Source: Streptomyces sp. NBC_00425
Lineage (GTDB): Bacteria; Actinomycetota; Actinomycetes; Streptomycetales; Streptomycetaceae
Direction of reading: 5' to 3'
Assembly: GCF_036030735.1 (NCBI RefSeq)
Contig: NZ_CP107928.1
Coordinates: 6,200,001-6,264,000 of the forward strand
DNA: 64,000 nucleotides
In this document: in pieces, positions 1 through 64,000 of the stretch
Numbering within the stretch: the stretch's first letter is position 1
Layout of the letters: every line of letters begins with the position of its first letter
Notes under the pieces: model-generated
Told to the model about the DNA's origin: nothing
Seen by the model: the letters and a program-made list of their open reading frames with translations, nothing else
The model's database searches: none
Position numbers and translations under genes: made by a program

Positions 1-48
1 TTCGCCCTGGCCTTCCGCGGTTTCGCCCGCAAGGACGTCGTCTCCTAG
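1..48 (+). CDS. 3' end of an unidentified CDS cut by the window edge
   Basis: The first 45 bases read open in frame 1 as fifteen residues ending in Lys-Asp-Val-Val-Ser, followed by a TAG stop. Codon third positions are nearly all G or C, as in real genes here. Nothing about function can be inferred from so short a tail. Confidence 0.5.
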   Translation, partial: FALAFRGFARKDVVS

Positions 49-188
49 GTCACCGCAGGGTCACCGGCCGGTCTCGGCGGCCCCCCGTCGTGCCCGGTTC
101 GAGACGTATCCGCAACTCCCCGTGTCGCACGTTCCGGCCCCCTGTCCCGTCACAGTCACAGACGTCGACGGACACAGGGGGCACAGAC

Positions 189-1691
189 ATGAACAACCAT
201 CGGGCACCGGCGCTGTTCGCCTTCATGGCGGCAGCCGCACTGCTGCTGACCGGCTGCGGCGGGGGCCAGGACTCCACCGGCGGCAAGGCCGCTGACGGAG
301 CGGCCCGCAACAGCGACGCCTTCCCCGCGCCGAGCGCACCGCGCGCCGGCGAGGAGCGCGACGAGGGTGACGAGGGGCGCTCCGACCGCCTCTCCACCTT
401 CGCCCTCGACGTGGACACCGCCTCCTACGGCTACGCCCGCCGCACCCTCGCCGAGGGCCGCCGCCCGGAGCCCGCCACCGTCCGCCCCGAGGAGTTCGTC
501 AACAGCTTCCGCCAGGACTACGAACGCCCGGACGGCAACGGCTTCTCGGTCACCGTCGACGGCGCCCGCACCGGCGACGACGACTGGTCCCTGGTCCGCG
601 TGGGCCTCGCCACCCGCACGGCCGCGCAACAGGGCGAGCGTCCGCCCGCCGCCCTCACCTTCGTCATCGACGTCTCAGGCTCGATGGGCGAACCCGGCCG
701 TCTGGACCTCGCCAAGTCCTCCCTCGGCACGATGACCGACCGCCTGCGCGACGACGACTCCGTCGCCCTCGTCACCTTCAGCGGCGAGGCCGAGACCGTC
801 CTGCCGATGACCCGCCTCGGCGGCCACCGCGGCCGTGTCCACGACGCCGTCGACGGCCTGGAACCCACCGACTCCACCAACCTCGGCGCCGGCGTCGAGA
901 CCGGTTACGCCACCGCCGTGGAGGGACTGCGCAAGGGCGCCACCAACCGGGTCGTCCTGATCTCGGACGCCCTCGCCAACACCGGCGACACCGACGCCGA
1001 CGCGATCCTCGAGCGCATCGACACCGCCCGCCGCGAACACGGCGTCACCCTCTTCGGCGTCGGCGTCGGCAGCGACTACGGCGACGCCCTGATGGAACGC
1101 CTCGCCGACAAGGGCGACGGCCACACCGTCTACGTCTCGGACGAGACCGACGCCCGCAAGGTCTTCTGCGACGACCTCCCGCGCAACGTCGACCTGACCG
1201 CCCGCGACGCCAAGGCGCAGGTCGCCTTCGACCCCGACACCGTCGCCGGGTTCCGCCTCGTCGGCTACGACGACCGCCGGGTCGCCGACGACGACTTCCG
1301 CGACGACCGCGTCGACGGCGGAGAGGTCGGCCCCGGCCACACCGTCACCGCCCTCTACGCCGTGCGCGTCAAGCCCGGCGCCTCCGGACGCCTCGCCACG
1401 GCCACCGTCCGCTGGCTCGACCCCGAGACCCGCACCCCGCACGAGACCTCCGGCCGGCTGGAGACCGGCGCCCTGCACGACGACCTCGCCCGCGCCTCCG
1501 ACCGCTTCCGGGTCACGGCGACGGCCGCCTACTTCGCCGACGCCCTGCGCCGCCCGGAGACCCCGCTCCCGGACGCCCCCGACCTGACCGAACTGCAGGA
1601 AACAGCCCGCACGTTGGCGAAGAAGACCGAGGACGCGGACGTCACCGCCCTGGCCGACGCGATCGCCGACGCGAACCGCCTGGACCTGTAG
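189..1691 (+). CDS. YfbK-like von Willebrand factor A lipoprotein
   Basis: This is a predicted exported lipoprotein of 500 residues. The N-terminus has a hydrophobic stretch ending in the lipobox Leu-Thr-Gly-Cys near residue 22, so it should be lipid-anchored outside the membrane. A family-typical N-terminal segment (LDVDTASYGYARR) precedes a VWA domain with the metal-binding MIDAS motif DVSGSMG at about residues 158-164. A C-terminal region like DUF3520 follows. I chose the ATG at 189 because it immediately begins the signal peptide; an in-frame upstream start at 90 would bury it. VWA proteins of this type are thought to mediate metal-dependent protein contacts, but no partner is evident. 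The gene ends at a hairpin shared with the converging rodlin gene. Confidence 0.88.
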   Translation: MNNHRAPALFAFMAAAALLLTGCGGGQDSTGGKAADGAARNSDAFPAPSAPRAGEERDEGDEGRSDRLSTFALDVDTASYGYARRTLAEGRRPEPATVRPEEFVNSFRQDYERPDGNGFSVTVDGARTGDDDWSLVRVGLATRTAAQQGERPPAALTFVIDVSGSMGEPGRLDLAKSSLGTMTDRLRDDDSVALVTFSGEAETVLPMTRLGGHRGRVHDAVDGLEPTDSTNLGAGVETGYATAVEGLRKGATNRVVLISDALANTGDTDADAILERIDTARREHGVTLFGVGVGSDYGDALMERLADKGDGHTVYVSDETDARKVFCDDLPRNVDLTARDAKAQVAFDPDTVAGFRLVGYDDRRVADDDFRDDRVDGGEVGPGHTVTALYAVRVKPGASGRLATATVRWLDPETRTPHETSGRLETGALHDDLARASDRFRVTATAAYFADALRRPETPLPDAPDLTELQETARTLAKKTEDADVTALADAIADANRLDL

Positions 1692-1754
1692 GAGGTCCCG
1701 TCCGGACGCCCGGACGTCCGTCTGTGCCCCGCGCACCGCGGGCGGCACACGAAA

Positions 1755-1786
1755 CGGCGGGTCACCGGAGAACCGGTGACCCGCCG
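1755..1786. terminator. bidirectional intrinsic terminator between VWA gene and rodlin
   Basis: There is a perfect 14-bp inverted repeat (1755-1768 and 1773-1786) with a 4-base AGAA loop. It lies between two convergent genes and can serve both. No clear U-run follows, which is common for Streptomyces terminators. Confidence 0.75.
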
Positions 1787-1808
1787 TCGCGGTACGTCAG
1801 GCTGCGGC

Positions 1809-2216
1809 TCAGCCGTTGGCCGCGCCGTTGCCGGCGAGCACGGAGATGTCGTCCAGGATGTGCGACAGCGGCTCGTCGCCCTTGGCCTGGGTGCTGTTCT
1901 CCACGCACTGCTGGTTCTGCGGGGAGGACAGGACGTTGATGTCCTGGACGTTGATCGGGACGGCGCCGACGAGGCCCTGCAGCCCGAGCTTGGCGGGCAG
2001 GCCGATGCAGGGCTTGTTCAGCGAGCCCTGCACCAGCGAGAGCTGCGGGCTCATGTCGCCGAAGGTGGCCGAGTTGCCGAACTCCGACGAGGCGCCGTTG
2101 CCGCTGGCGGAAGTGGTGCCGCTGTCGTCACCGATGGCCAGGGCCTGCGGGGCGCTCACGGCCGCGAGACCGGCGACCGAGGCGGCGAGGGCCGCGGATG
2201 CCCACAGCTTCTTCAT
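1809..2216 (-). CDS. rodlin (third paralogue)
   Basis: Rodlins are secreted proteins that organise chaplin fibrils into the paired-rodlet layer on Streptomyces aerial hyphae and spores. This 135-residue protein has a signal peptide ([13 protein letters not shown] start, cleavage after about ALA at residue 27). The mature part carries the family motifs [12 protein letters not shown], a CIGLP segment, [11 protein letters not shown] and a C-terminal [16 protein letters not shown]. It closely resembles the other two rodlins in the window. S. coelicolor is known for a divergent rdlA/rdlB pair only, so this copy is additional. A BldN-like promoter lies just upstream and a strong terminator just downstream, so it is probably monocistronic. 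Confidence 0.95.
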
Positions 2217-2267
2217 GTTCGTTCCCTTTCGAAAGGCGCGGACACCGGGGGAGGAGCCGCGTGATCA

Positions 2268-2296
2268 ACAACGCCCCGCCCCCGGCCGGGGTTGCG
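2268..2296 (-). promoter_or_regulatory. candidate sigma-BldN-type promoter of the third rodlin
   Basis: On the minus strand a -35-like CGCAAC (2291-2296) and a -10-like CGTTGT (2268-2273) are separated by 17 bases, about 50 bases upstream of the rodlin start. The same pair of hexamers recurs before the other rodlins and chpG. BldN control of rodlins and chaplins is established in S. venezuelae; assigning this exact site is inference. Confidence 0.5.
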
Positions 2297-2346
2297 TGGT
2301 GTGCCCCGATCGGCCCAGCGCACCCGCCGCCCCTGCCGTGCGCCCC

Positions 2347-3384
2347 TCACCTGCACGCGTACGCGCTCCCGCGCACCGCCACCGTGCTGCCGAGAACGGT
2401 CGGCGGATCCTTCGGCCGGGGGTTCCTGCCCTCGGCGACCAGCGGCTGGTCCCTGTGCACCTTCGTGAAGAGTGCGTCCGCCTTACGGTCGTCCCAGGCC
2501 AGCGCCGAACCGATGCCCAGCGAGGCCGGCGCCGACCCGCCGATCGGCACGGTCGTGAACTCCGTCGCCGCGTCCGGCAGCCTGCGCAGCGCGGCCGCCT
2601 CCTGGGCGAGCTCGTTCAGCGAGAATCCCTGCTGACCGCCGCCGAGGAGGGTGCCCATCAGGTGCAGGGTGCGCCGCGGGTCGTCCAGCAGTCTGCGCGC
2701 CTGCACCTCGAGCAACGACTGGAAGAGGAAGCGCTGCTGACGCTGGATGCGGCCGAGATCGGCGCTGGTGTCGACGTGCCGCGAGCGCACGTACTGCAGT
2801 GACTGCCCGCCGCCGAGCCGGTGCTTGCCCGGCTTGAGGTCCATGCCGGTCGCGAAGTCCTTCAGCCGTCGCGGCGTGCACACCTCGACACCGCCGACCT
2901 CGTCCACGGAGTCCATGAAGCGCCGGAAGTCCACCTGGACGAACCGGTCGACGCTCAGCCCGGTCATGGACTCGACCGTCTTGACGGTGAGCTCCGCGCC
3001 GCCCTCCTGGTACGCCGCGTTGAGCTTCGCCGGATGCGCCTTGCGCTGCTTGCCGTCCGGGCCGCGGTACTGCGGGATGTGCGCCCAGGAGTCACGCGGC
3101 AGACCGATCACGCTGACGCGGTCCCGCCGCGCCGAGAGATGAACGAGCATCAGGACGTCCGTGCAGCCGCAGGCCTGGCCACCGGCGTGGAACTCGTGCT
3201 TCTCGTCGGCGGAGATGGTGTCCCGTTCGTCGGTGCCCATCAGCAGAACGTTCATCGCGCGCGGGGCGTGCTCCCGGGAGGGGAGCGCGGAACTGCCGAG
3301 CAGCGCGCCGGTGGCGGCCAGGACGATTGAGGGAATCGCCAGCCGACGTGGCAGAGAGTTTCTCTTCGTCGTCACGCGCCGCAC
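2347..3384 (-). CDS. LCP (LytR-CpsA-Psr) family cell-wall glycopolymer ligase
   Basis: LCP proteins transfer lipid-linked glycopolymers such as teichoic acids or capsule onto peptidoglycan at the outer membrane face. The 345-residue protein has one N-terminal membrane segment (about residues 14-33). An LCP catalytic domain follows, with the typical NVLLMGTDERD, LPRDSW, KLNAAYQEGG, VDFRRFMDSVDEVGGVEV and DLGRIQRQQRF motifs; the conserved Arg and Asp residues that bind the polyprenyl pyrophosphate are present. The start is GTG at 3384; GTG at 3375 is possible and neither has a clear ribosome binding site. It lies between two same-strand rodlins, so a role in surface polymer attachment on aerial hyphae is plausible but inferred. 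Confidence 0.9.
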   Translation of the reverse strand: MRRVTTKRNSLPRRLAIPSIVLAATGALLGSSALPSREHAPRAMNVLLMGTDERDTISADEKHEFHAGGQACGCTDVLMLVHLSARRDRVSVIGLPRDSWAHIPQYRGPDGKQRKAHPAKLNAAYQEGGAELTVKTVESMTGLSVDRFVQVDFRRFMDSVDEVGGVEVCTPRRLKDFATGMDLKPGKHRLGGGQSLQYVRSRHVDTSADLGRIQRQQRFLFQSLLEVQARRLLDDPRRTLHLMGTLLGGGQQGFSLNELAQEAAALRRLPDAATEFTTVPIGGSAPASLGIGSALAWDDRKADALFTKVHRDQPLVAEGRNPRPKDPPTVLGSTVAVRGSAYACR

Positions 3385-3392
3385 GCTAGAAC

Positions 3393-3422
3393 AGCGGGCC
3401 GCCGATGATCCGGCGGCCCGCT
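3393..3422 (-). terminator. intrinsic terminator downstream of rdlB
   Basis: A perfect 12-bp inverted repeat (3393-3404 and 3411-3422) with a 6-base loop lies 60 bases past the rdlB stop on the minus strand. It sits immediately before the LCP gene start, so LCP expression probably needs its own promoter or read-through. Confidence 0.7.
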
Positions 3423-3481
3423 GCGGGGGGCGGAGAAACCACTCCGGGGCTCAGGAAATGAACCCGTTCACCACGTCGGGC

Positions 3482-3892
3482 TCAGTGGTTGGCCGCGCCG
3501 TTGCCGGCGAGCACGGAGATGTCGTCCAGGATGTGCGACAGCGGCTCGTCGCCCTTGGCCTGGGTGCTGTTCTCCACACACTGCTGGTTCTGCGGGGAGG
3601 ACAGGACGTTGACGTCCTGAACGTTGATCGGGACGGCGCCGAGGAGGCCCTGCGCCCCGATCTTGGCGGGCAGGCCGATGCACGGCTTGTTGAACGAGCC
3701 CTGGATGAGCGCCATCTGGGGGCTCATGTTGCCGAAGGTGGCCGAGTTGCCGAACGACTGGCTCGCACCGTTGCCGCTGGCGGAGGTGGTGCCGCTGTCG
3801 TTGCCGATGGCGAGCGCCGGGGCTGCCGCGGCGGCGGAGACGCCGGCGACGGAGGCGGCGACCGCAGCGGCGGCCAGTACCTTCTTGATCAC
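3482..3892 (-). CDS. rdlB: rodlin RdlB-type
   Basis: This is a secreted rodlet-layer protein of 136 residues. The start is GTG at 3892, seven bases after an AAGGGA ribosome binding site; a longer in-frame start at 3973 lacks signal-peptide character. The signal peptide ([13 protein letters not shown]) is cleaved around residue 27. The mature domain matches the other rodlins, with [32 protein letters not shown] and [12 protein letters not shown]. It is transcribed divergently from the next rodlin across a 228-base region, the arrangement known for rdlA and rdlB of S. coelicolor. Which copy is truly rdlB is inferred from that order. Confidence 0.93.
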   Translation of the reverse strand: MIKKVLAAAAVAASVAGVSAAAAAPALAIGNDSGTTSASGNGASQSFGNSATFGNMSPQMALIQGSFNKPCIGLPAKIGAQGLLGAVPINVQDVNVLSSPQNQQCVENSTQAKGDEPLSHILDDISVLAGNGAANH

Positions 3893-3936
3893 TTGTAAGT
3901 CCCTTCGTGAGAACCCCGTCCACCGGAGCCCTCTGA

Positions 3937-3964
3937 ACAACGCTTTCTGGGCTGCTTCGTTGCC
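3937..3964 (-). promoter_or_regulatory. candidate sigma-BldN-type promoter of rdlB
   Basis: Read on the minus strand, GGCAAC (3959-3964) and CGTTGT (3937-3942) are spaced by exactly 16 bases and lie about 40 bases upstream of the GTG start. The match to the other coat-gene promoters in this window is by eye. Confidence 0.55.
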
Positions 3965-4035
3965 GCTCTTCACTCCGATGGCCTATTGGCGGGAAATCCG
4001 GTCGTCGGGTCGGAAAAACCGATCGGGTGAAGGGC

Positions 4036-4063
4036 CGCAACCAAACCCGGTGCATCCGGTTGA
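4036..4063 (+). promoter_or_regulatory. candidate sigma-BldN-type promoter of rdlA
   Basis: CGCAAC (4036-4041) and GGTTGA (4058-4063) are spaced by 16 bases, giving a leader of about 50 bases before the ATG at 4121. With the rdlB site it forms a divergent promoter pair about 70 bases apart. Confidence 0.55.
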
Positions 4064-4120
4064 TCGGTGGCAGGCACATGGTCCTGGCACGGAGTCAGGG
4101 CAGGGAAAGGAACAATCGAA

Positions 4121-4531
4121 ATGCTGAAGAAGGCAATGGCCGCGGCTGCGGTCGCCGCTTCCGTCATCGGAGCGTCGGCGGCTGTCGCCCCCCAGGCGTT
4201 CGCCATCGGGGACGACGCGGGCACGACCTCCGCCAGCGGCAACGGCGCGCGCGAGGCGTTCGGCAACTCGGTGACCAAGGGCGACATGAGCCCGCAGGCC
4301 ACTCTGGTCCAGAGCTCGCTGAACAAGCTGTGCGTCGGCCTGCCGCTCAAGGTGGGCGTGCAGAGTGTCCTGGGCGCCGTCCCGATCGACGTTCAGGACG
4401 TCAACGTCCTGTCCTCGCCGCAGGACCAGCAGTGCGCCGAGAACAGCACCCAGGCCAAGGGCGACGAGCCGCTGTCGCACATCCTGGACGACATCTCCGC
4501 CCTGTCGGGCAACGGCGTGGCCAACCACTGA
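4121..4531 (+). CDS. rdlA: rodlin RdlA-type
   Basis: This secreted rodlet-layer protein has 136 residues. The ATG at 4121 follows a GGGAAAGGAAC ribosome binding site and opens a typical signal peptide ([14 protein letters not shown], cleavage near residue 27). The mature part has the rodlin signatures [31 protein letters not shown] and [12 protein letters not shown]. It departs most from the other two copies in the segment after SGNGA ([12 protein letters not shown]). It is divergent from rdlB, followed by a strong terminator and then by a chaplin gene, the order seen in S. coelicolor (rdlB, rdlA, chpD, chpA). Confidence 0.93.
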
Positions 4532-4548
4532 CGCCCACGGCGCCGCTC

Positions 4549-4586
4549 GCCGGACGGTCCGCGCCTCTTTCGGCGGACCGTCCGGC
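4549..4586 (+). terminator. intrinsic terminator of rdlA
   Basis: A perfect 14-bp inverted repeat (4549-4562 and 4573-4586) with a 10-base loop lies 18 bases after the rdlA stop codon. Confidence 0.75.
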
Positions 4587-4844
4587 TTCGGTATTCACGC
4601 GGCGAATCTTCCTGATGTTCTGTCAATTTTTGTTCCACTGCTCAGGCGAATCGTTTCTCCCGATTGATCCTGGCGGGTCAATTGTATGAAGGCGTTCGAG
4701 TGAATTCCCGGACGACGCGCGTTCGTCAGTTTCTTCGGATGTCTATCTCTCGTTTGCAGCCTGCGAGTCATGGTGCGAGCCGTTCCAGTTGCGCTCGCTC
4801 GGTTTCGACCGTCATCTAGGCATGACCGCAGAGAAGGGAATCCC
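4587..4844 (+). promoter_or_regulatory. AT-richer leader region of chpD, no gene
   Basis: This gap holds no credible gene and is visibly richer in A and T than its surroundings. It must contain the chpD promoter, but I could not find the BldN-like hexamer pair seen at the rodlins. A GAGAAGGGAATCCC ribosome binding site stands just before the chpD ATG. Confidence 0.5.
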
Positions 4845-5072
4845 ATGAAGAAGAGCGCTGCTGTTGTTGCGGGTCTGATCCTGGCCCTGGGCGGGGCCGC
4901 CCCCGCCTTCGCCGACGCCGGTGCCAACGGCGCGGCCATCGGCTCCCCGGGCGTCCTGTCCGGCAATGTCGTCCAGATTCCGATCCACATTCCGATCAAC
5001 GTGTGCGGAAACTCCATCAACGTCATCGCCGCGCTGAACCCGACCGGCGGCAACGTCTGCATCAACGACTGA
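4845..5072 (+). CDS. chpD: short chaplin (ChpD position)
   Basis: Short chaplins are secreted amphipathic amyloid-forming proteins that coat aerial hyphae and lower surface tension. The 75-residue precursor has a signal peptide (about residues 1-23, ending AFA) and one chaplin domain. That domain has the motifs DAGANGAAIGSPG, LSGNVVQ and the paired cysteines at residues 54 and 72 (VCGNS and GGNVCIND), which form a disulfide in the family. The ATG has a good ribosome binding site. Its position between rdlA and the long chaplin matches chpD of S. coelicolor. Confidence 0.93.
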   Translation: MKKSAAVVAGLILALGGAAPAFADAGANGAAIGSPGVLSGNVVQIPIHIPINVCGNSINVIAALNPTGGNVCIND

Positions 5073-5106
5073 CGACACGTCATTCCCGGCCGTCGGGCCG
5101 GACCCG

Positions 5107-5146
5107 GGCCGGCCTTGGACGACTTCCGTGTGGTCCGAGGCCGGCC
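5107..5146 (+). terminator. hairpin between the two chaplin genes
   Basis: The arms 5107-5120 and 5133-5146 pair over 9 plus 4 base pairs with one mismatch, followed by TTTCCC. It can act as a terminator for chpD or as an attenuator before the long chaplin 33 bases later. Confidence 0.55.
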
Positions 5147-5179
5147 TTTCCCACTTCTTCGAGCAGGAAGACCACGAGA

Positions 5180-6481
5180 TTGCGACAGACCCTGAGCAGG
5201 GGAGTGGTCGCGGCCGCCGCCGCGACGAGCATTCTGTCCCTGTGCGGGGGCGGCTACGCCCTCGCCGACGCGAACGCCGAGGGAGCGGCCAACGGTTCAC
5301 CAGGAGCCCTCTCGGGCAACCACGTCGAGGCCCCGCTGCACGTCCCGCTGACCGTCTGCGGCAACTCGGCCGACGTCGTCGCCGCGCTCAACCCCGCGTT
5401 CGGCAACGCCTGCGCCGAGCAGGCCGTCGCCCGCGACAAGCGTGCACACGGGACACCGAAGGGCCACGACGACCCGCACGGCGGGGATTCCGGCTACGGC
5501 CGGTCCGACGACGAGGAACCCGGCTACGGGGACTCCGGCTACGGCGACTCCGACGACGAGGAGCCCGGCTACGGCGACTCGGGCTACGGAGACTCGGGCT
5601 ACGGCGACTCCGACGACGAGGAGTCCGGCTACGGCGACTCCGGCTACGGCGACTCGGGCTACGGCGACTCGGGCTACGGCGACTCCGGTCAGGCCGGCCA
5701 TGGGCACGGAGACGACTGCGGCTACGGCGACACCTGCGGCGGCGGAGGCCACACGCCTCCGGGCGGCGGTCACGGCCACGGCACGCCGCCCGGCGGGGGC
5801 CACTCGACGCCTCCCGGCGGCGGTCACTCCACCCCGCCCGGCGGAGGTCACAGCTCTCCTCCCGGCGGGGGCCACTCCACGCCGCCCGGCGGAGGTCACT
5901 CGACGCCTCCCGGCGGCGGTCACTCCACGCCGCCCGGTGGAGGCCATAGCTCTCCTCCCGGCGGGGGCCACTCCACGCCGCCCGGCGGAGGTCACTCGAC
6001 GCCTCCCGGCGGCGGTCACTCCACGCCGCCCGGTGGAGGTCACAGCTCTCCTCCCGGCGGGGGCCACTCCACGCCGCCCGGCGGAGGTCACTCGACGCCT
6101 CCCGGCGGCGGTCACTCCACGCCGCCCGGTGGAGGTCACAGCTCTCCTCCCGGCGGGGGCCACTCCACGCCTCCGGGCGGCGGTCACTCGACGCCGCCCG
6201 GCGGAGGTCACAGCACCCCGCCTCCGCACGGCGGCCACTCGACACCGCCTCCGCACGGGGGTCACAGCACGCCTCCGCCCGGAGGCGGGCACAGCACGCC
6301 GCCCGGTGGCGAGCACACCGCGCCCCCGCACAACGGCGGTGGCGGCGGGCACACCCCGCCCGAGCTGCCGCACACCGGCAGTGACAACGCGGCGTTGCTG
6401 GCCGCCTCCGGCGTCAGCGCGGCGCTGATCGCGGGCGGCGCCGTTCTGTACCGGCGAGGCAGGGCCGCCTCCCGGCGCTGA
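5180..6481 (+). CDS. long sortase-anchored chaplin with one chaplin domain and a His/Gly/Pro repeat stalk
   Basis: This 433-residue protein is a cell-wall-anchored chaplin. The best start is TTG at 5180, nine bases after AGGAAG. A signal peptide (1-29) is followed by a single chaplin domain with cysteines at 60 and 78. Next come an acidic GYGDS/DDEE repeat (about 90-180), a long GGGHSTPP repeat (about 200-345) and PPHGGHST units. A sorting signal completes it: LPHTG at 396, a hydrophobic span and an Arg-rich tail. ChpA to ChpC of S. coelicolor carry two chaplin domains, so one domain plus a roughly 300-residue low-complexity stalk is unusual. It occupies the chpA position, but I leave the symbol open. 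The His-rich stalk could bind metal; that is inference. Confidence 0.9.
   Translation: MRQTLSRGVVAAAAATSILSLCGGGYALADANAEGAANGSPGALSGNHVEAPLHVPLTVCGNSADVVAALNPAFGNACAEQAVARDKRAHGTPKGHDDPHGGDSGYGRSDDEEPGYGDSGYGDSDDEEPGYGDSGYGDSGYGDSDDEESGYGDSGYGDSGYGDSGYGDSGQAGHGHGDDCGYGDTCGGGGHTPPGGGHGHGTPPGGGHSTPPGGGHSTPPGGGHSSPPGGGHSTPPGGGHSTPPGGGHSTPPGGGHSSPPGGGHSTPPGGGHSTPPGGGHSTPPGGGHSSPPGGGHSTPPGGGHSTPPGGGHSTPPGGGHSSPPGGGHSTPPGGGHSTPPGGGHSTPPPHGGHSTPPPHGGHSTPPPGGGHSTPPGGEHTAPPHNGGGGGHTPPELPHTGSDNAALLAASGVSAALIAGGAVLYRRGRAASRR
5788..6220 (+). repeat. 24-bp tandem repeats with a 96-bp higher-order period
   Basis: Units of 24 bp encode GGGHSTPP. Every fourth unit reads GGGHSSPP, so a 96-bp super-unit is repeated about three to four times with near-identical DNA. 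This indicates recent expansion by whole super-units rather than by single units. Confidence 0.85.
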
Positions 6482-6540
6482 ACGCACCCGGCGCCGGCCG
6501 CCCGCACGGCGGGTGCCACGCCTCGGGCCTGTCGCCGGAT

Positions 6541-6791
6541 CGTGTCGCACTGCGTGCGGGTCGATCCGGGCGGCGGGCCCTCGGTGTGCTCAGCGCCGTA
6601 CGGTCTCCGTGGCCCCGCGCCGTCCGGGCGCCGGGGTGGCCCGGCCCGGCAGCCCCGTGTGGGGCCCGGTGTCATGCCTTGGGCCTGTCGCCCGGTCGTG
6701 TCGCACTGCGTGCGGGTCGATCCGGGCGGCGGGCCCTCGGTGTGCTCAGCGCCGTACGGTCTCCGTGGCCCCGCGCCGTCCGGGCGCCGGG
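6541..6791. repeat. 156-bp direct duplication with 95-bp identical cores
   Basis: Bases 6541-6635 and 6697-6791 are identical as read, and similarity continues on both sides to about 150 bp per copy. The right copy contains the last codons and stop of the minus-strand flavoprotein gene, so the left copy is a duplicate of that gene's 3' end lying in the intergenic space. Confidence 0.85.
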
Positions 6792-7990
6792 ATCGCCCCG
6801 CCCGGCAGCCCGGTGTGCAGCCGGCGCCGGACGCCCCGGACCAGGGTCCCCGCCGTGTAGGTCGCGCCGTGCACGAAGCGCATCGCCGGCCCGAACCCGG
6901 CGGCCGTCACCAGGCCGGCCATGAACAGTCCGGGGCAGGACGACTCGAAGTCCCGGCCCACCTCGGGGGAGCCGTCGGCCACCGTGGCCAGTGCGTCGCG
7001 CAGCGGGCCGGAGAGGAGCCCGAGCCGCTCGCGGGTCGCCCGGAAACCGGTGGCCGCGATCACGTGCTCGGTCTCGAAGGGGTCCGCCCCCGTCACCTCC
7101 AGCCGCACCCCGCCGTCCGCCGCGCGTGCCGCCGTCACCTCGTGGTCGAGGCACACCTCCACGGCGCCCTCCACCCGGTCGCGCACCCACCAGGCGCCGG
7201 CCGGTCCCAGCGCCGTCGCCGCGATCCGCGCCCGGGTCGGCTCCGGGAGCCGCCGGTAGAGGCCCGGGCGTTCGGCGTAGAACCAGTTGCGCCAGCCGCA
7301 GCCGAGGCCGCTGTGCGGGGAGCGGGCCGACCGCCACCACGGGCGCTCCCAGGGCGGCGGCACGTCGTTCCACTGCAGCCGGTCGGCACGGGCCAGCACG
7401 CGCACCCGGGTGCCCTGTTCGGCGAGCAGGGCGGCCGTCTCGAGGGCGGCCTGCCCGCCGCCGATCACGGTGACGTCCCGGCCACGGAAGCGGTCGAGGT
7501 CGCCGTGGTGGCTGCTGTGCGAGACGAGTGAGGAGGGCAGGCCGCGCAGGGCCGCGGGGATCTCCACGAACGGCATCACGCCGACCGCGAGGGCGACCGT
7601 GCGGGCCTGCACGGTCTCGCCGTCCTCGGTGACCGCCTCGAAGCCGCCGGGCAGGGACGCGATGCGGACCACCGTGCGCTCGTCCACCTCGGGGACGGCG
7701 TTGCGGGCGAACCACAGGCCGTACTCGGCGAACGTCTCCACGGGGATCGGCTGTCCGTGCCCGGCCGTCACGCCCTGGGTCGCGCAGTACGCGTCGAGCC
7801 GCCAGCGGGCGGCCGGATCGGACAGGTTGGACGCCCACGGCTCGGACTTGAGGAACATCCCGCCCGGCATGTTGTCGCGCCAGGAGGCCATCGGCCGGCC
7901 GAAGACGCGCAGGCTCAGCCCGGCGTCCGCGGCGTGCGACGCGATGGACAGGCCGTACGGGCCGGCTCCCACCACCAGCAGGTCGTACAT
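6746..7990 (-). CDS. FAD-dependent oxidoreductase (class B monooxygenase-like)
   Basis: This 414-residue cytoplasmic flavoprotein begins with a Rossmann FAD motif (VVGAGPYGLS, residues 5-14). A second nucleotide-binding motif, VIGGGQAALETA, lies near residue 170, and an ATGFRA motif near 330 is typical of flavin monooxygenases and lysine/ornithine N-hydroxylase relatives. The substrate is not evident. Its ATG overlaps the stop of the upstream ATP-grasp gene (ATGA), so the two are translationally coupled and probably act in one pathway, such as oxidation of an ATP-grasp-made amide or ester. Its 3' end lies inside a 156-bp direct duplication. Confidence 0.85.
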   Translation of the reverse strand: MYDLLVVGAGPYGLSIASHAADAGLSLRVFGRPMASWRDNMPGGMFLKSEPWASNLSDPAARWRLDAYCATQGVTAGHGQPIPVETFAEYGLWFARNAVPEVDERTVVRIASLPGGFEAVTEDGETVQARTVALAVGVMPFVEIPAALRGLPSSLVSHSSHHGDLDRFRGRDVTVIGGGQAALETAALLAEQGTRVRVLARADRLQWNDVPPPWERPWWRSARSPHSGLGCGWRNWFYAERPGLYRRLPEPTRARIAATALGPAGAWWVRDRVEGAVEVCLDHEVTAARAADGGVRLEVTGADPFETEHVIAATGFRATRERLGLLSGPLRDALATVADGSPEVGRDFESSCPGLFMAGLVTAAGFGPAMRFVHGATYTAGTLVRGVRRRLHTGLPGGAIPAPGRRGATETVRR

Positions 7991-9339
7991 CAGCAGCTGC
8001 TCGCTTTCTCGTCGTCGGTCGGTCCGGCCACGGCCGGTGCGGTGCGTCCGCTCTGTTCGGCGGGTCCGGCCTGGGTGCGCAGGCGGGTCAGGGAGGACGG
8101 GGGCGGCGGGGACTGGCGGACCACGCGGGGTCCGTCCCCGGCGGCTGGCGCCGGGCCCAGCCCGCGCAGCCGGTGCAGCAGCCGGCGGGTGACGTGCGCG
8201 CCCCACAGGCCCCACATGGCCCGGCCGGGAGCGGTGTCGTCGCCCGCGTGCCAGGCCAGTTCGCGGCCCCGGCGGGTCGGTCGCAGCGCGGCCAGCGGCG
8301 CGTAGTTCTCCACGACGAACGTCCGCCCGGGCCGGGGCTCCCACACGGGCAGCGGACGGTGCGTCAGGTCCAGGTGCTGCGCGCGGACGACGTCCACCCC
8401 GGCGGCGTCGGTGAAGAGCCGGAACTGGGCGCCGGGGCGCGGGTTGAAGTCGAGCAGGTGGTACTCGCCGGTGCCGCCGCAGCGGCGGAAGTCGAGGTCG
8501 AGGATGCCCCGGTGGCCGAGGGCGTCGACGAGCCGCTCGGCGTGCCCGCGCACCTCGGGGTTCTCCGTCCACTCGCCGACCGCGGTGAGTCCGGCCCCGC
8601 GCGGCCAGGCGCACAGTTTGCGGCCGGAGCCGCCGGCGCGGAGCGAGCCGGAGCGGTCGGCGTATCCGTGGAAGAACCAGTCGCGGTCCTGACCCGGCGG
8701 CAGGAAGGCCTGGAGGAGCAGCCGGCTGCCCGCTTCGTCGGTGCGCAGATACAGTTCGCGCGCCTCCTGGGGAGAGCGCACCAGAGCCGTGCTGCGCAGC
8801 CCCGATCCGGCGGGCAGCAGCCAGGGCCGGCTCCACTTCGCCACCACCGGCAGGCCGAGCCGCCAGGCCTCGGAGGCGGCCTGTGCGGCGCTGTCCGGGA
8901 TCACGGTGAGCGGGTGCGGCACGTCCGCCGTCGCGCACAGGGCGACCAGTTCCGATTTGTCGGCGACCCGTTCGGGCACCGCGCCGGGCTGCTGCGGCAG
9001 CAGATAGGCCGGCGCCAGTTCGTCGCGCAGCCTGCTCACCGCGATCGCCCCCGCGTCGTCCATCGGGATGAGCACGGCGGGCCGTTCGACGCGGGCGGCC
9101 ACCCGCAGCAGGGTGGCGGCGATGTCGCAGGGGGTGGCGCCGGGCGGCGGCGGGGGGTGCAACTCCCGTACGAAACGGGAGGTGCGCACGGGACTTCCCG
9201 TCGACTCGGCGACCACGTGCACGTCGACTCCGGCGCGTCCGAGCGAGCGCACGGCACCCAGCGTGCCGTGGTGAAAGGGATTCCGGTCGATCCGCAGGAG
9301 AACGGCGGGGACGCGGGTGTCGAGCAGCGACTGGGGCAT
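7990..9339 (-). CDS. ATP-grasp domain carboxylate ligase-like protein
   Basis: The 449-residue protein has the layout of ATP-grasp carboxylate-amine/thiol ligases. A pre-ATP-grasp domain (about 10-110) is followed by a substrate-binding segment with DKSELVALC (about 127-136), an ATP-grasp fold with VVAKWSRPW (about 170) and the metal/ATP site GILDLDFRRC and LLDFNPRPGAQ (about 285-310). The last 80 residues are proline-rich and probably disordered. Such enzymes activate a carboxylate as acyl phosphate and join it to an amine. The substrate is unknown. It is the first gene of a two-gene operon with the flavoprotein and is divergent from the GH26-like gene. Confidence 0.83.
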   Translation of the reverse strand: MPQSLLDTRVPAVLLRIDRNPFHHGTLGAVRSLGRAGVDVHVVAESTGSPVRTSRFVRELHPPPPPGATPCDIAATLLRVAARVERPAVLIPMDDAGAIAVSRLRDELAPAYLLPQQPGAVPERVADKSELVALCATADVPHPLTVIPDSAAQAASEAWRLGLPVVAKWSRPWLLPAGSGLRSTALVRSPQEARELYLRTDEAGSRLLLQAFLPPGQDRDWFFHGYADRSGSLRAGGSGRKLCAWPRGAGLTAVGEWTENPEVRGHAERLVDALGHRGILDLDFRRCGGTGEYHLLDFNPRPGAQFRLFTDAAGVDVVRAQHLDLTHRPLPVWEPRPGRTFVVENYAPLAALRPTRRGRELAWHAGDDTAPGRAMWGLWGAHVTRRLLHRLRGLGPAPAAGDGPRVVRQSPPPPSSLTRLRTQAGPAEQSGRTAPAVAGPTDDEKASSC

Positions 9340-9501
9340 TTTTCAGCGGGTCCTTCGGCTCGGTTCACCGATATGGGCGATCAAGGCACTCGAAAGCCGT
9401 ATCGGCGGTGGCGTGGATCCTTTTGGTGTGACTTTCATATGACTGAGTGTCAGTAATGCGCGGGCAGTGCGCGTTACGCGCGAGTGGAGAAAGGAGCAGG
9501 C

Positions 9502-10977
9502 ATGACTCCACAACAGCGACGCGCACGGTCGCGGCGGCTTGCCGTCGTCGCGGCAGCCGTCGCGGCCTCGGCCGCCCTGGCGTCCGGGCCTGGATTCGCC
9601 GCGGGCGCGGGGGTGGTGCGGGTCGGCGATCCTCCGGCTCCCACCCCGACCGTCCCGGTGCCCGCCGCGTCCGAACCGGCTCCCGCCGCGGCCGAACCGG
9701 CCGTCCCCGCCCCGGCCACGACCGCGGCGGCAGAGGCGAGCCCCACACCCACCCCGGCCGAGTCCCCGACGCCGACCCCGACCCCGACCGGGACCCCGGG
9801 GACCCCGACCGAGCCCCCGGGCGCGTCCCCGGCGCAGACGCCCGCGCCCTCGGCCTCGGCCTCGCCGACGAAGGCCGCCGCCCCCGCCTTCGGCGCCTAC
9901 CTCGACTACGGAGCCCGCGGCGTGACCCGCATCGCCGAGCTCAGCGCCTGGCTGGGCGGCTCCGACCTGCGCGTCGGCCACACCTACCTGCCGGGCGACC
10001 GGTGGCACAACATCGAGGGCCCGGCCGGCTTCCTCGACGTGTGGGCGAACTGGCGGCGGGAGAAGGACGACCGGATGCTCGTCCTCAACGTGCCCATGAT
10101 GGAACGCAACGAGGAGGGCGTCTCCGACGCCGAGGTGCGCCGGCTGCTGAAGCAGGGCGCGGACGGGGAGTTCGATCACCACTTCACGGCTCTCGCCGAG
10201 CGGCTGGTCGCGCTGAAGGCGCCGGACACGGTGATCGTGCTCGGCTGGGAGATGAACGGCATCACGTACACCCATCGCTGCGGGCCGGACCCGGAGGCCT
10301 GGAAGAAGTACTGGAACAGAATCGTCACCGCCATGCGTGCGGTGCCGGGCCAGGAATTCAGGTTCGATTTCACGCCGACGCGCGGCAAGGACGCCGTTCC
10401 GTGGACCGAGTGTTATCCGGGGGACGACACGGTCGACATCATCGGAATGGACTCCTACGACCAGCCGACCGGTCTGTCCTTCGACGAGCAGGTGAGTGAA
10501 CCCTACGGGCTGCAGGCACACGTGGACTTCGCCAAATCGCACGGCAAGCCCATCTCCTATCCCGAATGGGGACTCTTCCGCAACGGCGACAACTCCGAAT
10601 ACATGCGCCGCATGATCGCCTGGATGGACGAGCACCGGCCGCTGTACAACACGCTGACCGACTACTGCCCGCACGGCGTGTGGCAGTGCGGGCAGAACCC
10701 GCGGTCGTCCGAGGTCTACCGTTCGCTGCTGTCCGGCCGCACCGACGAGCCGGTCACCGAGCCGACGACCCCGGCGCCCACCACGGACCCGTCCACGGAC
10801 CCGACGACCCCGCCCGTCACCGAGCCCACGACACCGCCCGCCACGGAACCGCCCACCACCGACCCCACCGGCGAACCCCCGGTGAACTGCACGCCGATGG
10901 ACCTCGGCGACTGGGTCGAGTACTGGCTCGGCGGCAAGCTGTGCATCCGCCTGGACTGGTGGTCGCGCAACGGGTGA
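9502..10977 (+). CDS. secreted GH26-like glycoside hydrolase
   Basis: This is a predicted secreted polysaccharide hydrolase of 491 residues. The ATG at 9502 follows AAGGAG. A signal peptide (1-35) leads into a long Pro/Thr/Ala linker (about 42-125). The (beta/alpha)8 domain carries likely catalytic glutamates in GWEMNG (Glu250) and SYPEWG (Glu355), the pattern of GH26 beta-mannanases. A second Thr/Pro-rich linker with TTPPATEP-type repeats follows, then a short C-terminal segment with two cysteines. It stands at the end of the exopolysaccharide operon, convergent with it, so trimming or release of that polymer is a reasonable inference; beta-mannan as substrate is unproven. Confidence 0.82.
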   Translation: MTPQQRRARSRRLAVVAAAVAASAALASGPGFAAGAGVVRVGDPPAPTPTVPVPAASEPAPAAAEPAVPAPATTAAAEASPTPTPAESPTPTPTPTGTPGTPTEPPGASPAQTPAPSASASPTKAAAPAFGAYLDYGARGVTRIAELSAWLGGSDLRVGHTYLPGDRWHNIEGPAGFLDVWANWRREKDDRMLVLNVPMMERNEEGVSDAEVRRLLKQGADGEFDHHFTALAERLVALKAPDTVIVLGWEMNGITYTHRCGPDPEAWKKYWNRIVTAMRAVPGQEFRFDFTPTRGKDAVPWTECYPGDDTVDIIGMDSYDQPTGLSFDEQVSEPYGLQAHVDFAKSHGKPISYPEWGLFRNGDNSEYMRRMIAWMDEHRPLYNTLTDYCPHGVWQCGQNPRSSEVYRSLLSGRTDEPVTEPTTPAPTTDPSTDPTTPPVTEPTTPPATEPPTTDPTGEPPVNCTPMDLGDWVEYWLGGKLCIRLDWWSRNG

Positions 10978-11005
10978 ACCGATGTGCTGTGGCGGCAGGT
11001 CCGCG

Positions 11006-12121
11006 TCAGGGCCCGCCGCCACCGGCACGCTCCCTCCGCTGCTCCAGCCGGAGCAGCAGCTCCTTGCCCCGCTGCCGCGCGGCCACGTCGCACACGACCG
11101 CCGACAGCAGCGGGGCGGTGCGCCGACGGGCCAGCAGCAGCCGCTGGTTGACGACCGGTTCGGGCCGCCAGTGGTGCTTGTACGGCTCGTCGCCGCGCAG
11201 CAGGCTCAGCGCGGCGCGCCCACCGTCCCGGGTGTGCTCGGCGCACGCCTCCAGCAGCATCACGGCCACGTCCGCCTTGCGCTCCCGCAGCCGCGGATGG
11301 GCGCCGTAGAGGTAGCCCCCGGCCAGCCGCCGCGACAGCAGCGTCAGATCCACGGCCACCACGTCGTCGTCGAGCCGGAACTCGGTGACCACAGCGTCCC
11401 CGGAACGCACCATCGGACCGACCGAACGCACCAGGTGCTCGCAGAACCGGTCGCGCAGGTGCTCGCCCGTCACCTTCCGCCCCTGCCACTGCAGCCGGTG
11501 CAGTTCCAGCAGCCGCCGCAGCGCCGAGTCCACCTCCTCCGGGCGCACCGCCTGGCGCTGCACGCCGAGCGCGGTCAGCTTGCGCAGCTTCGCGCGCACC
11601 CGCTGGGCCTTCGCCGACGGCAGCCGGGCCACCAGCTCGTCCATCGGCACGGCGGGCAGCTCCAGGCACACCGAGTCGCCGACCCGCCGCCGAGGCCCGC
11701 GCCAGTGCTCGTAGACGCGCTCCACCGCACCGCCCGGCCGCACCTCGCGGAAGTCGATCAGCGCGGTGCGGGCGGCGGCCGCGAGGGCCCCGGTGAGCGC
11801 GCCGACGGCTGCCTCGCCGTGCTCGTCGTCGACCAGGACGTCCCCGTAGTCGGAGATCGCCCCGCCGAGCGGCACGAGCGCGGGCACCGGCCGGCGCACG
11901 GCGGTCAGCGGGGCGACGGCCACGAGTTCGGCGCCGTCCCGGACCAGCTGCAGGCGCAGCCGGCCGGGGCGGCCGTACGACAGCCACCACGAGTGCAGCC
12001 AGGCGTGGCTCTGGAACGGGGTGGCCGTCGCGCACCGCTGGTACAGCCGGTCCCAGGCCGGGGCGAGAGCGGCGAAGGCCTGTTCGTCGGTGACGACCTC
12101 GGTGGTGAACGTCGGTTTCAC
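11006..12121 (-). CDS. FemAB/CelD-like GNAT acyltransferase of the polysaccharide operon
   Basis: This 371-residue protein resembles the BioF2-like or CelD-like GNAT proteins found in exopolysaccharide clusters. Typical motifs are ATPFQSHAWLHSWW near the N-terminus, a mid-protein Gln-rich helix LHRLQWQGRK and a C-terminal DDDVVAVDLTLLSRRLAGGYLYGAHPR segment. These proteins are thought to acylate or aminoacylate an envelope polymer precursor; the exact reaction is unknown. The start is GTG at 12121, whose codon overlaps the stop of the Wzz-like gene as GTGA. It is the last gene of the operon. Confidence 0.8.
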   Translation of the reverse strand: MKPTFTTEVVTDEQAFAALAPAWDRLYQRCATATPFQSHAWLHSWWLSYGRPGRLRLQLVRDGAELVAVAPLTAVRRPVPALVPLGGAISDYGDVLVDDEHGEAAVGALTGALAAAARTALIDFREVRPGGAVERVYEHWRGPRRRVGDSVCLELPAVPMDELVARLPSAKAQRVRAKLRKLTALGVQRQAVRPEEVDSALRRLLELHRLQWQGRKVTGEHLRDRFCEHLVRSVGPMVRSGDAVVTEFRLDDDVVAVDLTLLSRRLAGGYLYGAHPRLRERKADVAVMLLEACAEHTRDGGRAALSLLRGDEPYKHHWRPEPVVNQRLLLARRRTAPLLSAVVCDVAARQRGKELLLRLEQRRERAGGGGP

Positions 12122-12765
12122 AGCGCCCCGTGGGCGTCGGCGGCGAGAGCCGGGCCGGGGACCGCGGCGGAGCGCGCGCCCTCCTCCTCCCGGCCCCGCT
12201 TCGGCCGCACCAGCAGCAGCAGTCCGCCGAGCAGCCCGCCCGCGCTCGCCCCCACGGCGCCCGTCAGCGTGGGGGACGGCGAGGAGGGTCCGGTCGGCTT
12301 CACCGCGCGGGCGAACTGCTGGAGTTCGACGTTGGTGGTGGCCTGGGAGCTCTTCGCGTGCTGGGTCAGCGAGCGGGAGACCGCGTTGGCCATGTCGGCG
12401 GCCAGGTCGGCGCGCGGGGAGGTCGCCGTGATCGAGACCATCGGGGCGTCCGGCGAGGTCGCCGTCTGCACACTCTGCTGGAGAGTCCGCACCGGCACAC
12501 CGGCCCACACCTGAGCGTCCCCGAGCACCGCGAGCTGGGTGGCGACCCGGCCGTAGGCCTGCGCGAAGCCGAGCGCCGAGGCCGGGTCGGACTTCGCCGT
12601 GGGGACGGCGACGACATACGCGGTGGCCGTGTACACGGGCGGCTTGACGGCCCCGTAGGCGCCGCCGAGCAGGCCGCCGGCGACGGCGCCGGCCGCGAGC
12701 AGGGCCCAGGGCGGGAGCGCCTTGGCGCGGCGCAGGGCGGCGGGACGGCGAGGGTTCTCGGTCAT
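12118..12765 (-). CDS. Wzz/YveK-like polysaccharide chain-length or co-polymerase protein
   Basis: This 215-residue membrane protein has transmembrane helices near residues 18-40 and 168-187. They flank an extracytoplasmic domain that begins with the Wzz-like YTATAYVVA motif and contains a stretch resembling the conserved polymerase-contact helix (ADMANAVSRSL). It lacks the cytoplasmic tyrosine kinase seen in some co-polymerases. Such proteins set polymer length together with the flippase and polymerase. Its ATG overlaps the stop of the upstream glycosyltransferase. Confidence 0.8.
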   Translation of the reverse strand: MTENPRRPAALRRAKALPPWALLAAGAVAGGLLGGAYGAVKPPVYTATAYVVAVPTAKSDPASALGFAQAYGRVATQLAVLGDAQVWAGVPVRTLQQSVQTATSPDAPMVSITATSPRADLAADMANAVSRSLTQHAKSSQATTNVELQQFARAVKPTGPSSPSPTLTGAVGASAGGLLGGLLLLVRPKRGREEEGARSAAVPGPALAADAHGAL

Positions 12766-13928
12766 GGGGAACTGACTCCCTGGGGTGTCGGGGAAGCGGA
12801 GGACGACAGGGCTGGTCCGGAAACGGTGGTCGCGTACACGTCCATGAGCTGGGCGGCGCTGCGGGCGATGTCGTAGTGGAGCGCCGCCTCGGGGGCGGTG
12901 CGCGGTCCGGGCGGCCGCGCGCGGGACTCGGACAGCGCGCGGACGAACGCGTCGGCGCCGCCGGTCACCAGGCGCGCGCCCGGCGCCGCCCGCGCGGGCA
13001 GCTGCTCGATCGCGGGACAGGAGGCGTAGAGCACGGGCAGTCCCGACGCCAGCGCCTCCACGGCGGCCAGCCCGAAGGTCTCCTCGGCGGACGGCGAGAC
13101 GAACACGTCCATGGCACAGGCGAGGGAGGGCAGGTCGGGGCCGGGCGAGCCGTCCGCGACGTAGGGGCGCTCGCCGGTGAACAGGACCCGGTCGGCGACC
13201 CCGGCCTCCTGCGCGACGCGCCGCAGCACGTTCTCCTCCGGCCCGCCGCCGACCAGCAGCAGCCAGTGGTCCGGCGTGAGGCGGGCGAGCGCGCGGATGA
13301 CGACGTCGAAGCGCTTGGCGGCCGTCAGGCGTCCGACGCCGCCCACGACACAGGCGTCGTCGGGCAGTCCGAGCCGTCTGCGGGTGCGCAGGCGGGCCGC
13401 CGGATCGAAGCGGAAGCGGGCCAGGTCGATGCCGTTGGGGACGACCTCGATCCGCGGTTGCGGTACTCCCCAGCCGCGCAGCCGGTCGGCGACCGCGGGC
13501 GAGACGGCGACCGTGGTGCGGCCCAGCCGCTCGCTGGCCAGATACAGCGCGCGCACCCCGGAGGTCAGCGGCCGCCCCTCCATCTGTGAGTCGCCCAGGG
13601 AGTGTTCGGTGGCCACCACCGCGCGGACCCCGGCGAGCCGCGCGGCCAGCCGGCCGTAGACGCAGGCCCGGTACAGATGCGTGTGCACGAGGTCGTAGCC
13701 CCCGGAGCGGACGACCCGGACCAGCCGCGGCAGCGCGCCCAGGTCGCGGTTGCCGGCCATGCCCAGATGGACGACCTTGACGCCGTCCTCGGCGAGCCCG
13801 TCGGCCACCGAGCCCGGGTTGGTGAGCGTCACCACCTCGCAGTCGACCGGCAGGTGCCGCAGCAGCAGCCGCAACTGCTGCTCGGCGCCGCCCACGCCCA
13901 GCCCCGTGATGATGTGCAGCGCCTTCAC
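12762..13928 (-). CDS. glycosyltransferase family 4 (GT-B fold)
   Basis: The 388-residue protein has the GT4 layout. The N-terminal acceptor domain starts with HIITGLGVGGAEQQL. The C-terminal donor domain has the PNGIDLARFRFDP motif, the GRLTAAKRFDVVIRAL segment and the E-x7-E-type motif SPSAEETFGLAAVEALASGLP that binds the nucleotide sugar. It should add one sugar to the lipid-linked repeat unit at the inner membrane face. The start is GTG at 13928, overlapping the stop of the deacetylase gene. The sugar is not predictable. Confidence 0.88.
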   Translation of the reverse strand: MKALHIITGLGVGGAEQQLRLLLRHLPVDCEVVTLTNPGSVADGLAEDGVKVVHLGMAGNRDLGALPRLVRVVRSGGYDLVHTHLYRACVYGRLAARLAGVRAVVATEHSLGDSQMEGRPLTSGVRALYLASERLGRTTVAVSPAVADRLRGWGVPQPRIEVVPNGIDLARFRFDPAARLRTRRRLGLPDDACVVGGVGRLTAAKRFDVVIRALARLTPDHWLLLVGGGPEENVLRRVAQEAGVADRVLFTGERPYVADGSPGPDLPSLACAMDVFVSPSAEETFGLAAVEALASGLPVLYASCPAIEQLPARAAPGARLVTGGADAFVRALSESRARPPGPRTAPEAALHYDIARSAAQLMDVYATTVSGPALSSSASPTPQGVSSP

Positions 13929-14665
13929 CGCAGCCCCTCGACGGGACGCCGGCGCAACCGGTGCAGCCGGTACTTCAGGAACAGCCGGACGGCGTCGTCG
14001 TCCTGCCCGACATGGACCCGCGGGAGGGCGTGCAGGCCGTTCAGCGGCCCGGGGTCGATCGCGCAGGCGTAGGCGTAGCCGGCCTCGCCCACGGCGTCCA
14101 CCGCGCGCCGGTCTACCGTCCCGTACGGGTAGCAGAAGCCGTCGACCTCGGTCCCGAGGAGCTCGGCGAGGGCGGCGCGGCTCTCGACCGTCTCCGCCTT
14201 CAGGGTGCCGTCGTCGGCCCGGGTCAGATCGACGTGGGTGAGGCCGTGCGAGCCGATCTCGACGCCCTCCCCGGCCGCCCGGCGGATGCCGTCGGCGGTC
14301 AGCAGGGGTTTGCGCGGGCCCAGCGGATCCCAGGCGTTGTCGCCGCCGAACCGTCCGGGCAGCACGAACAGGGTCGCGTTGCAGCCCTGCCGGCGCAGCA
14401 CCGGCAGCGCCCCGGTGAGGAAGTCGGCATAGCCGTCGTCGAAGGTGAGGCCCACCAGGTCGCGGCCCTCGCCCCGGGCGCGGGCCGCCAGCAGCTCGGC
14501 CATGGAGACGCCGCGCAGCCCGCGCCGGCGCAGCCACCTCAGCTGTTTCTCCAACCGCTCGGGGGTCACCGTGATGCGGTAGGGGTCGTCGGAGCAGTCG
14601 CTCACGGAGTGGTACATCGCCACCCACGGGACGGGAGCGCGGAGCTTGCGGTCAGGAGCGGCCAT
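13925..14665 (-). CDS. polysaccharide deacetylase (NodB domain, CE4)
   Basis: The 246-residue protein has the CE4 signature motifs. TFDDGYAD (residues 74-81) supplies the catalytic base and a metal aspartate. SHGLTH (139-144) supplies the two metal histidines, and FCYPYG forms the lower side of the groove. It should N-deacetylate an amino sugar in the polymer or its precursor. No signal peptide is visible, so it may act on the cytoplasmic lipid-linked unit or be held by the membrane machinery. It overlaps the upstream flippase gene by 14 bases. Confidence 0.87.
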   Translation of the reverse strand: MAAPDRKLRAPVPWVAMYHSVSDCSDDPYRITVTPERLEKQLRWLRRRGLRGVSMAELLAARARGEGRDLVGLTFDDGYADFLTGALPVLRRQGCNATLFVLPGRFGGDNAWDPLGPRKPLLTADGIRRAAGEGVEIGSHGLTHVDLTRADDGTLKAETVESRAALAELLGTEVDGFCYPYGTVDRRAVDAVGEAGYAYACAIDPGPLNGLHALPRVHVGQDDDAVRLFLKYRLHRLRRRPVEGLR

Positions 14666-16337
14666 GGGAGAGCTTTCGGGTCGCGGAACGTACGGAACGG
14701 AATGCGGAGACGATGCCCTGGGCGCCCAGGGCCCGGCCCAGCAGCAGGAAGACGACGGTCACGGTGAGGCCCCCGGCGGCGAGCCCCCGCACCGGGTCGG
14801 CGAACCGCGCGGCGGCGAAGGCCCCGGCGAGGGTGGCCACCAGCGCCGCCCGCACCGGTCGGCTCAGCTCGCGCAGCACGCCCCGGACCCGGATCGGCAC
14901 GCTGCGCGGACCCGTGCCGGCCAGCAGCACCAGGGCGGTGACGGTGATGCCGGTCGCGTTGGCGACGGCGATGCCGTACACGCCCCAGGGGCCGACGCCC
15001 AGCGCGCCGATCCAGGACGTCACGACGATGCCGCCGGCCATCGCGCCGACCGGGTACCAGGAGCCGCGGCCCCCCGAGAAGTACGAGCGGACCAGCACGC
15101 CCACCAGGGTCTGACCGAGCAGCCCGAGCGCGTACACCCGCATGACGCCCGCCGTCGCCGCCGTGTCCTGGGCGGTGAACGCACCGCGCTGGAAGAGCAG
15201 TTCGACGATCTGCGGGGCGCACGCCACGACCGCGGCCGTGCCCAGCAGCACGATGCACGACGCCAGCGCCAGATCCCGCTCCACCCGGCTGCGGGCCCGC
15301 TCGGCGTCCCCCTCGGCCAGCGCCCGCGCGACCACCGGGAAGGTCACCGTGCACACCATCACCGACAGGATCATCGGCATCTGCGCGACCTTCTGCGCGT
15401 AGTTGAGGTGCGAGATGGCCCCCGCCGGAAGCTGTGAGGCGAGGAAACGCTCGATGAGCGTCTGGGACTGCCGGCACAGCGCGAAGAGCAGGACGGTCGT
15501 CAGCAGCGCGGTGTCCAGGGGCCGGGGCTCCTCGTGCCCGACGGGCGCCTCCCCGGCCGTCCGGCCCCTGCGGAGCTGACCGATCAGCGAGGGCAGCTGC
15601 ACGAGGACCATCAGCAGCCCGCCCACCGCCACCCCGGCCGCCGCCGACCGCACGCCCCAGCGCCCGCCCAGCACGAACATCCCGGTGACGATGCCCACGT
15701 TGTAGGCCACGTAGATCGCCGCGGGCGCCACATACCGCCGGTGGGCGCGCAGGGCCGCGCTGCAGTACCCGGCGAGTCCGAAGCTCACCGCGCAGGTCGC
15801 GGTGAGCCGGGTGCAGTCGACGGCGAGCGCCGGGTCGGGCAGACCGGGCGCGAGGACGTCGACCACCTGCGGGGCCCCGCCGACGAGCAGGGCGCCGACC
15901 GCGACGAACGCCAGCGACAGCCGGGGCAGCGTGCCGGCGACCAGCGCCCGCACCGGGTCGCCGGGGGCGCCCTGGGAGCGGCGGGCCAGCGCCATGCTGA
16001 ACGCCGGGATGAGGGCGAACGCCAGTCCGTCCTCGATCAGCAGCGTGGCCGCGAACTCGGGCACGGTCCACGCGACGAGGAAGGCGTCGGTGTCGCTGCC
16101 CGCCCCGAAGAGCCGGGCCAGCGCCTGGTCACGGACCAGCCCGAGCAGGGCCCCGGCCACCGACAGGGCGGCGGTGACGAGCGCGGCCTTGGCGAGGAAA
16201 CCGCTGGAGGCGGCGGGGAGTTCGCCGGCCTCCCCGACGGTCTCGGGGGCCGTCTCCCCGGACCGGGCGGCGGACCGCGCGGGCGGCACGGACACGGGCC
16301 CGTCCGTGCGGGGTGTCCGAGGAGGCGTCACGGTCAT
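14652..16337 (-). CDS. MurJ/MviN-like lipid-linked oligosaccharide flippase
   Basis: This 561-residue polytopic protein has roughly 13-14 hydrophobic segments and the MOP-superfamily N-terminal pattern ALLGLVRDQALARLFGAGSDTDAFLVAW, characteristic of MurJ/MviN proteins. Within an exopolysaccharide operon it is best read as the exporter of the lipid-linked repeat unit rather than the essential lipid II flippase. About 50 polar, Pro-rich residues precede the first helix. The start ATG overlaps the stop of the ligase gene. Confidence 0.87.
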   Translation of the reverse strand: MTVTPPRTPRTDGPVSVPPARSAARSGETAPETVGEAGELPAASSGFLAKAALVTAALSVAGALLGLVRDQALARLFGAGSDTDAFLVAWTVPEFAATLLIEDGLAFALIPAFSMALARRSQGAPGDPVRALVAGTLPRLSLAFVAVGALLVGGAPQVVDVLAPGLPDPALAVDCTRLTATCAVSFGLAGYCSAALRAHRRYVAPAAIYVAYNVGIVTGMFVLGGRWGVRSAAAGVAVGGLLMVLVQLPSLIGQLRRGRTAGEAPVGHEEPRPLDTALLTTVLLFALCRQSQTLIERFLASQLPAGAISHLNYAQKVAQMPMILSVMVCTVTFPVVARALAEGDAERARSRVERDLALASCIVLLGTAAVVACAPQIVELLFQRGAFTAQDTAATAGVMRVYALGLLGQTLVGVLVRSYFSGGRGSWYPVGAMAGGIVVTSWIGALGVGPWGVYGIAVANATGITVTALVLLAGTGPRSVPIRVRGVLRELSRPVRAALVATLAGAFAAARFADPVRGLAAGGLTVTVVFLLLGRALGAQGIVSAFRSVRSATRKLSHGRS

Positions 16338-17656
16338 CGGGCCTGCGCCTCCTCGAGGGCGCTGCCGCCGACCAGCGCCCACCAGGCGACGATCCCGAAG
16401 ACGACGGCGGTCAGCACCGTCGACGGTCCGCCGATGTCGGCGTACACGAAGTCGATCAGCTGCCAGACCAGCAGGCCGCAGGCGAACAGCGCGCAGTCGA
16501 GGCCGCGGCCGGAGCGCCGGGCGCGCAGCCACCCCCGCAGCCCGCACGCCAGCATCGCCAGCCAGCCGCCCGCGAGGGCGAGCAGCCCGACCAGACCCTG
16601 TTCGCCGAGGACCAGCAGATACATGTTGTGCGGGGACAGCAGCGGCTGCCGGACGAAGCCGGAACCCGCGCCGTCGGTGTCGCTGCCGGAGGACAGCGCG
16701 AGGGAGGCGTGCGCGTCCCGGTGTTCGGGGAAGCCCTTCAACCCGACACCGGTGAGGGGCTGTTCGGCCCACATGCCGACCGCGGACGCCCACAGGGTGT
16801 ACCGGTCGGTGACCGACTGGTCGGGGGCGTCCGCGACCTGCGTGATGCTGCTGACGCGTTCCTGGAGCATCGCCGAGCCGACGCCGAAGCCGCCCACCAG
16901 GACCACCCCGGCGGCGACCGCCGCCGCGCCGACCTTGAGCGCCCGGCGCAGCCCGGCGAGGGCCAGCTGGACCGTGCAGGTCAGCGCGGTAGCGATCCAC
17001 GCGCCCCGGCTGAAGGAGAGCGCCAGCGGCGCCAGCAGGGCGAGCGCGGCGGCGGCGGCGACGGCCCGCTGCCGCACGCGGGAGCCGCCGAGCGCCAGGC
17101 CGACCGCGCAGACCAGCCCGAAGGACACGACGGTCGCCATGCCCATCACGTCCTGCGGTCCGAAGGTGCCGACCGCCCGGATCGTCTCGCCCTGGTAGGA
17201 GGCGCCGGTCCCGGTGACGAACTGGTGGACGCCGACGGCCCCCTGCCAGCCCGCGAGCCCCACGAACGACCAGGCCAGCACCCGCAGGTCGGCCCGGTCC
17301 CGGACCAGCAGCACGACGGCCGCGGGGACCAGTACGAAGATCTGCAGATAGCGGCCGAGGCCGGTCAGACCCGCGCCCGGCGAGGACGCGCCCATCGCCG
17401 CGAGCGCGAGCCCCGCGACCGGCATCGCGAGGACCACGGCCGCCGTGCGGGACAGCGGGCGCCGCCGCTGCCGCAGCAGCCGCACCACACAGAACAGCAC
17501 GACCAGCGCGGACAGCGCGTCGGCCGGCCCGGCGCCGCCCTCGCCGCCCGGGGAGAGGGGAAGACCGAGCAGGGCGATCACGGCGACCACCGGCAGGACC
17601 GGCGACAGCGTCCGGGCCCGGGGCAGCGTCAGCGGAAGGGGCGGGGCGAGGGTCAT
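16334..17656 (-). CDS. O-antigen ligase/polymerase-like membrane protein
   Basis: This 440-residue protein has about ten or more hydrophobic helices and a large extracytoplasmic loop. The Wzy_C-type region contains LTGVGLKGFPEHRD, followed by SPHNMYLLVLGEQGLVG, the family motif with a conserved His near the end of the big loop. It should polymerise or ligate repeat units on the outer membrane face. It is separated by only seven bases from the upstream initiating transferase gene. Confidence 0.87.
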   Translation of the reverse strand: MTLAPPLPLTLPRARTLSPVLPVVAVIALLGLPLSPGGEGGAGPADALSALVVLFCVVRLLRQRRRPLSRTAAVVLAMPVAGLALAAMGASSPGAGLTGLGRYLQIFVLVPAAVVLLVRDRADLRVLAWSFVGLAGWQGAVGVHQFVTGTGASYQGETIRAVGTFGPQDVMGMATVVSFGLVCAVGLALGGSRVRQRAVAAAAALALLAPLALSFSRGAWIATALTCTVQLALAGLRRALKVGAAAVAAGVVLVGGFGVGSAMLQERVSSITQVADAPDQSVTDRYTLWASAVGMWAEQPLTGVGLKGFPEHRDAHASLALSSGSDTDGAGSGFVRQPLLSPHNMYLLVLGEQGLVGLLALAGGWLAMLACGLRGWLRARRSGRGLDCALFACGLLVWQLIDFVYADIGGPSTVLTAVVFGIVAWWALVGGSALEEAQAR

Positions 17657-17663
17657 CGGCGGT

Positions 17664-19079
17664 TCAGCTCCCGGTCGGTCGCACGAGGGCGGCCGCGGTG
17701 CGCAGCAGGATGCACACGTCCTGCCACAGCGACCAGTTGTCGATGTACGCGTTGTCGAAGCGGGCCCGGTCCTCGATCGAGGTGTCCCCGCGCAGCCCCT
17801 GCACCTGGGCGAGGCCGGTGATGCCGGTCCGCATCCGGTGACGTGCCGCGTAACCGGGATAGGTCTGGCTGAACTGGCCCACGAAGAAGGGGCGTTCGGG
17901 ACGCGGTCCGACGAGGCTCATGTCGCCGCACAGCACGTTCCACAACTGGAGCAGCTCGTCCAGCGAGGTCTGGCGCAGAAAACGGCAGAAGCGGCTCATC
18001 TCGCGTTCGCCGGCCACGCTCCAGCGGGTCGCCGACTCGTGCTCGTCGACCGGGCGGTGGGTGCGGAACTTCAGCAGGGTGAAGGGCCGGCCGTCCTTGC
18101 CGATGCGCTCCTGCCGGAAGACCACCCCGGGTCCGTCGGTCACCCGCAGCACGGCCGCGCACAGCAGCAGCAGCGGGCTCACCAGCAGCAGCAGCGCCCC
18201 GGAGACCATGACGTCCAGCAGCCGCTTGCCGAGGCTGCCGCGCCGCCGGGCGCCCATGTCGAGGCGCCGGCAGGAGAACCCGGCCAGCTGCTCGCGGCTC
18301 GCGTACGAAGGGGAGTCGGCGTCGACCTCCCACACCGTGCAGCCCGACTCGGCGAGCGCCCGCAGCAGCGGGCCCTGCACGCTGCGCACGGCGGGGTGGA
18401 CGCACAGCACGTCCCGCACGCCGTTCTGGATGAGGGCCCGCTGCACCTCCTGACCGGAGGTCAGCACCGGCAGCCCCTCGTCGCCGCCGGGGCTCTCGGC
18501 CACGACCCCCACCGGCTGGACCCCGCACCGGGGATGCCGCAGCACCGCGGCGGCCACCCGCTGCGCGGTCGTGGCGGGGCCGATGACGAGTGCGGCGCGA
18601 GGCCGGCGCAGCAGCGCCCGCCGCCGGCGCAGATGCACGACCGCGCGGGCCGTGCAGCCGGCCGCGGCCTGCACCGCGCAGCCGAGGACCAGGGTGCGGG
18701 CAGAGAGCGCGTGCGCCGGGTTCCACGCCGCGGCGAGGGCGCCGAGCGCGAGCCAGGCCACCGTGATCCGGCCGCACACGGCGGGCAGTTCGTCCAGCAC
18801 CCCCGCCACCGGACGCGGGCGCTGCGGGCACAGCAGTATCGTCGCCGCCACCAGCAGGGCCACCAGTAACGGGCGGCGCTGCGCCCCGGTCAGGGCCAGC
18901 GCGCCCGCGAACGCGGCGAGGCCGTCGGCGAGCAGCAGCGGCAGCGGCGACGCGGGCCGCGCCGGGGGCCGGCGGGCGGGGAACCGGAATCCCGTTGCGC
19001 TCCCTCGCCGCGGGATGACCGAGACGGGCGAGAATCCGGCCTGCGCGCCGGGAGAGGGGACGGTGCTTTCCGCAGTCAC
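17664..19079 (-). CDS. initiating polyprenyl-phosphate sugar phosphotransferase (WbaP-like)
   Basis: This 471-residue enzyme should start the repeat unit by moving a sugar-1-phosphate to undecaprenyl phosphate. It has N-terminal membrane helices, a central Rossmann-like domain (AALVIGPATTAQRVAAAVL) and a C-terminal bacterial sugar transferase domain. That domain contains KRLLDVMVSG, FRQERIGKDGRPFTLLKFRT, RQTSLDELLQLWNVL, the GDMSLVGPRPE signature and RTGITGLAQV. I use the GTG at 19079 because it overlaps the preceding stop as GTGA, the same coupling seen at other junctions of this operon. Confidence 0.9.
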   Translation of the reverse strand: MTAESTVPSPGAQAGFSPVSVIPRRGSATGFRFPARRPPARPASPLPLLLADGLAAFAGALALTGAQRRPLLVALLVAATILLCPQRPRPVAGVLDELPAVCGRITVAWLALGALAAAWNPAHALSARTLVLGCAVQAAAGCTARAVVHLRRRRALLRRPRAALVIGPATTAQRVAAAVLRHPRCGVQPVGVVAESPGGDEGLPVLTSGQEVQRALIQNGVRDVLCVHPAVRSVQGPLLRALAESGCTVWEVDADSPSYASREQLAGFSCRRLDMGARRRGSLGKRLLDVMVSGALLLLVSPLLLLCAAVLRVTDGPGVVFRQERIGKDGRPFTLLKFRTHRPVDEHESATRWSVAGEREMSRFCRFLRQTSLDELLQLWNVLCGDMSLVGPRPERPFFVGQFSQTYPGYAARHRMRTGITGLAQVQGLRGDTSIEDRARFDNAYIDNWSLWQDVCILLRTAAALVRPTGS

Positions 19080-20251
19080 GAGTGGATGGACTCCCTGCAC
19101 TCGGTGGGCGCGACCCGCGCCCCGTTGGTGGTCGTGAGCAGCTCGCGGTACACGCCCTCGACCGCCTCGGCCGTGCGCCGCACGTCGTGCACGGCCAGGA
19201 CGTGCCGGCGCCCCTGGTGGCCGAGCGACTCACGCAGCAGCGGGTCGGGCAGCAGCGCGCAGACCGCGTCGGCGAGCGCCGCGGGGTCGTCGGCGGGGGC
19301 GAGGCAGCGCTCCGCGAGTCCGGCCGGCAGGCTCTCCCGGGCGCCGTTCACGTCGGTCACCACCACGGGTCTTCCGCAGGCCATCGCCTCCAGCGGGGCC
19401 AGCGCCATGCCCTCCCAGCGCGAGGGCAGCACCACCAGGTCGGCCGCCTGGTACCAGGGCACGGCGTCGGCGACGGCCCCGGCGAACAGCACCGACTGCG
19501 GCGCGCCGGAGCGCAGACGCGCCGCGTCCGGTCCGTCGCCGACCAACACCAGCCGGGCGGCGGGCGTCCGGGCCGCGATCGTGTCCCAGGCCCGCAGCAG
19601 CACGTCCTGCCCCTTCTGCCGGCACAGCCGCCCCACGCACACCACCAGCGGGGCGGCCGGGTCGAGGCCGGGCAGGAGCGAGGCCCGCACGGTGTCGACG
19701 GGGGCGGGGTGGAAACGTCCGGAGTCGATGCCGTTGGGGACGACGCTCCACCGTCCGGCGATACCCGCCCGCAGACCGGCGGCGCGTTCCGCCTCGCTCA
19801 CGCACACCAGCCGGTCGGCCCAGCGCGCCCCGAGGCGTTCCCACCTGAGGGCGAGCGCCGCGGTGGCACCTCCTACGGCCTCGAAGGACCAGGCGTGCGG
19901 CTGGAACACGGTCGGGATCCGGCCGCGCACCGCGAGCCGTCCGGCGAGCCCCGCCTTCGCGCTGTGCGCGTGCACCAGGTCGGGGCGTACCTCGGCGATC
20001 AGGCGTGCGAGCCGCCGCACCTCGCCGGGGAGCGAGGGCCCCGGCGAGCGTGTCGCCGCCCAGTGCCGGGTCCGTGCGCCCAGGGACCGCAGTTCCCCGG
20101 CGAGCCCGCCGGCCGGGCAGGCTACGGTGACGTGCAGACCCGCCGCGAGCTGGGCCCGCGCCAGGTCGGTCACGACCCGGGCGACCCCGCCGTCCACGGG
20201 CTGGGTGAGGTGCAGGACCCGGGGCCCGGCGTCGGGTTCTGGCTGGTGCAT
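19076..20251 (-). CDS. glycosyltransferase family 4, first gene of the exopolysaccharide operon
   Basis: The 391-residue GT4 enzyme has an N-terminal acceptor domain with VDGGVARVVTDLARAQ and LVHAHSAKAGLAGRL. The C-terminal donor domain shows VVPNGIDSGRF, GRLCRQKGQDVLLRAW and SRWEGMALAPLEAMACG. It heads a minus-strand series of eight genes with overlapping or nearly touching ends, running to 11006. No promoter could be recognised in the short gap to the next upstream gene. Confidence 0.88.
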   Translation of the reverse strand: MHQPEPDAGPRVLHLTQPVDGGVARVVTDLARAQLAAGLHVTVACPAGGLAGELRSLGARTRHWAATRSPGPSLPGEVRRLARLIAEVRPDLVHAHSAKAGLAGRLAVRGRIPTVFQPHAWSFEAVGGATAALALRWERLGARWADRLVCVSEAERAAGLRAGIAGRWSVVPNGIDSGRFHPAPVDTVRASLLPGLDPAAPLVVCVGRLCRQKGQDVLLRAWDTIAARTPAARLVLVGDGPDAARLRSGAPQSVLFAGAVADAVPWYQAADLVVLPSRWEGMALAPLEAMACGRPVVVTDVNGARESLPAGLAERCLAPADDPAALADAVCALLPDPLLRESLGHQGRRHVLAVHDVRRTAEAVEGVYRELLTTTNGARVAPTECRESIHS

Positions 20252-20303
20252 TGCGCGGATTCCTCGCTCACGGTGGCGCTCGGGACTGCGGGAACGCGCC
20301 TGA

Positions 20304-21407
20304 TTACTTCTTCCGTGTGTCGACGGCTACGAAGAGCGCCCCGGCCCACGCCGCGTCCCGGTGAGAAACGAGCCGAACGGCCAGCTGGTCACCGCCGTGC
20401 CGCAAACCCCTGCGGAGATCGAACACGTCGGAGTCGTAGCCGAGCGTGTTGACGTACGCCGGTACACGCGCCGCCGGAGCCTCCCCCGGCTCGCTGATCG
20501 TGGAGTTCAACACATCGTCAGATGGATTGACCGGGTCGGTGAGCGCGACGGCCGGCCGACCACCGGTCGAGAACATGAGCGAATCACCCGAACGGCCGCG
20601 GTCGCCGTCGTAGGCCACGAGCCCGGCCCGGCCGCCCGCACCGGGCGCGATGTCCAGCCCGCGCAGCCGGATCTCCTTGCCCGCCGGGGAGCCGAGGGTG
20701 TCGAAGCCGTCCCACACCGACAGGTCGCGCAGCGGCTCGGCAGGGTTCCGGTACGCCACCACCAGCGTCCAGCCGCCCCACGCCCCGGTCGTCGAACGAC
20801 CCATGGCCACGTTCACCTGGGCGACCGTGTAGAGGCCCTGGCCGCTCTGACGCACCAGCCGGGTGACGTCCGCGGAGGCCTGGAAGGCGTCGGCGCCCTG
20901 GGCCACCCGGTGGCCGACGACCGTGTCCGCGAGCACCGCCTTGTAGGCCCCGCCGGGCTCGGCGACGAGCACCCTCCCGTTGTCCTTGGGCGGCTTCTGC
21001 TCACCCACGCGCAGGTTGCCGCCCCAGTACAGGCGCGCGTACGTCACCTGTGCGCCCTTCGGCAGACGGACCTCTGCCCGGGAGGAGTTGTAGGTGTTCG
21101 GGTCGTCGTCGACGTCGACGTAGAACATGTCGAAGCCGTTGTTGACGCCTGCCCCGCCCTGGCGGACGGCGGGGCAGGAGGGGACCGCGCGGACCGCCGG
21201 AGCGGCCCGGCAGCTGATGGCCGCGTTGGCCGCACGGACGATCCCGCCGTGCTGCGTGGCGTGGTAGCGCTGCTGGAAGGCGAGGCTCTTCGCCTCCGTG
21301 GCGGGCGGCGCGCCGGCCGCAAGGGCGCCGGACGGAGCCCAGAGCGAGGCGAGGGCGAGGACGCCGACCGTCGCGCGGCGCAACAGCGGACCCAGGGAAT
21401 TGCGCAT
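20304..21407 (-). CDS. secreted DUF3344-like protein
   Basis: This 367-residue protein has a signal peptide (MRNSLGPLLRR start, hydrophobic core to about residue 30, ending ALAAGA). The body is rich in beta-strand-like segments such as VTYARLYWGGNL and WTLVVAYRNPAEPLRDLSVWDGFD, which recall DUF3344 proteins of actinomycetes. Two cysteines sit near residues 65 and 77. Function is unknown; export and position suggest a surface or matrix protein. I chose ATG 21407 because it starts the signal peptide; an in-frame start at 21467 adds polar residues. Confidence 0.75.
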   Translation of the reverse strand: MRNSLGPLLRRATVGVLALASLWAPSGALAAGAPPATEAKSLAFQQRYHATQHGGIVRAANAAISCRAAPAVRAVPSCPAVRQGGAGVNNGFDMFYVDVDDDPNTYNSSRAEVRLPKGAQVTYARLYWGGNLRVGEQKPPKDNGRVLVAEPGGAYKAVLADTVVGHRVAQGADAFQASADVTRLVRQSGQGLYTVAQVNVAMGRSTTGAWGGWTLVVAYRNPAEPLRDLSVWDGFDTLGSPAGKEIRLRGLDIAPGAGGRAGLVAYDGDRGRSGDSLMFSTGGRPAVALTDPVNPSDDVLNSTISEPGEAPAARVPAYVNTLGYDSDVFDLRRGLRHGGDQLAVRLVSHRDAAWAGALFVAVDTRKK

Positions 21408-21646
21408 GACCGGCAGTGGCCTTTCGTGCGATTTGCTTGCTATAGGCGTGCGGCAGATGGGGCGCAACTCTAACTTCTGTCCGGATTAATCCGTAGAAAC
21501 AGGACAAGTGTGTCGGAATGGTGAAGCGCAGCCTCCGGTGACATCACTCTTTTGGCGGCACATCCCCCGCCGCTCCCGCGCGTTGACCTCAGCGCCGGGC
21601 ATCCCCGCCCAGGTGTTTGTGTCAAAACCCCAAGGAGCACCTCTCC

Positions 21647-21886
21647 ATGTCGCGTATCGCGAAGGGCCTGGCCCTGACCTCCGTTGCCGCCGCGGCCGTC
21701 GTCGGCGCCTCCGGCATCGCCGCAGCCGACAGTGGCGCGAACGCCGTCGCCGCGCACTCCCCGGGCGTGCTGTCGGGCAACGTCGTCCAGGTTCCCGTCC
21801 ACATCCCGGTCAACATCTGCGGCAACACGATCAACGTGGTCGGTCTGCTGAACCCGGCGTTCGGCAACACCTGCATCAACGACTGA
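21647..21886 (+). CDS. chpF: short chaplin (ChpF position)
   Basis: The 79-residue precursor has a signal peptide (1-27, ending IAAA) and one chaplin domain with SGANAVAAHSPG, LSGNVVQVPVHIPVN and cysteines at 58 and 76. The ATG follows CAAGGAGCACC. It assembles into the amyloid-like hydrophobic sheath. A CGTTGA hexamer at 21581 resembles the -10 of other coat promoters, but I see no matching -35. A strong terminator follows. Assignment to chpF is by position relative to melC and is moderately sure. Confidence 0.9.
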   Translation: MSRIAKGLALTSVAAAAVVGASGIAAADSGANAVAAHSPGVLSGNVVQVPVHIPVNICGNTINVVGLLNPAFGNTCIND

Positions 21887-21922
21887 CGTCACCTCGTCCC
21901 GAGGTCACGACACGTCATCCGT

Positions 21923-21959
21923 CGAACGGCCGCCCTCCCGCCAGGAGGGCGGCCGTTCG
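21923..21959 (+). terminator. intrinsic terminator of chpF
   Basis: A perfect 16-bp inverted repeat (21923-21938 and 21944-21959) with a 5-base loop is followed by CGTTTG, 37 bases past the stop codon. Confidence 0.8.
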
Positions 21960-22152
21960 CGTTTGCGAAAGGTGATGCCCCGAACGGGCGGAAGGGCCGC
22001 GACACGCTCGGCAGGCCTTGACAGGCCTTCCACCTGCGGCGAAGCGGGCGAGCCGGGCCGTCGACGGTCACGGTGCGCATTCGTTCTGTTGCGGAGTGCG
22101 ACACCTGTTCGCACGGTGGGGACGACACCCGACGCAATCGAAAGGATTTCCC

Positions 22153-23091
22153 ATGCGTGGTCTGCCCGTACGGCGTATCGCTTCCACCGCTCTGTGCGCC
22201 TCCCTCGTCCTCGGCGTCGCCGCCCCCGCCGCCATGGCGGCCGACCGAGCCGCGACCCGTGAGCGCGTCGCCGCGGCGTCGGATGCGCCCGTCCCCGGCG
22301 CCGCCGCGCTGCTCGCCCAGGTCGAGGGCCTCGGCCGTCTCGGCTCCGTGGTCACCCCTGTCACCGACCTGCTCAGAACCGTCCTCAAGGCCGAGGACGG
22401 TCAACTCACCGCCGATCAGGCGACCCAGCTCGCCGAAGCCGTCAAGTCGGGCGTAGCGAAGATCACCGCGACGGCGGGGACGACCGCGCCGGCCCTGCCC
22501 GCCGACCCGGCGGCCGCGGTCCCAGCCGCTCCCGCGGTCCCGGCCGCTCCCGCGGTCCCGGCCGCTCACGCGGTCCCGGCCGCTCCCGCGGTCCCGGCCG
22601 CTCACGCGGTCCCGGCCGCTCCCGCGGTCCCGGCCGCTCCCGCGGTCCCGGCCGCTCCCGCGGTCCCGGCCGCTTCGGGGGCCGCGGTCTCCGCGCCGGC
22701 CGCGGTCGTCGCCGCCGCAAAGCCGAAGGCGGCCGCCGACCCGGTGTCCGACGCCCTCGCCGCCCTGCAGAAGGCCGTCGACAACCTGCTCACGGCGGCG
22801 ACCTCGCTCGACGTCGGCAACGTCGTGTCGGCGGTCACCGGTGTCGTGGACGGCCTGCTCGACCTGCTGGCCGGGACGCTGGCCGGGCTCGGCCTGACCC
22901 TGCCCGCCCTCCCGGCGGAGGCGCCCGCCGCGCCGGTGGAGACGCCCGCGCTCCCGGCGGAGGCGCCCGCCGCGCCGGCCGCCCCGCTGCCCGCGGCCCC
23001 GGTTCTGCCGCCCGCTCCGGTTCTGCCGCCCGCTCCGGCTCTGTCCGTGGAGCCCGCGGCTCCGGCGGCGCCCGTGCTGCCTGTCGGCTGA
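22153..23091 (+). CDS. secreted Ala/Pro-rich repeat protein
   Basis: I do not recognise this 312-residue protein. A signal peptide (1-29) precedes a helical segment with LLAQVEGLGRLGSVVTPVTDLL. A low-complexity AVPAAP/AVPAAH hexapeptide repeat (about residues 118-172) follows, then a second helical segment (LQKAVDNLLTAATSLDVGNVVSAVTGVVDGLLDLLAG) and a Pro/Ala-rich tail. The amphipathic helices and repeats suggest a structural extracellular protein. The ATG follows GAAAGGA. It sits between chaplin chpF and another small secreted protein, so a cell-surface role is likely but inferred. Confidence 0.8.
   Translation: MRGLPVRRIASTALCASLVLGVAAPAAMAADRAATRERVAAASDAPVPGAAALLAQVEGLGRLGSVVTPVTDLLRTVLKAEDGQLTADQATQLAEAVKSGVAKITATAGTTAPALPADPAAAVPAAPAVPAAPAVPAAHAVPAAPAVPAAHAVPAAPAVPAAPAVPAAPAVPAASGAAVSAPAAVVAAAKPKAAADPVSDALAALQKAVDNLLTAATSLDVGNVVSAVTGVVDGLLDLLAGTLAGLGLTLPALPAEAPAAPVETPALPAEAPAAPAAPLPAAPVLPPAPVLPPAPALSVEPAAPAAPVLPVG
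22515..22672 (+). repeat. 18-bp tandem repeats encoding AVPAA(P/H)
   Basis: About nine near-identical 18-bp units run through the coding sequence, differing mainly by a C/A change that alternates Pro and His codons. Length variation between strains is likely. Confidence 0.8.
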
Positions 23092-23150
23092 CGGCCGCCG
23101 CACGGCCGTTGTCCGCACGGGCGGTTCCCGGCCCGGCGGTTCTCCGCAGA

Positions 23151-23187
23151 TCCGCACCCCGGCTCCGAAAGGCCGCCGGGGTGCGGA
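23151..23187 (+). terminator. intrinsic terminator after the Ala/Pro-rich gene
   Basis: A 12-bp perfect inverted repeat (23151-23162 and 23176-23187) with a 13-base loop lies 60 bases past the stop. Confidence 0.65.
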
Positions 23188-23298
23188 AATTCTGCGCACA
23201 CGGTTTCCGCACCGGACGGGGCTCGTTAGGCACGGCGTCAGAATTTCCCCTGGTGACCTGCCGTGCCGAGTCGCAGAGTCGCCGACGAAAGGAATCCG

Positions 23299-23586
23299 AT
23301 GAAGTCCCTGAAGGCCGCCGTCGTCGTCGCCGGATCCGTGGTTCTCGCCGGTGTCGCCGCGCCCGCGTTCGCGACCCCCGCCGACCTCACGCCCACGAGC
23401 CTCAACGGCGCCGTGGACACTCTCGCCAGGGGGCCGATCGACCTGAAGGACGCGCTGCCGCTGCAGCACCAGTCCGACGCGCTCGACACCGAGAACAAGG
23501 GCTCCGTCCTCCACACCGTGAACGGCGCCGCCGAGGCCCTCAACACCCACAACCCGCTCCTCGGCGGACTGCCGCTGCAGGGCTGA
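23299..23586 (+). CDS. small secreted protein of unknown function
   Basis: The 95-residue precursor has a clean signal peptide (MKSLKAAVVVAGSVVLAG, cleaved near AFA at 26). The polar mature part contains DLTPTSLNGAVDTLARGPIDL and NPLLGGLPLQG. No cysteine and no known domain is visible. The ATG follows GAAAGGAATCC, the same leader style as the coat genes around it. It is bracketed by terminators on both sides, so it is monocistronic. A small hydrophobic-sheath or matrix component is possible. Confidence 0.75.
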   Translation: MKSLKAAVVVAGSVVLAGVAAPAFATPADLTPTSLNGAVDTLARGPIDLKDALPLQHQSDALDTENKGSVLHTVNGAAEALNTHNPLLGGLPLQG

Positions 23587-23602
23587 GACGCCCGCCGCCG
23601 CA

Positions 23603-23634
23603 GGGCCGGTCCCCGTCACCGACGGGACCGGCCC
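23603..23634 (+). terminator. intrinsic terminator after the small secreted protein
   Basis: An 11-bp perfect inverted repeat (23603-23613 and 23624-23634) lies 17 bases after the stop. Confidence 0.7.
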
Positions 23635-23756
23635 CGCGCGCTGTTCGAGGCCTGTATAGCGGCGCGTCCCTCGTTCGTGTGGAGCAACGCACCGGCGTCC
23701 CCCGGTCGGGTGAGAACGCGTCCTGCGGCCCCGCGGCACGCCGATAAGGTCGCGCG

Positions 23757-24257
23757 GTGACCTCAACCCCCAGCGCAACCCGGCCCTTCCGCGTGACCGA
23801 CCTGGGCACCCTCGTCGTGATGCCGTGGAGCGGCGAGGCTCCCGACGGCAGCGACATGCCCTACCTCCTCGCGTACTCCCTCGGCGACACCGCGGAGGGC
23901 CCCGAGGGGACGGCCCTCGCCGTCGCGCGACTGCTCGGCGACCACGGCATGCCCGTCGGCGGCGGCGTCGTCGACGGCACCGAGCGGCCGAGCCTGCCGT
24001 TCAGCCTGCTGGTCGAGTCCGGCGCGGCCGTCCTGAACATGCCGGGCCTCAACGCCCAGTGCATGCCGCCGCGGGAGTGGCTCGCGGCCGTCGAACAGCG
24101 CGGCTACGCCTACCTCGTCCTCACCTGCCGCGCCTGGCCGGAGGCCACCCCGGGACAGGCCGTCACGCCCGAGGCGCTGGCCGCGTTCGCGGGCGCCGAG
24201 GAGACCCTGACGGCGGCGGCGCACATCGTCCTGCCCGCCCGCCGCCTGCGCGGCTGA
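23757..24257 (+). CDS. DUF5949-like protein
   Basis: This 166-residue soluble protein has no signal peptide. It resembles, from memory, the streptomycete DUF5949 family (TDLGTLVVMPWSGE and MPYLLAYSLGD near the N-terminus, VLTCRAWPEA near the C-terminus). Its function is not known. The start is GTG at 23757. Its TGA overlaps the ATG of the VKOR gene (TGATG), so the two are co-translated. Confidence 0.65.
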   Translation: MTSTPSATRPFRVTDLGTLVVMPWSGEAPDGSDMPYLLAYSLGDTAEGPEGTALAVARLLGDHGMPVGGGVVDGTERPSLPFSLLVESGAAVLNMPGLNAQCMPPREWLAAVEQRGYAYLVLTCRAWPEATPGQAVTPEALAAFAGAEETLTAAAHIVLPARRLRG

Positions 24258-24853
24258 TGAGGCCGCCGCAGCCGACGGCCGTGGGCGGCGGACGCGCGTT
24301 CGCCCTGCTGCTCGTCCTGACCGGCGCGGCCGGGCTGCTGGCGTCCTGGGTCATCACCCTCGACGAGTTCACACTGCTGGAGGACCCCGGATTCACTCCG
24401 GGGTGCAGCCTGAACCCCGTCGTCTCCTGCGGCAGCGTCATGCGGAGCGAGCAGGCCTCGGTGTTCGGGTTCCCCAACCCGATGCTCGGCCTGGTGGCCT
24501 ACGGCGTGGTCGTGTGCGTCGGCATGAGCCTGCTCGCCCGGGCCGCCTTCCCGCGCTGGTACTGGCTGACCTTCACCGCCGGCTGCCTGTTCGGCGTGGG
24601 ATTCGTGTCCTGGCTGCAGTTCGAGTCGCTGTACCGGATCAACGCGCTGTGTCTGTGGTGCTGTCTGGCGTGGGTCGCCACGATCCTCGCGTTCTGGTAC
24701 GCCGTCTCGTTCGACGTGCGGCACGGATTCCTGCCCGCCCCGGCCGGGGTGCGGACGTTCTTCGCCGAGTTCACCTGGGTGCTGCCGCTGCTGCACATCG
24801 GAGCGGTCGGGATGCTGATCCTGACCCGGTGGTGGAGTTTCTGGACCGGCTGA
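24257..24853 (+). CDS. vitamin K epoxide reductase family disulfide-forming membrane protein
   Basis: Bacterial VKOR homologues re-oxidise thiol oxidoreductases and so drive disulfide formation outside the membrane. The 198-residue protein has about five hydrophobic helices, the redox CxxC Cys132-Leu-Trp-Cys135 and the shuttle loop cysteines Cys50 and Cys58 (GCSLNPVVSCGSV). The quinone-site motif NPMLGLVAYG is also present. It sits among chaplin genes, whose products need one disulfide each, so a link to chaplin oxidation is attractive but inferred. Confidence 0.88.
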   Translation: MRPPQPTAVGGGRAFALLLVLTGAAGLLASWVITLDEFTLLEDPGFTPGCSLNPVVSCGSVMRSEQASVFGFPNPMLGLVAYGVVVCVGMSLLARAAFPRWYWLTFTAGCLFGVGFVSWLQFESLYRINALCLWCCLAWVATILAFWYAVSFDVRHGFLPAPAGVRTFFAEFTWVLPLLHIGAVGMLILTRWWSFWTG

Positions 24854-24977
24854 CCGGTATGGCGGTAGCACTACTACGGCAGTCGGGGGATTTGTGAACT
24901 GATGCCGTTTTCCGGCTCGTTACCCGGTACGGACACAAGGCCTCCCCGCTCTCCTGTCGAAAGGGACCGTACCCGAG

Positions 24978-25499
24978 ATGAAGTCGACCACCCGAGGAAC
25001 CCTCGCCGCAGTGATCACCTGCGTGGCCGCCGCCGCAGGCGCCGCCGTCTCCGTGACCCCTGCCGCCGCGATCGGCACGGTCCCCGTCCCGGTACCGCTG
25101 GACGGCGTCGAGAAGTCCCTCAACGTGGAACTGCCCACGGTCGGCGGCGAGATCCCCCTGCCGACGCCGGGTGCGCCCGAGGGACCGCGCTTCGTCGAGG
25201 GCCGGCTCATCCCGGACCGGGTCGTTCCGCAGCTGCCCGTCGCCGCCGGACTGCCGGGCCTCGGCCTGCGCGCGCCCCTGCCGGAGGTCCTCGGAGCCGA
25301 CTTCAACCACGTCGGCCTCGCCGCCCCCGCCTCCGACCTCCGCACGCAGGGCCCGGGCCTGGCGCTGGACGCCCCGCTCACCGCGCCCAACCCCGACCGC
25401 TTCGGTCTGCCGGACCTCCAGGTGCCCCAGGTCGGCGTGATCACCCCCGTGCTGCAGGCGGTGCCCGGCGCGGACCTCGGCCTGGGCGAGGGGCTGTAG
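24978..25499 (+). CDS. secreted Pro/Gly/Leu-rich protein of unknown function upstream of melC
   Basis: The 173-residue precursor has a signal peptide (1-32, ending PAAAIG). The mature chain has no cysteine, many Pro, Gly and Leu residues and short repeated phrases such as VPVPVPLDGVE, LPGLGLRAPLPE and VPQVGVITPVLQAVPG. No known domain is visible. The ATG follows GAAAGGGACCGTACCCGAG. It resembles the other small exported proteins of this region in leader and composition. Confidence 0.75.
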   Translation: MKSTTRGTLAAVITCVAAAAGAAVSVTPAAAIGTVPVPVPLDGVEKSLNVELPTVGGEIPLPTPGAPEGPRFVEGRLIPDRVVPQLPVAAGLPGLGLRAPLPEVLGADFNHVGLAAPASDLRTQGPGLALDAPLTAPNPDRFGLPDLQVPQVGVITPVLQAVPGADLGLGEGL

Positions 25500-25805
25500 A
25501 CGGGCCGTTCCCACGAACCGCCGACGAACCGCTGACGGACCACCGGCGGATCGCTGACGGACCGCGGACGAACCGCTGAGAGACCACTGACGACCGACCA
25601 CCGACGAGACCGCTGAGAGACCACCGACGAACCGCCACGACCACGGGCCCGGACACCTCGTCCCGTGCCCGTCGCCGTGCCCGTCGCCACACCGCGGCGG
25701 GCCGATCGAGCGCTGGGCGGTGACCAGTCGGGCCACCGGACGGTTACCCCCACGAAGGAAGCCACCGGACCACGGGGACGAGCGGACCCGGACGAGGAGC
25801 ACACC
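25500..25805 (+). other. intergenic region with degenerate direct repeats before melC1
   Basis: There is no gene here. Bases about 25515-25640 are built from imperfect repeats around GACGGACCACCG and ACCGCTGAGAGACCAC; the latter is exact at 25572-25587 and 25609-25624. The region must hold the melC promoter. The repeats could be binding sites for a regulator. Confidence 0.5.
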
Positions 25806-26294
25806 ATGGCCGTCAGCGCCGACGCAGTACCCCTGACCGCGCCGCCGGCGGGCCCGGCGAGACCCGCCACGGCGCGCGGCACACGACGACGCGACCTGCT
25901 GCGCGCTCTGCTCGGCGCGTCCGCCGCCCTCGCGATCGTCCCCGTCGTCACCGCCACCCGGCCGCGCGGCCCGGCGGACGGCGGCCCCGCGGACACCTCG
26001 TTCGACGAGACCTACCGGGGACGGCACATCCGGGGGCTCCTCACCACGGCGGGGACCGCGGGCGCGGGCCACGCCCAGTGGACGGTCACGGTCGACGGCC
26101 GTCCGCTGCACCTCATGCGCCGCGCCGACGGCACCTGGCTGAGCATGGTCGACCACTACCGCTCGTACGCCACCCCGCTGGAGGCGGCCCGGGCCGCCGT
26201 CGACGAACTCGGCCCCGGACAGCGGCTGCGCGAGGCGGGCCCGGCACACCACGACGACACGCACATGGGGGGACACCATGGCCTACATCCGTAA
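25806..26294 (+). CDS. melC1: tyrosinase co-factor (copper chaperone) MelC1
   Basis: MelC1 binds apotyrosinase, delivers copper and carries MelC2 out through the Tat system. The 162-residue protein has a twin-arginine-type signal (RGTRRRDLLRALLGAS, about residues 24-40). The conserved MelC1 body follows (DETYRGRHIRGL, GRPLHLMRRADGTWLSMVDHY, YATPLEAARAAVDELG), and the tail is His-rich (HHDDTHMGGHHGLHP). The start ATG is at 25806. It overlaps melC2 by 17 bases, so the two proteins should be made in step. Confidence 0.95.
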   Translation: MAVSADAVPLTAPPAGPARPATARGTRRRDLLRALLGASAALAIVPVVTATRPRGPADGGPADTSFDETYRGRHIRGLLTTAGTAGAGHAQWTVTVDGRPLHLMRRADGTWLSMVDHYRSYATPLEAARAAVDELGPGQRLREAGPAHHDDTHMGGHHGLHP

Positions 26295-27144
26295 GGACGT
26301 CAGCACGCTCACCGCCGCCGAACGGCGGCGCTTCGTGAACGCGCTGCTCGAGATCAAACGGAAGGGGGAGTACGACGAGTTCGTGCGCATGCACATCGAC
26401 CACTACGTCGCGGACGGCGAAGGCGGCCTGCGCAGCGCCCATATGGCGCCCTCCTTCCTGCCCTGGCACCGCCGGTTCCTGCTCGACCTGGAGGAGGCGC
26501 TGCGCCGGGTCGACTCCTCGGTGACGGTGCCCTACTGGGACTGGACGCGCCGGCGCACCGCGACCGCCGCGCCCTGGACGGCGGACCTGCTGGGCGGCAA
26601 CGGGCGGCGCTCCGACCACCGGGTGACCACCGGACCGTTCGCCTACGCCACCGGTGACTGGACGCTCAAGGAGAACGTCACCGACGGAAAGTTCCTCACC
26701 CGGGACCTGGGCCGGGCCGCCGCCCCGATCGACCTGCCCACCGCCGCCGACGTGGAGTGGGCGCTGAAGGACCCGGTCTACGACGTCTCGCCCTACGACT
26801 CGACCCTCACCCGGGGCTTCCGCAACAAGCTGGAGGGATGGGGGACCGGCTCGGGCAGCGCCGCCTGGCGAAACCACAACCGGGTGCACCGCTGGGTCGG
26901 CGGGGTCATGCTGGGCGGCGCCTCCGTCAACGACCCCGTCTTCTGGCTGCACCACGCCTTCGTCGACCTGCTGTGGACCCGCTGGCAGAGCCGCCACCGC
27001 GACCACCGCTATCTGCCGGCCGAACCGCCGGGGCCGACCAGCGGCCAGTACCGACGGGTCGTCGCCCGCCGGGAGAAGCTGCCGCCGTGGGACGTGACGC
27101 CGGATCAGCTGGAGGACGTGTCCCGGACCTACCGGTACGCCTGA
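26278..27144 (+). CDS. melC2: tyrosinase MelC2 (type 3 copper monophenol monooxygenase)
   Basis: This enzyme hydroxylates monophenols and oxidises diphenols to quinones that polymerise to melanin. The 288-residue protein matches the family length. CuA ligands are His39, His55 and His64 (MHIDHY, SAHM, LPWHRR). CuB ligands are His200, His204 and probably His226 (NHNRVHRWVGG, FWLHHAFVD). It has no signal peptide and depends on MelC1 for export. A terminator lies 57 bases downstream, shared with the convergent chaplin. Confidence 0.97.
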   Translation: MAYIRKDVSTLTAAERRRFVNALLEIKRKGEYDEFVRMHIDHYVADGEGGLRSAHMAPSFLPWHRRFLLDLEEALRRVDSSVTVPYWDWTRRRTATAAPWTADLLGGNGRRSDHRVTTGPFAYATGDWTLKENVTDGKFLTRDLGRAAAPIDLPTAADVEWALKDPVYDVSPYDSTLTRGFRNKLEGWGTGSGSAAWRNHNRVHRWVGGVMLGGASVNDPVFWLHHAFVDLLWTRWQSRHRDHRYLPAEPPGPTSGQYRRVVARREKLPPWDVTPDQLEDVSRTYRYA

Positions 27145-27201
27145 CCCCGGCACGGGCGCCCGCGGAGGGGGAGTCGGGGCACGGCGGTCAGGACAGGGGG
27201 A

Positions 27202-27230
27202 GAGCCCCGGCGCTCGAGGTGCCGGGGCTC
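27202..27230. terminator. terminator between melC2 and chpG
   Basis: A 10-bp inverted repeat (27202-27211 and 27221-27230) lies between two convergent genes. On the melC2 strand it is followed by TCCTGGTGG; there is no U-run. Confidence 0.65.
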
Positions 27231-27291
27231 TCCTGGTGGTGCATCCGGTGCGTACGACCGGGGTGTACGCGCGGAGCGTACGGACGACTGC

Positions 27292-27612
27292 TCAGCCGCC
27301 GTAACCGCTGCCGCCGTGGCCGTGGCCGTGGTCGTGGCCGTGCTTGTCGCCGCCGTCCTTGCCGTGGTCGCCGCCGACGTTGGCGCAGGTGTTGCCGAAG
27401 GCCGGGTTCAGCAGGCCGATGACGCTGATGGTGTTGCCGCAGACGTTGACCGGGATGTTGACCGGAACCTGGACGACGTTGCCCGACACGACACCCGGCG
27501 AGCCCACGGCCGCGCCCTGCGCACCCGCGTCCGCCATGGCCAGGCCGGCTCCGCTGACCACCACGGCGCTGGTGCCGAGGGCAACAGCGGCGACCTTCGC
27601 GATGCGAGACAT
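27292..27612 (-). CDS. chpG: short chaplin with His-rich tail (ChpG position)
   Basis: The 106-residue precursor has a signal peptide (1-27), one chaplin domain (AGAQGAAVGSPG, VSGNVVQVPVNIPVN, cysteines 58 and 76) and a C-terminal extension of about 28 residues full of His, Gly and Asp (GHDHGHGHGG). The extension is not part of a standard short chaplin. The start is ATG 27612, six bases after AAGGAG; a GTG lies one codon earlier. It is convergent with melC2. The tail may bind copper or zinc; this is inference. Confidence 0.92.
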   Translation of the reverse strand: MSRIAKVAAVALGTSAVVVSGAGLAMADAGAQGAAVGSPGVVSGNVVQVPVNIPVNVCGNTISVIGLLNPAFGNTCANVGGDHGKDGGDKHGHDHGHGHGGSGYGG

Positions 27613-27672
27613 CACGTTCTCCTTAAGTGATTCGGTACGTGCGGCAGCAGGGGGCGCCGCCGCACGCCCCGT

Positions 27673-27700
27673 TCAACGCCGCCGCCGCCGACCGGTCACG
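27673..27700 (-). promoter_or_regulatory. candidate sigma-BldN promoter of chpG
   Basis: On the minus strand CGTGAC (27695-27700) and CGTTGA (27673-27678) are exactly 16 bases apart and lie about 60 bases before the ATG. This is the best match in the window to the BldN consensus as I remember it (CGTAAC, 16 bases, CGTTGA). Confidence 0.6.
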
Positions 27701-27759
27701 GGGCGTCCGTACGGATCACCCTTTTTGAACCGGGAGTAGTGCAGACGGGTGGCCGGCCA

Positions 27760-28035
27760 CTACGACCGCAGACACGCCGCCACGAAGTCGGCCAGGGTCG
27801 CGATGGACTGCAGACTGTCCAGGCTGAGGTCCAGTGCGGCCACGTCGACGCCGTAACGCCGGTCGATCGCGCCCAGCAGGGCGACGCCGGCCAACGAGGT
27901 GAGGCCGATGCGCGGACCGAACAGGTCGGCGTCGGCGGGGAGTTCCGCGACGAAGGTCTCGTCGAGTCGGGCGGCCTCGGCGATCATCGAACGGATCTCC
28001 CGTTCCACCGCGGCCCGGTCCGGGGTGTCGCTCAC
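27760..28035 (-). CDS. stand-alone acyl carrier protein
   Basis: This 91-residue carrier protein should hold an intermediate on a phosphopantetheine arm attached to Ser47 in the motif GLTSLAGVALL. The usual Asp before that serine is Thr here. The rest follows the ACP four-helix pattern (SMIAEAARL, ELPADADLFG, LDSLQSIATLADFV). The start is GTG 28035, overlapping the stop of the FkbH-like gene as GTGA. It is the last gene of the three-gene polyamine/FkbH operon. An Sfp-type transferase that could activate it is encoded about 4 kb away. Confidence 0.85.
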   Translation of the reverse strand: MSDTPDRAAVEREIRSMIAEAARLDETFVAELPADADLFGPRIGLTSLAGVALLGAIDRRYGVDVAALDLSLDSLQSIATLADFVAACLRS

Positions 28036-29129
28036 GCCTCTGTGTCCTCTCGGTCGGATACGTGCAGCCATGCGGGCGGCTCGGGCAGGTCGCCGTGCAG
28101 GGACCTGCCGAGAACCGCACCCGCGGCGCCGGCGGCCGCACCCACGGCTGCGTCGGTGGTGTCGTCCGTGCGGCGCAGGCCCGCCTGGCGGAGCAGGATG
28201 CGCATCTCGAGGTTGGCGTCCGTCGGGCGCAGCGTCACCCGGAACTCCTCGGCGCCGGCCGCGCGCGAGCGCTCCATCAGCCGGAACAGGAAGGCCGCCG
28301 CCGCGCCTCGTCCGGCCACCCGGCAGGAGAGGGCCAGCAGCGGCACGGAACGGACGGCGGGAGCGGTGCCGTCGACGAGGGCGGCGCCGATGACGCCGTA
28401 GTCGCCGAAACGGTCCGTCATGGCGGCCGTGAACAGGTGGTGTCCCGCCGAGCCGGCCAGCTCGCGCAGCCGGTCGGGGGTGAGGCCGGAGGAGTTCAGC
28501 CGGTGCGTGCGCGCGGCGAGTTCCAGCGCGCGCGGGATCTCCTCGGGTGTGGCGGCGCCGACGGTCAGGCGCATACCGCACCAGCGCAGGAACTCCTCGC
28601 GGGTGCCCTGGAAGCGTTCGGCCTCGGCCCGGCGGGTCTCCTCGGTGCGGTAGCGGTGCACGCGCGCGCGGGACTCCGGCGTCTCCTCCCGGCCCTCGAA
28701 GGCGGCCAGCAGGGCGGGGACCTCCGCGGGGTCGAGGGTGCGCACACCCGGCAGCAGGGCCTCGACCTCGGCACGCTCGTAGGGCGAGTCGTCGACCAGG
28801 AGCAGGGCCTCCACGGCGATGCCGAGGTCCTTCGCGATCGCGCGCAGCGACTCGCTCTTGTCCTGCCAGGAGACCTGCGGGGCGAGGAAGCGCGCCCGCA
28901 GGTCGGGCACGCCCTCCAGCCGGCCGAGCACCGAGGGGGCGCTGCGGCTGGCGATGCTGCTCAGCACACCGCGGGCCGCCAGCGCGTCGATCGCGGCGAG
29001 CATCCGGGGTCGGGGCACGGGCAGTGCGTCGGTGGCCGACTCGACGGCGATCTCGTCCCACAGCGTGCCGTCGAGGTCCCAGACGACGCACTTGACCCGG
29101 TCGGGGTCGAGGCCCTCCGTGCCGCTCAC
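28032..29129 (-). CDS. FkbH-like HAD-family acyl-ACP loading protein
   Basis: FkbH-type proteins dephosphorylate 1,3-bisphosphoglycerate and load the glyceryl unit onto an ACP; some use other small substrates. This 365-residue protein has the N-terminal HAD domain with CVVWDLDGTLW (Asp18, Asp20) and LLVDDSPYERAEVEALLPGVRTL. A C-terminal GNAT-like domain follows (THRLNSSGLTPDRL, DRFGDYGVIGAALV, LALSCRVAGRGAAAAFLF). The length fits the family. The start is GTG 29129, overlapping the upstream stop as GTGA. The adjoining ACP is the probable partner; the actual acyl unit is inferred. Confidence 0.87.
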   Translation of the reverse strand: MSGTEGLDPDRVKCVVWDLDGTLWDEIAVESATDALPVPRPRMLAAIDALAARGVLSSIASRSAPSVLGRLEGVPDLRARFLAPQVSWQDKSESLRAIAKDLGIAVEALLLVDDSPYERAEVEALLPGVRTLDPAEVPALLAAFEGREETPESRARVHRYRTEETRRAEAERFQGTREEFLRWCGMRLTVGAATPEEIPRALELAARTHRLNSSGLTPDRLRELAGSAGHHLFTAAMTDRFGDYGVIGAALVDGTAPAVRSVPLLALSCRVAGRGAAAAFLFRLMERSRAAGAEEFRVTLRPTDANLEMRILLRQAGLRRTDDTTDAAVGAAAGAAGAVLGRSLHGDLPEPPAWLHVSDREDTEA

Positions 29130-31012
29130 CGCACGCCGTCCTGCTCCGGCAGGAACAGCTTCATCGCCAGGCTGGTGGGGTCGAAGCCGAACTTGCGGTA
29201 GACCGTGCGCATCGGGACGTTGCCCACGTGCACCCGACCGACGACCTCGGTGATGCCGTTCGCCAGGCAGAACTCCAGGCCCGCCGTGAGCAGGAGTTCC
29301 GCGACGTCGCTGCGGTTGTCGACGGGGGACACCGCGAGGGAGCGGAAGTTGGCGTAGCGGTCGCCGGTCATCGCGTTCTGGTTGATGCTCACCCAGCACC
29401 AGCCGACGGGTTCCCCGCCCGGCCCGTGGGCGACGATCATGCCCTCCTTCGACTTCTCCATGGCGCGGCCGAGCCGGGCCGCCCATCGCTCGGGGTCGTC
29501 GATGGCGTCCTCGCCGAAGGAGACCCGGGCGATCTCGGCCTCGAACCGCCCGATCGCCGGCAGGTCGCGCTCGTCGGCCTGGCGGGTGACGTACGGCTGC
29601 GCCCGCTCGGCGAGGGCGGCCCGCTCGTCGTCGCCCGGGGCGCGCCAGCCGTGGACGCGTCCGGCGGTGGTCGCTGCGGCGGGGGTGGGCGTCGGAGCAG
29701 GGGCGGTGGCGGCAGGTGTGGGAGTGGGGGCCGTCACGGGGGCCTGGGCCGCTACGGACGTCGGGGCCGTCACGGGCGCCGGGGCGGGGGCCGTGTCCTG
29801 GGGCGCCGGGGGCGCCGGTTCCTCCGCGGGGACCAGGCGGCCGGGACGGAAGGGGCCCTTGCCGCAGGTCGGGCAGCCGTCGGCGCGCAGGGCGGCCACC
29901 GACGTCCAGCGGGCGCCGGGGCCGACGCGGATCCGGGCGTCGCACGCCGCGCAGGTGTACTCGCGCTGCCGGGTCCGCTTGTCGCCCGTGTAGAGGGGTC
30001 CGCTGAACTCGCCCAGGTGGGAGGGGGCCGTCGAGGTGGTCGTCAGGAGATGCTGGAAGAAGCCGACGCCGCCGAGGATGCCGCTGCCCTCGTACTCGTT
30101 GAAGTTGCGGATGTAGCCGTTGGTGACCAGGCCGAGCGCCATGATCTCCCGCTGCACCTCGAGCATCTCGTCCGGGCTCTTGCCGCCGAAGGAGAAGAAG
30201 ACGCTGTGCGCCGGACCGGGCCGCAGGCCCTCCACGGCGCGGGAGAGGAAGAGCCGGGCGCCTTCCGGGGTGTACGGCGGGTCGGTCATGGCCACGTCGT
30301 GCTGCCCGTGCAGCGCGGCGGGCAGCGGCAGCCGCAGATCGTGCTGGACCGTCTCCACGCGCGTGCCGAGACCGGCCGCCGTCTTCTGGATGTGGTCGAG
30401 GATCTCCTGCGAGATGTCCACGACGGTGACCTGCTCGACGATCGGGCCGCCGAGCACGTCTCCCACCACGGCGACGGCGAGCGAGATCAGGTCGTCGTCC
30501 CCGATCAGCAGGAGCGAGCCGCCCGGCAGCGCGCCGGCCGTGAGGAGCGCGAGCACCCGGCGGACCTTGGTCTCGGCCGTGCAGTGCGACTGGTCGATCG
30601 CCATGTCGGCGGCGGGACCCGACTCCATCAGCGCGCGCAGCCGCCGCACGGCCTCGTCCAGCACGTCGGGGATGACCAGCTCGCGTCCGTCGCAGGCGCG
30701 GCAGGTGGCGTCGAGGACGAGGTCCATGCCGAGCCGGGCGACGAGCTCCTGACCGGCCTCGGTCAGCCGCGACGGGCGCTGCGTGGTGACGAGGCCGCGT
30801 CGGCGCAGCTCGTTCCCCAGCGCGGCGACGATCGGGACGGGCAGGCCGGTGGCCCGGCTGAGGTCCTTGGTGGAGGCGGGGGCCAGCCGGCGCAGGGCGC
30901 GCAGGACGGACCGCACTCCCGGCGGACCCTCCTGGAGCCGGACGGCTTCCGCGACTTCCGTGAGCACGGATTCGGCGGTGCTGCTCCCAGGGTGCCGACG
31001 CGCGTTGGTCAC
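29126..31012 (-). CDS. BpsA-like branched-polyamine synthase fused to zinc ribbon and GNAT domain
   Basis: BpsA (N4-bis(aminopropyl)spermidine synthase) transfers aminopropyl groups from decarboxylated AdoMet. Using GTG 31012 (GGAG eight bases upstream) the protein has 628 residues. A winged helix (about 35-85) is followed by CRAC (104-107) and an aminopropyltransferase domain with LIGDDD (169-174), MTDPPYTPEG (242-251) and GYIRNFNEYE, all close to the archaeal enzyme. Then come a zinc ribbon (Cys354, 357, 380, 383), an Ala/Pro/Thr linker (about 397-450) and a GNAT domain (about 475-620) with NVPMRTVYRKFGF. In-frame starts at 31054 and 31201 exist; codons before 31054 have markedly lower GC3. 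It is the first gene of the FkbH/ACP operon. Confidence 0.85.
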   Translation of the reverse strand: MTNARRHPGSSTAESVLTEVAEAVRLQEGPPGVRSVLRALRRLAPASTKDLSRATGLPVPIVAALGNELRRRGLVTTQRPSRLTEAGQELVARLGMDLVLDATCRACDGRELVIPDVLDEAVRRLRALMESGPAADMAIDQSHCTAETKVRRVLALLTAGALPGGSLLLIGDDDLISLAVAVVGDVLGGPIVEQVTVVDISQEILDHIQKTAAGLGTRVETVQHDLRLPLPAALHGQHDVAMTDPPYTPEGARLFLSRAVEGLRPGPAHSVFFSFGGKSPDEMLEVQREIMALGLVTNGYIRNFNEYEGSGILGGVGFFQHLLTTTSTAPSHLGEFSGPLYTGDKRTRQREYTCAACDARIRVGPGARWTSVAALRADGCPTCGKGPFRPGRLVPAEEPAPPAPQDTAPAPAPVTAPTSVAAQAPVTAPTPTPAATAPAPTPTPAAATTAGRVHGWRAPGDDERAALAERAQPYVTRQADERDLPAIGRFEAEIARVSFGEDAIDDPERWAARLGRAMEKSKEGMIVAHGPGGEPVGWCWVSINQNAMTGDRYANFRSLAVSPVDNRSDVAELLLTAGLEFCLANGITEVVGRVHVGNVPMRTVYRKFGFDPTSLAMKLFLPEQDGVR

Positions 31013-31297
31013 AATGCTGCTCCAGGCAAGCTGTTCGATCGATTGCGGGACCATCCAGTATACGGGCTGGTAGGCAGCCGACCGGACCCACTCCCACACT
31101 GCGGAAACAGTGCGGGATCGCGGTGCGAAAGGGGAATTCGAAGAATGGTTTCCGGTGTGTTCGGCAAGCGGTGCTGCGGTGATTTCGGATTGCTGCTTCA
31201 CGGTTCACGGAAAGAATTCTGTAACCGTATCCGTAACGGCTTGCGAAACGGTCCGGGAGAATTGCTGCAGAAATGCCCTGAGCGCCCCCGGCCGCCC

Positions 31298-31327
31298 TTG
31301 ACCGAGGGCGCGCGCGAGCCGTAGGGC
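31298..31327 (+). promoter_or_regulatory. possible promoter of the SAM-decarboxylase-like gene
   Basis: TTGACC (31298-31303) and TAGGGC (31322-31327) are 18 bases apart. The -10 match is weak. The surrounding 395-base divergent region between the BpsA-like and decarboxylase-like genes is AT-rich for this genome and contains no gene. Confidence 0.35.
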
Positions 31328-31367
31328 ATCCCGGATGCTACGCTGGGGGCCACCGAGCGCCTATGTG

Positions 31368-31407
31368 AAAGGAGACGGGGGAAGCTGTTCGTCACCCCCG
31401 GTTCCCC
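31368..31407 (+). promoter_or_regulatory. distant Shine-Dalgarno plus hairpin leading directly into the start codon
   Basis: A strong AAAGGAGA (31368-31375) lies more than 30 bases before the ATG at 31408, too far for normal initiation. Between them GGGGAA (31378-31383) can pair with TTCCCC (31402-31407), so a hairpin would bring the ribosome site next to the ATG. An alternative GGGGG/CCCCC pairing (31377-31381 with 31395-31399) exists. Confidence 0.45.
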
Positions 31408-31788
31408 ATGACCAACTCCACCGACCTCGCCACCGAGGGTATAAACGTCGACGATCTGTGCTCTTATGCGGTCGACGTATGGGTGAGCGATCACAGCATC
31501 CTGACCGACGAGGAGCGCCTCCTCCAGGTGCTGCGCACGGCCGCCGAAAAGGGAAACGCCACGGTTCTCGGTGAGGCGTCGCACGTTTTTCCGAACGGTG
31601 CCGTCACCGCTATTCTGCTCCTTTCCGCATCGCACCTGAGCATTCACACCTGGCCCGAATTCAGCCTGGCCAACGTGGATCTCCTCGCCTACGGCCGGCT
31701 GAACGGCGAGCGGATGATGCAGAGCGTGGAACTCGGCCTCTCGCCGACACGGATCAACGTGACGCGCATGCTGCGCGCCGTGCACTGA
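31408..31788 (+). CDS. S-adenosylmethionine decarboxylase-like pyruvoyl protein with altered active site
   Basis: The 126-residue length and fold motifs match bacterial class 1B AdoMet decarboxylases, which self-cleave to create a pyruvoyl cofactor from Ser. The core SHLSIHTWPE is intact: Ser75 would become pyruvoyl, and His80 and Glu84 are kept. Three usual residues differ. The Glu before the cleavage serine is Ala74, the helper Ser (T. maritima Ser55) is Thr67 and the proton-donor Cys (T. maritima Cys83) is Tyr95. Substrate or activity may therefore have changed; some AdoMetDC homologues are now ornithine or arginine decarboxylases (from memory). It is divergent from the BpsA-like gene, 29 bases before the PPTase. 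Confidence 0.85.
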   Translation: MTNSTDLATEGINVDDLCSYAVDVWVSDHSILTDEERLLQVLRTAAEKGNATVLGEASHVFPNGAVTAILLLSASHLSIHTWPEFSLANVDLLAYGRLNGERMMQSVELGLSPTRINVTRMLRAVH

Positions 31789-31817
31789 CCCGTTCCTTTC
31801 CTTCCGGAACCGGGCCC

Positions 31818-32642
31818 GTGATCTCCGTGCAGGTCGCGTGGGCGCGCCTCGGTGACGCCCACGCCGATCTGCTGACGCTCCTCGATCCCGTGGAGCGAGG
31901 CCGTCACGACGAGACCGTGGCCCCCGCCGACCGGGCCCGCTTTCTCGCCGGCTGCGCCCTGAGCCGTCTGCTCCTGGGCGAGCTGCTCCACCTGCCCCCG
32001 GCCGACGTGCCGCTGCGCCGGGTGTGTCCCCGCTGCGGCGGACCGCACGGAAAGGTCCGGCTGGACCTGCCGGACGCCCCTGTGCCGTACGACTTCTCCG
32101 TGACCCACAGCGGCGCGGTCGTCGGCGTGGCGGTGTCCTCGGACGGATCCGTGGGCCTCGACGTCGAGGACGGCGAGGCGCCCGTCGATGTGGACGGCGC
32201 CGCACGGACCGCACTGTCCGGGACCGAGCTCGCCGCCCTGTACGCCCTTCCTCCCGCCGAGCGCCGCCTCGCCTTCCTGCGCGTCTGGACCAGGAAGGAA
32301 GCCGTCCTGAAGGCCCTCGGCGTGGGCCTGCGGATGCCGTTGCGCGCACTGAAGGTGTCGCCGCCGGCAGCGCCTCCGGCCGTGCTCGTCTGGCCGCCCC
32401 CGTCGGCCGCCCCTCCTGACCTGCGCGTTTCCAACCTGCGCCCGGCCGACCTGCGCATGGCGGACCTGCTCGTCGACGGCGTGCACCCTGCGACGGTGGC
32501 GATGGCGGTGACAGAGGCGACAGCGGTGACACAGGTGAAGGCGGCGACGGGGCTCGCGGCGCGCGGCGCGGTGAGCGGCCCGGGAGAGGTGCGGGTCGTC
32601 CCGCGCGACGGCTCGGCGATACTCGCCGCGCACAGCCGCTGA
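31818..32642 (+). CDS. Sfp-type 4'-phosphopantetheinyl transferase
   Basis: This enzyme moves phosphopantetheine from CoA to the serine of carrier proteins. The 274-residue protein has FSVTHSG (93-99), the magnesium motif GLDVE (113-117) and WTRKEAVLKALG (157-168), the standard Sfp signature, in the right order. The tail after about residue 185 is longer than usual and of low complexity (LRVSNLRPADLRMADLL, then Ala/Thr/Val repeats). The start is GTG 31818. It follows the decarboxylase-like gene by 29 bases and converges on an unrelated membrane gene. The nearby ACP is its likely substrate. Confidence 0.88.
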   Translation: MISVQVAWARLGDAHADLLTLLDPVERGRHDETVAPADRARFLAGCALSRLLLGELLHLPPADVPLRRVCPRCGGPHGKVRLDLPDAPVPYDFSVTHSGAVVGVAVSSDGSVGLDVEDGEAPVDVDGAARTALSGTELAALYALPPAERRLAFLRVWTRKEAVLKALGVGLRMPLRALKVSPPAAPPAVLVWPPPSAAPPDLRVSNLRPADLRMADLLVDGVHPATVAMAVTEATAVTQVKAATGLAARGAVSGPGEVRVVPRDGSAILAAHSR

Positions 32643-32669
32643 ACGGCGGTGGCGCGGTCGCTTCGGCCG

Positions 32670-33299
32670 TCACGACCCTCCGGCGAACGGATTGCCGTGT
32701 CCGGGAAGCTGCCCGCCCGGCGGCACGTACCGCAGCCGACCGCCCCGGTCGGTCACCGGTGTGAACCCGGCGGCCTGGAGGCGGGCCGCGTGACGGGTTC
32801 GGTATCGGCGGCCGTGGACGAGCAGGACGGGCAGCAGAGCCATGAGCGCGGCCCACACGACGCCGACGACGACGAGTGCGACGGAGTCCGCGCGGAGCCT
32901 GAAGCCGATGGCCGCCGCGAACGCGGTCAGGGTGAACACCGCGAGCCCCATGCGCACCTTGTCGCTGTACTGACTTCCGCTGTCGACCACCATGCGGGCC
33001 TTGAGGATCTCGATCGCGTCGGGTACGACGGGCGGCAGCGAGACCCCGTCGCCCGCGCCCGGGTACCGCTCCCAATTGCGCGCAGCGCGCTGTCGGGCCT
33101 GCGGACCGGGGTCGGGCACGATGAACAGCGCGAACTTGTTGTCGTCGGTCAGCTGCACGTCCGCGTACGCGTACCCGAACTGCTCGGCGAAGAAGGCGAG
33201 TCGGGCGAGTCCCTCCCATGACGACATGGAGACGGTCAGCCGCACGGGCTCCCCGCTTGCCATGTTCCGCAGCATCTTCCGCACATGCTTCTTGCGCAT
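32670..33299 (-). CDS. hypothetical membrane protein
   Basis: This 209-residue protein is not recognised. A cytoplasmic N-terminal half (RLTVSMSSWEGLARLAFFAEQFGYAYADVQLTDDN) is followed by two adjacent hydrophobic helices (about 127-146 and 149-170). A short basic C-terminal domain ends with GGRLRYVPPGGQLPG. The start is ATG 33299. It converges on the PPTase gene and looks unrelated to it. Confidence 0.7.
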   Translation of the reverse strand: MRKKHVRKMLRNMASGEPVRLTVSMSSWEGLARLAFFAEQFGYAYADVQLTDDNKFALFIVPDPGPQARQRAARNWERYPGAGDGVSLPPVVPDAIEILKARMVVDSGSQYSDKVRMGLAVFTLTAFAAAIGFRLRADSVALVVVGVVWAALMALLPVLLVHGRRYRTRHAARLQAAGFTPVTDRGGRLRYVPPGGQLPGHGNPFAGGS

Positions 33300-34178
33300 C
33301 GCGCCCCCGTGTTCCTCAAAGTTCCGGCAGTCCGCCGCCAACGGCAGGCTCAGGTCGGGCTGGGCCGCCCATGCTCGCTGCGTCGCGGACGTGCGCGCCG
33401 CCTTCGACGGCATTCGGCGGAGAAGCGGGCGACGCGTATCGGCTGAAGCCGTCCGCCCGGGGTATCCGCCTGAACATGCTCGCTCTGATCGCCTACCGCT
33501 CCTACCACGGCGCAACAACCGTGTGGGCCTTCGTGGTTGCCACTCTCATCGTGCTGGTGGCGGGTTGGTACATCCGACGCCAAAGGTAAGTGCGCCCCCC
33601 CGTGGCCCCCGTGCCCCCGTCCCTCATCGCTGCATCAGAGCTCTCACCATCCGTTTCAGTTCGTGCCGAGGCGGTGGGCCGCGTCTGACGGGGACTGCAC
33701 CTCAAGTCCGTGTCGCTGAACAGCGTACGAAGTCCGCCGAGTCGGTATCACGTATTGATCCGGCATATTGGACACGGCCAGACTGCCTGCTGTCGGCAAC
33801 GAAGCCTGAGGGAGCGGCTCTGGGCCGGAGCTGCTGCTCAGGGGCGCTCCCGGATTCGCCGTACTCGGCCCTCCGCCGGCCGCGGTCCAGGAATCGGTCT
33901 GCGCCCGTCTGCCGGCACCGGACGAGTCATCGACTCTTCGAACCAACTCCGTCGCGCCAGTTCTGGCGATCACGCGTCTCGACCGACCTCGTCGGCCGAG
34001 TGGTTGAGGCGGCCTTCCTGGTCTTCCCAGGGGATCGAGCCGGCGCAGTCTTCACCACCCGCCACACGTCCGACGAGAGCAGACTGGTCCCATGGCCCCG
34101 CCGAATTCCCCGGGCGGGGCCCCAACCATGTCCGGCGTGGCACCATGCCCCTCCAGCACACCGTTTCATGGGGGACAC
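33300..34178. other. gene-poor stretch with weak coding signal
   Basis: Apart from one doubtful 37-codon ORF there is no gene with normal Streptomyces codon use here. GC at third positions is lower than in neighbours and several frames are closed. It is the left part of a patch of unrelated small genes that runs to the tRNA-Arg. Confidence 0.5.
33476..33589 (+). CDS. possible 37-residue single-pass membrane peptide
   Basis: The short ORF encodes a basic N-terminus followed by one strong transmembrane segment (TVWAFVVATLIVLVAGWYI) and a basic end. No clear ribosome binding site is present, so it may be chance. Confidence 0.3.
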   Translation: MLALIAYRSYHGATTVWAFVVATLIVLVAGWYIRRQR

Positions 34179-34631
34179 ATGCGTACCCGCGCCACCATCA
34201 CACTCACCACCGCCCTGCTCGTCACCCTCGCCGCCTGTTCATCGTCCAGCGACGACAAAGCGGACGCCCCGAACAGCAGCCCCGCGACGGCCGCCGAGAC
34301 GCCGACCGCCACCCCGACTCCGCCCGGCGCCGTCGAGTTGGAGCGCGTCGCGGGCACGTACGTGAACCTCTACTTCGGAGGGGTCGGGGAGGGGGCGTAC
34401 GCCTTCCTGTCGAAGCGCTGTCGCGCCAAGGCAGACCCGGCCACGTACGCGGCCACCGTGGAGCAGGCCGCGAAGGACCACGGGCCCGACCACCCGCCGA
34501 CGGACGTGCACGCGACGGTCTCAGGAGACAAGGGCCGCGTCTCGTACAAGGTAAAAGGCCTGCCGAAGTTCGACCAGCAGGGACAGCCGTGGACGGTTGA
34601 GGGCGACGCATGGAAGTACGACGCCTGTTGA
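34179..34631 (+). CDS. small lipoprotein of unknown function
   Basis: The 150-residue precursor has a lipoprotein signal with lipobox LAAC (Cys20), a Ser/Pro/Thr-rich spacer (about 21-50) and a folded domain with VAGTYVNLYFGGVGEGAYAFLSKRC and GRVSYKVKGLPKFDQQGQPW. It resembles the many small actinomycete lipoproteins with an NTF2-like or SnoaL-like fold, but that is a guess. The ATG follows GGGGGA. It has no operon partner. Confidence 0.78.
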   Translation: MRTRATITLTTALLVTLAACSSSSDDKADAPNSSPATAAETPTATPTPPGAVELERVAGTYVNLYFGGVGEGAYAFLSKRCRAKADPATYAATVEQAAKDHGPDHPPTDVHATVSGDKGRVSYKVKGLPKFDQQGQPWTVEGDAWKYDAC

Positions 34632-34815
34632 CCTCGCGCCACCCCGCGCTCCGGCAGCATTCGAACGTGTGACGTCCGCTTTCAGTAGTGCGATCCGAGT
34701 CCGCACTCGTTGCTGCCAACGGCTGGCGCCACGGCCGGACAGGGACGCTGGTGTACGCCTCCGTCCGCGCTGTTGATGTCAGCCGTAGATGTCGGAAGTC
34801 TGCAGCCCGGGCCCC

Positions 34816-35103
34816 CTACAGACCGCGCAGCGCCTCATACAGATCGGCGTAGGCTGCCCAACAGTCGATGCTGCCGTCGTCGTACAGGCTGCCCATGTAC
34901 CAGTCGTCATCGTCAACAGGCTTCACGAGGCACAGGCTGTGGAACCCGAGAACGATCTCCGGGGGCAGGACCTCGTCAGGGGCTCCGGGGCGGGCTACCC
35001 ACTTCACCGCCCGGTTTGCATCCAGGGCGACAGCCTCTTCGTCCCCGGATACGTCACGGATCTGCTGGAGAGACCATCCAGGGGGGAGCTGTGCGTCTGC
35101 CAT
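34816..35103 (-). CDS. hypothetical 95-residue protein
   Basis: A small acidic cytoplasmic protein with PPEIVLGFHSLCLVKPVDDDDWYMGSLYDDGSIDCWAAYADLYEALRGL at its C-terminal half. The composition resembles proteins in Streptomyces mobile regions. No domain is recognised. GC at third positions is lower than in core genes. Confidence 0.6.
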   Translation of the reverse strand: MADAQLPPGWSLQQIRDVSGDEEAVALDANRAVKWVARPGAPDEVLPPEIVLGFHSLCLVKPVDDDDWYMGSLYDDGSIDCWAAYADLYEALRGL

Positions 35104-35337
35104 CCACGGATGGTCTCACCCGCCAGATGTGAAGCACCGCTTTAGGAGCGAGGCTGGGTAATCATGGCTCTGACCTGCGGATTCCCTGCCTTGCGCGGAT
35201 GCTGGGCGTGTGTGCCTTGCGTACCCTGATTCCCCGCTGCTCCCCGCTGCTCCCCGCTCGTTCTGGCACGAGAGTGGCACGGCCCGGAGACCGGGCCACG
35301 AATCCTCGATGCTGTATTTCGCTGTACTGCTCAGCAC

Positions 35338-35565
35338 CTACGGTTCGAGCCCTGGCCCAGTTCGGCGCCGGTACTTCCACGCGCGAAGCTCAAGCCAGGT
35401 GACGCAACCTACGGACAAGGTGATCGCCGTTTCGATCGCCTGCCCCCAAGTCTCCGGGACCCACTTGTGTGCCGCGACTGCCACGAGGCCGAACCATGCG
35501 CTCAGCAGGAGATAGCCCCGAAGGCGGGTCCGCAGGCGGGCGTCCGGCCGTGCCAGGTGCACCAT
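35338..35565 (-). CDS. small membrane protein
   Basis: This 75-residue protein starts at an ATG preceded by AGAGGGGGATCTCC. It has two hydrophobic segments (about 18-32 and 44-58) with basic ends. No family is recognised. It lies in the gene-poor patch. Confidence 0.5.
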   Translation of the reverse strand: MVHLARPDARLRTRLRGYLLLSAWFGLVAVAAHKWVPETWGQAIETAITLSVGCVTWLELRAWKYRRRTGPGLEP

Positions 35566-35801
35566 GGAGATCCCCCTCTCTGAAGCCGGAGGGTACAACG
35601 CGGCCGGGAGCGCGGTCGGCCGATCGCGCAGCCAGTTTGGAAGATCGCGTATGCGGACCGCGGGCTGAGCCGGCAAGTCGCTGACGGGCGGGTTCTCGGA
35701 TCCCTCTCCGGTGTTCGCCGCCACTCCCCGCCGGTCGCTGCTCGATCGGGCACGCAGAGGGCACGGGGCCGGGCCGGGCCGCCTGCTCGCGGCCGTGTGA
35801 T

Positions 35802-36269
35802 CTACGGCTCTCCCCACTCGGGGATGCACATCATGCGGTGAGCCGGCACGACGGGTTCGCTCGGTAGCGGATCGATTCCACGGACACGTACGGCCACAAT
35901 ATCCGTGGGGATGAGGGATCGCCCCGGAAGTCTCGTCACACGCCACCTGAATGCCTCTGGGACGTCTTTGGCGGGCAACTCCACCATGGCGAGACTGACC
36001 CATCGATCGTAGTTGGTGGGATATATGCGGACCAATGCTCCGCATTCTGCGCAAAGAGGGGGCTCGATCCATGTCACGTCGTCGGGGTCGGGATCCGGTC
36101 TGGGTGTGGCCGTGGCCCCATCGGCTTCGGCCATCTCGTTGGCGAGGGTGTTCCAGCACCCCTGGCAGTAGCTCGCCATGAGGCCGAACCGTCCGCGCTC
36201 ACGCACGGCGTGGCCGGTCTCCCCGCAGCGATGGCATGCCGACTGGTCACGATCCTGAATCGCCCCCAT
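35802..36269 (-). CDS. DUF6083-like zinc-binding protein
   Basis: The 155-residue protein has three cysteine pairs: CHRCGETGH near residue 12, CQGCWN near 35 and CAECGAL near 73. The segment LPAKDVPEAFRWRV recalls the DUF6083 family of Streptomyces (from memory). It is probably a small zinc-binding protein; these are frequent in mobile or telomere-proximal regions. Function is unknown. Confidence 0.65.
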   Translation of the reverse strand: MGAIQDRDQSACHRCGETGHAVRERGRFGLMASYCQGCWNTLANEMAEADGATATPRPDPDPDDVTWIEPPLCAECGALVRIYPTNYDRWVSLAMVELPAKDVPEAFRWRVTRLPGRSLIPTDIVAVRVRGIDPLPSEPVVPAHRMMCIPEWGEP

Positions 36270-36451
36270 GTGTTTGAGTGTGAGCGGACCTGACCGGATC
36301 CCAGTAGGTCGCGATTTGGCCGTATCCGGCGATCCAGGACGTAGGTGGCCAACCGTGCCCAGTGATGGGCTCGACTTGAGCCCGTGCCTTGAGGTGTCAC
36401 CCCTGGCAAAGAGATGGGCTCGCCAGTCTCTGAGTCGGTACGATCTGCCTG

Positions 36452-36534
36452 TTCACGAGTCGTTTAGCGGCCCAAGACGTCGCGCTCGGGTTCGCCTCGA
36501 CGCGGAAACCCCGGTTCGAATCCGGGCCGTGGCC
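36452..36534 (+). pseudogene. degenerate tRNA-like sequence (Glu-type D arm)
   Basis: A perfect T arm (CCCGG, TTCGAAT, CCGGG at 36510-36526) follows a tRNA-Glu-like D arm (GTTTAGCGGCCCAAGAC). The anticodon stem TCGCG/CGCGG is intact but encloses a 16-base instead of a 7-base loop. The acceptor ends pair at only about five of seven positions. It looks like a decayed or disrupted tRNA gene rather than a functional one. Confidence 0.4.
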
Positions 36535-36720
36535 ACCCTCGCCACCTGCTCCAGCAGGGGCCGCCAGGTCGTAGTGGCCGAAGAAGTGACGGGCCGGGTC
36601 CCTGACCTGTGGCCATGTAATCGGTCAGCACTGCGACCGGCGACTTGGCTGTCGCCTCTCCCCCAAACTTCGGCACGTAGTCGACACAGCCACCCGCGAA
36701 AACCCGGTTACAGCCGGGCA

Positions 36721-36761
36721 GCCCCGGACCTTCCCCTTGGTCATCGGGGAGGGGCCGGGGC
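36721..36761. terminator. GC-rich hairpin downstream of the tRNA
   Basis: The arms 36721-36736 and 36746-36761 pair with small mismatches. It lies beyond the proper tRNA terminator and may be a second stop or a terminator for leftward or rightward transcripts in the patch. Confidence 0.4.
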
Positions 36762-36794
36762 TTCGGCGTGTGGAGTGAAACTGCTCTGAGCAGC

Positions 36795-36819
36795 AAAAAT
36801 GCCCTCCCGGAGGGAGGGC
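36795..36819 (-). terminator. rho-independent terminator of tRNA-Arg
   Basis: The 8-bp stem 36801-36808 with 36812-36819 is followed on the minus strand by ATTTTTGC, a proper U-run. It ends ten bases from the tRNA 3' end. Confidence 0.75.
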
Positions 36820-36828
36820 GGAGACTTG

Positions 36829-36901
36829 CGCCCCCGGCAGGACTCGAACCTGCGGCCAAGCGCTTAGAAGGCGCCTGCTCTATCCACTGAGCTACGGGGG
36901 C
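36829..36901 (-). tRNA. tRNA-Arg (anticodon TCT)
   Basis: Read on the minus strand the sequence folds as a full cloverleaf. The acceptor GCCCCCG pairs with CGGGGGC, the D arm is GCTC-AGTGGATA-GAGC, the anticodon stem GGCGC/GCGCT encloses CTTCTAA with anticodon TCT, and the T arm is GCAGG-TTCGAGT-CCTGC. No CCA is encoded. Its 3' end faces the gene-poor patch, the usual orientation for tRNA genes used as integration sites. Confidence 0.95.
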
Positions 36902-37221
36902 CGGTGTGGTGGCCTCGTACGTGCTGCCCGGGTGTGGGCTGATCCGTGACGTTGCCGGGGACAAGGATAGGGCTCCCGGTTCCTTGTCCTGGTTGCTTCG
37001 CCTCCGTGGCTCAATGTGGAGGTTCGGTGAAGCGGTCCTGATAATCGCAGGCAGGTACGAATCGTGCACCGCTTTTGGCGTCCCTGGCCACGGGTGTTGT
37101 GCACTCGTTATGCCTGCGCAGTGCCTCTGTCCCACTCGCGCCTTCCGTCCCTTGTGTCCTATCGGCGCGCAGACATGCCTATATGCTTCATAAATCCCCT
37201 AAAATTGGGCATTCTTCGCGT
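36902..37221. other. divergent promoter region between tRNA-Arg and the GTPase operon
   Basis: No gene is seen. The stretch is AT-richer near 37170-37210 and must hold promoters for the leftward tRNA and the rightward GTPase genes. I could not define either one. Confidence 0.45.
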
Positions 37222-38829
37222 GTGGTGACCTTGGACGTAAGGCCTCAGCTGCTCGACGCACTCTCCGCCCTGCGCGACCGTGTCGCCGCCGCACGCTTCC
37301 CGCTGCCCCTGACAGGGGCCCCGCGCGCGCGTGCCAACCGCGACGAACTGCTAGCCCAGCTCGACGACTACCTGGTGCCGCGGCTCCGGCAACCCGACGC
37401 GCCGTTGCTGGCGGTGGTGGGCGGTTCCACCGGCGCCGGCAAGTCGACGCTCGTCAACTCCCTGGTGGGGCGACGCGTCAGCGAGGCGGGCGTGTTGCGG
37501 CCGACGACACGGACCCCGGTGCTCGTATGCCACCCGGAGGACCATCACTGGTTCAGCGGCATGCGGGTGCTGCCCGGCCTCGCCCGCGCGTGGGCCCCTC
37601 ATCACGAGTCGGCGGACGATCTGCTGCTCACCGGCGAGGACGGCAGACCCGTGCTGCGGATCGAGACCGCCGACACGCTCCCGCCCGGTCTCGCCCTTCT
37701 CGACGCGCCCGACATCGACTCACTCGTCGCCGACAACCGGGTACTCGCCGCCGAACTGATCTGCGCCGCCGACATCTGGGTGATGGTCACGACGGCATCC
37801 CGCTACGCCGACGCCGTGCCCTGGCACCTGCTGCGCACCGCCAAGGAGTACGACGTCACGCTCGTGTCCGTCCTCGACCGGGTGCCCCACCAGGTCGTCT
37901 CCGAGGTGTCCAGGCAGTACGGCGCCCTGCTCACCAAGGCCGGGCTGGGCGATGTGCCGCGCTTCACGGTCCCCGAACTGCCCGAGTCGGCCTGGGGCGG
38001 TGGGCTGCTTCCGGCCACCGCGGTGGCGCAGCTGCGCTCCTGGCTCGTCCACCACGCCCAGGACCCGGCCGCCCGCAACCACGCCCTCGCCCGCACGGCC
38101 CACGGCGTCCTCGAGTCCCTCAAGGCACGGATGCCCGAACTGGCCGGCGCCGCCGCCGCGCAGTACGCGGCCGCGCTGCGGCTCACCTCGGCCGTCGAAG
38201 GCGCGTACGACAGCGAGTACACGCGCGTGCGGGGTCGTCTGCAGAGCGGCGCGGTCGTCGCCGGCGACGCGCTCAAACGCTGGCGGGCCTTCCCGCTGGA
38301 CTGCACCGCCGGTGAACTCCTCGACGCCCTGGTGGAGAGCCTCGCCGCACTGCTGCTGTGCGCGGTCACCGCCGCCGACGAACGCGTCGACGAGGCCTGG
38401 CGGCGCGAACCGGCCTCGCAAGCCGCGGCGCTGACGAACCATGACGCCTCCGCGGAGAGCGCCGAGCACCGCATCGGCCTCGCCGTCCGACGGTGGCGGC
38501 GCGAGCTGGAGGAGTACGCCGAGGACGAGGTGCGCGGCCTGGAGCGGGGTGCCACGCCCGATCCGGAGTCGGTCGCCGCTCTCGTCGCCACGGCGCTGCT
38601 GGGCGGCCGCAGGGCGCGTTCCGCCGGCGAAGGGCTCGCCGAGCGGCTCGGCGCGCACGGGGCGCTGCGGCTGCGCGACCGGGGCGGGCGGCTGCTCGCC
38701 GAACACCTCGACCGGGTCATGCACGCCGAACGCGAACGCCGACTCGCTCCCCTCGACGGACTAGAAGTCCACCCCGAACCCCAGGCCGAACTCATCGCCG
38801 CGCTGTCCGTACTGCAGAAGGAGAGGTGA
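37222..38829 (+). CDS. dynA: dynamin-like GTPase, first of pair (DynA-like)
   Basis: The 535-residue protein has a dynamin-type GTPase domain: P-loop [10 protein letters not shown] (67-76), switch threonine in [11 protein letters not shown] and LLDAPDID as the G3 motif. A long alpha-helical region follows ([19 protein letters not shown]). Streptomyces DynA and DynB are encoded side by side and stabilise FtsZ rings at sporulation septa. The tandem layout and the SSB gene downstream fit that locus, but the names are inferred. Start GTG 37222; GTG 37225 and ATG 37183 are alternatives, none with a clear ribosome binding site. The next gene begins three bases after the stop. Confidence 0.8.
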
Positions 38830-38832
38830 CCG

Positions 38833-41061
38833 GTGACCGCCGTCACTGACCAGGATCACACGGACCAGACAGGCCATAGGGACCAGACAGGCCATAGGGA
38901 CCAGACAGGCCATAGGGACCAGACAGGCCACACGGACCAGACAGGCCACACGGACCAGGAGAAGCACGAGAACACGTCCCACGGAGGCCGACGAGACCCG
39001 GAAAGACATCAGGAGCACCGGGAGCACCGGGAGCACCGGGAGCACCAGGAGCACCAGGAGTGCGAGGACCGGCTGCGTCACCAGGATGATCGCGAAGTCC
39101 AGGAGCGCGCCGAGAGCGAGCTGCCGGAGGGGAGGAAGCCGGAGAACGGGGGCGACCTGCCCGAAGAGGCGGACGCCTCGGCGAAGGAGCCGACCGGGCA
39201 CGCGCGCGTGGCCGACCGCACCGAGGACGCCCTGCCTCGTCCGAGCGCCGGCCCCGCCCCCGCCCCCGCCCCCGCCCCGGCCCCTGACCCGTCCAGGCCC
39301 TCGTCCGCGGGCACGTCCCACGCGGACGCCGACGAGGACTCGGCCGACGCCTGGGACGACGGTCTCATCGCCCGCCGCGTGAACGAGGCCGCCGCCGCCG
39401 AGCAGGCGGCAGCGGCCGACAGGGCGGCCCGGTCCGGCGGAGGCGGAGGCGCCCTGCCTTCGACCCCGCTCGTCTACGACGGACCGCTGCGCTCACGGCT
39501 GGAGGCGCTGCGCGAACTCGTGGGGCTCTCCCGCACGCGCCTCGACAGCAGGACACTCGCCCAGGCCGGCCGGGTCCTGGACGAGGCGGCCGCCCGGCGC
39601 CGGCACTCCGGGCAACACACCGTGGTCGCCCTCGCGGGCGCCACCGGCAGCGGCAAGTCACAGCTGTTCAACGCCCTCGCCGGCGTCACGATCTCGGAGA
39701 CGGGCGTCCGCCGGCCGACCACGTCGTCGCCCATCGTGTGCACCTGGAGCGACGGCGCGTCGTCCCTCATCGACCGGCTCGGCATCCCGGGCCGGCTGCG
39801 CAGACGGCCGGTGCAGACCGCCGAGGCGGAGGCGCAGTTGCGCGGGCTCGTCCTGATCGACCTGCCTGACCACGACTCGGCGGCCGTGCAGCACCGCGAG
39901 CAGGTCGACCGGGTGCTGGCGCTCGTGGACGCCGTCATCTGGGTCGTCGACCCGGAGAAGTACGCCGACGCCGTCCTGCACGAACGGTATCTGCGGCCCA
40001 TGGCCGGACACGCGGAGGTCATGTTCGTCGTCCTCAACCAGGTCGACCGGCTGCCCGGCGAGGCCGCCGAGCTGGTCCTCGACGACCTGCGGCGGCTGCT
40101 CGACGAGGACGGCGTCGCCCTCGGCGAGTACGGCGAACCGGGCGCCACGGTGCTCGCGCTGTCCGCGCTGACCGGTGACGGAGTCGGTGAACTGCGGGAG
40201 GCGCTGGGCCAGTTCGTCGCGGAGCGCGGCGCCGCCGCCCGGCGTATCTCGGCCGACGTGGACGCCGCGGCCTGGCGACTGCGGTCCGTCTACGCCACCG
40301 GACGCCGCATCGGGTTGAGCGAGCAGGCGCGGGACGAGTTCGCCGACCTGCTGGCGGACGCGGTGGGCGCCACCGCGGCGGGCGAGGCCGCCGAGCGCGC
40401 CTGGCTGCGCAACGCCAACCGCGCGTGCGGGACGCCCTGGCTGCGGCTGTGGCGTTGGCAGCAGGACCGGCGCGACCCTCCCACCGGGCGGCTGCCGCTC
40501 CGCGCCCAGGCCGACGAGGAGGCCACGGCACGGCAGCGCGTCGAGCAGGCGGTGCGCACCGTGTCCGAACGGGCCTCGGCGGGGCTGCCGACGCCCTGGG
40601 CGCAGGCCGTCCGGGAGGCGGCGGTACGCGGCGCGCAGGGGCTGCCCGAGGCGCTGGACGACCTGACGGCGCGGGCCGGTCTGCCGCCGGGACGACCGCC
40701 CCGGCCGGGCTGGTGGCCGGTCGCCGTCCTGGCGCAGGCGTGCATGACGCTCCTGCAGGTCGTCGGCGGACTGTGGCTGGTCGGCCAGATCGTCGGAGTC
40801 ATGGCCCCGAACCTCGGCGTTCCGGTGCTGCTGATGGTGTCCGGCATCATCGGCGGCCCGCTGGTCGAGTGGAGCTGCCGCATGGCGGCCCGGGGACCGG
40901 CCCGGCGGTACGGGCACGACGCGGAACGCCGGCTGCGGGAGGCTGCGGCCGGTTGTGGACGGGCCCGGGTGCTGGACCCGGTGGCCGCGGAGCTGCTGCG
41001 CTACCGGGAGGTGCGGGAGCAGTACGCCAGGGTCACGGGGGCGGTGGCCGGAGCGCGGTGA
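38833..41061 (+). CDS. dynB: dynamin-like membrane GTPase, second of pair (DynB-like)
   Basis: This 742-residue protein has a long, highly charged N-terminus. It contains four HRDQTG/HTDQTG repeats (about 10-42) and REH/QEH triplet repeats (about 58-77). A GTPase domain follows, with P-loop GATGSGKS (269-276), RRPTTSSP and LIDLPDHDS (G3) and LNQVDRLPG (G4). Two adjacent transmembrane helices lie near residues 640-695, and a short cytoplasmic tail ends it. It probably partners with the upstream GTPase in septation. The N-terminal repeats are strain-variable by nature and their role is unknown. Confidence 0.8.
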   Translation: MTAVTDQDHTDQTGHRDQTGHRDQTGHRDQTGHTDQTGHTDQEKHENTSHGGRRDPERHQEHREHREHREHQEHQECEDRLRHQDDREVQERAESELPEGRKPENGGDLPEEADASAKEPTGHARVADRTEDALPRPSAGPAPAPAPAPAPDPSRPSSAGTSHADADEDSADAWDDGLIARRVNEAAAAEQAAAADRAARSGGGGGALPSTPLVYDGPLRSRLEALRELVGLSRTRLDSRTLAQAGRVLDEAAARRRHSGQHTVVALAGATGSGKSQLFNALAGVTISETGVRRPTTSSPIVCTWSDGASSLIDRLGIPGRLRRRPVQTAEAEAQLRGLVLIDLPDHDSAAVQHREQVDRVLALVDAVIWVVDPEKYADAVLHERYLRPMAGHAEVMFVVLNQVDRLPGEAAELVLDDLRRLLDEDGVALGEYGEPGATVLALSALTGDGVGELREALGQFVAERGAAARRISADVDAAAWRLRSVYATGRRIGLSEQARDEFADLLADAVGATAAGEAAERAWLRNANRACGTPWLRLWRWQQDRRDPPTGRLPLRAQADEEATARQRVEQAVRTVSERASAGLPTPWAQAVREAAVRGAQGLPEALDDLTARAGLPPGRPPRPGWWPVAVLAQACMTLLQVVGGLWLVGQIVGVMAPNLGVPVLLMVSGIIGGPLVEWSCRMAARGPARRYGHDAERRLREAAAGCGRARVLDPVAAELLRYREVREQYARVTGAVAGAR
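38868..39060 (+). repeat. 18-bp and 9-bp in-frame tandem repeats at the 5' end of dynB
   Basis: Four to five 18-bp units (ACCAGACAGGCCATAGGG type, 38868-38960) are followed by 9-bp GAGCACCGG/GAGCACCAG units (about 39010-39060). Both keep the reading frame and are followed by an Ala-Pro run at about 39255-39285. Confidence 0.8.
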
Positions 41062-41588
41062 GGGACGCTCGATGCACGGGCCCGTCTCGATGCACGGGCC
41101 CGTGATGATCGGTCCCGCGGTGAAGGGGGCCGCGGCGACCCGGCCCGCGGCGATCGGTCGCGCGGTGACCGGGCCCGCGGCGAAGGGAGCCCGCGGCGAA
41201 GGGGAGACGGCGCACGGGCGCGGCGCGCCCAGCGAACCGGCTCACGGTGAAACGGCGGTGGTCCACAAGGGGGGTGGAGCCCCTGGGACCGGACGTCGGA
41301 CGACGGCGTAGCAGTTCCGCCGGGGTGATCACCGGGAGCACGGGCGCTGATCACTCGTCCGGGTGGCGGAGTTTTCCACAGGCGGGCGGTGGTCCACAGG
41401 GCTCGGCGGGGTCCGGCCCGACGGAGGCAGTCTGGCTTCGCGGCGGTCGCGACGGACGCGGTCGCCGCGAACGGCGCTGACGGCACGCGGTGAAGGCCAC
41501 CGCGGCCGTCGCGGCGGACGCAGCCGTACGGGAGGGGCCCGTGCGGGTGACCGGGCGGCGCGACCGTCCGCGTGAGGGAGGGGTTCGC
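41062..41588. other. repeat-rich intergenic region before ssbB
   Basis: No convincing gene is present. Bases 41069-41104 contain a duplicated CGATGCACGGGCCCGT unit. About 41115-41205 is built of CCCGCGGCGA/GGTGACCGG-like imperfect repeats. The last 100 bases lead to a GAGGGAGGGG ribosome binding site for ssbB. Confidence 0.45.
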
Positions 41589-42071
41589 ATGAACGAGACG
41601 TTGGTCTGCGCGGTGGGCAACGTGGCGACGCAGCCGGTCTACCGGGACCTGGCGGCGGGCGCGTCGGCGAGGTTCCGGCTGGCGGTGACCTCGCGCTACT
41701 GGGACCGGGAGAAGAGCGCCTGGACCGACGGCCACACCAACTTCTTCACGGTCTGGGCCAACCGGCAACTGGCCCAGAACGCGATGGCCTCGCTGAACGT
41801 CGGGGATCCGGTGATCGTCCAGGGCAGGCTGAAGGTGCGCACGGAGTCGCGCGAGGGGCAGCAGAGCTGGACCTCGGCGGACATCGACGCCGTGGCGATC
41901 GGTCACGACATCGCACGGGGGACGTCGGCCTTCCGGCGGCAGGGCCGTGCCGAGCCCGCGGGGGCGGGACCGCCGGCACAGCCCGAGCCGGACTGGGAGA
42001 CTCCGGTCGCCGATGCGGCGGAGGCGAAGTCCGACGACGCACGGCGTCGCGAGCCCGCGGCGGTGACCTGA
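41589..42071 (+). CDS. ssbB: single-stranded DNA-binding protein SsbB
   Basis: The 160-residue protein has one OB-fold SSB domain (residues 1-110: MNETLVCAVGNVATQPVYRD, FRLAVTSRYWD, FFTVWANRQLAQNAMASL, VIVQGRLKVR). The acidic DDxPF tip of the replicative SsbA is absent, which marks the second, sporulation-associated SSB of Streptomyces. SsbB of S. coelicolor affects chromosome segregation in spores. It lies downstream of the dynamin-like genes, consistent with a developmental neighbourhood. Confidence 0.9.
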   Translation: MNETLVCAVGNVATQPVYRDLAAGASARFRLAVTSRYWDREKSAWTDGHTNFFTVWANRQLAQNAMASLNVGDPVIVQGRLKVRTESREGQQSWTSADIDAVAIGHDIARGTSAFRRQGRAEPAGAGPPAQPEPDWETPVADAAEAKSDDARRREPAAVT

Positions 42072-42356
42072 GCGGCCTCACGATCCGCAGCGGAGTGCGA
42101 TGGTGACGGTCAGTCAACAGTGGGCTGCGGCATTTCGGCGTATCTGCGTGGAGCCGCCAAGTGGACAAGTCGACATGCCTCACCAGTGGTCGATCTTGGG
42201 GATAACGATTCCGAGTCGGATCGGTGATCCGACGAGATGACCGGCAGGCGTGGTGCGCGGCGTCTCTAGGATGCCGGACGTAGCTCACTGGGGCTTCTGA
42301 TTCTGCTGGTGGGACCGTACCCCCACATCAACCGGTCCTGCTCGAAGGGGAATTGT

Positions 42357-43775
42357 GTGATTTCTTCGATCTCCGCGTTGTTCGCTCGCGGGCGGGGCCC
42401 GGTCCGTCTCGCGGCGGCGGCCGTGGCGTCCGGCCTCGTCGCCGTCGGCGTGCTGGCCACTGCGGGCACGGCCGCCGCGGCAGAGGTGACGCAGAGTCAG
42501 GGCGGGGCCACCGCGACGATCGGCGGTCTCAAGACCTACGGCGCCGCCCTGGTCCACGCCGAGGGCGGGGACCAGGAGGTGTCGGCCGGCCTGTTCGAGA
42601 TGTCCGTCGACGGCGGCGGCACCCTGCAGACGTACTGCGTCGACCTCTACAACCCCACGCAGAGAGACGCCAAGTACCACGAGACGCCCTGGAGCGGCAC
42701 GCTGCTGGCCGCCAACCGGAACGCGGGCCGCATCCGTTGGATCCTGCAGAACTCCTACCCCCAGGTGAACGATCTCGCCTCGCTCGCCGACAAGGCCGGC
42801 ATCGGTGCCGGCCTCACCGAGCAGGACGCGGCCGCCGGCACCCAGGTGGCCATCTGGCGCTACTCGGACGGCGCGGCGGTCGACGCTGTCGACCCGCAGG
42901 CCGAGCGGCTCGCGGACTACCTGCAGAAGGCCGCCCGGGTGGTCCCTGAGCCCACGGCGTCCCTCACCCTCGACGCGCCCGCCGTGTCCGGCCGCCCGGG
43001 CGGGCTGCTCGGCCCGGTGACGGTCCACACCAACGCGACGAGCGCCACGGTGACGCCGCCGGTGGACGCCGCCACCAGCGGGGTGCGCATCGTCGGCGAG
43101 GACGGCAAGCCGCTCACGGCGGTGTCGGACGGCAGCCAGCTGTTCTTCGACGTGCCCGCCGACACGGCCGCCGGCTCGGCCGAGCTGACCGTGCAGGCCT
43201 CCACCACCGTCCCGGTCGGCCGCGCCTTCACCTCAGACAGCCGCAGCCAGACGCAGATCCTGGCCGGCTCCAGCGAGTCCACGGTGTCGGCGACGGCGAG
43301 CGCGACCTGGGCCCAGAAGGGCGCCATACCGGCACTGTCCGCCGCGAAGAACTGCACGAAGACCGGCGTCGACATCGCCGCCGCCAACCGCGGTGACGAG
43401 GCCTTCACGTTCGAGCTGATGGGTCTGCAGCACACCATCCCCGCCGGCGGGTCCCTGACGGTGACGATCCCGCTGCAGGAGGACCAGGCGTACGACTTCT
43501 CGATCGTCGGCCCCCAGGGGGACCAGAACAGGTTCACCGGTGTCCTGGACTGCCGGACCCAGACCGACGAGATCGCAGGCCTGACCACCCAGACCCTGAG
43601 CGAACCGAGCCCGGCCACGGTGGGCGGCGTCTCGACCGTGGACGACACCGACCTCGCCGCGACGGGCGGCAGCAGTGCCACCCCGCTCATCGCGGGCACG
43701 GCCATCGGCCTGGTGGTCATCGGCGGAGCCGCGCTCGTGCTCGTCGGCCGGAAGGAGAACGGCTCACAGAGCTGA
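42357..43775 (+). CDS. thioester-domain (TQxA) surface protein with LAxTG sorting signal
   Basis: This 472-residue wall-anchored protein starts at GTG 42357 after GAAGGGG. A signal peptide (1-42) leads to a thioester domain. Cys94 in TYCVDL and Gln163 in GTQVAIWRYSDG are the pair that forms the internal Cys-Gln bond, which can react covalently with surface amines. Ig-like regions follow (about 200-400). It ends with the sortase signal LAATG at 433, a hydrophobic span and an Arg-Lys tail, the class E sortase type of Streptomyces. It may mediate covalent adhesion on aerial hyphae or spores. Confidence 0.9.
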   Translation: MISSISALFARGRGPVRLAAAAVASGLVAVGVLATAGTAAAAEVTQSQGGATATIGGLKTYGAALVHAEGGDQEVSAGLFEMSVDGGGTLQTYCVDLYNPTQRDAKYHETPWSGTLLAANRNAGRIRWILQNSYPQVNDLASLADKAGIGAGLTEQDAAAGTQVAIWRYSDGAAVDAVDPQAERLADYLQKAARVVPEPTASLTLDAPAVSGRPGGLLGPVTVHTNATSATVTPPVDAATSGVRIVGEDGKPLTAVSDGSQLFFDVPADTAAGSAELTVQASTTVPVGRAFTSDSRSQTQILAGSSESTVSATASATWAQKGAIPALSAAKNCTKTGVDIAAANRGDEAFTFELMGLQHTIPAGGSLTVTIPLQEDQAYDFSIVGPQGDQNRFTGVLDCRTQTDEIAGLTTQTLSEPSPATVGGVSTVDDTDLAATGGSSATPLIAGTAIGLVVIGGAALVLVGRKENGSQS

Positions 43776-43827
43776 CGGCACGGACAGCGCCGGCCAAGGA
43801 GCAGCCGGCCAAGGAGCGCCGGCCAGG

Positions 43828-44441
43828 GAAAGTGAAGGCGTGCTCGCCCGGCCGAGGGGGCCGGGACCGCCCGCGGAGGCGGTGCACGCCCACGGACGGG
43901 GACTGCTCCTCGCCGGTGAGCCACTCGCGCCCGAAGCCGCGCGCCCCGAACTCCCGCAGATCAGCGGCATCCGGTCCGGAGCCTTGCGCTTCCCGGTCCG
44001 GATCACCCGGCCTCCGGTCGCGCACAGCCGGGTGCACGCGTCGCCGGTCCGTTCGATGTCCGAATCCGTGATGTTTCCGAACACTCCGCAGAGCAGCACG
44101 ATGTCGGCGGGCGTGATCCCGGCACGGTGATCGAGGAGCGGGGCGTCGGCGGCGAGGGCCTCGATCCGCGTGAGGCCGACCGGCCGGACGGCATCGAGGG
44201 CCGCGTCGACGGTGCGCCGGTCAAGCTCCACCACCCGCGCCCGCCCGTCCTCGCGGCGTGGATGACCAGGCAGAACACCCAGCGGATCGTGTCCCTGCCC
44301 CGCACGGAGGCTCGGCACCCGGAGCGGGCCGGGCGGAGGATCGTCCAGCGCCGGCCGTACTCGGTTCCGCAGCGTCGACGGCCGTCGGGCAGGCGGCGAA
44401 TCCGGGGCGTCGTACCGGTCGTGCAACCTGTTCCGGTCCAC
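43828..44441 (-). pseudogene. frameshifted SAM-dependent methyltransferase remnant
   Basis: From a GTG at 44441 one frame reads a recognisable methyltransferase (RNRLHDRYDAPDSP, RARVVELDRRTVDAAL, ADIVLLCGVFGNITDSDIERT, RKAPDRMPLIC). At about 43955 similarity jumps to the -1 frame, which continues GARGFGREWLTGEEQSPSVGVHRL and ends near AFTF. One base appears to be missing. The AdoMet motif has also decayed (SLRAGQGHD where relatives, from memory, have SLCAGQGRD). A sequencing error is possible but the extra substitutions favour a real pseudogene. Confidence 0.65.
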
Positions 44442-44516
44442 CCGCGAGACCCCGGAAGAGCCCCGACCGCGGACTCCAGCCGATTTCCACCCCGATCCAG
44501 GCGCATACTGAAGGCA

Positions 44517-44738
44517 ATGACAAAACCTTCTGCACCGAAGCGTCACTTGCCCACCAGCCCCTTCAAGGCGCCGGCAACACTCGTGCCCAAGCACTTTGCC
44601 GTGGGCGACCAGGTGACACACGACATGTACGGCCTCGGCCGAGTGATCGGCATCGAGGACGGAATCGCCGCGCTCGTGGATTTCGGCTCGGCACAAGAGC
44701 GGATCCTGAGCCCCTACGCCAAGATGACCAAGCTCTAG
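44517..44738 (+). CDS. small SH3-barrel (CarD/Tudor-like) protein
   Basis: This 73-residue protein contains FAVGDQVTHDMYGLGRVIGIEDGIAALVDFGSAQERILSPYAKMTKL, the pattern of small beta-barrels found in CarD and UvrD C-terminal Tudor domains (DxVxHxxYGxGxV). It probably binds RNA polymerase or a helicase. It is a well conserved small protein in Streptomyces as far as I recall. The start ATG 44517 follows GAAGG closely. Confidence 0.75.
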   Translation: MTKPSAPKRHLPTSPFKAPATLVPKHFAVGDQVTHDMYGLGRVIGIEDGIAALVDFGSAQERILSPYAKMTKL

Positions 44739-44976
44739 CACCGCACCACACGGCACCACGGGCGGCGTGCCGCGACAGAACACTGCCGCGGCCGCCCGCC
44801 GACCACTGGCACCGCTTGCCGGTCGACGGCACCGCCGGCGCCCCGCCCCGGGACCTCCCGGCGAAAACCCCAGATCAAAGCCCCCTGCCCGGACGGGTTT
44901 CCCCCGAGGGGTAGCCGTCCGGCAAGATGGGGTGTATCTGCCCACTGCCAGATTTCAAGCTGCCGGACGGTTTCTC

Positions 44977-46641
44977 TTGGCTGAGTACATCTACACCATG
45001 CGCAAGACGCGCAAGGCACACGGCGACAAGGTCATCCTTGACGACGTAACGCTGAGCTTCCTGCCCGGCGCGAAGATCGGTGTGGTCGGGCCGAACGGCG
45101 CCGGTAAGTCCACCGTTCTGAAGATCATGGCGGGACTGGAGCAGCCCTCCAACGGTGACGCGTTCCTGTCGCCCGGCTACAGCGTCGGGATGCTGCTGCA
45201 GGAGCCGCCGCTCGACGAGTCCAAGACCGTTCTGGAGAACGTGCAGGACGGCGCGGCTGAGATCATGGGCAAGCTCAAGCGCTTCAACGAGGTCGCCGAG
45301 CTGATGGCGACGGACTACTCCGACGCGCTGCTGGACGAGATGGGCAAGCTGCAGGAGGACCTCGACCACGCCAACGCGTGGGACCTGGACACCCAGCTCG
45401 AGCAGGCCATGGACGCCCTGGGCTGCCCGCCCGGCGACTGGCCCGTCACCAACCTCTCCGGTGGTGAGCGTCGCCGCGTCGCGCTGTGCAAGCTGCTGCT
45501 CGAGGCCCCCGACCTGCTGCTTCTCGACGAGCCCACCAACCACCTGGACGCCGAGTCCGTGCAGTGGCTGGAGCAGCACCTCGCCAAGTACCCCGGCACC
45601 GTCGTCGCCGTCACCCACGACCGGTACTTCCTCGACAACGTCGCCGAGTGGATCCTCGAGCTCGACCGCGGTCGCGCGCACCCCTACGAGGGCAACTACT
45701 CCACCTACCTCGACACCAAGGCCAGCCGTCTCAAGGTCGAGGGGCAGAAGGACGCCAAGCGTGCCAAGCGTCTGAAGGAAGAGCTCGAGTGGGTGCGGTC
45801 CAACGCCAAGGGGCGTCAGGCCAAGTCCAAGGCGCGTCTCGCCCGCTACGAGGAGATGGCAGCCGAGGCCGACAAGATGCGGAAGCTGGACTTCGAGGAG
45901 ATCCAGATCCCGCCGGGCCCGCGCCTGGGCTCCATCGTCGTCGAGGTCAACAACCTCACCAAGGCCTTCGGGGACAAGGTCCTCATCGACGACCTGAGCT
46001 TCACGCTGCCGCGCAACGGCATCGTCGGCGTCATCGGCCCGAACGGCGCCGGCAAGACGACCCTCTTCAAGATGATCCAGGGGTTCGAAGAGCCCGACTC
46101 CGGGTCCATCAAGGTCGGCGAGACCGTCAAGATCTCGTACGTCGACCAGAGCCGCGCGAACATCGACCCGAAGAAGTCGCTGTGGGCCGTGGTCTCCGAC
46201 GAGCTCGACTACATCAACGTCGGGCAGGTGGAGATGCCGTCCCGCGCGTACGTCTCCGCGTTCGGCTTCAAGGGCCCCGACCAGCAGAAGCCGGCCGGTG
46301 TGCTCTCCGGCGGCGAGCGCAACCGCCTGAACCTCGCGCTCACCCTCAAGCAGGGCGGCAACCTGCTCCTCCTCGACGAGCCGACCAACGACCTCGACGT
46401 GGAGACGCTGTCCTCCCTCGAGAACGCGCTGCTGGAGTTCCCGGGTGCGGCCGTGGTCGTCTCCCACGACCGCTGGTTCCTGGACCGGGTCGCCACCCAC
46501 ATCCTCGCCTACGAGGGTGACTCCAAGTGGTTCTGGTTCGAGGGCAACTTCGAGTCGTACGAGAAGAACAAGATCGAGCGGCTGGGTGCGGACGCCGCAC
46601 GTCCGCACCGTGCCACCTACAAGAAGCTGACCCGGGGCTGA
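44977..46641 (+). CDS. ettA: energy-dependent translational throttle protein EttA (ABC-F)
   Basis: EttA binds the ribosomal E site and gates the first elongation step by ATP level. The 554-residue length equals the family norm. Two ABC domains have Walker A GPNGAGKS/GPNGAGKT, signatures LSGGERRR and LSGGERNR, and Walker B LLLLDEPTN. A linker with the toe/arm helices lies between (KRAKRLKEELEWVRSNAKGRQAKSKARL), and an arm insertion is present in domain 1. Initiation at TTG 44977 gives the standard N-terminus AEYIYTMRKTRKAHGDK. The thioesterase gene follows six bases after the stop. Confidence 0.95.
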   Translation: MAEYIYTMRKTRKAHGDKVILDDVTLSFLPGAKIGVVGPNGAGKSTVLKIMAGLEQPSNGDAFLSPGYSVGMLLQEPPLDESKTVLENVQDGAAEIMGKLKRFNEVAELMATDYSDALLDEMGKLQEDLDHANAWDLDTQLEQAMDALGCPPGDWPVTNLSGGERRRVALCKLLLEAPDLLLLDEPTNHLDAESVQWLEQHLAKYPGTVVAVTHDRYFLDNVAEWILELDRGRAHPYEGNYSTYLDTKASRLKVEGQKDAKRAKRLKEELEWVRSNAKGRQAKSKARLARYEEMAAEADKMRKLDFEEIQIPPGPRLGSIVVEVNNLTKAFGDKVLIDDLSFTLPRNGIVGVIGPNGAGKTTLFKMIQGFEEPDSGSIKVGETVKISYVDQSRANIDPKKSLWAVVSDELDYINVGQVEMPSRAYVSAFGFKGPDQQKPAGVLSGGERNRLNLALTLKQGGNLLLLDEPTNDLDVETLSSLENALLEFPGAAVVVSHDRWFLDRVATHILAYEGDSKWFWFEGNFESYEKNKIERLGADAARPHRATYKKLTRG

Positions 46642-46647
46642 TCGATC

Positions 46648-47061
46648 TTGCGGCACCTCTACCGCTGCCCGCTGCGCTGGGCGGACATGGACGCGTACGG
46701 CCACGTCAACAACGTGGTCTTCCTCCGCTACCTGGAGGAAGCCCGTATCGACTTCCTGTTCCGTCCGGAGAAGGACTTCCAGCAGGGGTCCGTGGTGGCG
46801 CGCCACGAGATCGACTACAAGCGGCAGCTCGTCCACCGGCACACGCCCGTGGACATCGAGCTGTGGGTCACGAACATAAGGGCGGCGTCCTTCACCATCT
46901 CCTACGAGGTGAAGGACGACGACGTGGTCTACGTGCGGGCCTCCACCGTCATCGTGCCGTTCGACTTCGCGACGCAACGGCCGCGCCGGATCACCGCCGA
47001 GGAGCGCCTCTTCCTCGAGGAGTACCAGGACGACGACGCCGAGAAGGCCGTCGCAGCATGA
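46648..47061 (+). CDS. hotdog-fold acyl-CoA thioesterase
   Basis: The 137-residue protein has the 4HBT thioesterase motif RWADMDAYGHVNNVVFLRYLEEAR with the catalytic Asp in its usual place. The substrate is unknown, probably a short- or medium-chain acyl-CoA. The start is TTG 46648, six bases after the ettA stop. Its stop overlaps the ATG of the next gene (ATGA), so ettA, thioesterase and the next gene form one operon. Confidence 0.9.
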   Translation: MRHLYRCPLRWADMDAYGHVNNVVFLRYLEEARIDFLFRPEKDFQQGSVVARHEIDYKRQLVHRHTPVDIELWVTNIRAASFTISYEVKDDDVVYVRASTVIVPFDFATQRPRRITAEERLFLEEYQDDDAEKAVAA

Positions 47062-47738
47062 CGGTGCTCCACCTCGCCGACGAGGGGGAGGCCGCGGACC
47101 TCGCGGCCTTCCTCTCCCGGCTGCTCCACTACGACCGCGCAGCCGCGGTGCGGCTGCAGGCGGCCCGCACCGCGCTCGCCGTCTTCGGACGGCCACCGTC
47201 CTTCGAGGTCCTCGCGATCCGCGCGGTCCGGCTCGCCAAGCCGTACGAGGACGGCCTGGACGTCACGCTGGACGTGACGGTGTCGGCGGGCGAGCTGCTG
47301 GAGTCCGTGGCCGAGAGCGCCGCCACGGCCGGCGTCCCCACCGCGGTCACCGGCCCTCCGTGGGCCGGCGTGCTGCCGCCGCGCGGCGGGTGGCGGCCCG
47401 AGACGGGCCTGCCCGCGCCGGACGCGCTGCGTGCGGCGGTCGGCGCGGCCGTCGCCGAGTTCCGGTCCCGCACCGAGGGGCTGGCGGCCGAACTGCGCAC
47501 CCGGGCGGAAGTCGACCGGATCGGACGGGAGATCTGGTCCCGGACGATCGGGGACACCGGGCTTCCCGTGCGGGCCGTGCACGCGGCCCAGTCGCTCGGC
47601 TTCCTCCGGCCCACGGCCGGCCCGGGGGACCTGGCGCTGCTCTCGCTCGGCGCATGGCTGCGGCTGCGCACCCCGTACGGGTCGGTCGCCGTACGGCGCG
47701 CGGGACAGCTGGGAATGCTGGACGTCACCGTGCGCTGA
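47058..47738 (+). CDS. conserved hypothetical protein of the ettA operon
   Basis: This 226-residue soluble protein has an alpha-helical start (ADLAAFLSRLLHYDRAAAVRLQ), a beta-rich middle (VLAIRAVRLAKPYEDGLDVTLDVTVSAGELL) and a C-terminal helical region. I recognise no enzyme motif. It is translationally coupled to the thioesterase, which suggests a shared task. Imperfect TTCTTCCGACGCCGCC tandem repeats lie just past the stop (about 47765-47810). Confidence 0.75.
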   Translation: MTVLHLADEGEAADLAAFLSRLLHYDRAAAVRLQAARTALAVFGRPPSFEVLAIRAVRLAKPYEDGLDVTLDVTVSAGELLESVAESAATAGVPTAVTGPPWAGVLPPRGGWRPETGLPAPDALRAAVGAAVAEFRSRTEGLAAELRTRAEVDRIGREIWSRTIGDTGLPVRAVHAAQSLGFLRPTAGPGDLALLSLGAWLRLRTPYGSVAVRRAGQLGMLDVTVR

Positions 47739-47937
47739 CCCCGTCCGAGGCCGCGGGTTCTGCTGCCGCCTTCTTCCGACGCCGCCTTCTTCCGACGCCG
47801 CCCTCCGACGTGGCTGTGCGCTGACGGCGTCGTGTTCTGACGTCGTCGTCTTCAGCCGCCGTCGTGCGCTGCCTGCGGCATGGGTTCTCACGCCGTCGTG
47901 CGCGGTGCCGCAGTCGTGCCGTGCGGAACGCCGACGT

Positions 47938-48351
47938 CTACTCCGCGGTGTTCACCATCGACGCCGCCGCGTACGTCAGGTACTTCCACAGCGTGTACTC
48001 GTGCTCCTCCGACAGGCCGAGCTCGTCCACCGCGTCCCGCATGTGCTTCAGCCAGGCGTCGTGCGCCGCCCGGTCCACGGCGAAGGGGGCGTGCCGCATG
48101 CGCAGCCGCGGGTGACCCCGCTGCTCGCTGTACGTCGTCGGGCCGCCCCAGTACTGCATGAGGAACAGCGCGAAGCGCTCCTCGGCCGGACCCAGGTCCT
48201 CCTCCGGGTACATGGGGCGCAGCAGTGGGTCCTCGGCGACCCCCTGGTAGAAACGGTGGACCAGCCGACGGAAGGTCTCCTCCCCGCCGACCTGCTCGTA
48301 GAAGGTCTGCTCCTGAAGCGTGCCGCGCCGAATCTCTGTCACGCCTCCCAT
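47938..48351 (-). CDS. glbO: truncated haemoglobin, group II
   Basis: The 137-residue protein matches group II truncated globins (GlbO), which bind oxygen in actinomycetes. Motifs are TFYEQVGGEETFRRLVHRFYQGVAEDPLLRPMYPEEDL, YWGGPTTYSEQRGHPRLRMRHAPF (proximal His in RMRHAPF) and the C-terminal HMRDAVDELGLSEEHEYTLWKYL. I use ATG 48351. GTG 48342 is possible but lies one base from its GGGAGG. Confidence 0.92.
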   Translation of the reverse strand: MGGVTEIRRGTLQEQTFYEQVGGEETFRRLVHRFYQGVAEDPLLRPMYPEEDLGPAEERFALFLMQYWGGPTTYSEQRGHPRLRMRHAPFAVDRAAHDAWLKHMRDAVDELGLSEEHEYTLWKYLTYAAASMVNTAE

Positions 48352-48439
48352 GGTCTCAGACGGCGCGACGGAGGACTCGAGGCTTAGGACCACCCCCCCG
48401 ATGCTCGCTTCCCGGGGCCGCGCACCGCACAGTGGACTC

Positions 48440-49426
48440 ATGGGCGCCCACGATCCCGAACCCGCCGATGCGGCCGGCCTCGCCGCCTCCGCCCGGGCCC
48501 TGCTGGTGCGGGAGATCGAGGCGAGCGGAGCGTTCGCGGCCGACCCTCGATGGCGGGAGGCCTTCGCGACGGTGCCGCGCCATCTCTTCGTGCCGTACTA
48601 CTACGTCGCCGGCGCCGGAGGCTACGAGCGGCGCTGGGGCGAGAGTCCCGACCGGCGTGCCAGGGAGCGCTGGATGCGGGGCGTCTACGAGGACACCCCG
48701 CTGGCCACCCGGCTGCGCGACGGCGTGCTGCTCACGTCCAGCAGCCAGCCCTCGCTGATGGCGCTGATGCTGGCCGAGCTGCGGGTCGAGGACGGCGACC
48801 GGGTCCTGGAGATCGGCGCGGGCACGGGGTACAACGCGGCGCTGCTGTCGTACCGGCTCGGCGAGGAGAACGTCACCACCGTCGACCTGGATCCGGAGAT
48901 CACCGAGTCCGCCCGCCGGCATCTCTCGGACGCCGGATACCGGCCCGCCGTCGTCACCGGGGACGGGGCGCGAGGGGTCCCCGAACGCGCCCCTTTCGAC
49001 CGGATCATCGCGACCTGCACGCTGGCGTCCGTCCCGCGAGCCTGGCTCGCCCAGTGCGCCCCCGGGGCCCTGATCCTCGCGCCGCTCGCCACCGGGCTGA
49101 TCGCGCTGACGGTCCGGGACGCCGGACACGCGGAGGGACGGTTCCTGCACACCCCGGCGTACTTCGTGCCGCTGCGCGGGTCGGACCGGCCCGACCCGGA
49201 GCCGGTGACCCTCTCGGGGGTGCCCGGCCGGGCCAGGGAGAGCGACCGGTTCCGCTTCCTGCTGACCCTCACCCGGGATGCCCTCGACCCGCAGGAGGCG
49301 TGCTCCCTGTGGGAGCGCGAGGGCATGCCGGGACGGGAGCGCTACGGCGTCACGGTCGGCGGCGGACACGCGTGGGCGTGGCTCGACGATCCGGAGGGCC
49401 CGTACGCATGGCCCCTGCCGGGTTAG
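48440..49426 (+). CDS. PCMT-like SAM-dependent methyltransferase
   Basis: The 328-residue protein follows the protein-L-isoaspartate methyltransferase layout common in actinomycetes: VPRHLFVPYYYV, then SSSQPSLMALMLAEL, the AdoMet motif VLEIGAGTGYNAALLSYRLG (about 118-137) and DRIIATCTLASVP. The C-terminal third (FLLTLTRDALDPQEACSLWE) is an added domain. Such paralogues often modify peptides rather than repair proteins. No RiPP precursor is seen near it. It is divergent from the globin gene. Confidence 0.85.
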   Translation: MGAHDPEPADAAGLAASARALLVREIEASGAFAADPRWREAFATVPRHLFVPYYYVAGAGGYERRWGESPDRRARERWMRGVYEDTPLATRLRDGVLLTSSSQPSLMALMLAELRVEDGDRVLEIGAGTGYNAALLSYRLGEENVTTVDLDPEITESARRHLSDAGYRPAVVTGDGARGVPERAPFDRIIATCTLASVPRAWLAQCAPGALILAPLATGLIALTVRDAGHAEGRFLHTPAYFVPLRGSDRPDPEPVTLSGVPGRARESDRFRFLLTLTRDALDPQEACSLWEREGMPGRERYGVTVGGGHAWAWLDDPEGPYAWPLPG

Positions 49427-49702
49427 CCGGGCCCGACCCGGTGGCGCGCCGGCCCGACCCGGTGGAGCGCCAGTCCGACCGGGTCGGGGGCCCGGCCTCA
49501 GGAACGGCGGAACGGTCGGACGACGGACCCGCCTGGACGCCGATGACCGCCAAGGACGTCCGGGACCTTCCACGCGCCCGAGACGGCCGTGACGGCGAGG
49601 GCGTCGTGGACGTCGTGGACGTCGTGGGTGTCCAGGAATTCCAGGACGGCCGAGCCGACCGGGGGCGGGCGGTCTGTGCTCGCCCGGCCCGGTCGGCGAC
49701 TG

Positions 49703-51508
49703 TCAGCCGCGACGGACGGTGATCGTCGTCCAGGCGCCGACGTGGACTTGGTCGCCGTCCTGCAGCGGCACCGGGACGAACGGCTGGATCGGCTCCTCCG
49801 AGCCGTTGACCGTCGTGCCGTTCGTCGAGTTCTGGTCGACGACGGCCCAGCTGCCGTCGGGCTGCTGGACCAGCACCGCGTGCTGGTGCGAGACGCCCGG
49901 GTCCTCCGGCGGCACCGACAGGTCTATGTCGGGGGTCTCGCCGGTGGAGTGGCGGCGGCGGCCGATGGTGATCTGGTTGCCGGTGAGCGTGCGCTGCTGC
50001 TCGGGCGAGTACGCGGGCAGGTTCAGGCCCGCGGCCTCCGGACCGGAGCGGTGCATCATCGCCATGAAGTACGAGCGGTCCGGGCCGATGGTCGCGGTCC
50101 AGGTCGCCGGCTGCTGCGAGTACGCGGGGTTGGGCGGGGGCGGGGCCTGGGTGGCGCCCGTCTGCGGGTAGCCGTAGCCACCGCCGCCCTGGGGCGCTCC
50201 CTGGCTCCGGGGGTCTGCCTGGCCGGGGCCCGTGTGCGACGGCGGGGAGATCACCCAGTCGTCGTCACCGCCGCCGAAGGGCCGGCCGCCGGGCTGCTGC
50301 CGGCCGGTCTCCTGCGGGTAGCCGGGCGGGGACGGCGGGCCGGACGGCTGATAGGCCTGCGGAACTCCGGGGCCTCCGGGACCGCCCTGGCCGCCGTGAC
50401 CTCCGGGGCCGCCCTGGCCCGGGAAGCCGGGACCTGCCGTGGGCGCGGGCCCGGGAGAGCCGGGCCGCGGGGGCTCGCCGCCGAAGCCCGAGGGGCCGCC
50501 GTCACCGGGGCGGGCCGGGCCGGGCGGACGGCCGCCGGGTCCGGACGGCTCGCGACCGAACGGGTCGCCGGACGGGCCGGACGGCTCGCGTCCGAAAGGA
50601 TCGGCGGACTGCCCGCCCTGCTCACGCCGGTAGGGGTCCGAGGGCGGACCCGAAGGCTGCCCGAAGGGATCGCCGGCCGGGCCGGGCGGACGGCCGCCGG
50701 GTCCGGACGGCTCACGGCCGAAGGGGTCGCCGCCCGGAGCGGTCGGGGGGCCTCCGAAGGCGCCCGCCGGGGGACCGCCGAGCGGACCGGAGGCGCCACC
50801 GGGTCTGCCCGGAGCACCGGGGCCGCCGGGGCCGCCGGAAGCACCCGGCTCGCGGCCGAAGGGTCCGCCGGCCTGCCCCGCGGGGCCGCCCACGCCGCCG
50901 GGACCGCCCTGGCGCCCCGACGGTTCGCCGCCGAACGGCGGGCCCGACGGAATCGGTTCCGCGGGACGGTTCACCTGCGACGGACGGGAACCCTGGTACT
51001 CGAAGGAATCACCGCCCCCGTAGGACGGCGGCGGTGGCTGGAAGCGCCCGCCGGGACCCGGACCGCCCTGACCCGGACCACCCGGACCACCCGGACCACC
51101 CGGACCACCCGGACCACCCGGTCCGCCGGGACCCATGTGGCCGGGGCCGCCGGGGCCACCGGGTCCGCCCGGGCCGGGGGACGGTGTGCGCGGGGCGGCC
51201 GGGGTGTACGAGGTCGCCGTGTTGGTGAGGAAGTTCCACCGGCACTCCTCGCAGAAGGGCGCGCCGCCCTCTCGGGGTGTGCGGCACTGCGGGCAGAGCT
51301 CGGGTTCGTGGCCGGGCACCGAGGACATGGGGCGTCCGCCGGGCCGGCCGCCGCCCTGGCCGGGCGGGGGCGGCGGGAAGCCGTAGCCGCCGCCGGCGGT
51401 GGGGGGCGGCGGGGGCGGGGGCGGAGGTACGGCACCGGCCATGCGGTGACCGCAGACCTCGCACCAGTCGTCGGAACCCGACTGGTGTCCGTTCGGGCAG
51501 GTCGGCAT
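49703..51508 (-). CDS. zinc-ribbon FHA domain protein, last gene of the PknG cluster
   Basis: This 601-residue protein starts with two Cys-pair zinc ribbons (CPNGHQSGSDDWCEVCG, then CPQCRTPREGGAPFCEEC). A 400-residue Gly/Pro-rich disordered stretch follows, with GGPGGP runs and DPFGREPSGP repeats. It ends with an FHA domain (about 500-600) containing IGRRRHST, the phosphothreonine-binding SHQHAVL and NSTNGTTVNG. FHA domains bind phospho-Thr, so it is a good candidate substrate or effector of the nearby kinase, as GarA is for mycobacterial PknG. It lacks an obvious GarA-type N-terminal Thr-Thr motif. Confidence 0.87.
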   Translation of the reverse strand: MPTCPNGHQSGSDDWCEVCGHRMAGAVPPPPPPPPPTAGGGYGFPPPPPGQGGGRPGGRPMSSVPGHEPELCPQCRTPREGGAPFCEECRWNFLTNTATSYTPAAPRTPSPGPGGPGGPGGPGHMGPGGPGGPGGPGGPGGPGGPGQGGPGPGGRFQPPPPSYGGGDSFEYQGSRPSQVNRPAEPIPSGPPFGGEPSGRQGGPGGVGGPAGQAGGPFGREPGASGGPGGPGAPGRPGGASGPLGGPPAGAFGGPPTAPGGDPFGREPSGPGGRPPGPAGDPFGQPSGPPSDPYRREQGGQSADPFGREPSGPSGDPFGREPSGPGGRPPGPARPGDGGPSGFGGEPPRPGSPGPAPTAGPGFPGQGGPGGHGGQGGPGGPGVPQAYQPSGPPSPPGYPQETGRQQPGGRPFGGGDDDWVISPPSHTGPGQADPRSQGAPQGGGGYGYPQTGATQAPPPPNPAYSQQPATWTATIGPDRSYFMAMMHRSGPEAAGLNLPAYSPEQQRTLTGNQITIGRRRHSTGETPDIDLSVPPEDPGVSHQHAVLVQQPDGSWAVVDQNSTNGTTVNGSEEPIQPFVPVPLQDGDQVHVGAWTTITVRRG

Positions 51509-51575
51509 GTCGGCGCGTCCCCCTCTCTTCTTCGGTGTCCCGGGAAGCCTTCGGCGGCCCGGGAGCTGGTTCAGG

Positions 51576-52922
51576 TCACTTCTTTACACGAACAGTCTTT
51601 GTGGACCGGGTCTCGAGCGTCATCTCGTCGGCGTCCGCGACCTTGGCCTTCAGTCGCACAGTACCTGTCGTGGCATCGACCACGTCCACCACCTTCGCAA
51701 GCAGTTTCGCAGTATCCGCGTTCCCCGAGACGCTCGCGAGCTGGACCGCGCGGCCCAGTTTGGCCGTCGCTCCATCCATATCTCCCACTTTGCGGAGATC
51801 GAGCCCCTGTTGGATGACCTGTGCCAGTTCGGCCTGGCCGGTGTAGTGGGCGACCTGAGGGTTGATCGACGTGGAGGCGGCCATGTCATCGGTCCAGACG
51901 GCCCTCACGAGCCCCTGTGCGCCCAGGTTCCGGACGCTGCCCCCGGCCTCCGGGACCACCAGCGAGACCCGTGCGGCGAGCATCTCCTGGCCGACGTTCG
52001 CCGCCGGGACCTCGACGCACACGTGGTAGTCACGGGACTCGTCGCCCCAGGAACCGGTGGGGTAGTCGCCCGCCCGCGGGCCTGCCTCCGTACGGCGTCC
52101 GGTCAGCTCCTCGACCGTCGGGGCGACCTGCTTGACGAACTTGATGGCGGTGCCGACCGGGGTCCACAGCCGCAGCGCGACGTCCGCGACCTCCTTGCCC
52201 ATCGCCGTCTCCATCATCTGCGTGAAGTCGGCGGCGAGGCCGGCCGGGTCGGCGACGATGTCGGCGGTGCCGAGCAGGGCGGACGCGATCCCTGTGACTT
52301 CTTTCACTTCCCAGTCGGTGCCCACGCCGCGTGCGTCACAGGTGAATCGGCCGGCGCAGTCGTCGAGGGCCGCCTTGAGGTCCTGCGGCGACTCGTGCTC
52401 GTTGCGGCCGTCGGTCAGCAGGATGCCGTGCCGGATGGCGACGTCCGCCGTGGACAGCAGCCGGTCGGCCAGCCGCAGCCAGGTGCCGATCGCGGTGCCG
52501 CCGCCCGCGCTCAGCCGGCGCAGCGCCTGCTTGGCCTGTTCGCGGGTGGTCGCGTCGGCGACCGCGAGCCGGCCCCCGCCGGGGTAGACCTCCTTGGCGA
52601 CGTGCGTGCCGCCGATCACCGAGAAGTGCACCCCGTCGCGCAGGGTGTCGACGGCGGCGGCGGTGGCGTCGCGGGCGTTGCGCATCTTGGTCGGCGGGTA
52701 GTCCATCGAGCCGGAGCAGTCCACCATGATCGCCACGGCGGCGGACGGGCCCTGGCTCGGCGAGTAGAGGTGCGGCGCGGCTGCCGCGCTGCCCACCGTG
52801 CCGCCGCCGGTGGCGGTGACCGTGACGATGGCGCTGACCTCGCGGCCGCCTTCCGGCAGGTACTCGTTCTGATAGACGTCCACCGAGAACTGCGGCACGT
52901 TCGACTTCGAGAAATTGGCCAT
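51576..52922 (-). CDS. VWA domain protein of the PknG cluster
   Basis: This 448-residue cytoplasmic protein has an N-terminal beta-rich segment (FSVDVYQNEYLPEGGREVSAIVTV). A VWA domain with MIDAS MVDCSGSMDYPPTKM (about 66-80) follows. The C-terminal part has beta-strands and a helical end (AELAQVIQQGLDLRKVGDMDGATAKLGRAVQLA), the latter TPR-like. VWA proteins commonly scaffold complexes. It lies between the PP2C and FHA genes with short gaps, so it is probably co-transcribed and belongs to the same signalling unit. Confidence 0.87.
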   Translation of the reverse strand: MANFSKSNVPQFSVDVYQNEYLPEGGREVSAIVTVTATGGGTVGSAAAAPHLYSPSQGPSAAVAIMVDCSGSMDYPPTKMRNARDATAAAVDTLRDGVHFSVIGGTHVAKEVYPGGGRLAVADATTREQAKQALRRLSAGGGTAIGTWLRLADRLLSTADVAIRHGILLTDGRNEHESPQDLKAALDDCAGRFTCDARGVGTDWEVKEVTGIASALLGTADIVADPAGLAADFTQMMETAMGKEVADVALRLWTPVGTAIKFVKQVAPTVEELTGRRTEAGPRAGDYPTGSWGDESRDYHVCVEVPAANVGQEMLAARVSLVVPEAGGSVRNLGAQGLVRAVWTDDMAASTSINPQVAHYTGQAELAQVIQQGLDLRKVGDMDGATAKLGRAVQLASVSGNADTAKLLAKVVDVVDATTGTVRLKAKVADADEMTLETRSTKTVRVKK

Positions 52923-53093
52923 GCCTACTCAAATCCCCCTCGGAAACCCCACGTCGGTGAGGCGATGTCTGGGCACGGACCGGTCCCCTCCGGTCCGCAC
53001 GCGTGCTTCCCCGTGATTGCCGTGATCGCCGTGAATCCCGGGGTTCGTGTGCTGCCCGTGATTCCCGGGTTTCCCGTAGTTCGTTCTGCGGCC

Positions 53094-54482
53094 TCAGGCC
53101 GATCCTGCCCCCTGCGCGGGGGCGGGGAACGGCACGACGGCCACTGTTACGTTGTCGTGGCCCCCGCCGTCGAGGGCGTGGCCGACCAGTACGCGTGCGC
53201 TGTGCAGGGGCCGGGCCGAGGCGTCCGGCGGGACGACGCCCGCCATCTCCTCCGCGGCCTCCGCGTAGTTCCACAGGCCGTCCGTGCACACCACCACCAC
53301 ACCAGGGCGGTCCGGCTTGAAGGAAGCGGTGTGCGGCTCGAGTTCGTAGGCGTCGGCGCCGAGCCAGCCGGTGATCGCGTGGGCGCGCTCGTCGGCGTAG
53401 GCCTCCGCCTCGTTCATCAGGCCCGCGGCGACCATCTGCGCGGCCCACGAGTCGTCCTCGGTGAGGCGGGCCGGGGGTGAGCTGCGGTCCGCCGGGACCC
53501 AGTAGGCCCGGCTGTCGCCGACCCACCCGACGACCAGCAGCCCGGCGGTGACCACCGAGCCCACCAGGGTGCAGGCGGGGGCGTTCTGGTGCGGCGCGTG
53601 CTCACGGGCCGTGGCGGGTTCCCCGGCCAGCGCGTTGACCGCGTGCGAGGCGGCGACGATCGCCTCGTGCATGGCCTGTTGGGGGTGCGTGCCCTGTGGC
53701 AGAGCGGCCAGCAGCGTCTCGCTCGCCGCCTTCGACGCGGCGAGGGAGGCGTCGTCCGGGCGGGTCGCGGAGGACACGCCGTCGCAGACGATCGCCACGA
53801 GCGCCGGCGTGCCGTCGGGCAGGGCGGTGCAGCCGAGGCCGAAGGCGTCCTCGTTGCGGTGGTGGCGCAGACCGCGGTCGCTGACGGCGGCGATCGGGCC
53901 CGACTCCAGTTCCATGTGGTCGCGTTCGCGCGGCTGGGCGTGGCCGCAGTTCTCGCAGTACCCGTCGTCGTCGACCCGGCCCGCACGGCAGGCCACGCAC
54001 ACCTTCGCGCTCTCCGCCACGACGGCGGCCTCGGCGGCGACCCGCGGGTCCGGCGCCTGCAGGGCGTACTCGTCCGGCTCCGCGGGCCGGTCGAACCGGA
54101 CGCCGGAGACGTCGGACACCCCGGATCCGGCAGCAACACCGGAAACACCGGAAACACCGGAAACGTCAGCCGTACCCGGGCTGCCGGAAACGCCGGCCGC
54201 ACCCGGGCCGCCGGAAACACCGGAAACGCCGGGGGCCGTGGGCGCCCCGGGAGGCGCCTCCTGGGCTCGCCGGTCGTCCCGGACCTCGCGGACGGCGCCG
54301 CCGGCCTCGGCAGGAGCCGGCAGGGCCGAGCCGTTCATCGTCAGGGTCGGGTGGTCGTCCGGGCTCGGCGGTACGACGGACAGGTCGTACCCGCACGCAC
54401 CGCAGAAACGGTCACCCGCGTCGAGCGGCTCCGCGCAGCTCGGACACGTCGGCAGGGCGGCCTGCCGGGGCATCTGCGACAT
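53094..54482 (-). CDS. PP2C-type Ser/Thr phosphatase with zinc ribbons
   Basis: The 462-residue protein has an N-terminal zinc ribbon (CPSCAEPLDAGDRFCGACG), a low-complexity GVSG repeat region (about 80-125), a second ribbon (CVACRAGRVDDDGYCENCG) and a PP2C domain (about 190-455). The domain motifs are SDRGLRHHRNEDAF, IVCDGVSSATR, VGWVGDSRAYW, CTDGLWNY and GGGHDNVTVAVV, giving the metal-binding aspartates. It should remove phosphates placed by PknG. Its ATG lies three bases past the kinase stop, so the two are tightly coupled. Confidence 0.92.
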   Translation of the reverse strand: MSQMPRQAALPTCPSCAEPLDAGDRFCGACGYDLSVVPPSPDDHPTLTMNGSALPAPAEAGGAVREVRDDRRAQEAPPGAPTAPGVSGVSGGPGAAGVSGSPGTADVSGVSGVSGVAAGSGVSDVSGVRFDRPAEPDEYALQAPDPRVAAEAAVVAESAKVCVACRAGRVDDDGYCENCGHAQPRERDHMELESGPIAAVSDRGLRHHRNEDAFGLGCTALPDGTPALVAIVCDGVSSATRPDDASLAASKAASETLLAALPQGTHPQQAMHEAIVAASHAVNALAGEPATAREHAPHQNAPACTLVGSVVTAGLLVVGWVGDSRAYWVPADRSSPPARLTEDDSWAAQMVAAGLMNEAEAYADERAHAITGWLGADAYELEPHTASFKPDRPGVVVVCTDGLWNYAEAAEEMAGVVPPDASARPLHSARVLVGHALDGGGHDNVTVAVVPFPAPAQGAGSA

Positions 54483-54485
54483 CAA

Positions 54486-57185
54486 CTACACCCACGTCCG
54501 GGGGCGGTAACGATTGGCACGTTCCACCAGGTCGACTCTCTCCTCACCGCCGGTCGCCAGCCGGGCCAGCGTGCGGTACGAGCGCTCCAGCCCGAAGCGC
54601 AGCCCCCGTTCGTCCAGTTGGCTGCCGAGCAGCACCCGGGCGGCCGGTCCCGCGCCCTGGCCACCGGAGAGTATCCAGTCCAGGGCGCAGCCGAGGACTT
54701 CGGCGGACAGTTGCTCGCGCCGCTTCGGGTCCAGACCGTACGCGTCCAGCGCCTCGACCTGGGCCGCGGCGGCGGTGAGATCCTCCAGGAAGGGTACGTC
54801 GGAGGCGGCGGCGGTCCGCTGCCGGAGCCTCGCGCGCACGGCCGCCACCCGGGCCGCGGTGTAGTGGATGGAGGACTCGGGCACCGACTCCAGCGTCCGT
54901 ACGGCGCCGCCGCGGTCACCGGCCGCGAGCTGGACGCGGGCGAGACCGAACGCGGAGCTCACATAGCTCGGGTCGGTCGACCACACCAGCCGGTAGTACT
55001 CGGCGGCGTTGTCCAGCTGCCCCAGCACCTCGGCGCACAGGCCGAGCGCCAGCTTCGGCGTGGTCTCGCCGGGGAAGGCGTCGTAGATCGCGTCGAAGGC
55101 CAGCGCGGCGCCCTCGTGGTCGCCGGTGACCAGCGAGGCCACGCCCCGGTACCAGACCACCCGCCAGTCGTCCGGCCGTTCGCCCTCCAGTTTCGCCAGC
55201 GACATGAGGGCCGCCTGGTGGTCGCCGTTCTCCAGCCAGGCGCGGATCTGCCGCAGCCGGGTCTCGACCGACGGCGCCGGCGCGGCCGCGAGGGCCGTGA
55301 TCAGCTCGGCCGGCGCGGACGCCAGCAGGCCCGCGAGGAAGCCCGCGTTGGGGTCGGTGGGGTCGACATGGGGGGCGGGCAGCGCGAGGGCCGCGGTGGG
55401 CGCGGGAACGGCCCTGACGAGACCGGGGGCGACCGGCGCGGCGGGAACGCCGGGCGCGGTAGCACCGCCGGCGCCCGGCAGTGCGGCGCCGGCCGCGACG
55501 GGGGACGCCGGGCCCGCGAGAGCGAGAGCGGGAGCGGCGCCCCCCGGCAGCGCGGACGGCGAACCTGCCGTCGTGGCGGGAGCGGCGGCGAGGGCGGGAG
55601 CGTGACCGGCGACGCCGGCCGGCTGCGTCGTGGACCGCGCGCCCCCGAACAGCCCACGGGACGTGACGGCGACGCGCGTGCCCAGCCGCGACACCTCCCC
55701 GTCCAGTTTCGGGAACAGCTCGGTGTCCGTGACCTTGACCTCCGGGCCGAACAGCGTCGACAGCGCGGGCCGCGCCCGACCGCTCTGCAGCGAGACGACC
55801 TCGCGCAGCACGCCGGTCAGCTGCTCCGCCATCTCCTGGGCGGAGGCGAACCTGCGGTCCGGGTCCGGGTCGGTGGCGCGGACCAGGAACCGGTAGAAGG
55901 ACTCGTACTGCCGGAAGACCTCGATGTTGTCGGGGTCGGGCAGCGAGTCCACGAAGACGGTCGTGTAGCCCTGGAAGTCGAAGGTCAGGACGGCGAGCGT
56001 GCGGCCCACCGTGTACAGGTCGGAGGCGACGGACGGGCCCACCTCGGCGACCTCAGGCGCCTGGTAGCCGATGGTGCCGTAGATGGCCGACTCGTCGTCG
56101 TCCATGCGTCTGACCGCGCCCATGTCGATCAGCTTGAGCTCGTCCTGGCTCTGGATCGCGTTGTCGACCTTGAAGTCGCAGTACAGCAGGTTGCGGCTGT
56201 GCAGATGGCCGAGCGCTTCGAGCGCCTCGATGCCGTACGCGCAGGCCTGCTCGACGGGGAGCGGATCCCGCTTGCCCTGCGCCGTGCGGCGGTCGTTGGC
56301 GATCTCCTTGAGGGACTTGCCGCCGATGTATTCCATGACGATGTAGCCGTCGAGGGAGCCGGTGCGCTGGTCGAGGTGTTCGACGAAGCTGTAGATCCGC
56401 ACGATGCTGGCGTGCTCGATCTCGGCGAGGAAGCGCCGCTCGGAGATGGCCGCGGCCATCGCGTCCTGGTCGCCGGTGTCCAGAAGGCCCTTCAGGACGA
56501 CCCAACGGTCGCCCACCGGGCGGTCGATGGCCAGGTAGATCCAGCCGAGCCCGCCGTGTGCGAGGCAGCCCACGACCTCGTACTGGCCGTGCACGACGTC
56601 GCCGGCCTTCAGCTTCGGTGCGAAGGAGTACGGGTGGCCGCACTTGGTGCAGAAGCCCTCCGTGCGCCCCTCCCGCTCGCCGCGGGAACGGCCCACCGGG
56701 GCCCCGCAGTCGGAGCGCGAGCAGAACCGCTTGCGCTCGGGCACCTCGGGGTTGTCCAGCACCATCGAGCGCGGGTCCGGCTTCGGCACCTGCGGCACCA
56801 TGACCAGTCCCGCGCCCAGCCGGGCCCGCCCGGAGGAGCTCGACGTCGAGCCGGAGCTGCGCACCGACACCGACCGCCCCGTCGACGTGCCCGAGAGCGA
56901 ACGCGACAGCCGCCCGGACACCGAGCGGCGGGACTTCGCCGACTGCGACGTCGTACGGGCGCTGCGCGCGCTGGAACGTGAACTACTGGTGCTGCCCGAC
57001 GAGCCCTTGCCGCCGCCGGTCACCCCGGTCGGCGGCGAGCCCACCAGGCCGCCCCCGGAGGCGGGAGCCTCCGACGACACGACGGGGGCCAGACCGCAGG
57101 TGTCGCAGTACAGCTCGCCGCCGCCCACGTCCTCGTACGACCCCTCGCAGCCCGGCCGCTGACACGCCTGCCCTGCCTGACTCAT
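54486..57185 (-). CDS. pknG: PknG-type serine/threonine protein kinase
   Basis: This 899-residue soluble kinase has the PknG architecture. An N-terminal Cys4 metal site (CQRPGCEG, CDTCG), a Ser/Arg-rich segment (about 55-120) and a second Cys4 knuckle (FCSRSDCGA, FCTKCGHPY) precede the kinase domain (about 190-460). That domain has HGGLGWIYLAID, VVLKG (Lys of beta3), IVMEYIGGKSL, YCDFKVDN in place of HRD, and LIDMGA as the DFG motif. A C-terminal TPR-like region ends it (about 640-890). In mycobacteria PknG couples amino-acid sensing by GlnH/GlnX to metabolism through GarA. The same genes lie upstream here. It starts two bases after the coiled-coil gene. Confidence 0.92.
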   Translation of the reverse strand: MSQAGQACQRPGCEGSYEDVGGGELYCDTCGLAPVVSSEAPASGGGLVGSPPTGVTGGGKGSSGSTSSSRSSARSARTTSQSAKSRRSVSGRLSRSLSGTSTGRSVSVRSSGSTSSSSGRARLGAGLVMVPQVPKPDPRSMVLDNPEVPERKRFCSRSDCGAPVGRSRGEREGRTEGFCTKCGHPYSFAPKLKAGDVVHGQYEVVGCLAHGGLGWIYLAIDRPVGDRWVVLKGLLDTGDQDAMAAAISERRFLAEIEHASIVRIYSFVEHLDQRTGSLDGYIVMEYIGGKSLKEIANDRRTAQGKRDPLPVEQACAYGIEALEALGHLHSRNLLYCDFKVDNAIQSQDELKLIDMGAVRRMDDDESAIYGTIGYQAPEVAEVGPSVASDLYTVGRTLAVLTFDFQGYTTVFVDSLPDPDNIEVFRQYESFYRFLVRATDPDPDRRFASAQEMAEQLTGVLREVVSLQSGRARPALSTLFGPEVKVTDTELFPKLDGEVSRLGTRVAVTSRGLFGGARSTTQPAGVAGHAPALAAAPATTAGSPSALPGGAAPALALAGPASPVAAGAALPGAGGATAPGVPAAPVAPGLVRAVPAPTAALALPAPHVDPTDPNAGFLAGLLASAPAELITALAAAPAPSVETRLRQIRAWLENGDHQAALMSLAKLEGERPDDWRVVWYRGVASLVTGDHEGAALAFDAIYDAFPGETTPKLALGLCAEVLGQLDNAAEYYRLVWSTDPSYVSSAFGLARVQLAAGDRGGAVRTLESVPESSIHYTAARVAAVRARLRQRTAAASDVPFLEDLTAAAAQVEALDAYGLDPKRREQLSAEVLGCALDWILSGGQGAGPAARVLLGSQLDERGLRFGLERSYRTLARLATGGEERVDLVERANRYRPRTWV

Positions 57186-57187
57186 GG

Positions 57188-58525
57188 CTACTGCTCCCCC
57201 CTGTGGTCCTGAGGTCCGCCCTGCTCCGCCACGCGTGGCGCGCCGAGCAGTTCGGCGGCCGCCTGCTGGAAGCGCAGGACGGCCTGTTCGGCGACGCGCA
57301 GATCGCAGGGTGCGCTCCACAGCATGCGGCGCGCCGCGTCGTAGCGCTCGATGAGGAACGGGTCCTCGGCGAGCCCGTGACGGGCGACCTTCGCCTTGTA
57401 CGCGTCGAGGCGGCCGCGCAGCTCCGCGCGGACCGCCAGCGGCTGGGTGACCGCGCCCAACGACTCGCGGGCGCGCAGCAGTTCGTCCTCCGCCTTCTGC
57501 TCCAGTGACTCCAGGAGCGGGGACAGGCGGTGCCACTGGGCGTGGCGGCGGTACTCGGCGGCCGTCGCGAGCTGCTCCTGCAGCACGGTCGGCGGGCCGC
57601 TGACCACCGGCACCTCGGTGGCGGCGATCTTCGCCAGCACCTCGCCGCGTGCGGCGCGCGCCTCGGCGAGGGTGCGGTCGGCGCGGCTGAGGACGTCCCG
57701 CAGCCGCACCAGTCGCTGCTCGGCGTCCTGCCGGACGGTCAGGACGGCGTCGATCTCCCGGCGCACGTCGTCCAGGGCGCGGGCCTCGCGGTCGTACACC
57801 GTGGTGTCGGGACGGCCGCCGCCCGGCGCCGAACTGCCCTGCGCCGGCGTCCAGTGGGCGAGCGGGTCCGAGATCACCTGCTCGCGCAGGGCGGTCAGGG
57901 TGTGGGTGATCCGCTCCAGGTCGTCGCCCGCCGGGTGTTCGCCCGGGCGGACGCCGACGGAGTGCGCCAGCCGGCGGGTGCGCTGGAGCTCAGCGGCCAG
58001 TAGATCTATCCGGGCGGGAAGCGCCGACCACACCGCGTCGGCGGCCACGACCATGTCCAGCGACGACGCGTACAGCTCGTTCATCCGGTCGACGAGCGTC
58101 GTCAGGGAGAAGCTCTGGCTGAGCTTGCCCGTGCCGTGCAGCGTCGGGGCGTTGGCCGTCGCGGCCGTCGGACCCGCGAGCGAACCGGCGACGGTGACGG
58201 ACTCGCCGCGCAGCAGTTCCGTCAGCTCCGCGAGGTCCTCGCGGCTGGACCAGCGGCGGCGCGAGCGGATCTCGCGGGCCCCGCGCAGGGCGGCCGTGTA
58301 CGCGTCGAAGTACGCCCACAGCAGGGTGATCGACGTCTCCGCGGACGCCCAGCGCTCCTTGGTGACGCCGGTGAGCTGGGCGCCTTCGAGGAGCCTGCGG
58401 CCCGCGTGGTCCTGCAGGGCGAGGAGCGAGGTCTCGATCGCCTCGTGTTCCGCGCCGAGCCGCGCCAGCGCACGGTCGACCTCGTCCCGGTCCATGACCG
58501 GCCCGGGGGGTCCCGTGACGCCCAT
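57188..58525 (-). CDS. coiled-coil cytoplasmic protein between GlnH and PknG
   Basis: This 445-residue protein is almost entirely helical, with long heptad-like stretches (REIDAVLTVRQDAEQRLVRLRDVLSRADRTLAEARAARGEVLAKI; ESLEQKAEDELLRARESL). It has no signal, membrane or catalytic motif. Its place, two bases before pknG and after the sensor genes, suggests an adaptor linking the membrane sensor to the kinase. As far as I recall the mycobacterial operon lacks such a gene. Confidence 0.8.
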   Translation of the reverse strand: MGVTGPPGPVMDRDEVDRALARLGAEHEAIETSLLALQDHAGRRLLEGAQLTGVTKERWASAETSITLLWAYFDAYTAALRGAREIRSRRRWSSREDLAELTELLRGESVTVAGSLAGPTAATANAPTLHGTGKLSQSFSLTTLVDRMNELYASSLDMVVAADAVWSALPARIDLLAAELQRTRRLAHSVGVRPGEHPAGDDLERITHTLTALREQVISDPLAHWTPAQGSSAPGGGRPDTTVYDREARALDDVRREIDAVLTVRQDAEQRLVRLRDVLSRADRTLAEARAARGEVLAKIAATEVPVVSGPPTVLQEQLATAAEYRRHAQWHRLSPLLESLEQKAEDELLRARESLGAVTQPLAVRAELRGRLDAYKAKVARHGLAEDPFLIERYDAARRMLWSAPCDLRVAEQAVLRFQQAAAELLGAPRVAEQGGPQDHRGEQ

Positions 58526-58656
58526 CGATCACCTCTCGCTGCTGTGTCGGTTCGCTGCTCTGTCCGCTGCCTGCTCTGCCCTGCCCCGCCCGGACTGCCC
58601 GTTCTGCCCGGCCCGTCCGCCGGCCCTCGCTCCGGTGTGCCGCCCGACGGCGTCCG

Positions 58657-59706
58657 TCAGCCCGTGCGCAGGTACTGCGGCGGTGTGGGCGGCCTCGACG
58701 TGGCCGCGTCACCGCCCAGTGTGGCCGACAGCCACCTGTCGTACGACGCCTGCCAGCCGTTCGCGCTGTACGCCACCAGGATCTGGTTGACCCGGCGAAC
58801 CAGATCGCTCGCGCTGCTCTTCATCGCCACCCCGTAGTACTCGGTCGTGAACGGGGCGCCCTTGAGCTCCACCGTCGGGTCCTGCGCGGCCTGACTGGCC
58901 GCGAGCGCACCGTCGGTGACGACCGCGTCGACCTCGCCGAGCTGCAACCGCACCAGACAGTCGAGCTGGTTGGGGACGGTGGTGATCGTGGCGCCGGCGG
59001 CGAGCTTGCCGGCCTTCCGGTCGTCCGCCAGCTTGGTGTAAGCCGTCGAGCCGGCCGCCGCGCAGATCTTCTTCTTCGCCAGCGTGGCGTCGTAGCCGTC
59101 CACGGACGAGGACTTGGGGGCGAGGACCTGCTGACCGGTCTTGAAGTACGGCGCGGAGAACGCGACGTCGCCGAGCCGGCTGCAGGAGATCGTCATCGTG
59201 CGGACCACCATGTCGACCCGGCCCTCCTGGATGGCCGGGATGCGCTGGTTGGTCGGGATGGCCTTGAACTGGACCGCTTTCGGGTCGCCGAGGATGTCCT
59301 GCGCGATCCGGTGGACCAGGTCGATGTCGAAGCCCTCGAGCTCCGCGACGGAGTTGTTCGGATCGCGGTAGCCCCAGCGGTAGCTGTTCTGGTCGACGCC
59401 GACGATCAGCTTGCGCTTCTCACCCTGCCGGGCCTTGATCGCGGCGATCGTCTCACCGTCCGCGCTCGACGGAGCCAGCGTCTGCTTCTCCGGGTCCTTG
59501 CAGGCGGCGTCGGCCGCCGGGGTGCCCGAGGCGACGCCCCGGCCGCCCCGGCCGGCTCCCGCGCCGGCGGCCGGTCCCGAGCCGGTCCACGGCAGCAGCA
59601 GCACGAAGGCCAGCGCGAGGGCGCACAGGCCTGCCATCGCGCCGACTCCGCCCCAGCCCCGCAGGCCCGCCCGCACACGTCGCACACGCATCGTCACGCC
59701 CCCCAT
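58657..59706 (-). CDS. glnH: GlnH-like extracytoplasmic amino-acid binding protein
   Basis: The 349-residue protein has an N-terminal membrane segment (about 21-39) and a periplasmic-binding type 3 domain: LIVGVDQNSYRWGYRDP, LEGFDIDLVHRIAQDILGD, VRTMTISCSRLGDVAFSAPYF, DAVVTDGALAA. GlnH of mycobacteria binds Asp, Glu and Asn and signals through GlnX to PknG. No lipobox is evident near the hydrophobic segment, so it may be anchored by the helix. No ABC permease is adjacent, consistent with a sensing rather than transport role. The ATG overlaps the glnX stop. Confidence 0.88.
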   Translation of the reverse strand: MGGVTMRVRRVRAGLRGWGGVGAMAGLCALALAFVLLLPWTGSGPAAGAGAGRGGRGVASGTPAADAACKDPEKQTLAPSSADGETIAAIKARQGEKRKLIVGVDQNSYRWGYRDPNNSVAELEGFDIDLVHRIAQDILGDPKAVQFKAIPTNQRIPAIQEGRVDMVVRTMTISCSRLGDVAFSAPYFKTGQQVLAPKSSSVDGYDATLAKKKICAAAGSTAYTKLADDRKAGKLAAGATITTVPNQLDCLVRLQLGEVDAVVTDGALAASQAAQDPTVELKGAPFTTEYYGVAMKSSASDLVRRVNQILVAYSANGWQASYDRWLSATLGGDAATSRPPTPPQYLRTG

Positions 59707-61100
59707 CACCGGTACTCCGACAGCCTGCGGCCGATGCCGAGGACCGCGCCCGCCGCGCCCAGCACGGCGAGTACGGCGGCGCCGATCGGCAGCCCCGTCA
59801 TCGCGTTCAGACCGCCGCTCGCCGCCTTCCGGAACTCGTTCCGCTCGTGCCCCAGCGCCGTGGCGAGATTGTCGTCGACGCTGTCGAAGCAGGCGCCGGT
59901 CGCGTTCTTCCCGCCGATCACGAGGGCCAGTGCCTGCTCGTAGTTGCCGTTGTCGTCCTGCGCGCGGGCCGCGAGGTGGCGCTCCTTCCACTCCGCCATG
60001 TTGCTCTCGGCCGACGTGACCGGCTTCTCGCCGGACTCGTCGTCGGCGAGCTTCGCCGCCTGGGCGAGACCCTTGCCGAGGTCGTTCATGTCGGTGTTGA
60101 AGTCGTGGTCGTACTTGTCGAGCGTCACCTCCTTGCCGTCGGCCGTCACCTTCACCGTCTCGGCGCCGCGCGCCACCAGGGTCAGGTTCTCGTTGCCGCG
60201 GGCCTTGAGGGAGGCGATCCGCGCGTCGTGCAGCACGTTCAGCGAGCGGACGCCGTGTTCGTAGGAGTCGTCGAGCCCGGCGCGGGCCACGCTGTGACCG
60301 ACCACCAGCCAGAGCAGCACGACCGTCGTCGTGGCCGTCGCGGCGACCAGTCCGTGGTTGAGCACCCGGTTCGTACGGCGGTAGTTGCGGTGCTGCGCCC
60401 AGGCCAGACCGGCCAGCGCGACCACGCCGAGTGCGATCGCCGCCCACGGGTAGGGGGTGGCGTCGCCGTAGTCGTCCTGCAGTCGCCGGTTCTCGCTGTC
60501 GTAGAGCTCCTGGGCCGCCGGGAGCATCTCGTCCTGCATCTTCTGGTTGGCGTAGCGCAGATAGGCGCCGCCCACCGGGAAGCCCTGACGGTTGTACGTC
60601 CGCGCCCGCTCCACCAGGCCCTTGTACTCGGGCAGCATCGTGTTCAGCTTCACGATGTACTCGGTGGAGGCGGAGTCGGCGTCGGCGCTGTTGGCGGCGT
60701 GGACGAGCTTTTCGGCCGCGTTGTCGATGTTCTTCTCGTAGTCGTTCCGGGACGTCGCCGTCTCCTGGCCGCCCGCCAGGAAGCCGTCGGAGGCTGCCGT
60801 GTTGGCGCCGGCCAGCGAACGGTAGATGTCGGCCGCGTCCGAGCTCAGCGGCTGGCTCTTGTTCAGTACGTCGTCGGCGGCGGTGGCGCGGTCGGTGGTC
60901 TGCCACGCCGTCACCGCGCCGAAGGCGAGGACGAGCAGGGCGAGGACGGCGCCGATGACACGCAGCCGCCCCGGTTCGGTGGTCGCCGCGGCACGGGCCC
61001 TGTCGACGCCCTCGGCGAACGCCGTCCGGCGCGGGCCGGACGGCGCCGGCGCCGGCGCCTTGACCGGCGGTGGTGCCGTGCTGGTTGCCGGATCTGCCAC
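59706..61100 (-). CDS. glnX: GlnX-like transmembrane sensor
   Basis: This 464-residue membrane protein has four helices (about 47-66, 216-232, 252-270 and 440-456). They enclose two extracytoplasmic helical-bundle domains, one with AADIYRSLAGANTAASDGFLAGG and one with RIASLKARGNENLTLVARG. That is the GlnX layout. It should receive ligand-bound GlnH outside and pass the signal inward. It heads the minus-strand cluster; no promoter was identified in the 213 bases upstream. Confidence 0.87.
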   Translation of the reverse strand: MADPATSTAPPPVKAPAPAPSGPRRTAFAEGVDRARAAATTEPGRLRVIGAVLALLVLAFGAVTAWQTTDRATAADDVLNKSQPLSSDAADIYRSLAGANTAASDGFLAGGQETATSRNDYEKNIDNAAEKLVHAANSADADSASTEYIVKLNTMLPEYKGLVERARTYNRQGFPVGGAYLRYANQKMQDEMLPAAQELYDSENRRLQDDYGDATPYPWAAIALGVVALAGLAWAQHRNYRRTNRVLNHGLVAATATTTVVLLWLVVGHSVARAGLDDSYEHGVRSLNVLHDARIASLKARGNENLTLVARGAETVKVTADGKEVTLDKYDHDFNTDMNDLGKGLAQAAKLADDESGEKPVTSAESNMAEWKERHLAARAQDDNGNYEQALALVIGGKNATGACFDSVDDNLATALGHERNEFRKAASGGLNAMTGLPIGAAVLAVLGAAGAVLGIGRRLSEYR

Positions 61101-61313
61101 TGTTCGACCTCCCCCATGGTCATCTCCCGCCGGTCAGTATCCCTGGCGGGAGCGGTACTGCGCACCGGCCTTCGCTGGATCTTGATCAGATCGCAGCCAC
61201 CCCTGTCCATGAATACGCCTGGGGCGGGTGTTCGGTTCCTTCATGGGGGTGTACGCCGGTTTCGGTGCGCGGGGGCGCGCGCGGGCGGCTCGGTCCGTCG
61301 AGGACGGGGAGGC

Positions 61314-62285
61314 TCAGCCTTCGAAGAAGGCGCGCGTCCTGTCCTGCGCCGCCACCTCCGCTCCCGTCCGGTCCAGGCCCAGCAGCGCCGCCCCCAGCAC
61401 GGGCCGTGCCCGCACCACGTGCGCGACCGCCTTGGGGGCCCGCGCCGCGAGGAGCTCCCGGACCCGGTCGTCCAACTGCCCGTGTCCCGCGGTCAGGACG
61501 CCGCCGCCCAGCAGCACCGGCGTCTCCTCCTCCAGCAGGTCCAGACGGGACAGGGCCACCGCGGCCATCGTCACCACCTCCTGGGCCAGCCGGTCGACGA
61601 TCGTGCGCGCCACCGGGTCCCCTGCCGCGGCCGTCGCGAAGAGGACGGGGGTCAGCTCGTGACGGCGGGCCGGCGCGACGCGCTCCAGGTGCAGGGCCTC
61701 GATCAGCGCGTACATGGACGGGAGCCCGAAGTGGGCCGGGAGCGCACGCGCCAGGTCCGTCGGTCCGCCCCTGCCGTCCGCCGCCCGCGCCGCGTGCCAC
61801 AGGGCCTCCTCGGCCAGGCCCCAGCCGCCGCCCCAGTCGCCGGACACCCGGCCGAGGGCCGGGAAGCGGGCGGTGCGGCCGTCGGGGCGCATGCCCACGC
61901 AGTTGATGCCGGCGCCGCAGACCACGGCCACGCCCCGGGGCTCGGCCACGCCCGCCCGCAGGATGGCGAACGTGTCGTTGCGGACGTCGACCGACGCGCC
62001 CCACGCGCGCGCGTGCAGCGCCGCCGCCAGCTGCTCCTCCTCCACGGGCAGGTCCGCGTTGGCCAGACAGGCCGATACGTGCGCCGCCGCCGTCACCCCG
62101 GCCGCCCCGTACGCGCGCGTGACGGTCTCGGCGAGGGCGTCCATCGCCGCCGTCACGCCCACCGCGGGAGGACGGAAGCCTTCGCCGCGGGCCGTGGCGA
62201 GGACCTCCCCGTCGGCCGCGACCACCGCGACGTCCGTCTTGCTGTTGCCCGCGTCGATCGCGAGGACGCTTGCCGTCAGGCCCAC
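61314..62285 (-). CDS. csnK: BadF/BcrA-type sugar kinase (CsnK-like)
   Basis: The 323-residue kinase has the ASKHA ATPase fold: phosphate loop VLAIDAGNSKTDVAV, CGAGINCVGM, GRVSGDWGGGWGLAEEA and VLLGGGVLTAGH. It belongs with N-acetylglucosamine/glucosamine kinases. Next to a GH4 enzyme and sugar permease it should phosphorylate sugars taken up as chitosan oligosaccharides. The start is GTG 62285, overlapping the GH4 gene by ten bases. The symbol rests on gene order as remembered from the csn operon of S. coelicolor. Confidence 0.82.
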   Translation of the reverse strand: MGLTASVLAIDAGNSKTDVAVVAADGEVLATARGEGFRPPAVGVTAAMDALAETVTRAYGAAGVTAAAHVSACLANADLPVEEEQLAAALHARAWGASVDVRNDTFAILRAGVAEPRGVAVVCGAGINCVGMRPDGRTARFPALGRVSGDWGGGWGLAEEALWHAARAADGRGGPTDLARALPAHFGLPSMYALIEALHLERVAPARRHELTPVLFATAAAGDPVARTIVDRLAQEVVTMAAVALSRLDLLEEETPVLLGGGVLTAGHGQLDDRVRELLAARAPKAVAHVVRARPVLGAALLGLDRTGAEVAAQDRTRAFFEG

Positions 62286-63541
62286 GCGAGGTGCTCCCGG
62301 TTGTGTGCGATCAGCCGGTCGGTCAGCTGCTCGGCGTACGCGAACTGGCCGATCAGGGGGTGTGCCAGGAGCGCCTTGAACACGCGGTCGCGGCCGCCGT
62401 GCAGGGCCGCCCGCAGGGCCAGGTCCTCGTAGGCCGTCACCTGGGCCGTCAGACCTGCGCAGAGCGGGTCGAGCGGCGGCACCGGAAGCGGGGTCGGGCC
62501 CTTCTGGCTCACGGCTGCCTGCACCTCGATCACCGCGTCGTCGGGGAGGAAGGGCAGTGTGCCGTCGTTGCGCGTGTTCACCACCTGGTAGGGGCTGCCC
62601 GTCCCGGTCAGCAGCGCCGCGGCCAGGTCCACCGCGGCCTCCGAGTAGTAGGCGCCGCCGCGTTTCGCGAGCAGCTCGGGCTTCTCGTCCAGCGCGGGAT
62701 CGGCGTACAGCGACAGCAGCCGGCGTTCCATCTCGGCTACTTCGGACGCCCGCGAGGGCTTGGTGCGCAGTTCGCGGACGACCTCGTCGTGCGCGTAGAA
62801 GTAGCGCAGGTAGTAGGACGGGACCAGACCGAGACGGTCCAGGAGCGGGCGGGGCAGCCGCAGGTCGGCGGCGATCGTGTCGCCGTGGCCGGCCAGCAGG
62901 CGGGGCAGGACGTCCTCGCCCTCGGGCCCGTGCAGCCGCACCCCGGTCTCCCAGGTGAGGTGGTTGAGGCCCACGTGGTCCAGGTGGACGTCCGCGGGGG
63001 CGACGTCGAGCAGCGCCGCGAACTTGCGCTGGAGGCCGATCGCCACGTTGCACAGGCCGACGGCCTTGTGGCCGGCCTGGAGCAGCGCGCGGGTGACGAT
63101 GCCGACCGGGTTGGTGAAGTCGATGATCCAGGCGTCCGGGTTGGTCCGGCGGACCCGCTCGGCGATGTCCAGGACCACCGGGACGGTGCGCAGCGCCTTC
63201 GCCAGGCCGCCCGCTCCGGTCGTCTCCTGGCCGACGCAGCCGCACTCCAGGGGCCAGGTCTCGTCCTGCTCTCGGGCCGCCTGGCCGCCGACGCGGAGCT
63301 GGAGCAGCACGGCGTCGGCGCCCTCGACGGCCCGGTCGAGGTCGTTCGTCGTCACGATCGTGCCGGGGTGGCCCTGGCGGGCGAGGATGCGCCGCGCCAA
63401 CCCGCCCACCAGTGCCAGGCGTTCGGCCGACGGGTCGACGAGGACCAGTTCCTCGACGGGCAGTGTGTCGCGCAACCGGGCGAAGCCGTCGATCAGTTCG
63501 GGGGTGTAGGTCGAGCCGCCGCCGACCACGGTGAGTTTCAT
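62276..63541 (-). CDS. csnH: family 4 glycoside hydrolase, NAD-dependent (CsnH-like)
   Basis: GH4 enzymes cleave glycosides by an oxidation-elimination route using NAD and a divalent metal. The 421-residue protein has the NAD motif KLTVVGGGSTYTPELIDGF, the metal-binding Cys in GLCNVAIGLQRK and the catalytic-region motifs IDFTNPVGIVTRAL and HVGLNHLTW. It is cytoplasmic. In the csn operon it is thought to break down imported glucosamine oligosaccharides; this assignment is by context. It starts six bases after the permease stop. Confidence 0.9.
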   Translation of the reverse strand: MKLTVVGGGSTYTPELIDGFARLRDTLPVEELVLVDPSAERLALVGGLARRILARQGHPGTIVTTNDLDRAVEGADAVLLQLRVGGQAAREQDETWPLECGCVGQETTGAGGLAKALRTVPVVLDIAERVRRTNPDAWIIDFTNPVGIVTRALLQAGHKAVGLCNVAIGLQRKFAALLDVAPADVHLDHVGLNHLTWETGVRLHGPEGEDVLPRLLAGHGDTIAADLRLPRPLLDRLGLVPSYYLRYFYAHDEVVRELRTKPSRASEVAEMERRLLSLYADPALDEKPELLAKRGGAYYSEAAVDLAAALLTGTGSPYQVVNTRNDGTLPFLPDDAVIEVQAAVSQKGPTPLPVPPLDPLCAGLTAQVTAYEDLALRAALHGGRDRVFKALLAHPLIGQFAYAEQLTDRLIAHNREHLAWA

Positions 63542-63547
63542 GCCTTG

Positions 63548-64000
63548 TTAACCCTTCACTCCGGTGAGGGTGACACCTTCGACGAACGCCTTCTGCGCGA
63601 AGAAGAACACGAGGATCACAGGGGCCATGACGAGCACGGTGGCCGCCATGGTGAGGTTCCAGTCGGTGTGGTGCGCTCCCTTGAAGGACTCCAGGGCGTA
63701 GGAGAGGGTCCACGCGTCCGGGTTCTCGGAGGCGTAGATCTGCGGGCCGAAGTAGTCGTTCCAGGCGGCGAAGAACTGGAAGAGGGCCACGGCGGCGATG
63801 CCGGGCTTCGCCATCGGCAGGACGACCTTCAGCAGGGTGCGCAGGTCGCCGCAGCCGTCCACCTTCGCCGCGTCCAGGTACTCGCCCGGGATGGTCAGCA
63901 GGAACTGGCGCAGCAGGAAGATCGAGAAGGCGTCGCCGAACGCCAGCGGGATGATCAACGGCCACAGGGTGCCGGACAGGTCCAGCTGCTTGGCCCAGAA
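63548..64000 (-). CDS. csnG: carbohydrate ABC transporter permease, C-terminal part (CsnG-like)
   Basis: The reading frame runs off the right edge of the window, leaving the last 150 residues of a MalG-family inner-membrane permease. The EAA loop is present (EYLDAAKVDGCGDLRTLLKVVLPMAKPGIAAVALFQFF), as are the family C-terminal helices and the typical VEGVTLTGVKG end. It should import chitosan-derived oligosaccharides together with upstream genes outside the window. Confidence 0.85.
   Translation of the reverse strand, partial: FWAKQLDLSGTLWPLIIPLAFGDAFSIFLLRQFLLTIPGEYLDAAKVDGCGDLRTLLKVVLPMAKPGIAAVALFQFFAAWNDYFGPQIYASENPDAWTLSYALESFKGAHHTDWNLTMAATVLVMAPVILVFFFAQKAFVEGVTLTGVKG

What the first reader, a model, noticed from the sequence alone, without database searches (positions are those of the whole stretch)
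27760..32642. Candidate undescribed polyamine-acyl conjugate pathway: BpsA-GNAT, FkbH-like, ACP, AdoMetDC-like and PPTase
The sequence shows a three-gene operon with GTGA overlaps (BpsA-like/zinc ribbon/GNAT fusion, FkbH-like, ACP), divergent from an AdoMet-decarboxylase-like gene and an Sfp-type PPTase. AdoMetDC and BpsA belong to aminopropyl-polyamine synthesis; FkbH, ACP and PPTase belong to glyceryl or hydroxymalonyl-type extender loading. I know of no described pathway that combines them. Inference: a long or branched polyamine is made and then acylated with a carrier-bound small unit, with no PKS or NRPS present. The product could be a surface or signalling polyamine, given the aerial-coat neighbourhood.
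Basis: partly seen in the sequence, partly recalled or inferred. Interest (0 to 1): 0.87.

Follow-up and report, generated by a model that had tools for sequence, protein, structure and literature searches.

The report
Conserved aminopropyl plus carrier-protein acylation cassette
A small set of genes in a Streptomyces chromosome, found together again in other families of soil bacteria, looks like an undescribed pathway that adds a short amine arm to an unknown molecule and caps an amine with a small acid carried on a protein.

Summary
The PPTase is often adjacent but not core.

In 150 Streptomyces genomes BpsA_C is in 6 and SpeD in 7; all 6 have both, adjacent. The module's BpsA keeps the dcSAM-binding GDDD motif; 15 of 15 other-clade BpsA_C proteins examined have GDHD. 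The GNAT lacks the canonical CoA pyrophosphate loop, which fits a carrier-protein donor.

Best reading: SpeD makes dcSAM, BpsA aminopropylates an unknown amine, FkbH loads a glyceryl-type unit on the ACP, and the GNAT forms the amide. Substrates and product are inferred.

Two corrections: Streptomycetaceae module SpeD has Tyr in place of the catalytic Cys, under strong purifying selection; and the chaplin/tyrosinase neighbourhood is not shared by the other-family copies, while one copy sits inside a pactamycin-type cluster.

The parts
27760..28035 (-). ACP (91 aa)
   Evidence: PF00550 30.9 bits. Phosphopantetheine Ser (LTSLAG here, LDSLAG in the other family) kept in every row of the ACP alignment. 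FkbH-ACP fusions exist: P0182, P0203, P0211.
28032..29129 (-). FkbH-type HAD-IIIC protein (365 aa)
   Evidence: TIGR01686 178.1 bits, cut-off 146.65. WDxDxT in 119 of 120 and SCRxxGRG in 111 of 120 listed relatives.
29126..31012 (-). BpsA / zinc ribbon / GNAT fusion protein (628 aa), start refined to GTG 31012
   Evidence: PF01861 and PF00583; start conserved with GGAG upstream.
30047..30652 (-). BpsA_C domain with the GDDD motif
   Evidence: GDDD in 11 of 11 module BpsAs aligned.
29858..29968 (-). zinc-ribbon-like stretch with two CxxC pairs
   Evidence: sub-threshold DUF7560 match, otherwise by eye.
29129..29635 (-). GNAT domain
31057..31062 (-). TATACT, -10-like element upstream of the BpsA start
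   Evidence: GTATACT unchanged in all 17 Streptomyces sequences aligned; coordinates read. Similarity to a consensus only.
31408..31788 (+). SpeD / AdoMetDC-like proenzyme (126 aa), catalytic Cys replaced by Tyr
   Evidence: PF02675 81.8 bits; the only PF02675 match in the genome; Tyr at the Cys83 position.
31818..32642 (+). Sfp-type PPTase (274 aa), accessory
   Evidence: PF01648 52.3 bits. Matched in 18 of the 19 Streptomyces SpeD-bearing loci, and near the copies in L149 and L078; no match in the Streptosporangiaceae-type contexts or L148.

Best explanation
The genes encode one enzymatic cassette. SpeD decarboxylates S-adenosylmethionine to dcSAM; BpsA uses dcSAM to put a 3-aminopropyl group on an amine acceptor that is not encoded here. 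The PPTase (or another in the cell) arms the ACP; FkbH takes a three-carbon acyl unit, most likely D-glyceryl from 1,3-bisphosphoglycerate, and places it on the ACP; the GNAT domain, fused to BpsA in Streptomyces, moves it from the ACP to an amine of the aminopropylated product. The result would be a small N-acyl (glyceryl) aminopropyl-amine, made without a PKS or NRPS of its own. Shown: the genes, motifs, conserved co-occurrence, fusions. Inferred: every reaction, the order of steps, the acceptor, the acyl unit.
Against: The Cys83 position, needed for self-processing and catalysis in T. maritima AdoMetDC (PMC10407285, passage), is Tyr in all 54 Streptomycetaceae-type SpeD rows, so dcSAM formation is uncertain just in the window's clade. 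The Tk-BpsA C-terminal acidic cluster that carries the aminopropyl group was not recognised here. The GNAT's nearest folds are CoA users, and the loop keeps the last G/A, so CoA is not excluded. No amine source, transporter or product gene was seen to be conserved beside the set. FkbH substrate is by family only; it scores far lower (178 bits) than the two other FkbH copies of this genome (292 bits). L105 has the four-gene operon and no SpeD in 19 kb.
Confidence: 0.5

Rival explanations
1. SpeD is not an AdoMet decarboxylase in Streptomycetaceae: it decarboxylates another amino acid, as the SpeD-derived ornithine and arginine decarboxylases do, and supplies the amine; the BpsA-like protein then uses SAM or another donor.
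For: Cys to Tyr in 54 of 54 Streptomycetaceae-type rows. SpeD without a Spermine_synt_N domain in the genome is the kind of anomaly by which Li et al. found such enzymes (PMC10407285). SpeD protein identity of 91-99% while fourfold-site identity is 48-82% shows it is maintained.
Against: Ser63, His68 and the Pro of HTWPE are kept; in the other two families the same module carries a SpeD with Cys; GDDD stays in the Streptomyces BpsA. The cited paper reasoned that Cys83 would be kept in ornithine and arginine decarboxylases too. The four ODC-diagnostic residues are in a figure that was not available.
Confidence: 0.18
2. Two half-pathways side by side: SpeD, BpsA and an acetyl-CoA-dependent GNAT make an N-acetylated aminopropyl-amine, and FkbH with ACP serves another acceptor.
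For: GNAT nearest folds are CoA-dependent; an acetylated branched-chain polyamine is known from Thermococcus (PMC12979288, passage).
Against: FkbH and ACP follow the GNAT in the contexts long enough to show it; the CoA loop is degenerate in every relative checked; no other acceptor enzyme was seen conserved beside them.
Confidence: 0.17
3. FkbH loads something other than glyceryl (another acyl phosphate) on the ACP, the rest of the scheme being right.
For: The FkbH here is divergent within TIGR01686 (178 bits against 292 bits for the two others in this genome).
Against: HAD and SCRxxGRG motifs are kept, and no alternative substrate supplier was seen in the set.
Confidence: 0.12
4. The genes are neighbours by common descent only, without a joint function.
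For: Most of the Streptomyces copies share the flanking chaplin and tyrosinase genes too.
Against: The set stays together in three families, with different flanks, orders and fusions.
Confidence: 0.03

Closest known systems
BpsA, N4-bis(aminopropyl)spermidine synthase (EC 2.5.1.128) of Thermococcus and Thermus
   Same: PF01861 domain, sequence match to 5xnc and 6j27, GDDD, the Asp of TDPP, and the Tyr of FNxY.
   Different: A zinc ribbon and often a GNAT follow; no C-terminal acidic cluster recognised; the 2026 review's held text has no occurrence of Streptomyces or of words beginning Actino. Acceptor unknown.
Class 1b AdoMet decarboxylase (SpeD) and its SpeDA/SpeDC derivatives
   Same: PF02675; Ser, His and Pro of the active-site stretch.
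   Different: Cys to Tyr in Streptomycetaceae; partner is BpsA rather than SpeE.
FkbH / OzmB-type glyceryl transferases with stand-alone ACP (methoxymalonyl and tetronate pathways; function recalled)
   Same: TIGR01686 above cut-off; ACP next door or fused.
   Different: No PKS partner and no oxidising or methylating genes of the methoxymalonyl route in this set.
BtrI/BtrH of butirosin (acyl carried on an ACP and moved to an aminoglycoside amine; recalled)
   Same: Works like: an ACP-bound acyl side chain is put on an amine outside a PKS or NRPS. A BtrH_N protein stands beside ACP, SpeD and a BpsA_C protein in the second S. rishiriensis locus.
   Different: GNAT instead of BtrH; FkbH instead of an ATP-grasp loader; aminopropylation added.
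Polyamine N-acetyltransferases such as DpA and PaiA
   Same: GNAT fold, small-amine type.
   Different: CoA pyrophosphate loop degenerate; ACP gene in the operon.

Membership tests
BpsA aminopropyltransferase | PF01861 domain over cut-off | tested here: met
   129.8 bits, cut-off 27
BpsA aminopropyltransferase | GDDD motif (Tk Asp159/Asp160) | tested here: met
   role from passages of PMC12979288
BpsA aminopropyltransferase | acceptor-side Asp225 and Tyr290 (Tk numbering) | tested here: met
   Asp of TDPP and Tyr of FNxY present; both are also present in the GDHD clade, so they do not discriminate. Glu259 not conserved in the alignment; Tyr316 not tested.
BpsA aminopropyltransferase | C-terminal acidic cluster that carries the aminopropyl group | tested here: inconclusive
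   not recognised by eye; a zinc ribbon follows the core
BpsA aminopropyltransferase | aminopropyl transfer from dcSAM to spermidine | not testable with these tools
   needs an assay
AdoMet decarboxylase (SpeD, class 1b) | PF02675 domain over cut-off | tested here: met
   81.8 bits, cut-off 25; NCBIfam equivalog TIGR03330 missed narrowly, 74 against 75.65
AdoMet decarboxylase (SpeD, class 1b) | Ser63 and His68 | tested here: met
AdoMet decarboxylase (SpeD, class 1b) | catalytic Cys83 | tested here: not met
   Tyr in the window and in all 54 Streptomycetaceae-type rows; Cys in L078 and in the 12 Streptosporangiaceae-type genomes with a SpeD. So the window's protein is filed as SpeD-like only.
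FkbH family | TIGR01686 over cut-off | tested here: met
   178.1 against 146.65 bits
FkbH family | HAD motifs DxDxT, S, K, DD | tested here: met
FkbH family | loading of glyceryl from 1,3-bisphosphoglycerate onto ACP | not testable with these tools
   needs an assay
GNAT N-acetyltransferase using acyl-CoA | GNAT fold | tested here: met
GNAT N-acetyltransferase using acyl-CoA | R/Q-x-x-G-x-G/A pyrophosphate loop | tested here: not met
   final G/A position kept
acyl carrier protein | PF00550 and phosphopantetheine Ser | tested here: met

The most novel reading that the evidence does not exclude
A class of metabolites not yet described: glyceroylated (or otherwise small-acyl) aminopropyl amines built by a PKS- and NRPS-free cassette in which dcSAM aminopropylation and FkbH/ACP acyl loading feed one bifunctional BpsA-GNAT enzyme, with a pyruvoyl decarboxylase variant that uses Tyr in place of the catalytic Cys in Streptomycetaceae, and with the same cassette borrowed as a tailoring unit by aminocyclitol antibiotic clusters.
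Probability: 0.35. Interest if true: 0.82.

Novelty: new variant of a known kind. Interest (0 to 1): 0.66.

Why it matters
If right, aminopropyl transfer and carrier-protein acylation, known from separate fields, meet in one small cassette. In the Streptomyces genomes sampled it accounts for nearly every SpeD found, so it would give a reason for dcSAM in a genus that mostly lacks SpeD (7 of 150 genomes). It also offers a ready test of whether Tyr can replace the catalytic Cys in a pyruvoyl enzyme, and of GNAT use of acyl-ACP. The set is small enough to rebuild from purified proteins.

Tried and rejected
Aerial-coat link: rejected, because chaplin and tyrosinase genes do not travel with the set outside one Streptomyces group.

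'Every BpsA_C protein is an aminopropyltransferase': rejected. The class-wide hits (89 of 393 genomes at E 0.001, 82 over cut-off) are mostly another clade; where contexts were read, many lie by ORFs of about 1480-1525 and 484 aa that I take, from size only, for gltB/gltD. I also first noted an IRNFNEY motif as general to the module; one search shows the RNFNEY part only in the Streptomyces rows aligned, so it is dropped.

RNA element in the SpeD leader: a GGAG-like site at 31368 and a G5/C5 hairpin are conserved in the 17 aligned sequences, but the fold is no better than shuffles (z 0.14) and no Rfam family reached its gathering score in 27000-33500 (one chance-level match). Not claimed.

Plasmid spread: no near DNA match, and only one weak protein match in Nonomuraea, in the plasmid collection.

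Rows left out: FkbH and GNAT alignments used 25 chosen loci, not all; L109 ends before the SCR motif and L012 is out of frame there. L082 gave no BpsA hit. Three Streptomyces genomes are split over two contigs (L013/L020, L014/L021, L018/L022). L090 and L095 end 0.5-1 kb beyond BpsA without a SpeD. Searches list the best 120 of 440 and of 207 hits; the best 120 of 2105.

Full report
What is there. Five genes lie in 27760-32642 of a Streptomyces chromosome (9.8 Mb, one contig; the window is 6200001-6264000 of it). On the minus strand an operon with two 4-base GTGA overlaps encodes a BpsA/zinc-ribbon/GNAT fusion, an FkbH-type HAD-IIIC protein and an ACP; divergent from it are a SpeD-like gene and an Sfp-type PPTase. 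Alignment of 17 Streptomyces upstream regions places the fusion's start at GTG 31012 with GGAG before it and a conserved TATACT further up.

Is it a unit? A scan of genome contigs gave 22 loci from 19 Streptomyces genomes (L001 is titled only Actinobacteria bacterium OV320). In one search, SpeD matched in 19 loci (L001-L019), FkbH in 19 and ACP in 19 (16 on the same contig, 3 on the second contig of a split genome), PPTase in 18. In 150 Streptomyces genomes PF02675 was found in 7 and PF01861 in 6; all 6 PF01861 genomes are among the 7 and the two genes are adjacent; the seventh SpeD (G118) is a divergent protein elsewhere. In a sample of 393 genomes of the class, PF01861 occurs in 89 and PF02675 in 20. 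In 6 genomes the two are close neighbours, and these are the module (five of the window's genus and G217 of another family). Of the other 83 PF01861 genomes 7 have a SpeD, each on a different contig.

Other families. A search of 341 genomes of the family of G235 with a Crossiella BpsA gave 15 hits at E 1e-60 or better, 44-49% identical. I take the family for Streptosporangiaceae because its GNAT finds proteins of that name at 78-80%. Of the 15 contexts, 8 hold SpeD, BpsA, GNAT, FkbH and ACP together (L098, L099, L101, L103, L104, L106, L108, L110); 6 are cut by contig ends (L090, L095, L100, L102, L107, L109); L105 has BpsA, GNAT, FkbH and ACP but no SpeD in 19 kb. BpsA and GNAT are separate genes there. 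G217 (L078, a third family) has BpsA-GNAT, FkbH, ACP, SpeD and a PPTase match. Streptacidiphilus (L149) and S. nitrosporeus (L148) have the set in altered order, with split BpsA and GNAT in the latter. By name lists only, related BpsA or FkbH proteins also come from Goodfellowiella, Crossiella, Allokutzneria and Salinactinospora; 31 contig lengths are shared between the two lists of 120, which suggests, but does not prove, common contigs.

BpsA. The protein matches solved BpsA structures and a relative (5xnc, 6j27; 2qm3, deposited as a predicted methyltransferase). According to passages of a 2026 review (PMC12979288), Asp159 and Asp160 of GDDD hold the aminopropyl group of dcSAM, and C-terminal acidic residues carry it. 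GDDD is in 11 of 11 module BpsAs aligned and in 119 of 120 listed relatives, the exception being the short P0105. In 15 of 15 other-clade proteins the motif is GDHD. The Asp of TDPP (SDPP in L079) and the Tyr of FNxY or FHxY are in both clades. An acidic C-terminal cluster was not recognised in the module protein. I therefore expect dcSAM chemistry with an acceptor that may differ from spermidine.

SpeD. It is the only PF02675 match of the genome, and PF17284 (Spermine_synt_N) has none, while 8 of 14 control genomes match each. The stretch ASHLSIHTWPEFSLANVDLLAYG keeps the pyruvoyl Ser and the His but has Tyr at the place of Cys83. In one search, Tyr stands in 54 loci (the window counted), all of the Streptomycetaceae type, many of them repeats of the same genome; Cys stands in 34 loci: 24 of the 12 Streptosporangiaceae-type genomes, 2 of G217 and 8 of unrelated SpeD contexts. 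Between the window and 16 Streptomyces loci SpeD is 91.3-99.2% identical in protein but 47.9-82.2% at fourfold sites, while BpsA-GNAT is 73-89%, FkbH 69-85%, ACP 68-86% and PPTase 56-71% (15 loci) in protein. So the Tyr form is kept by strong selection. A Tyr can be the proton donor of a pyruvoyl enzyme, as in aspartate decarboxylase (recalled, no call). Li et al. (PMC10407285, first part and passages) report SpeD-derived ornithine and arginine decarboxylases; they reasoned that Cys83 would be conserved in them, so the Tyr form does not simply fall into those groups. I could not see their figure of diagnostic residues.

FkbH, ACP, GNAT. FkbH is over the TIGR01686 cut-off; SCRxxGRG, which I recall as typical of the family, is in every aligned row that reaches it in frame and in 111 of 120 relatives. 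Two other FkbH copies with equal scores lie at both chromosome ends. The GNAT model (mean pLDDT 89.2) has the fold of PAT, YncA, Ard1 and the polyamine acetyltransferase DpA. At the CoA pyrophosphate loop the module has DNRSDVAE or PDRSxIGE; the pattern R/QxxGxG/A occurs in 0 of 120 stand-alone and 0 of 107 fused relatives, within 12 residues after FRSxAx, while 4j3g and 2ge3 have it in the alignment. This fits an acyl-ACP donor but does not exclude CoA.

Use inside antibiotic clusters. In S. nitrosporeus the set lies between radical-SAM, B12-radical-SAM, Gfo/Idh and hydrolase genes on one side and aminotransferase, AMP-ligase, KASIII and a 1763-aa type I PKS on the other. Four radical-SAM genes and glycosyltransferase, PIG-L, carbamoyltransferase, DegT and Gfo/Idh genes match the make-up of the pactamycin (ptm) cluster as listed in PMC13402214 (passages); the naming is by domain content, not by sequence comparison with ptm. 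A second locus in S. rishiriensis, with related radical-SAM, B12-radical-SAM, carbamoyltransferase and DegT genes, carries SpeD (Tyr), PPTase, ACP, a BtrH_N protein and a BpsA_C protein whose motif is GDDE and which lacks TDPP; no FkbH match was found there. These suggest a tailoring role on amine-bearing scaffolds, which is my inference.

Verdict. The combination was not found in print (open-access library only). I commit to dcSAM aminopropylation plus acyl-ACP-dependent amide formation at 0.5; the joint function of the genes I hold at above 0.9.

Noticed in passing
   Followed up: partly
   Followed up: partly
L143 2504-14365, L144, L145: SpeD-like genes in another kind of cluster in three Streptomyces genomes; in L143 with ATP-grasp ligases, radical SAM, MFS, Trp-dioxygenase-like and methyltransferase genes. 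A possible further use of dcSAM.
   Followed up: partly
L066-L077, L079-L081: A second clade of BpsA_C proteins with GDHD instead of GDDD, in genomes mostly without SpeD; function unknown.
   Followed up: partly
G000:C1:51325-52311 and 9753002-9753988: Two FkbH matches with identical scores at both chromosome ends of the window's genome, as in a terminal inverted repeat.
   Followed up: no
window 31368-31407: Strongly conserved SpeD leader with a GGAG-like site 35-40 bases before the ATG and a G5/C5 hairpin in between.
   Followed up: partly
L012: BpsA-GNAT and FkbH pieces in S. phaeoluteigriseus are out of frame in places; an assembly error or a decaying copy.
   Followed up: no
G118 C84 (L030, L065): A SpeD-like stretch with Cys but STWPE instead of HTWPE in a long open frame, unrelated to the module.
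   Followed up: no
window 25806-27615: Tyrosinase pair (melC1/melC2-like, named from recall) and a chaplin-like gene beside the set in most Streptomyces copies.
   Followed up: yes
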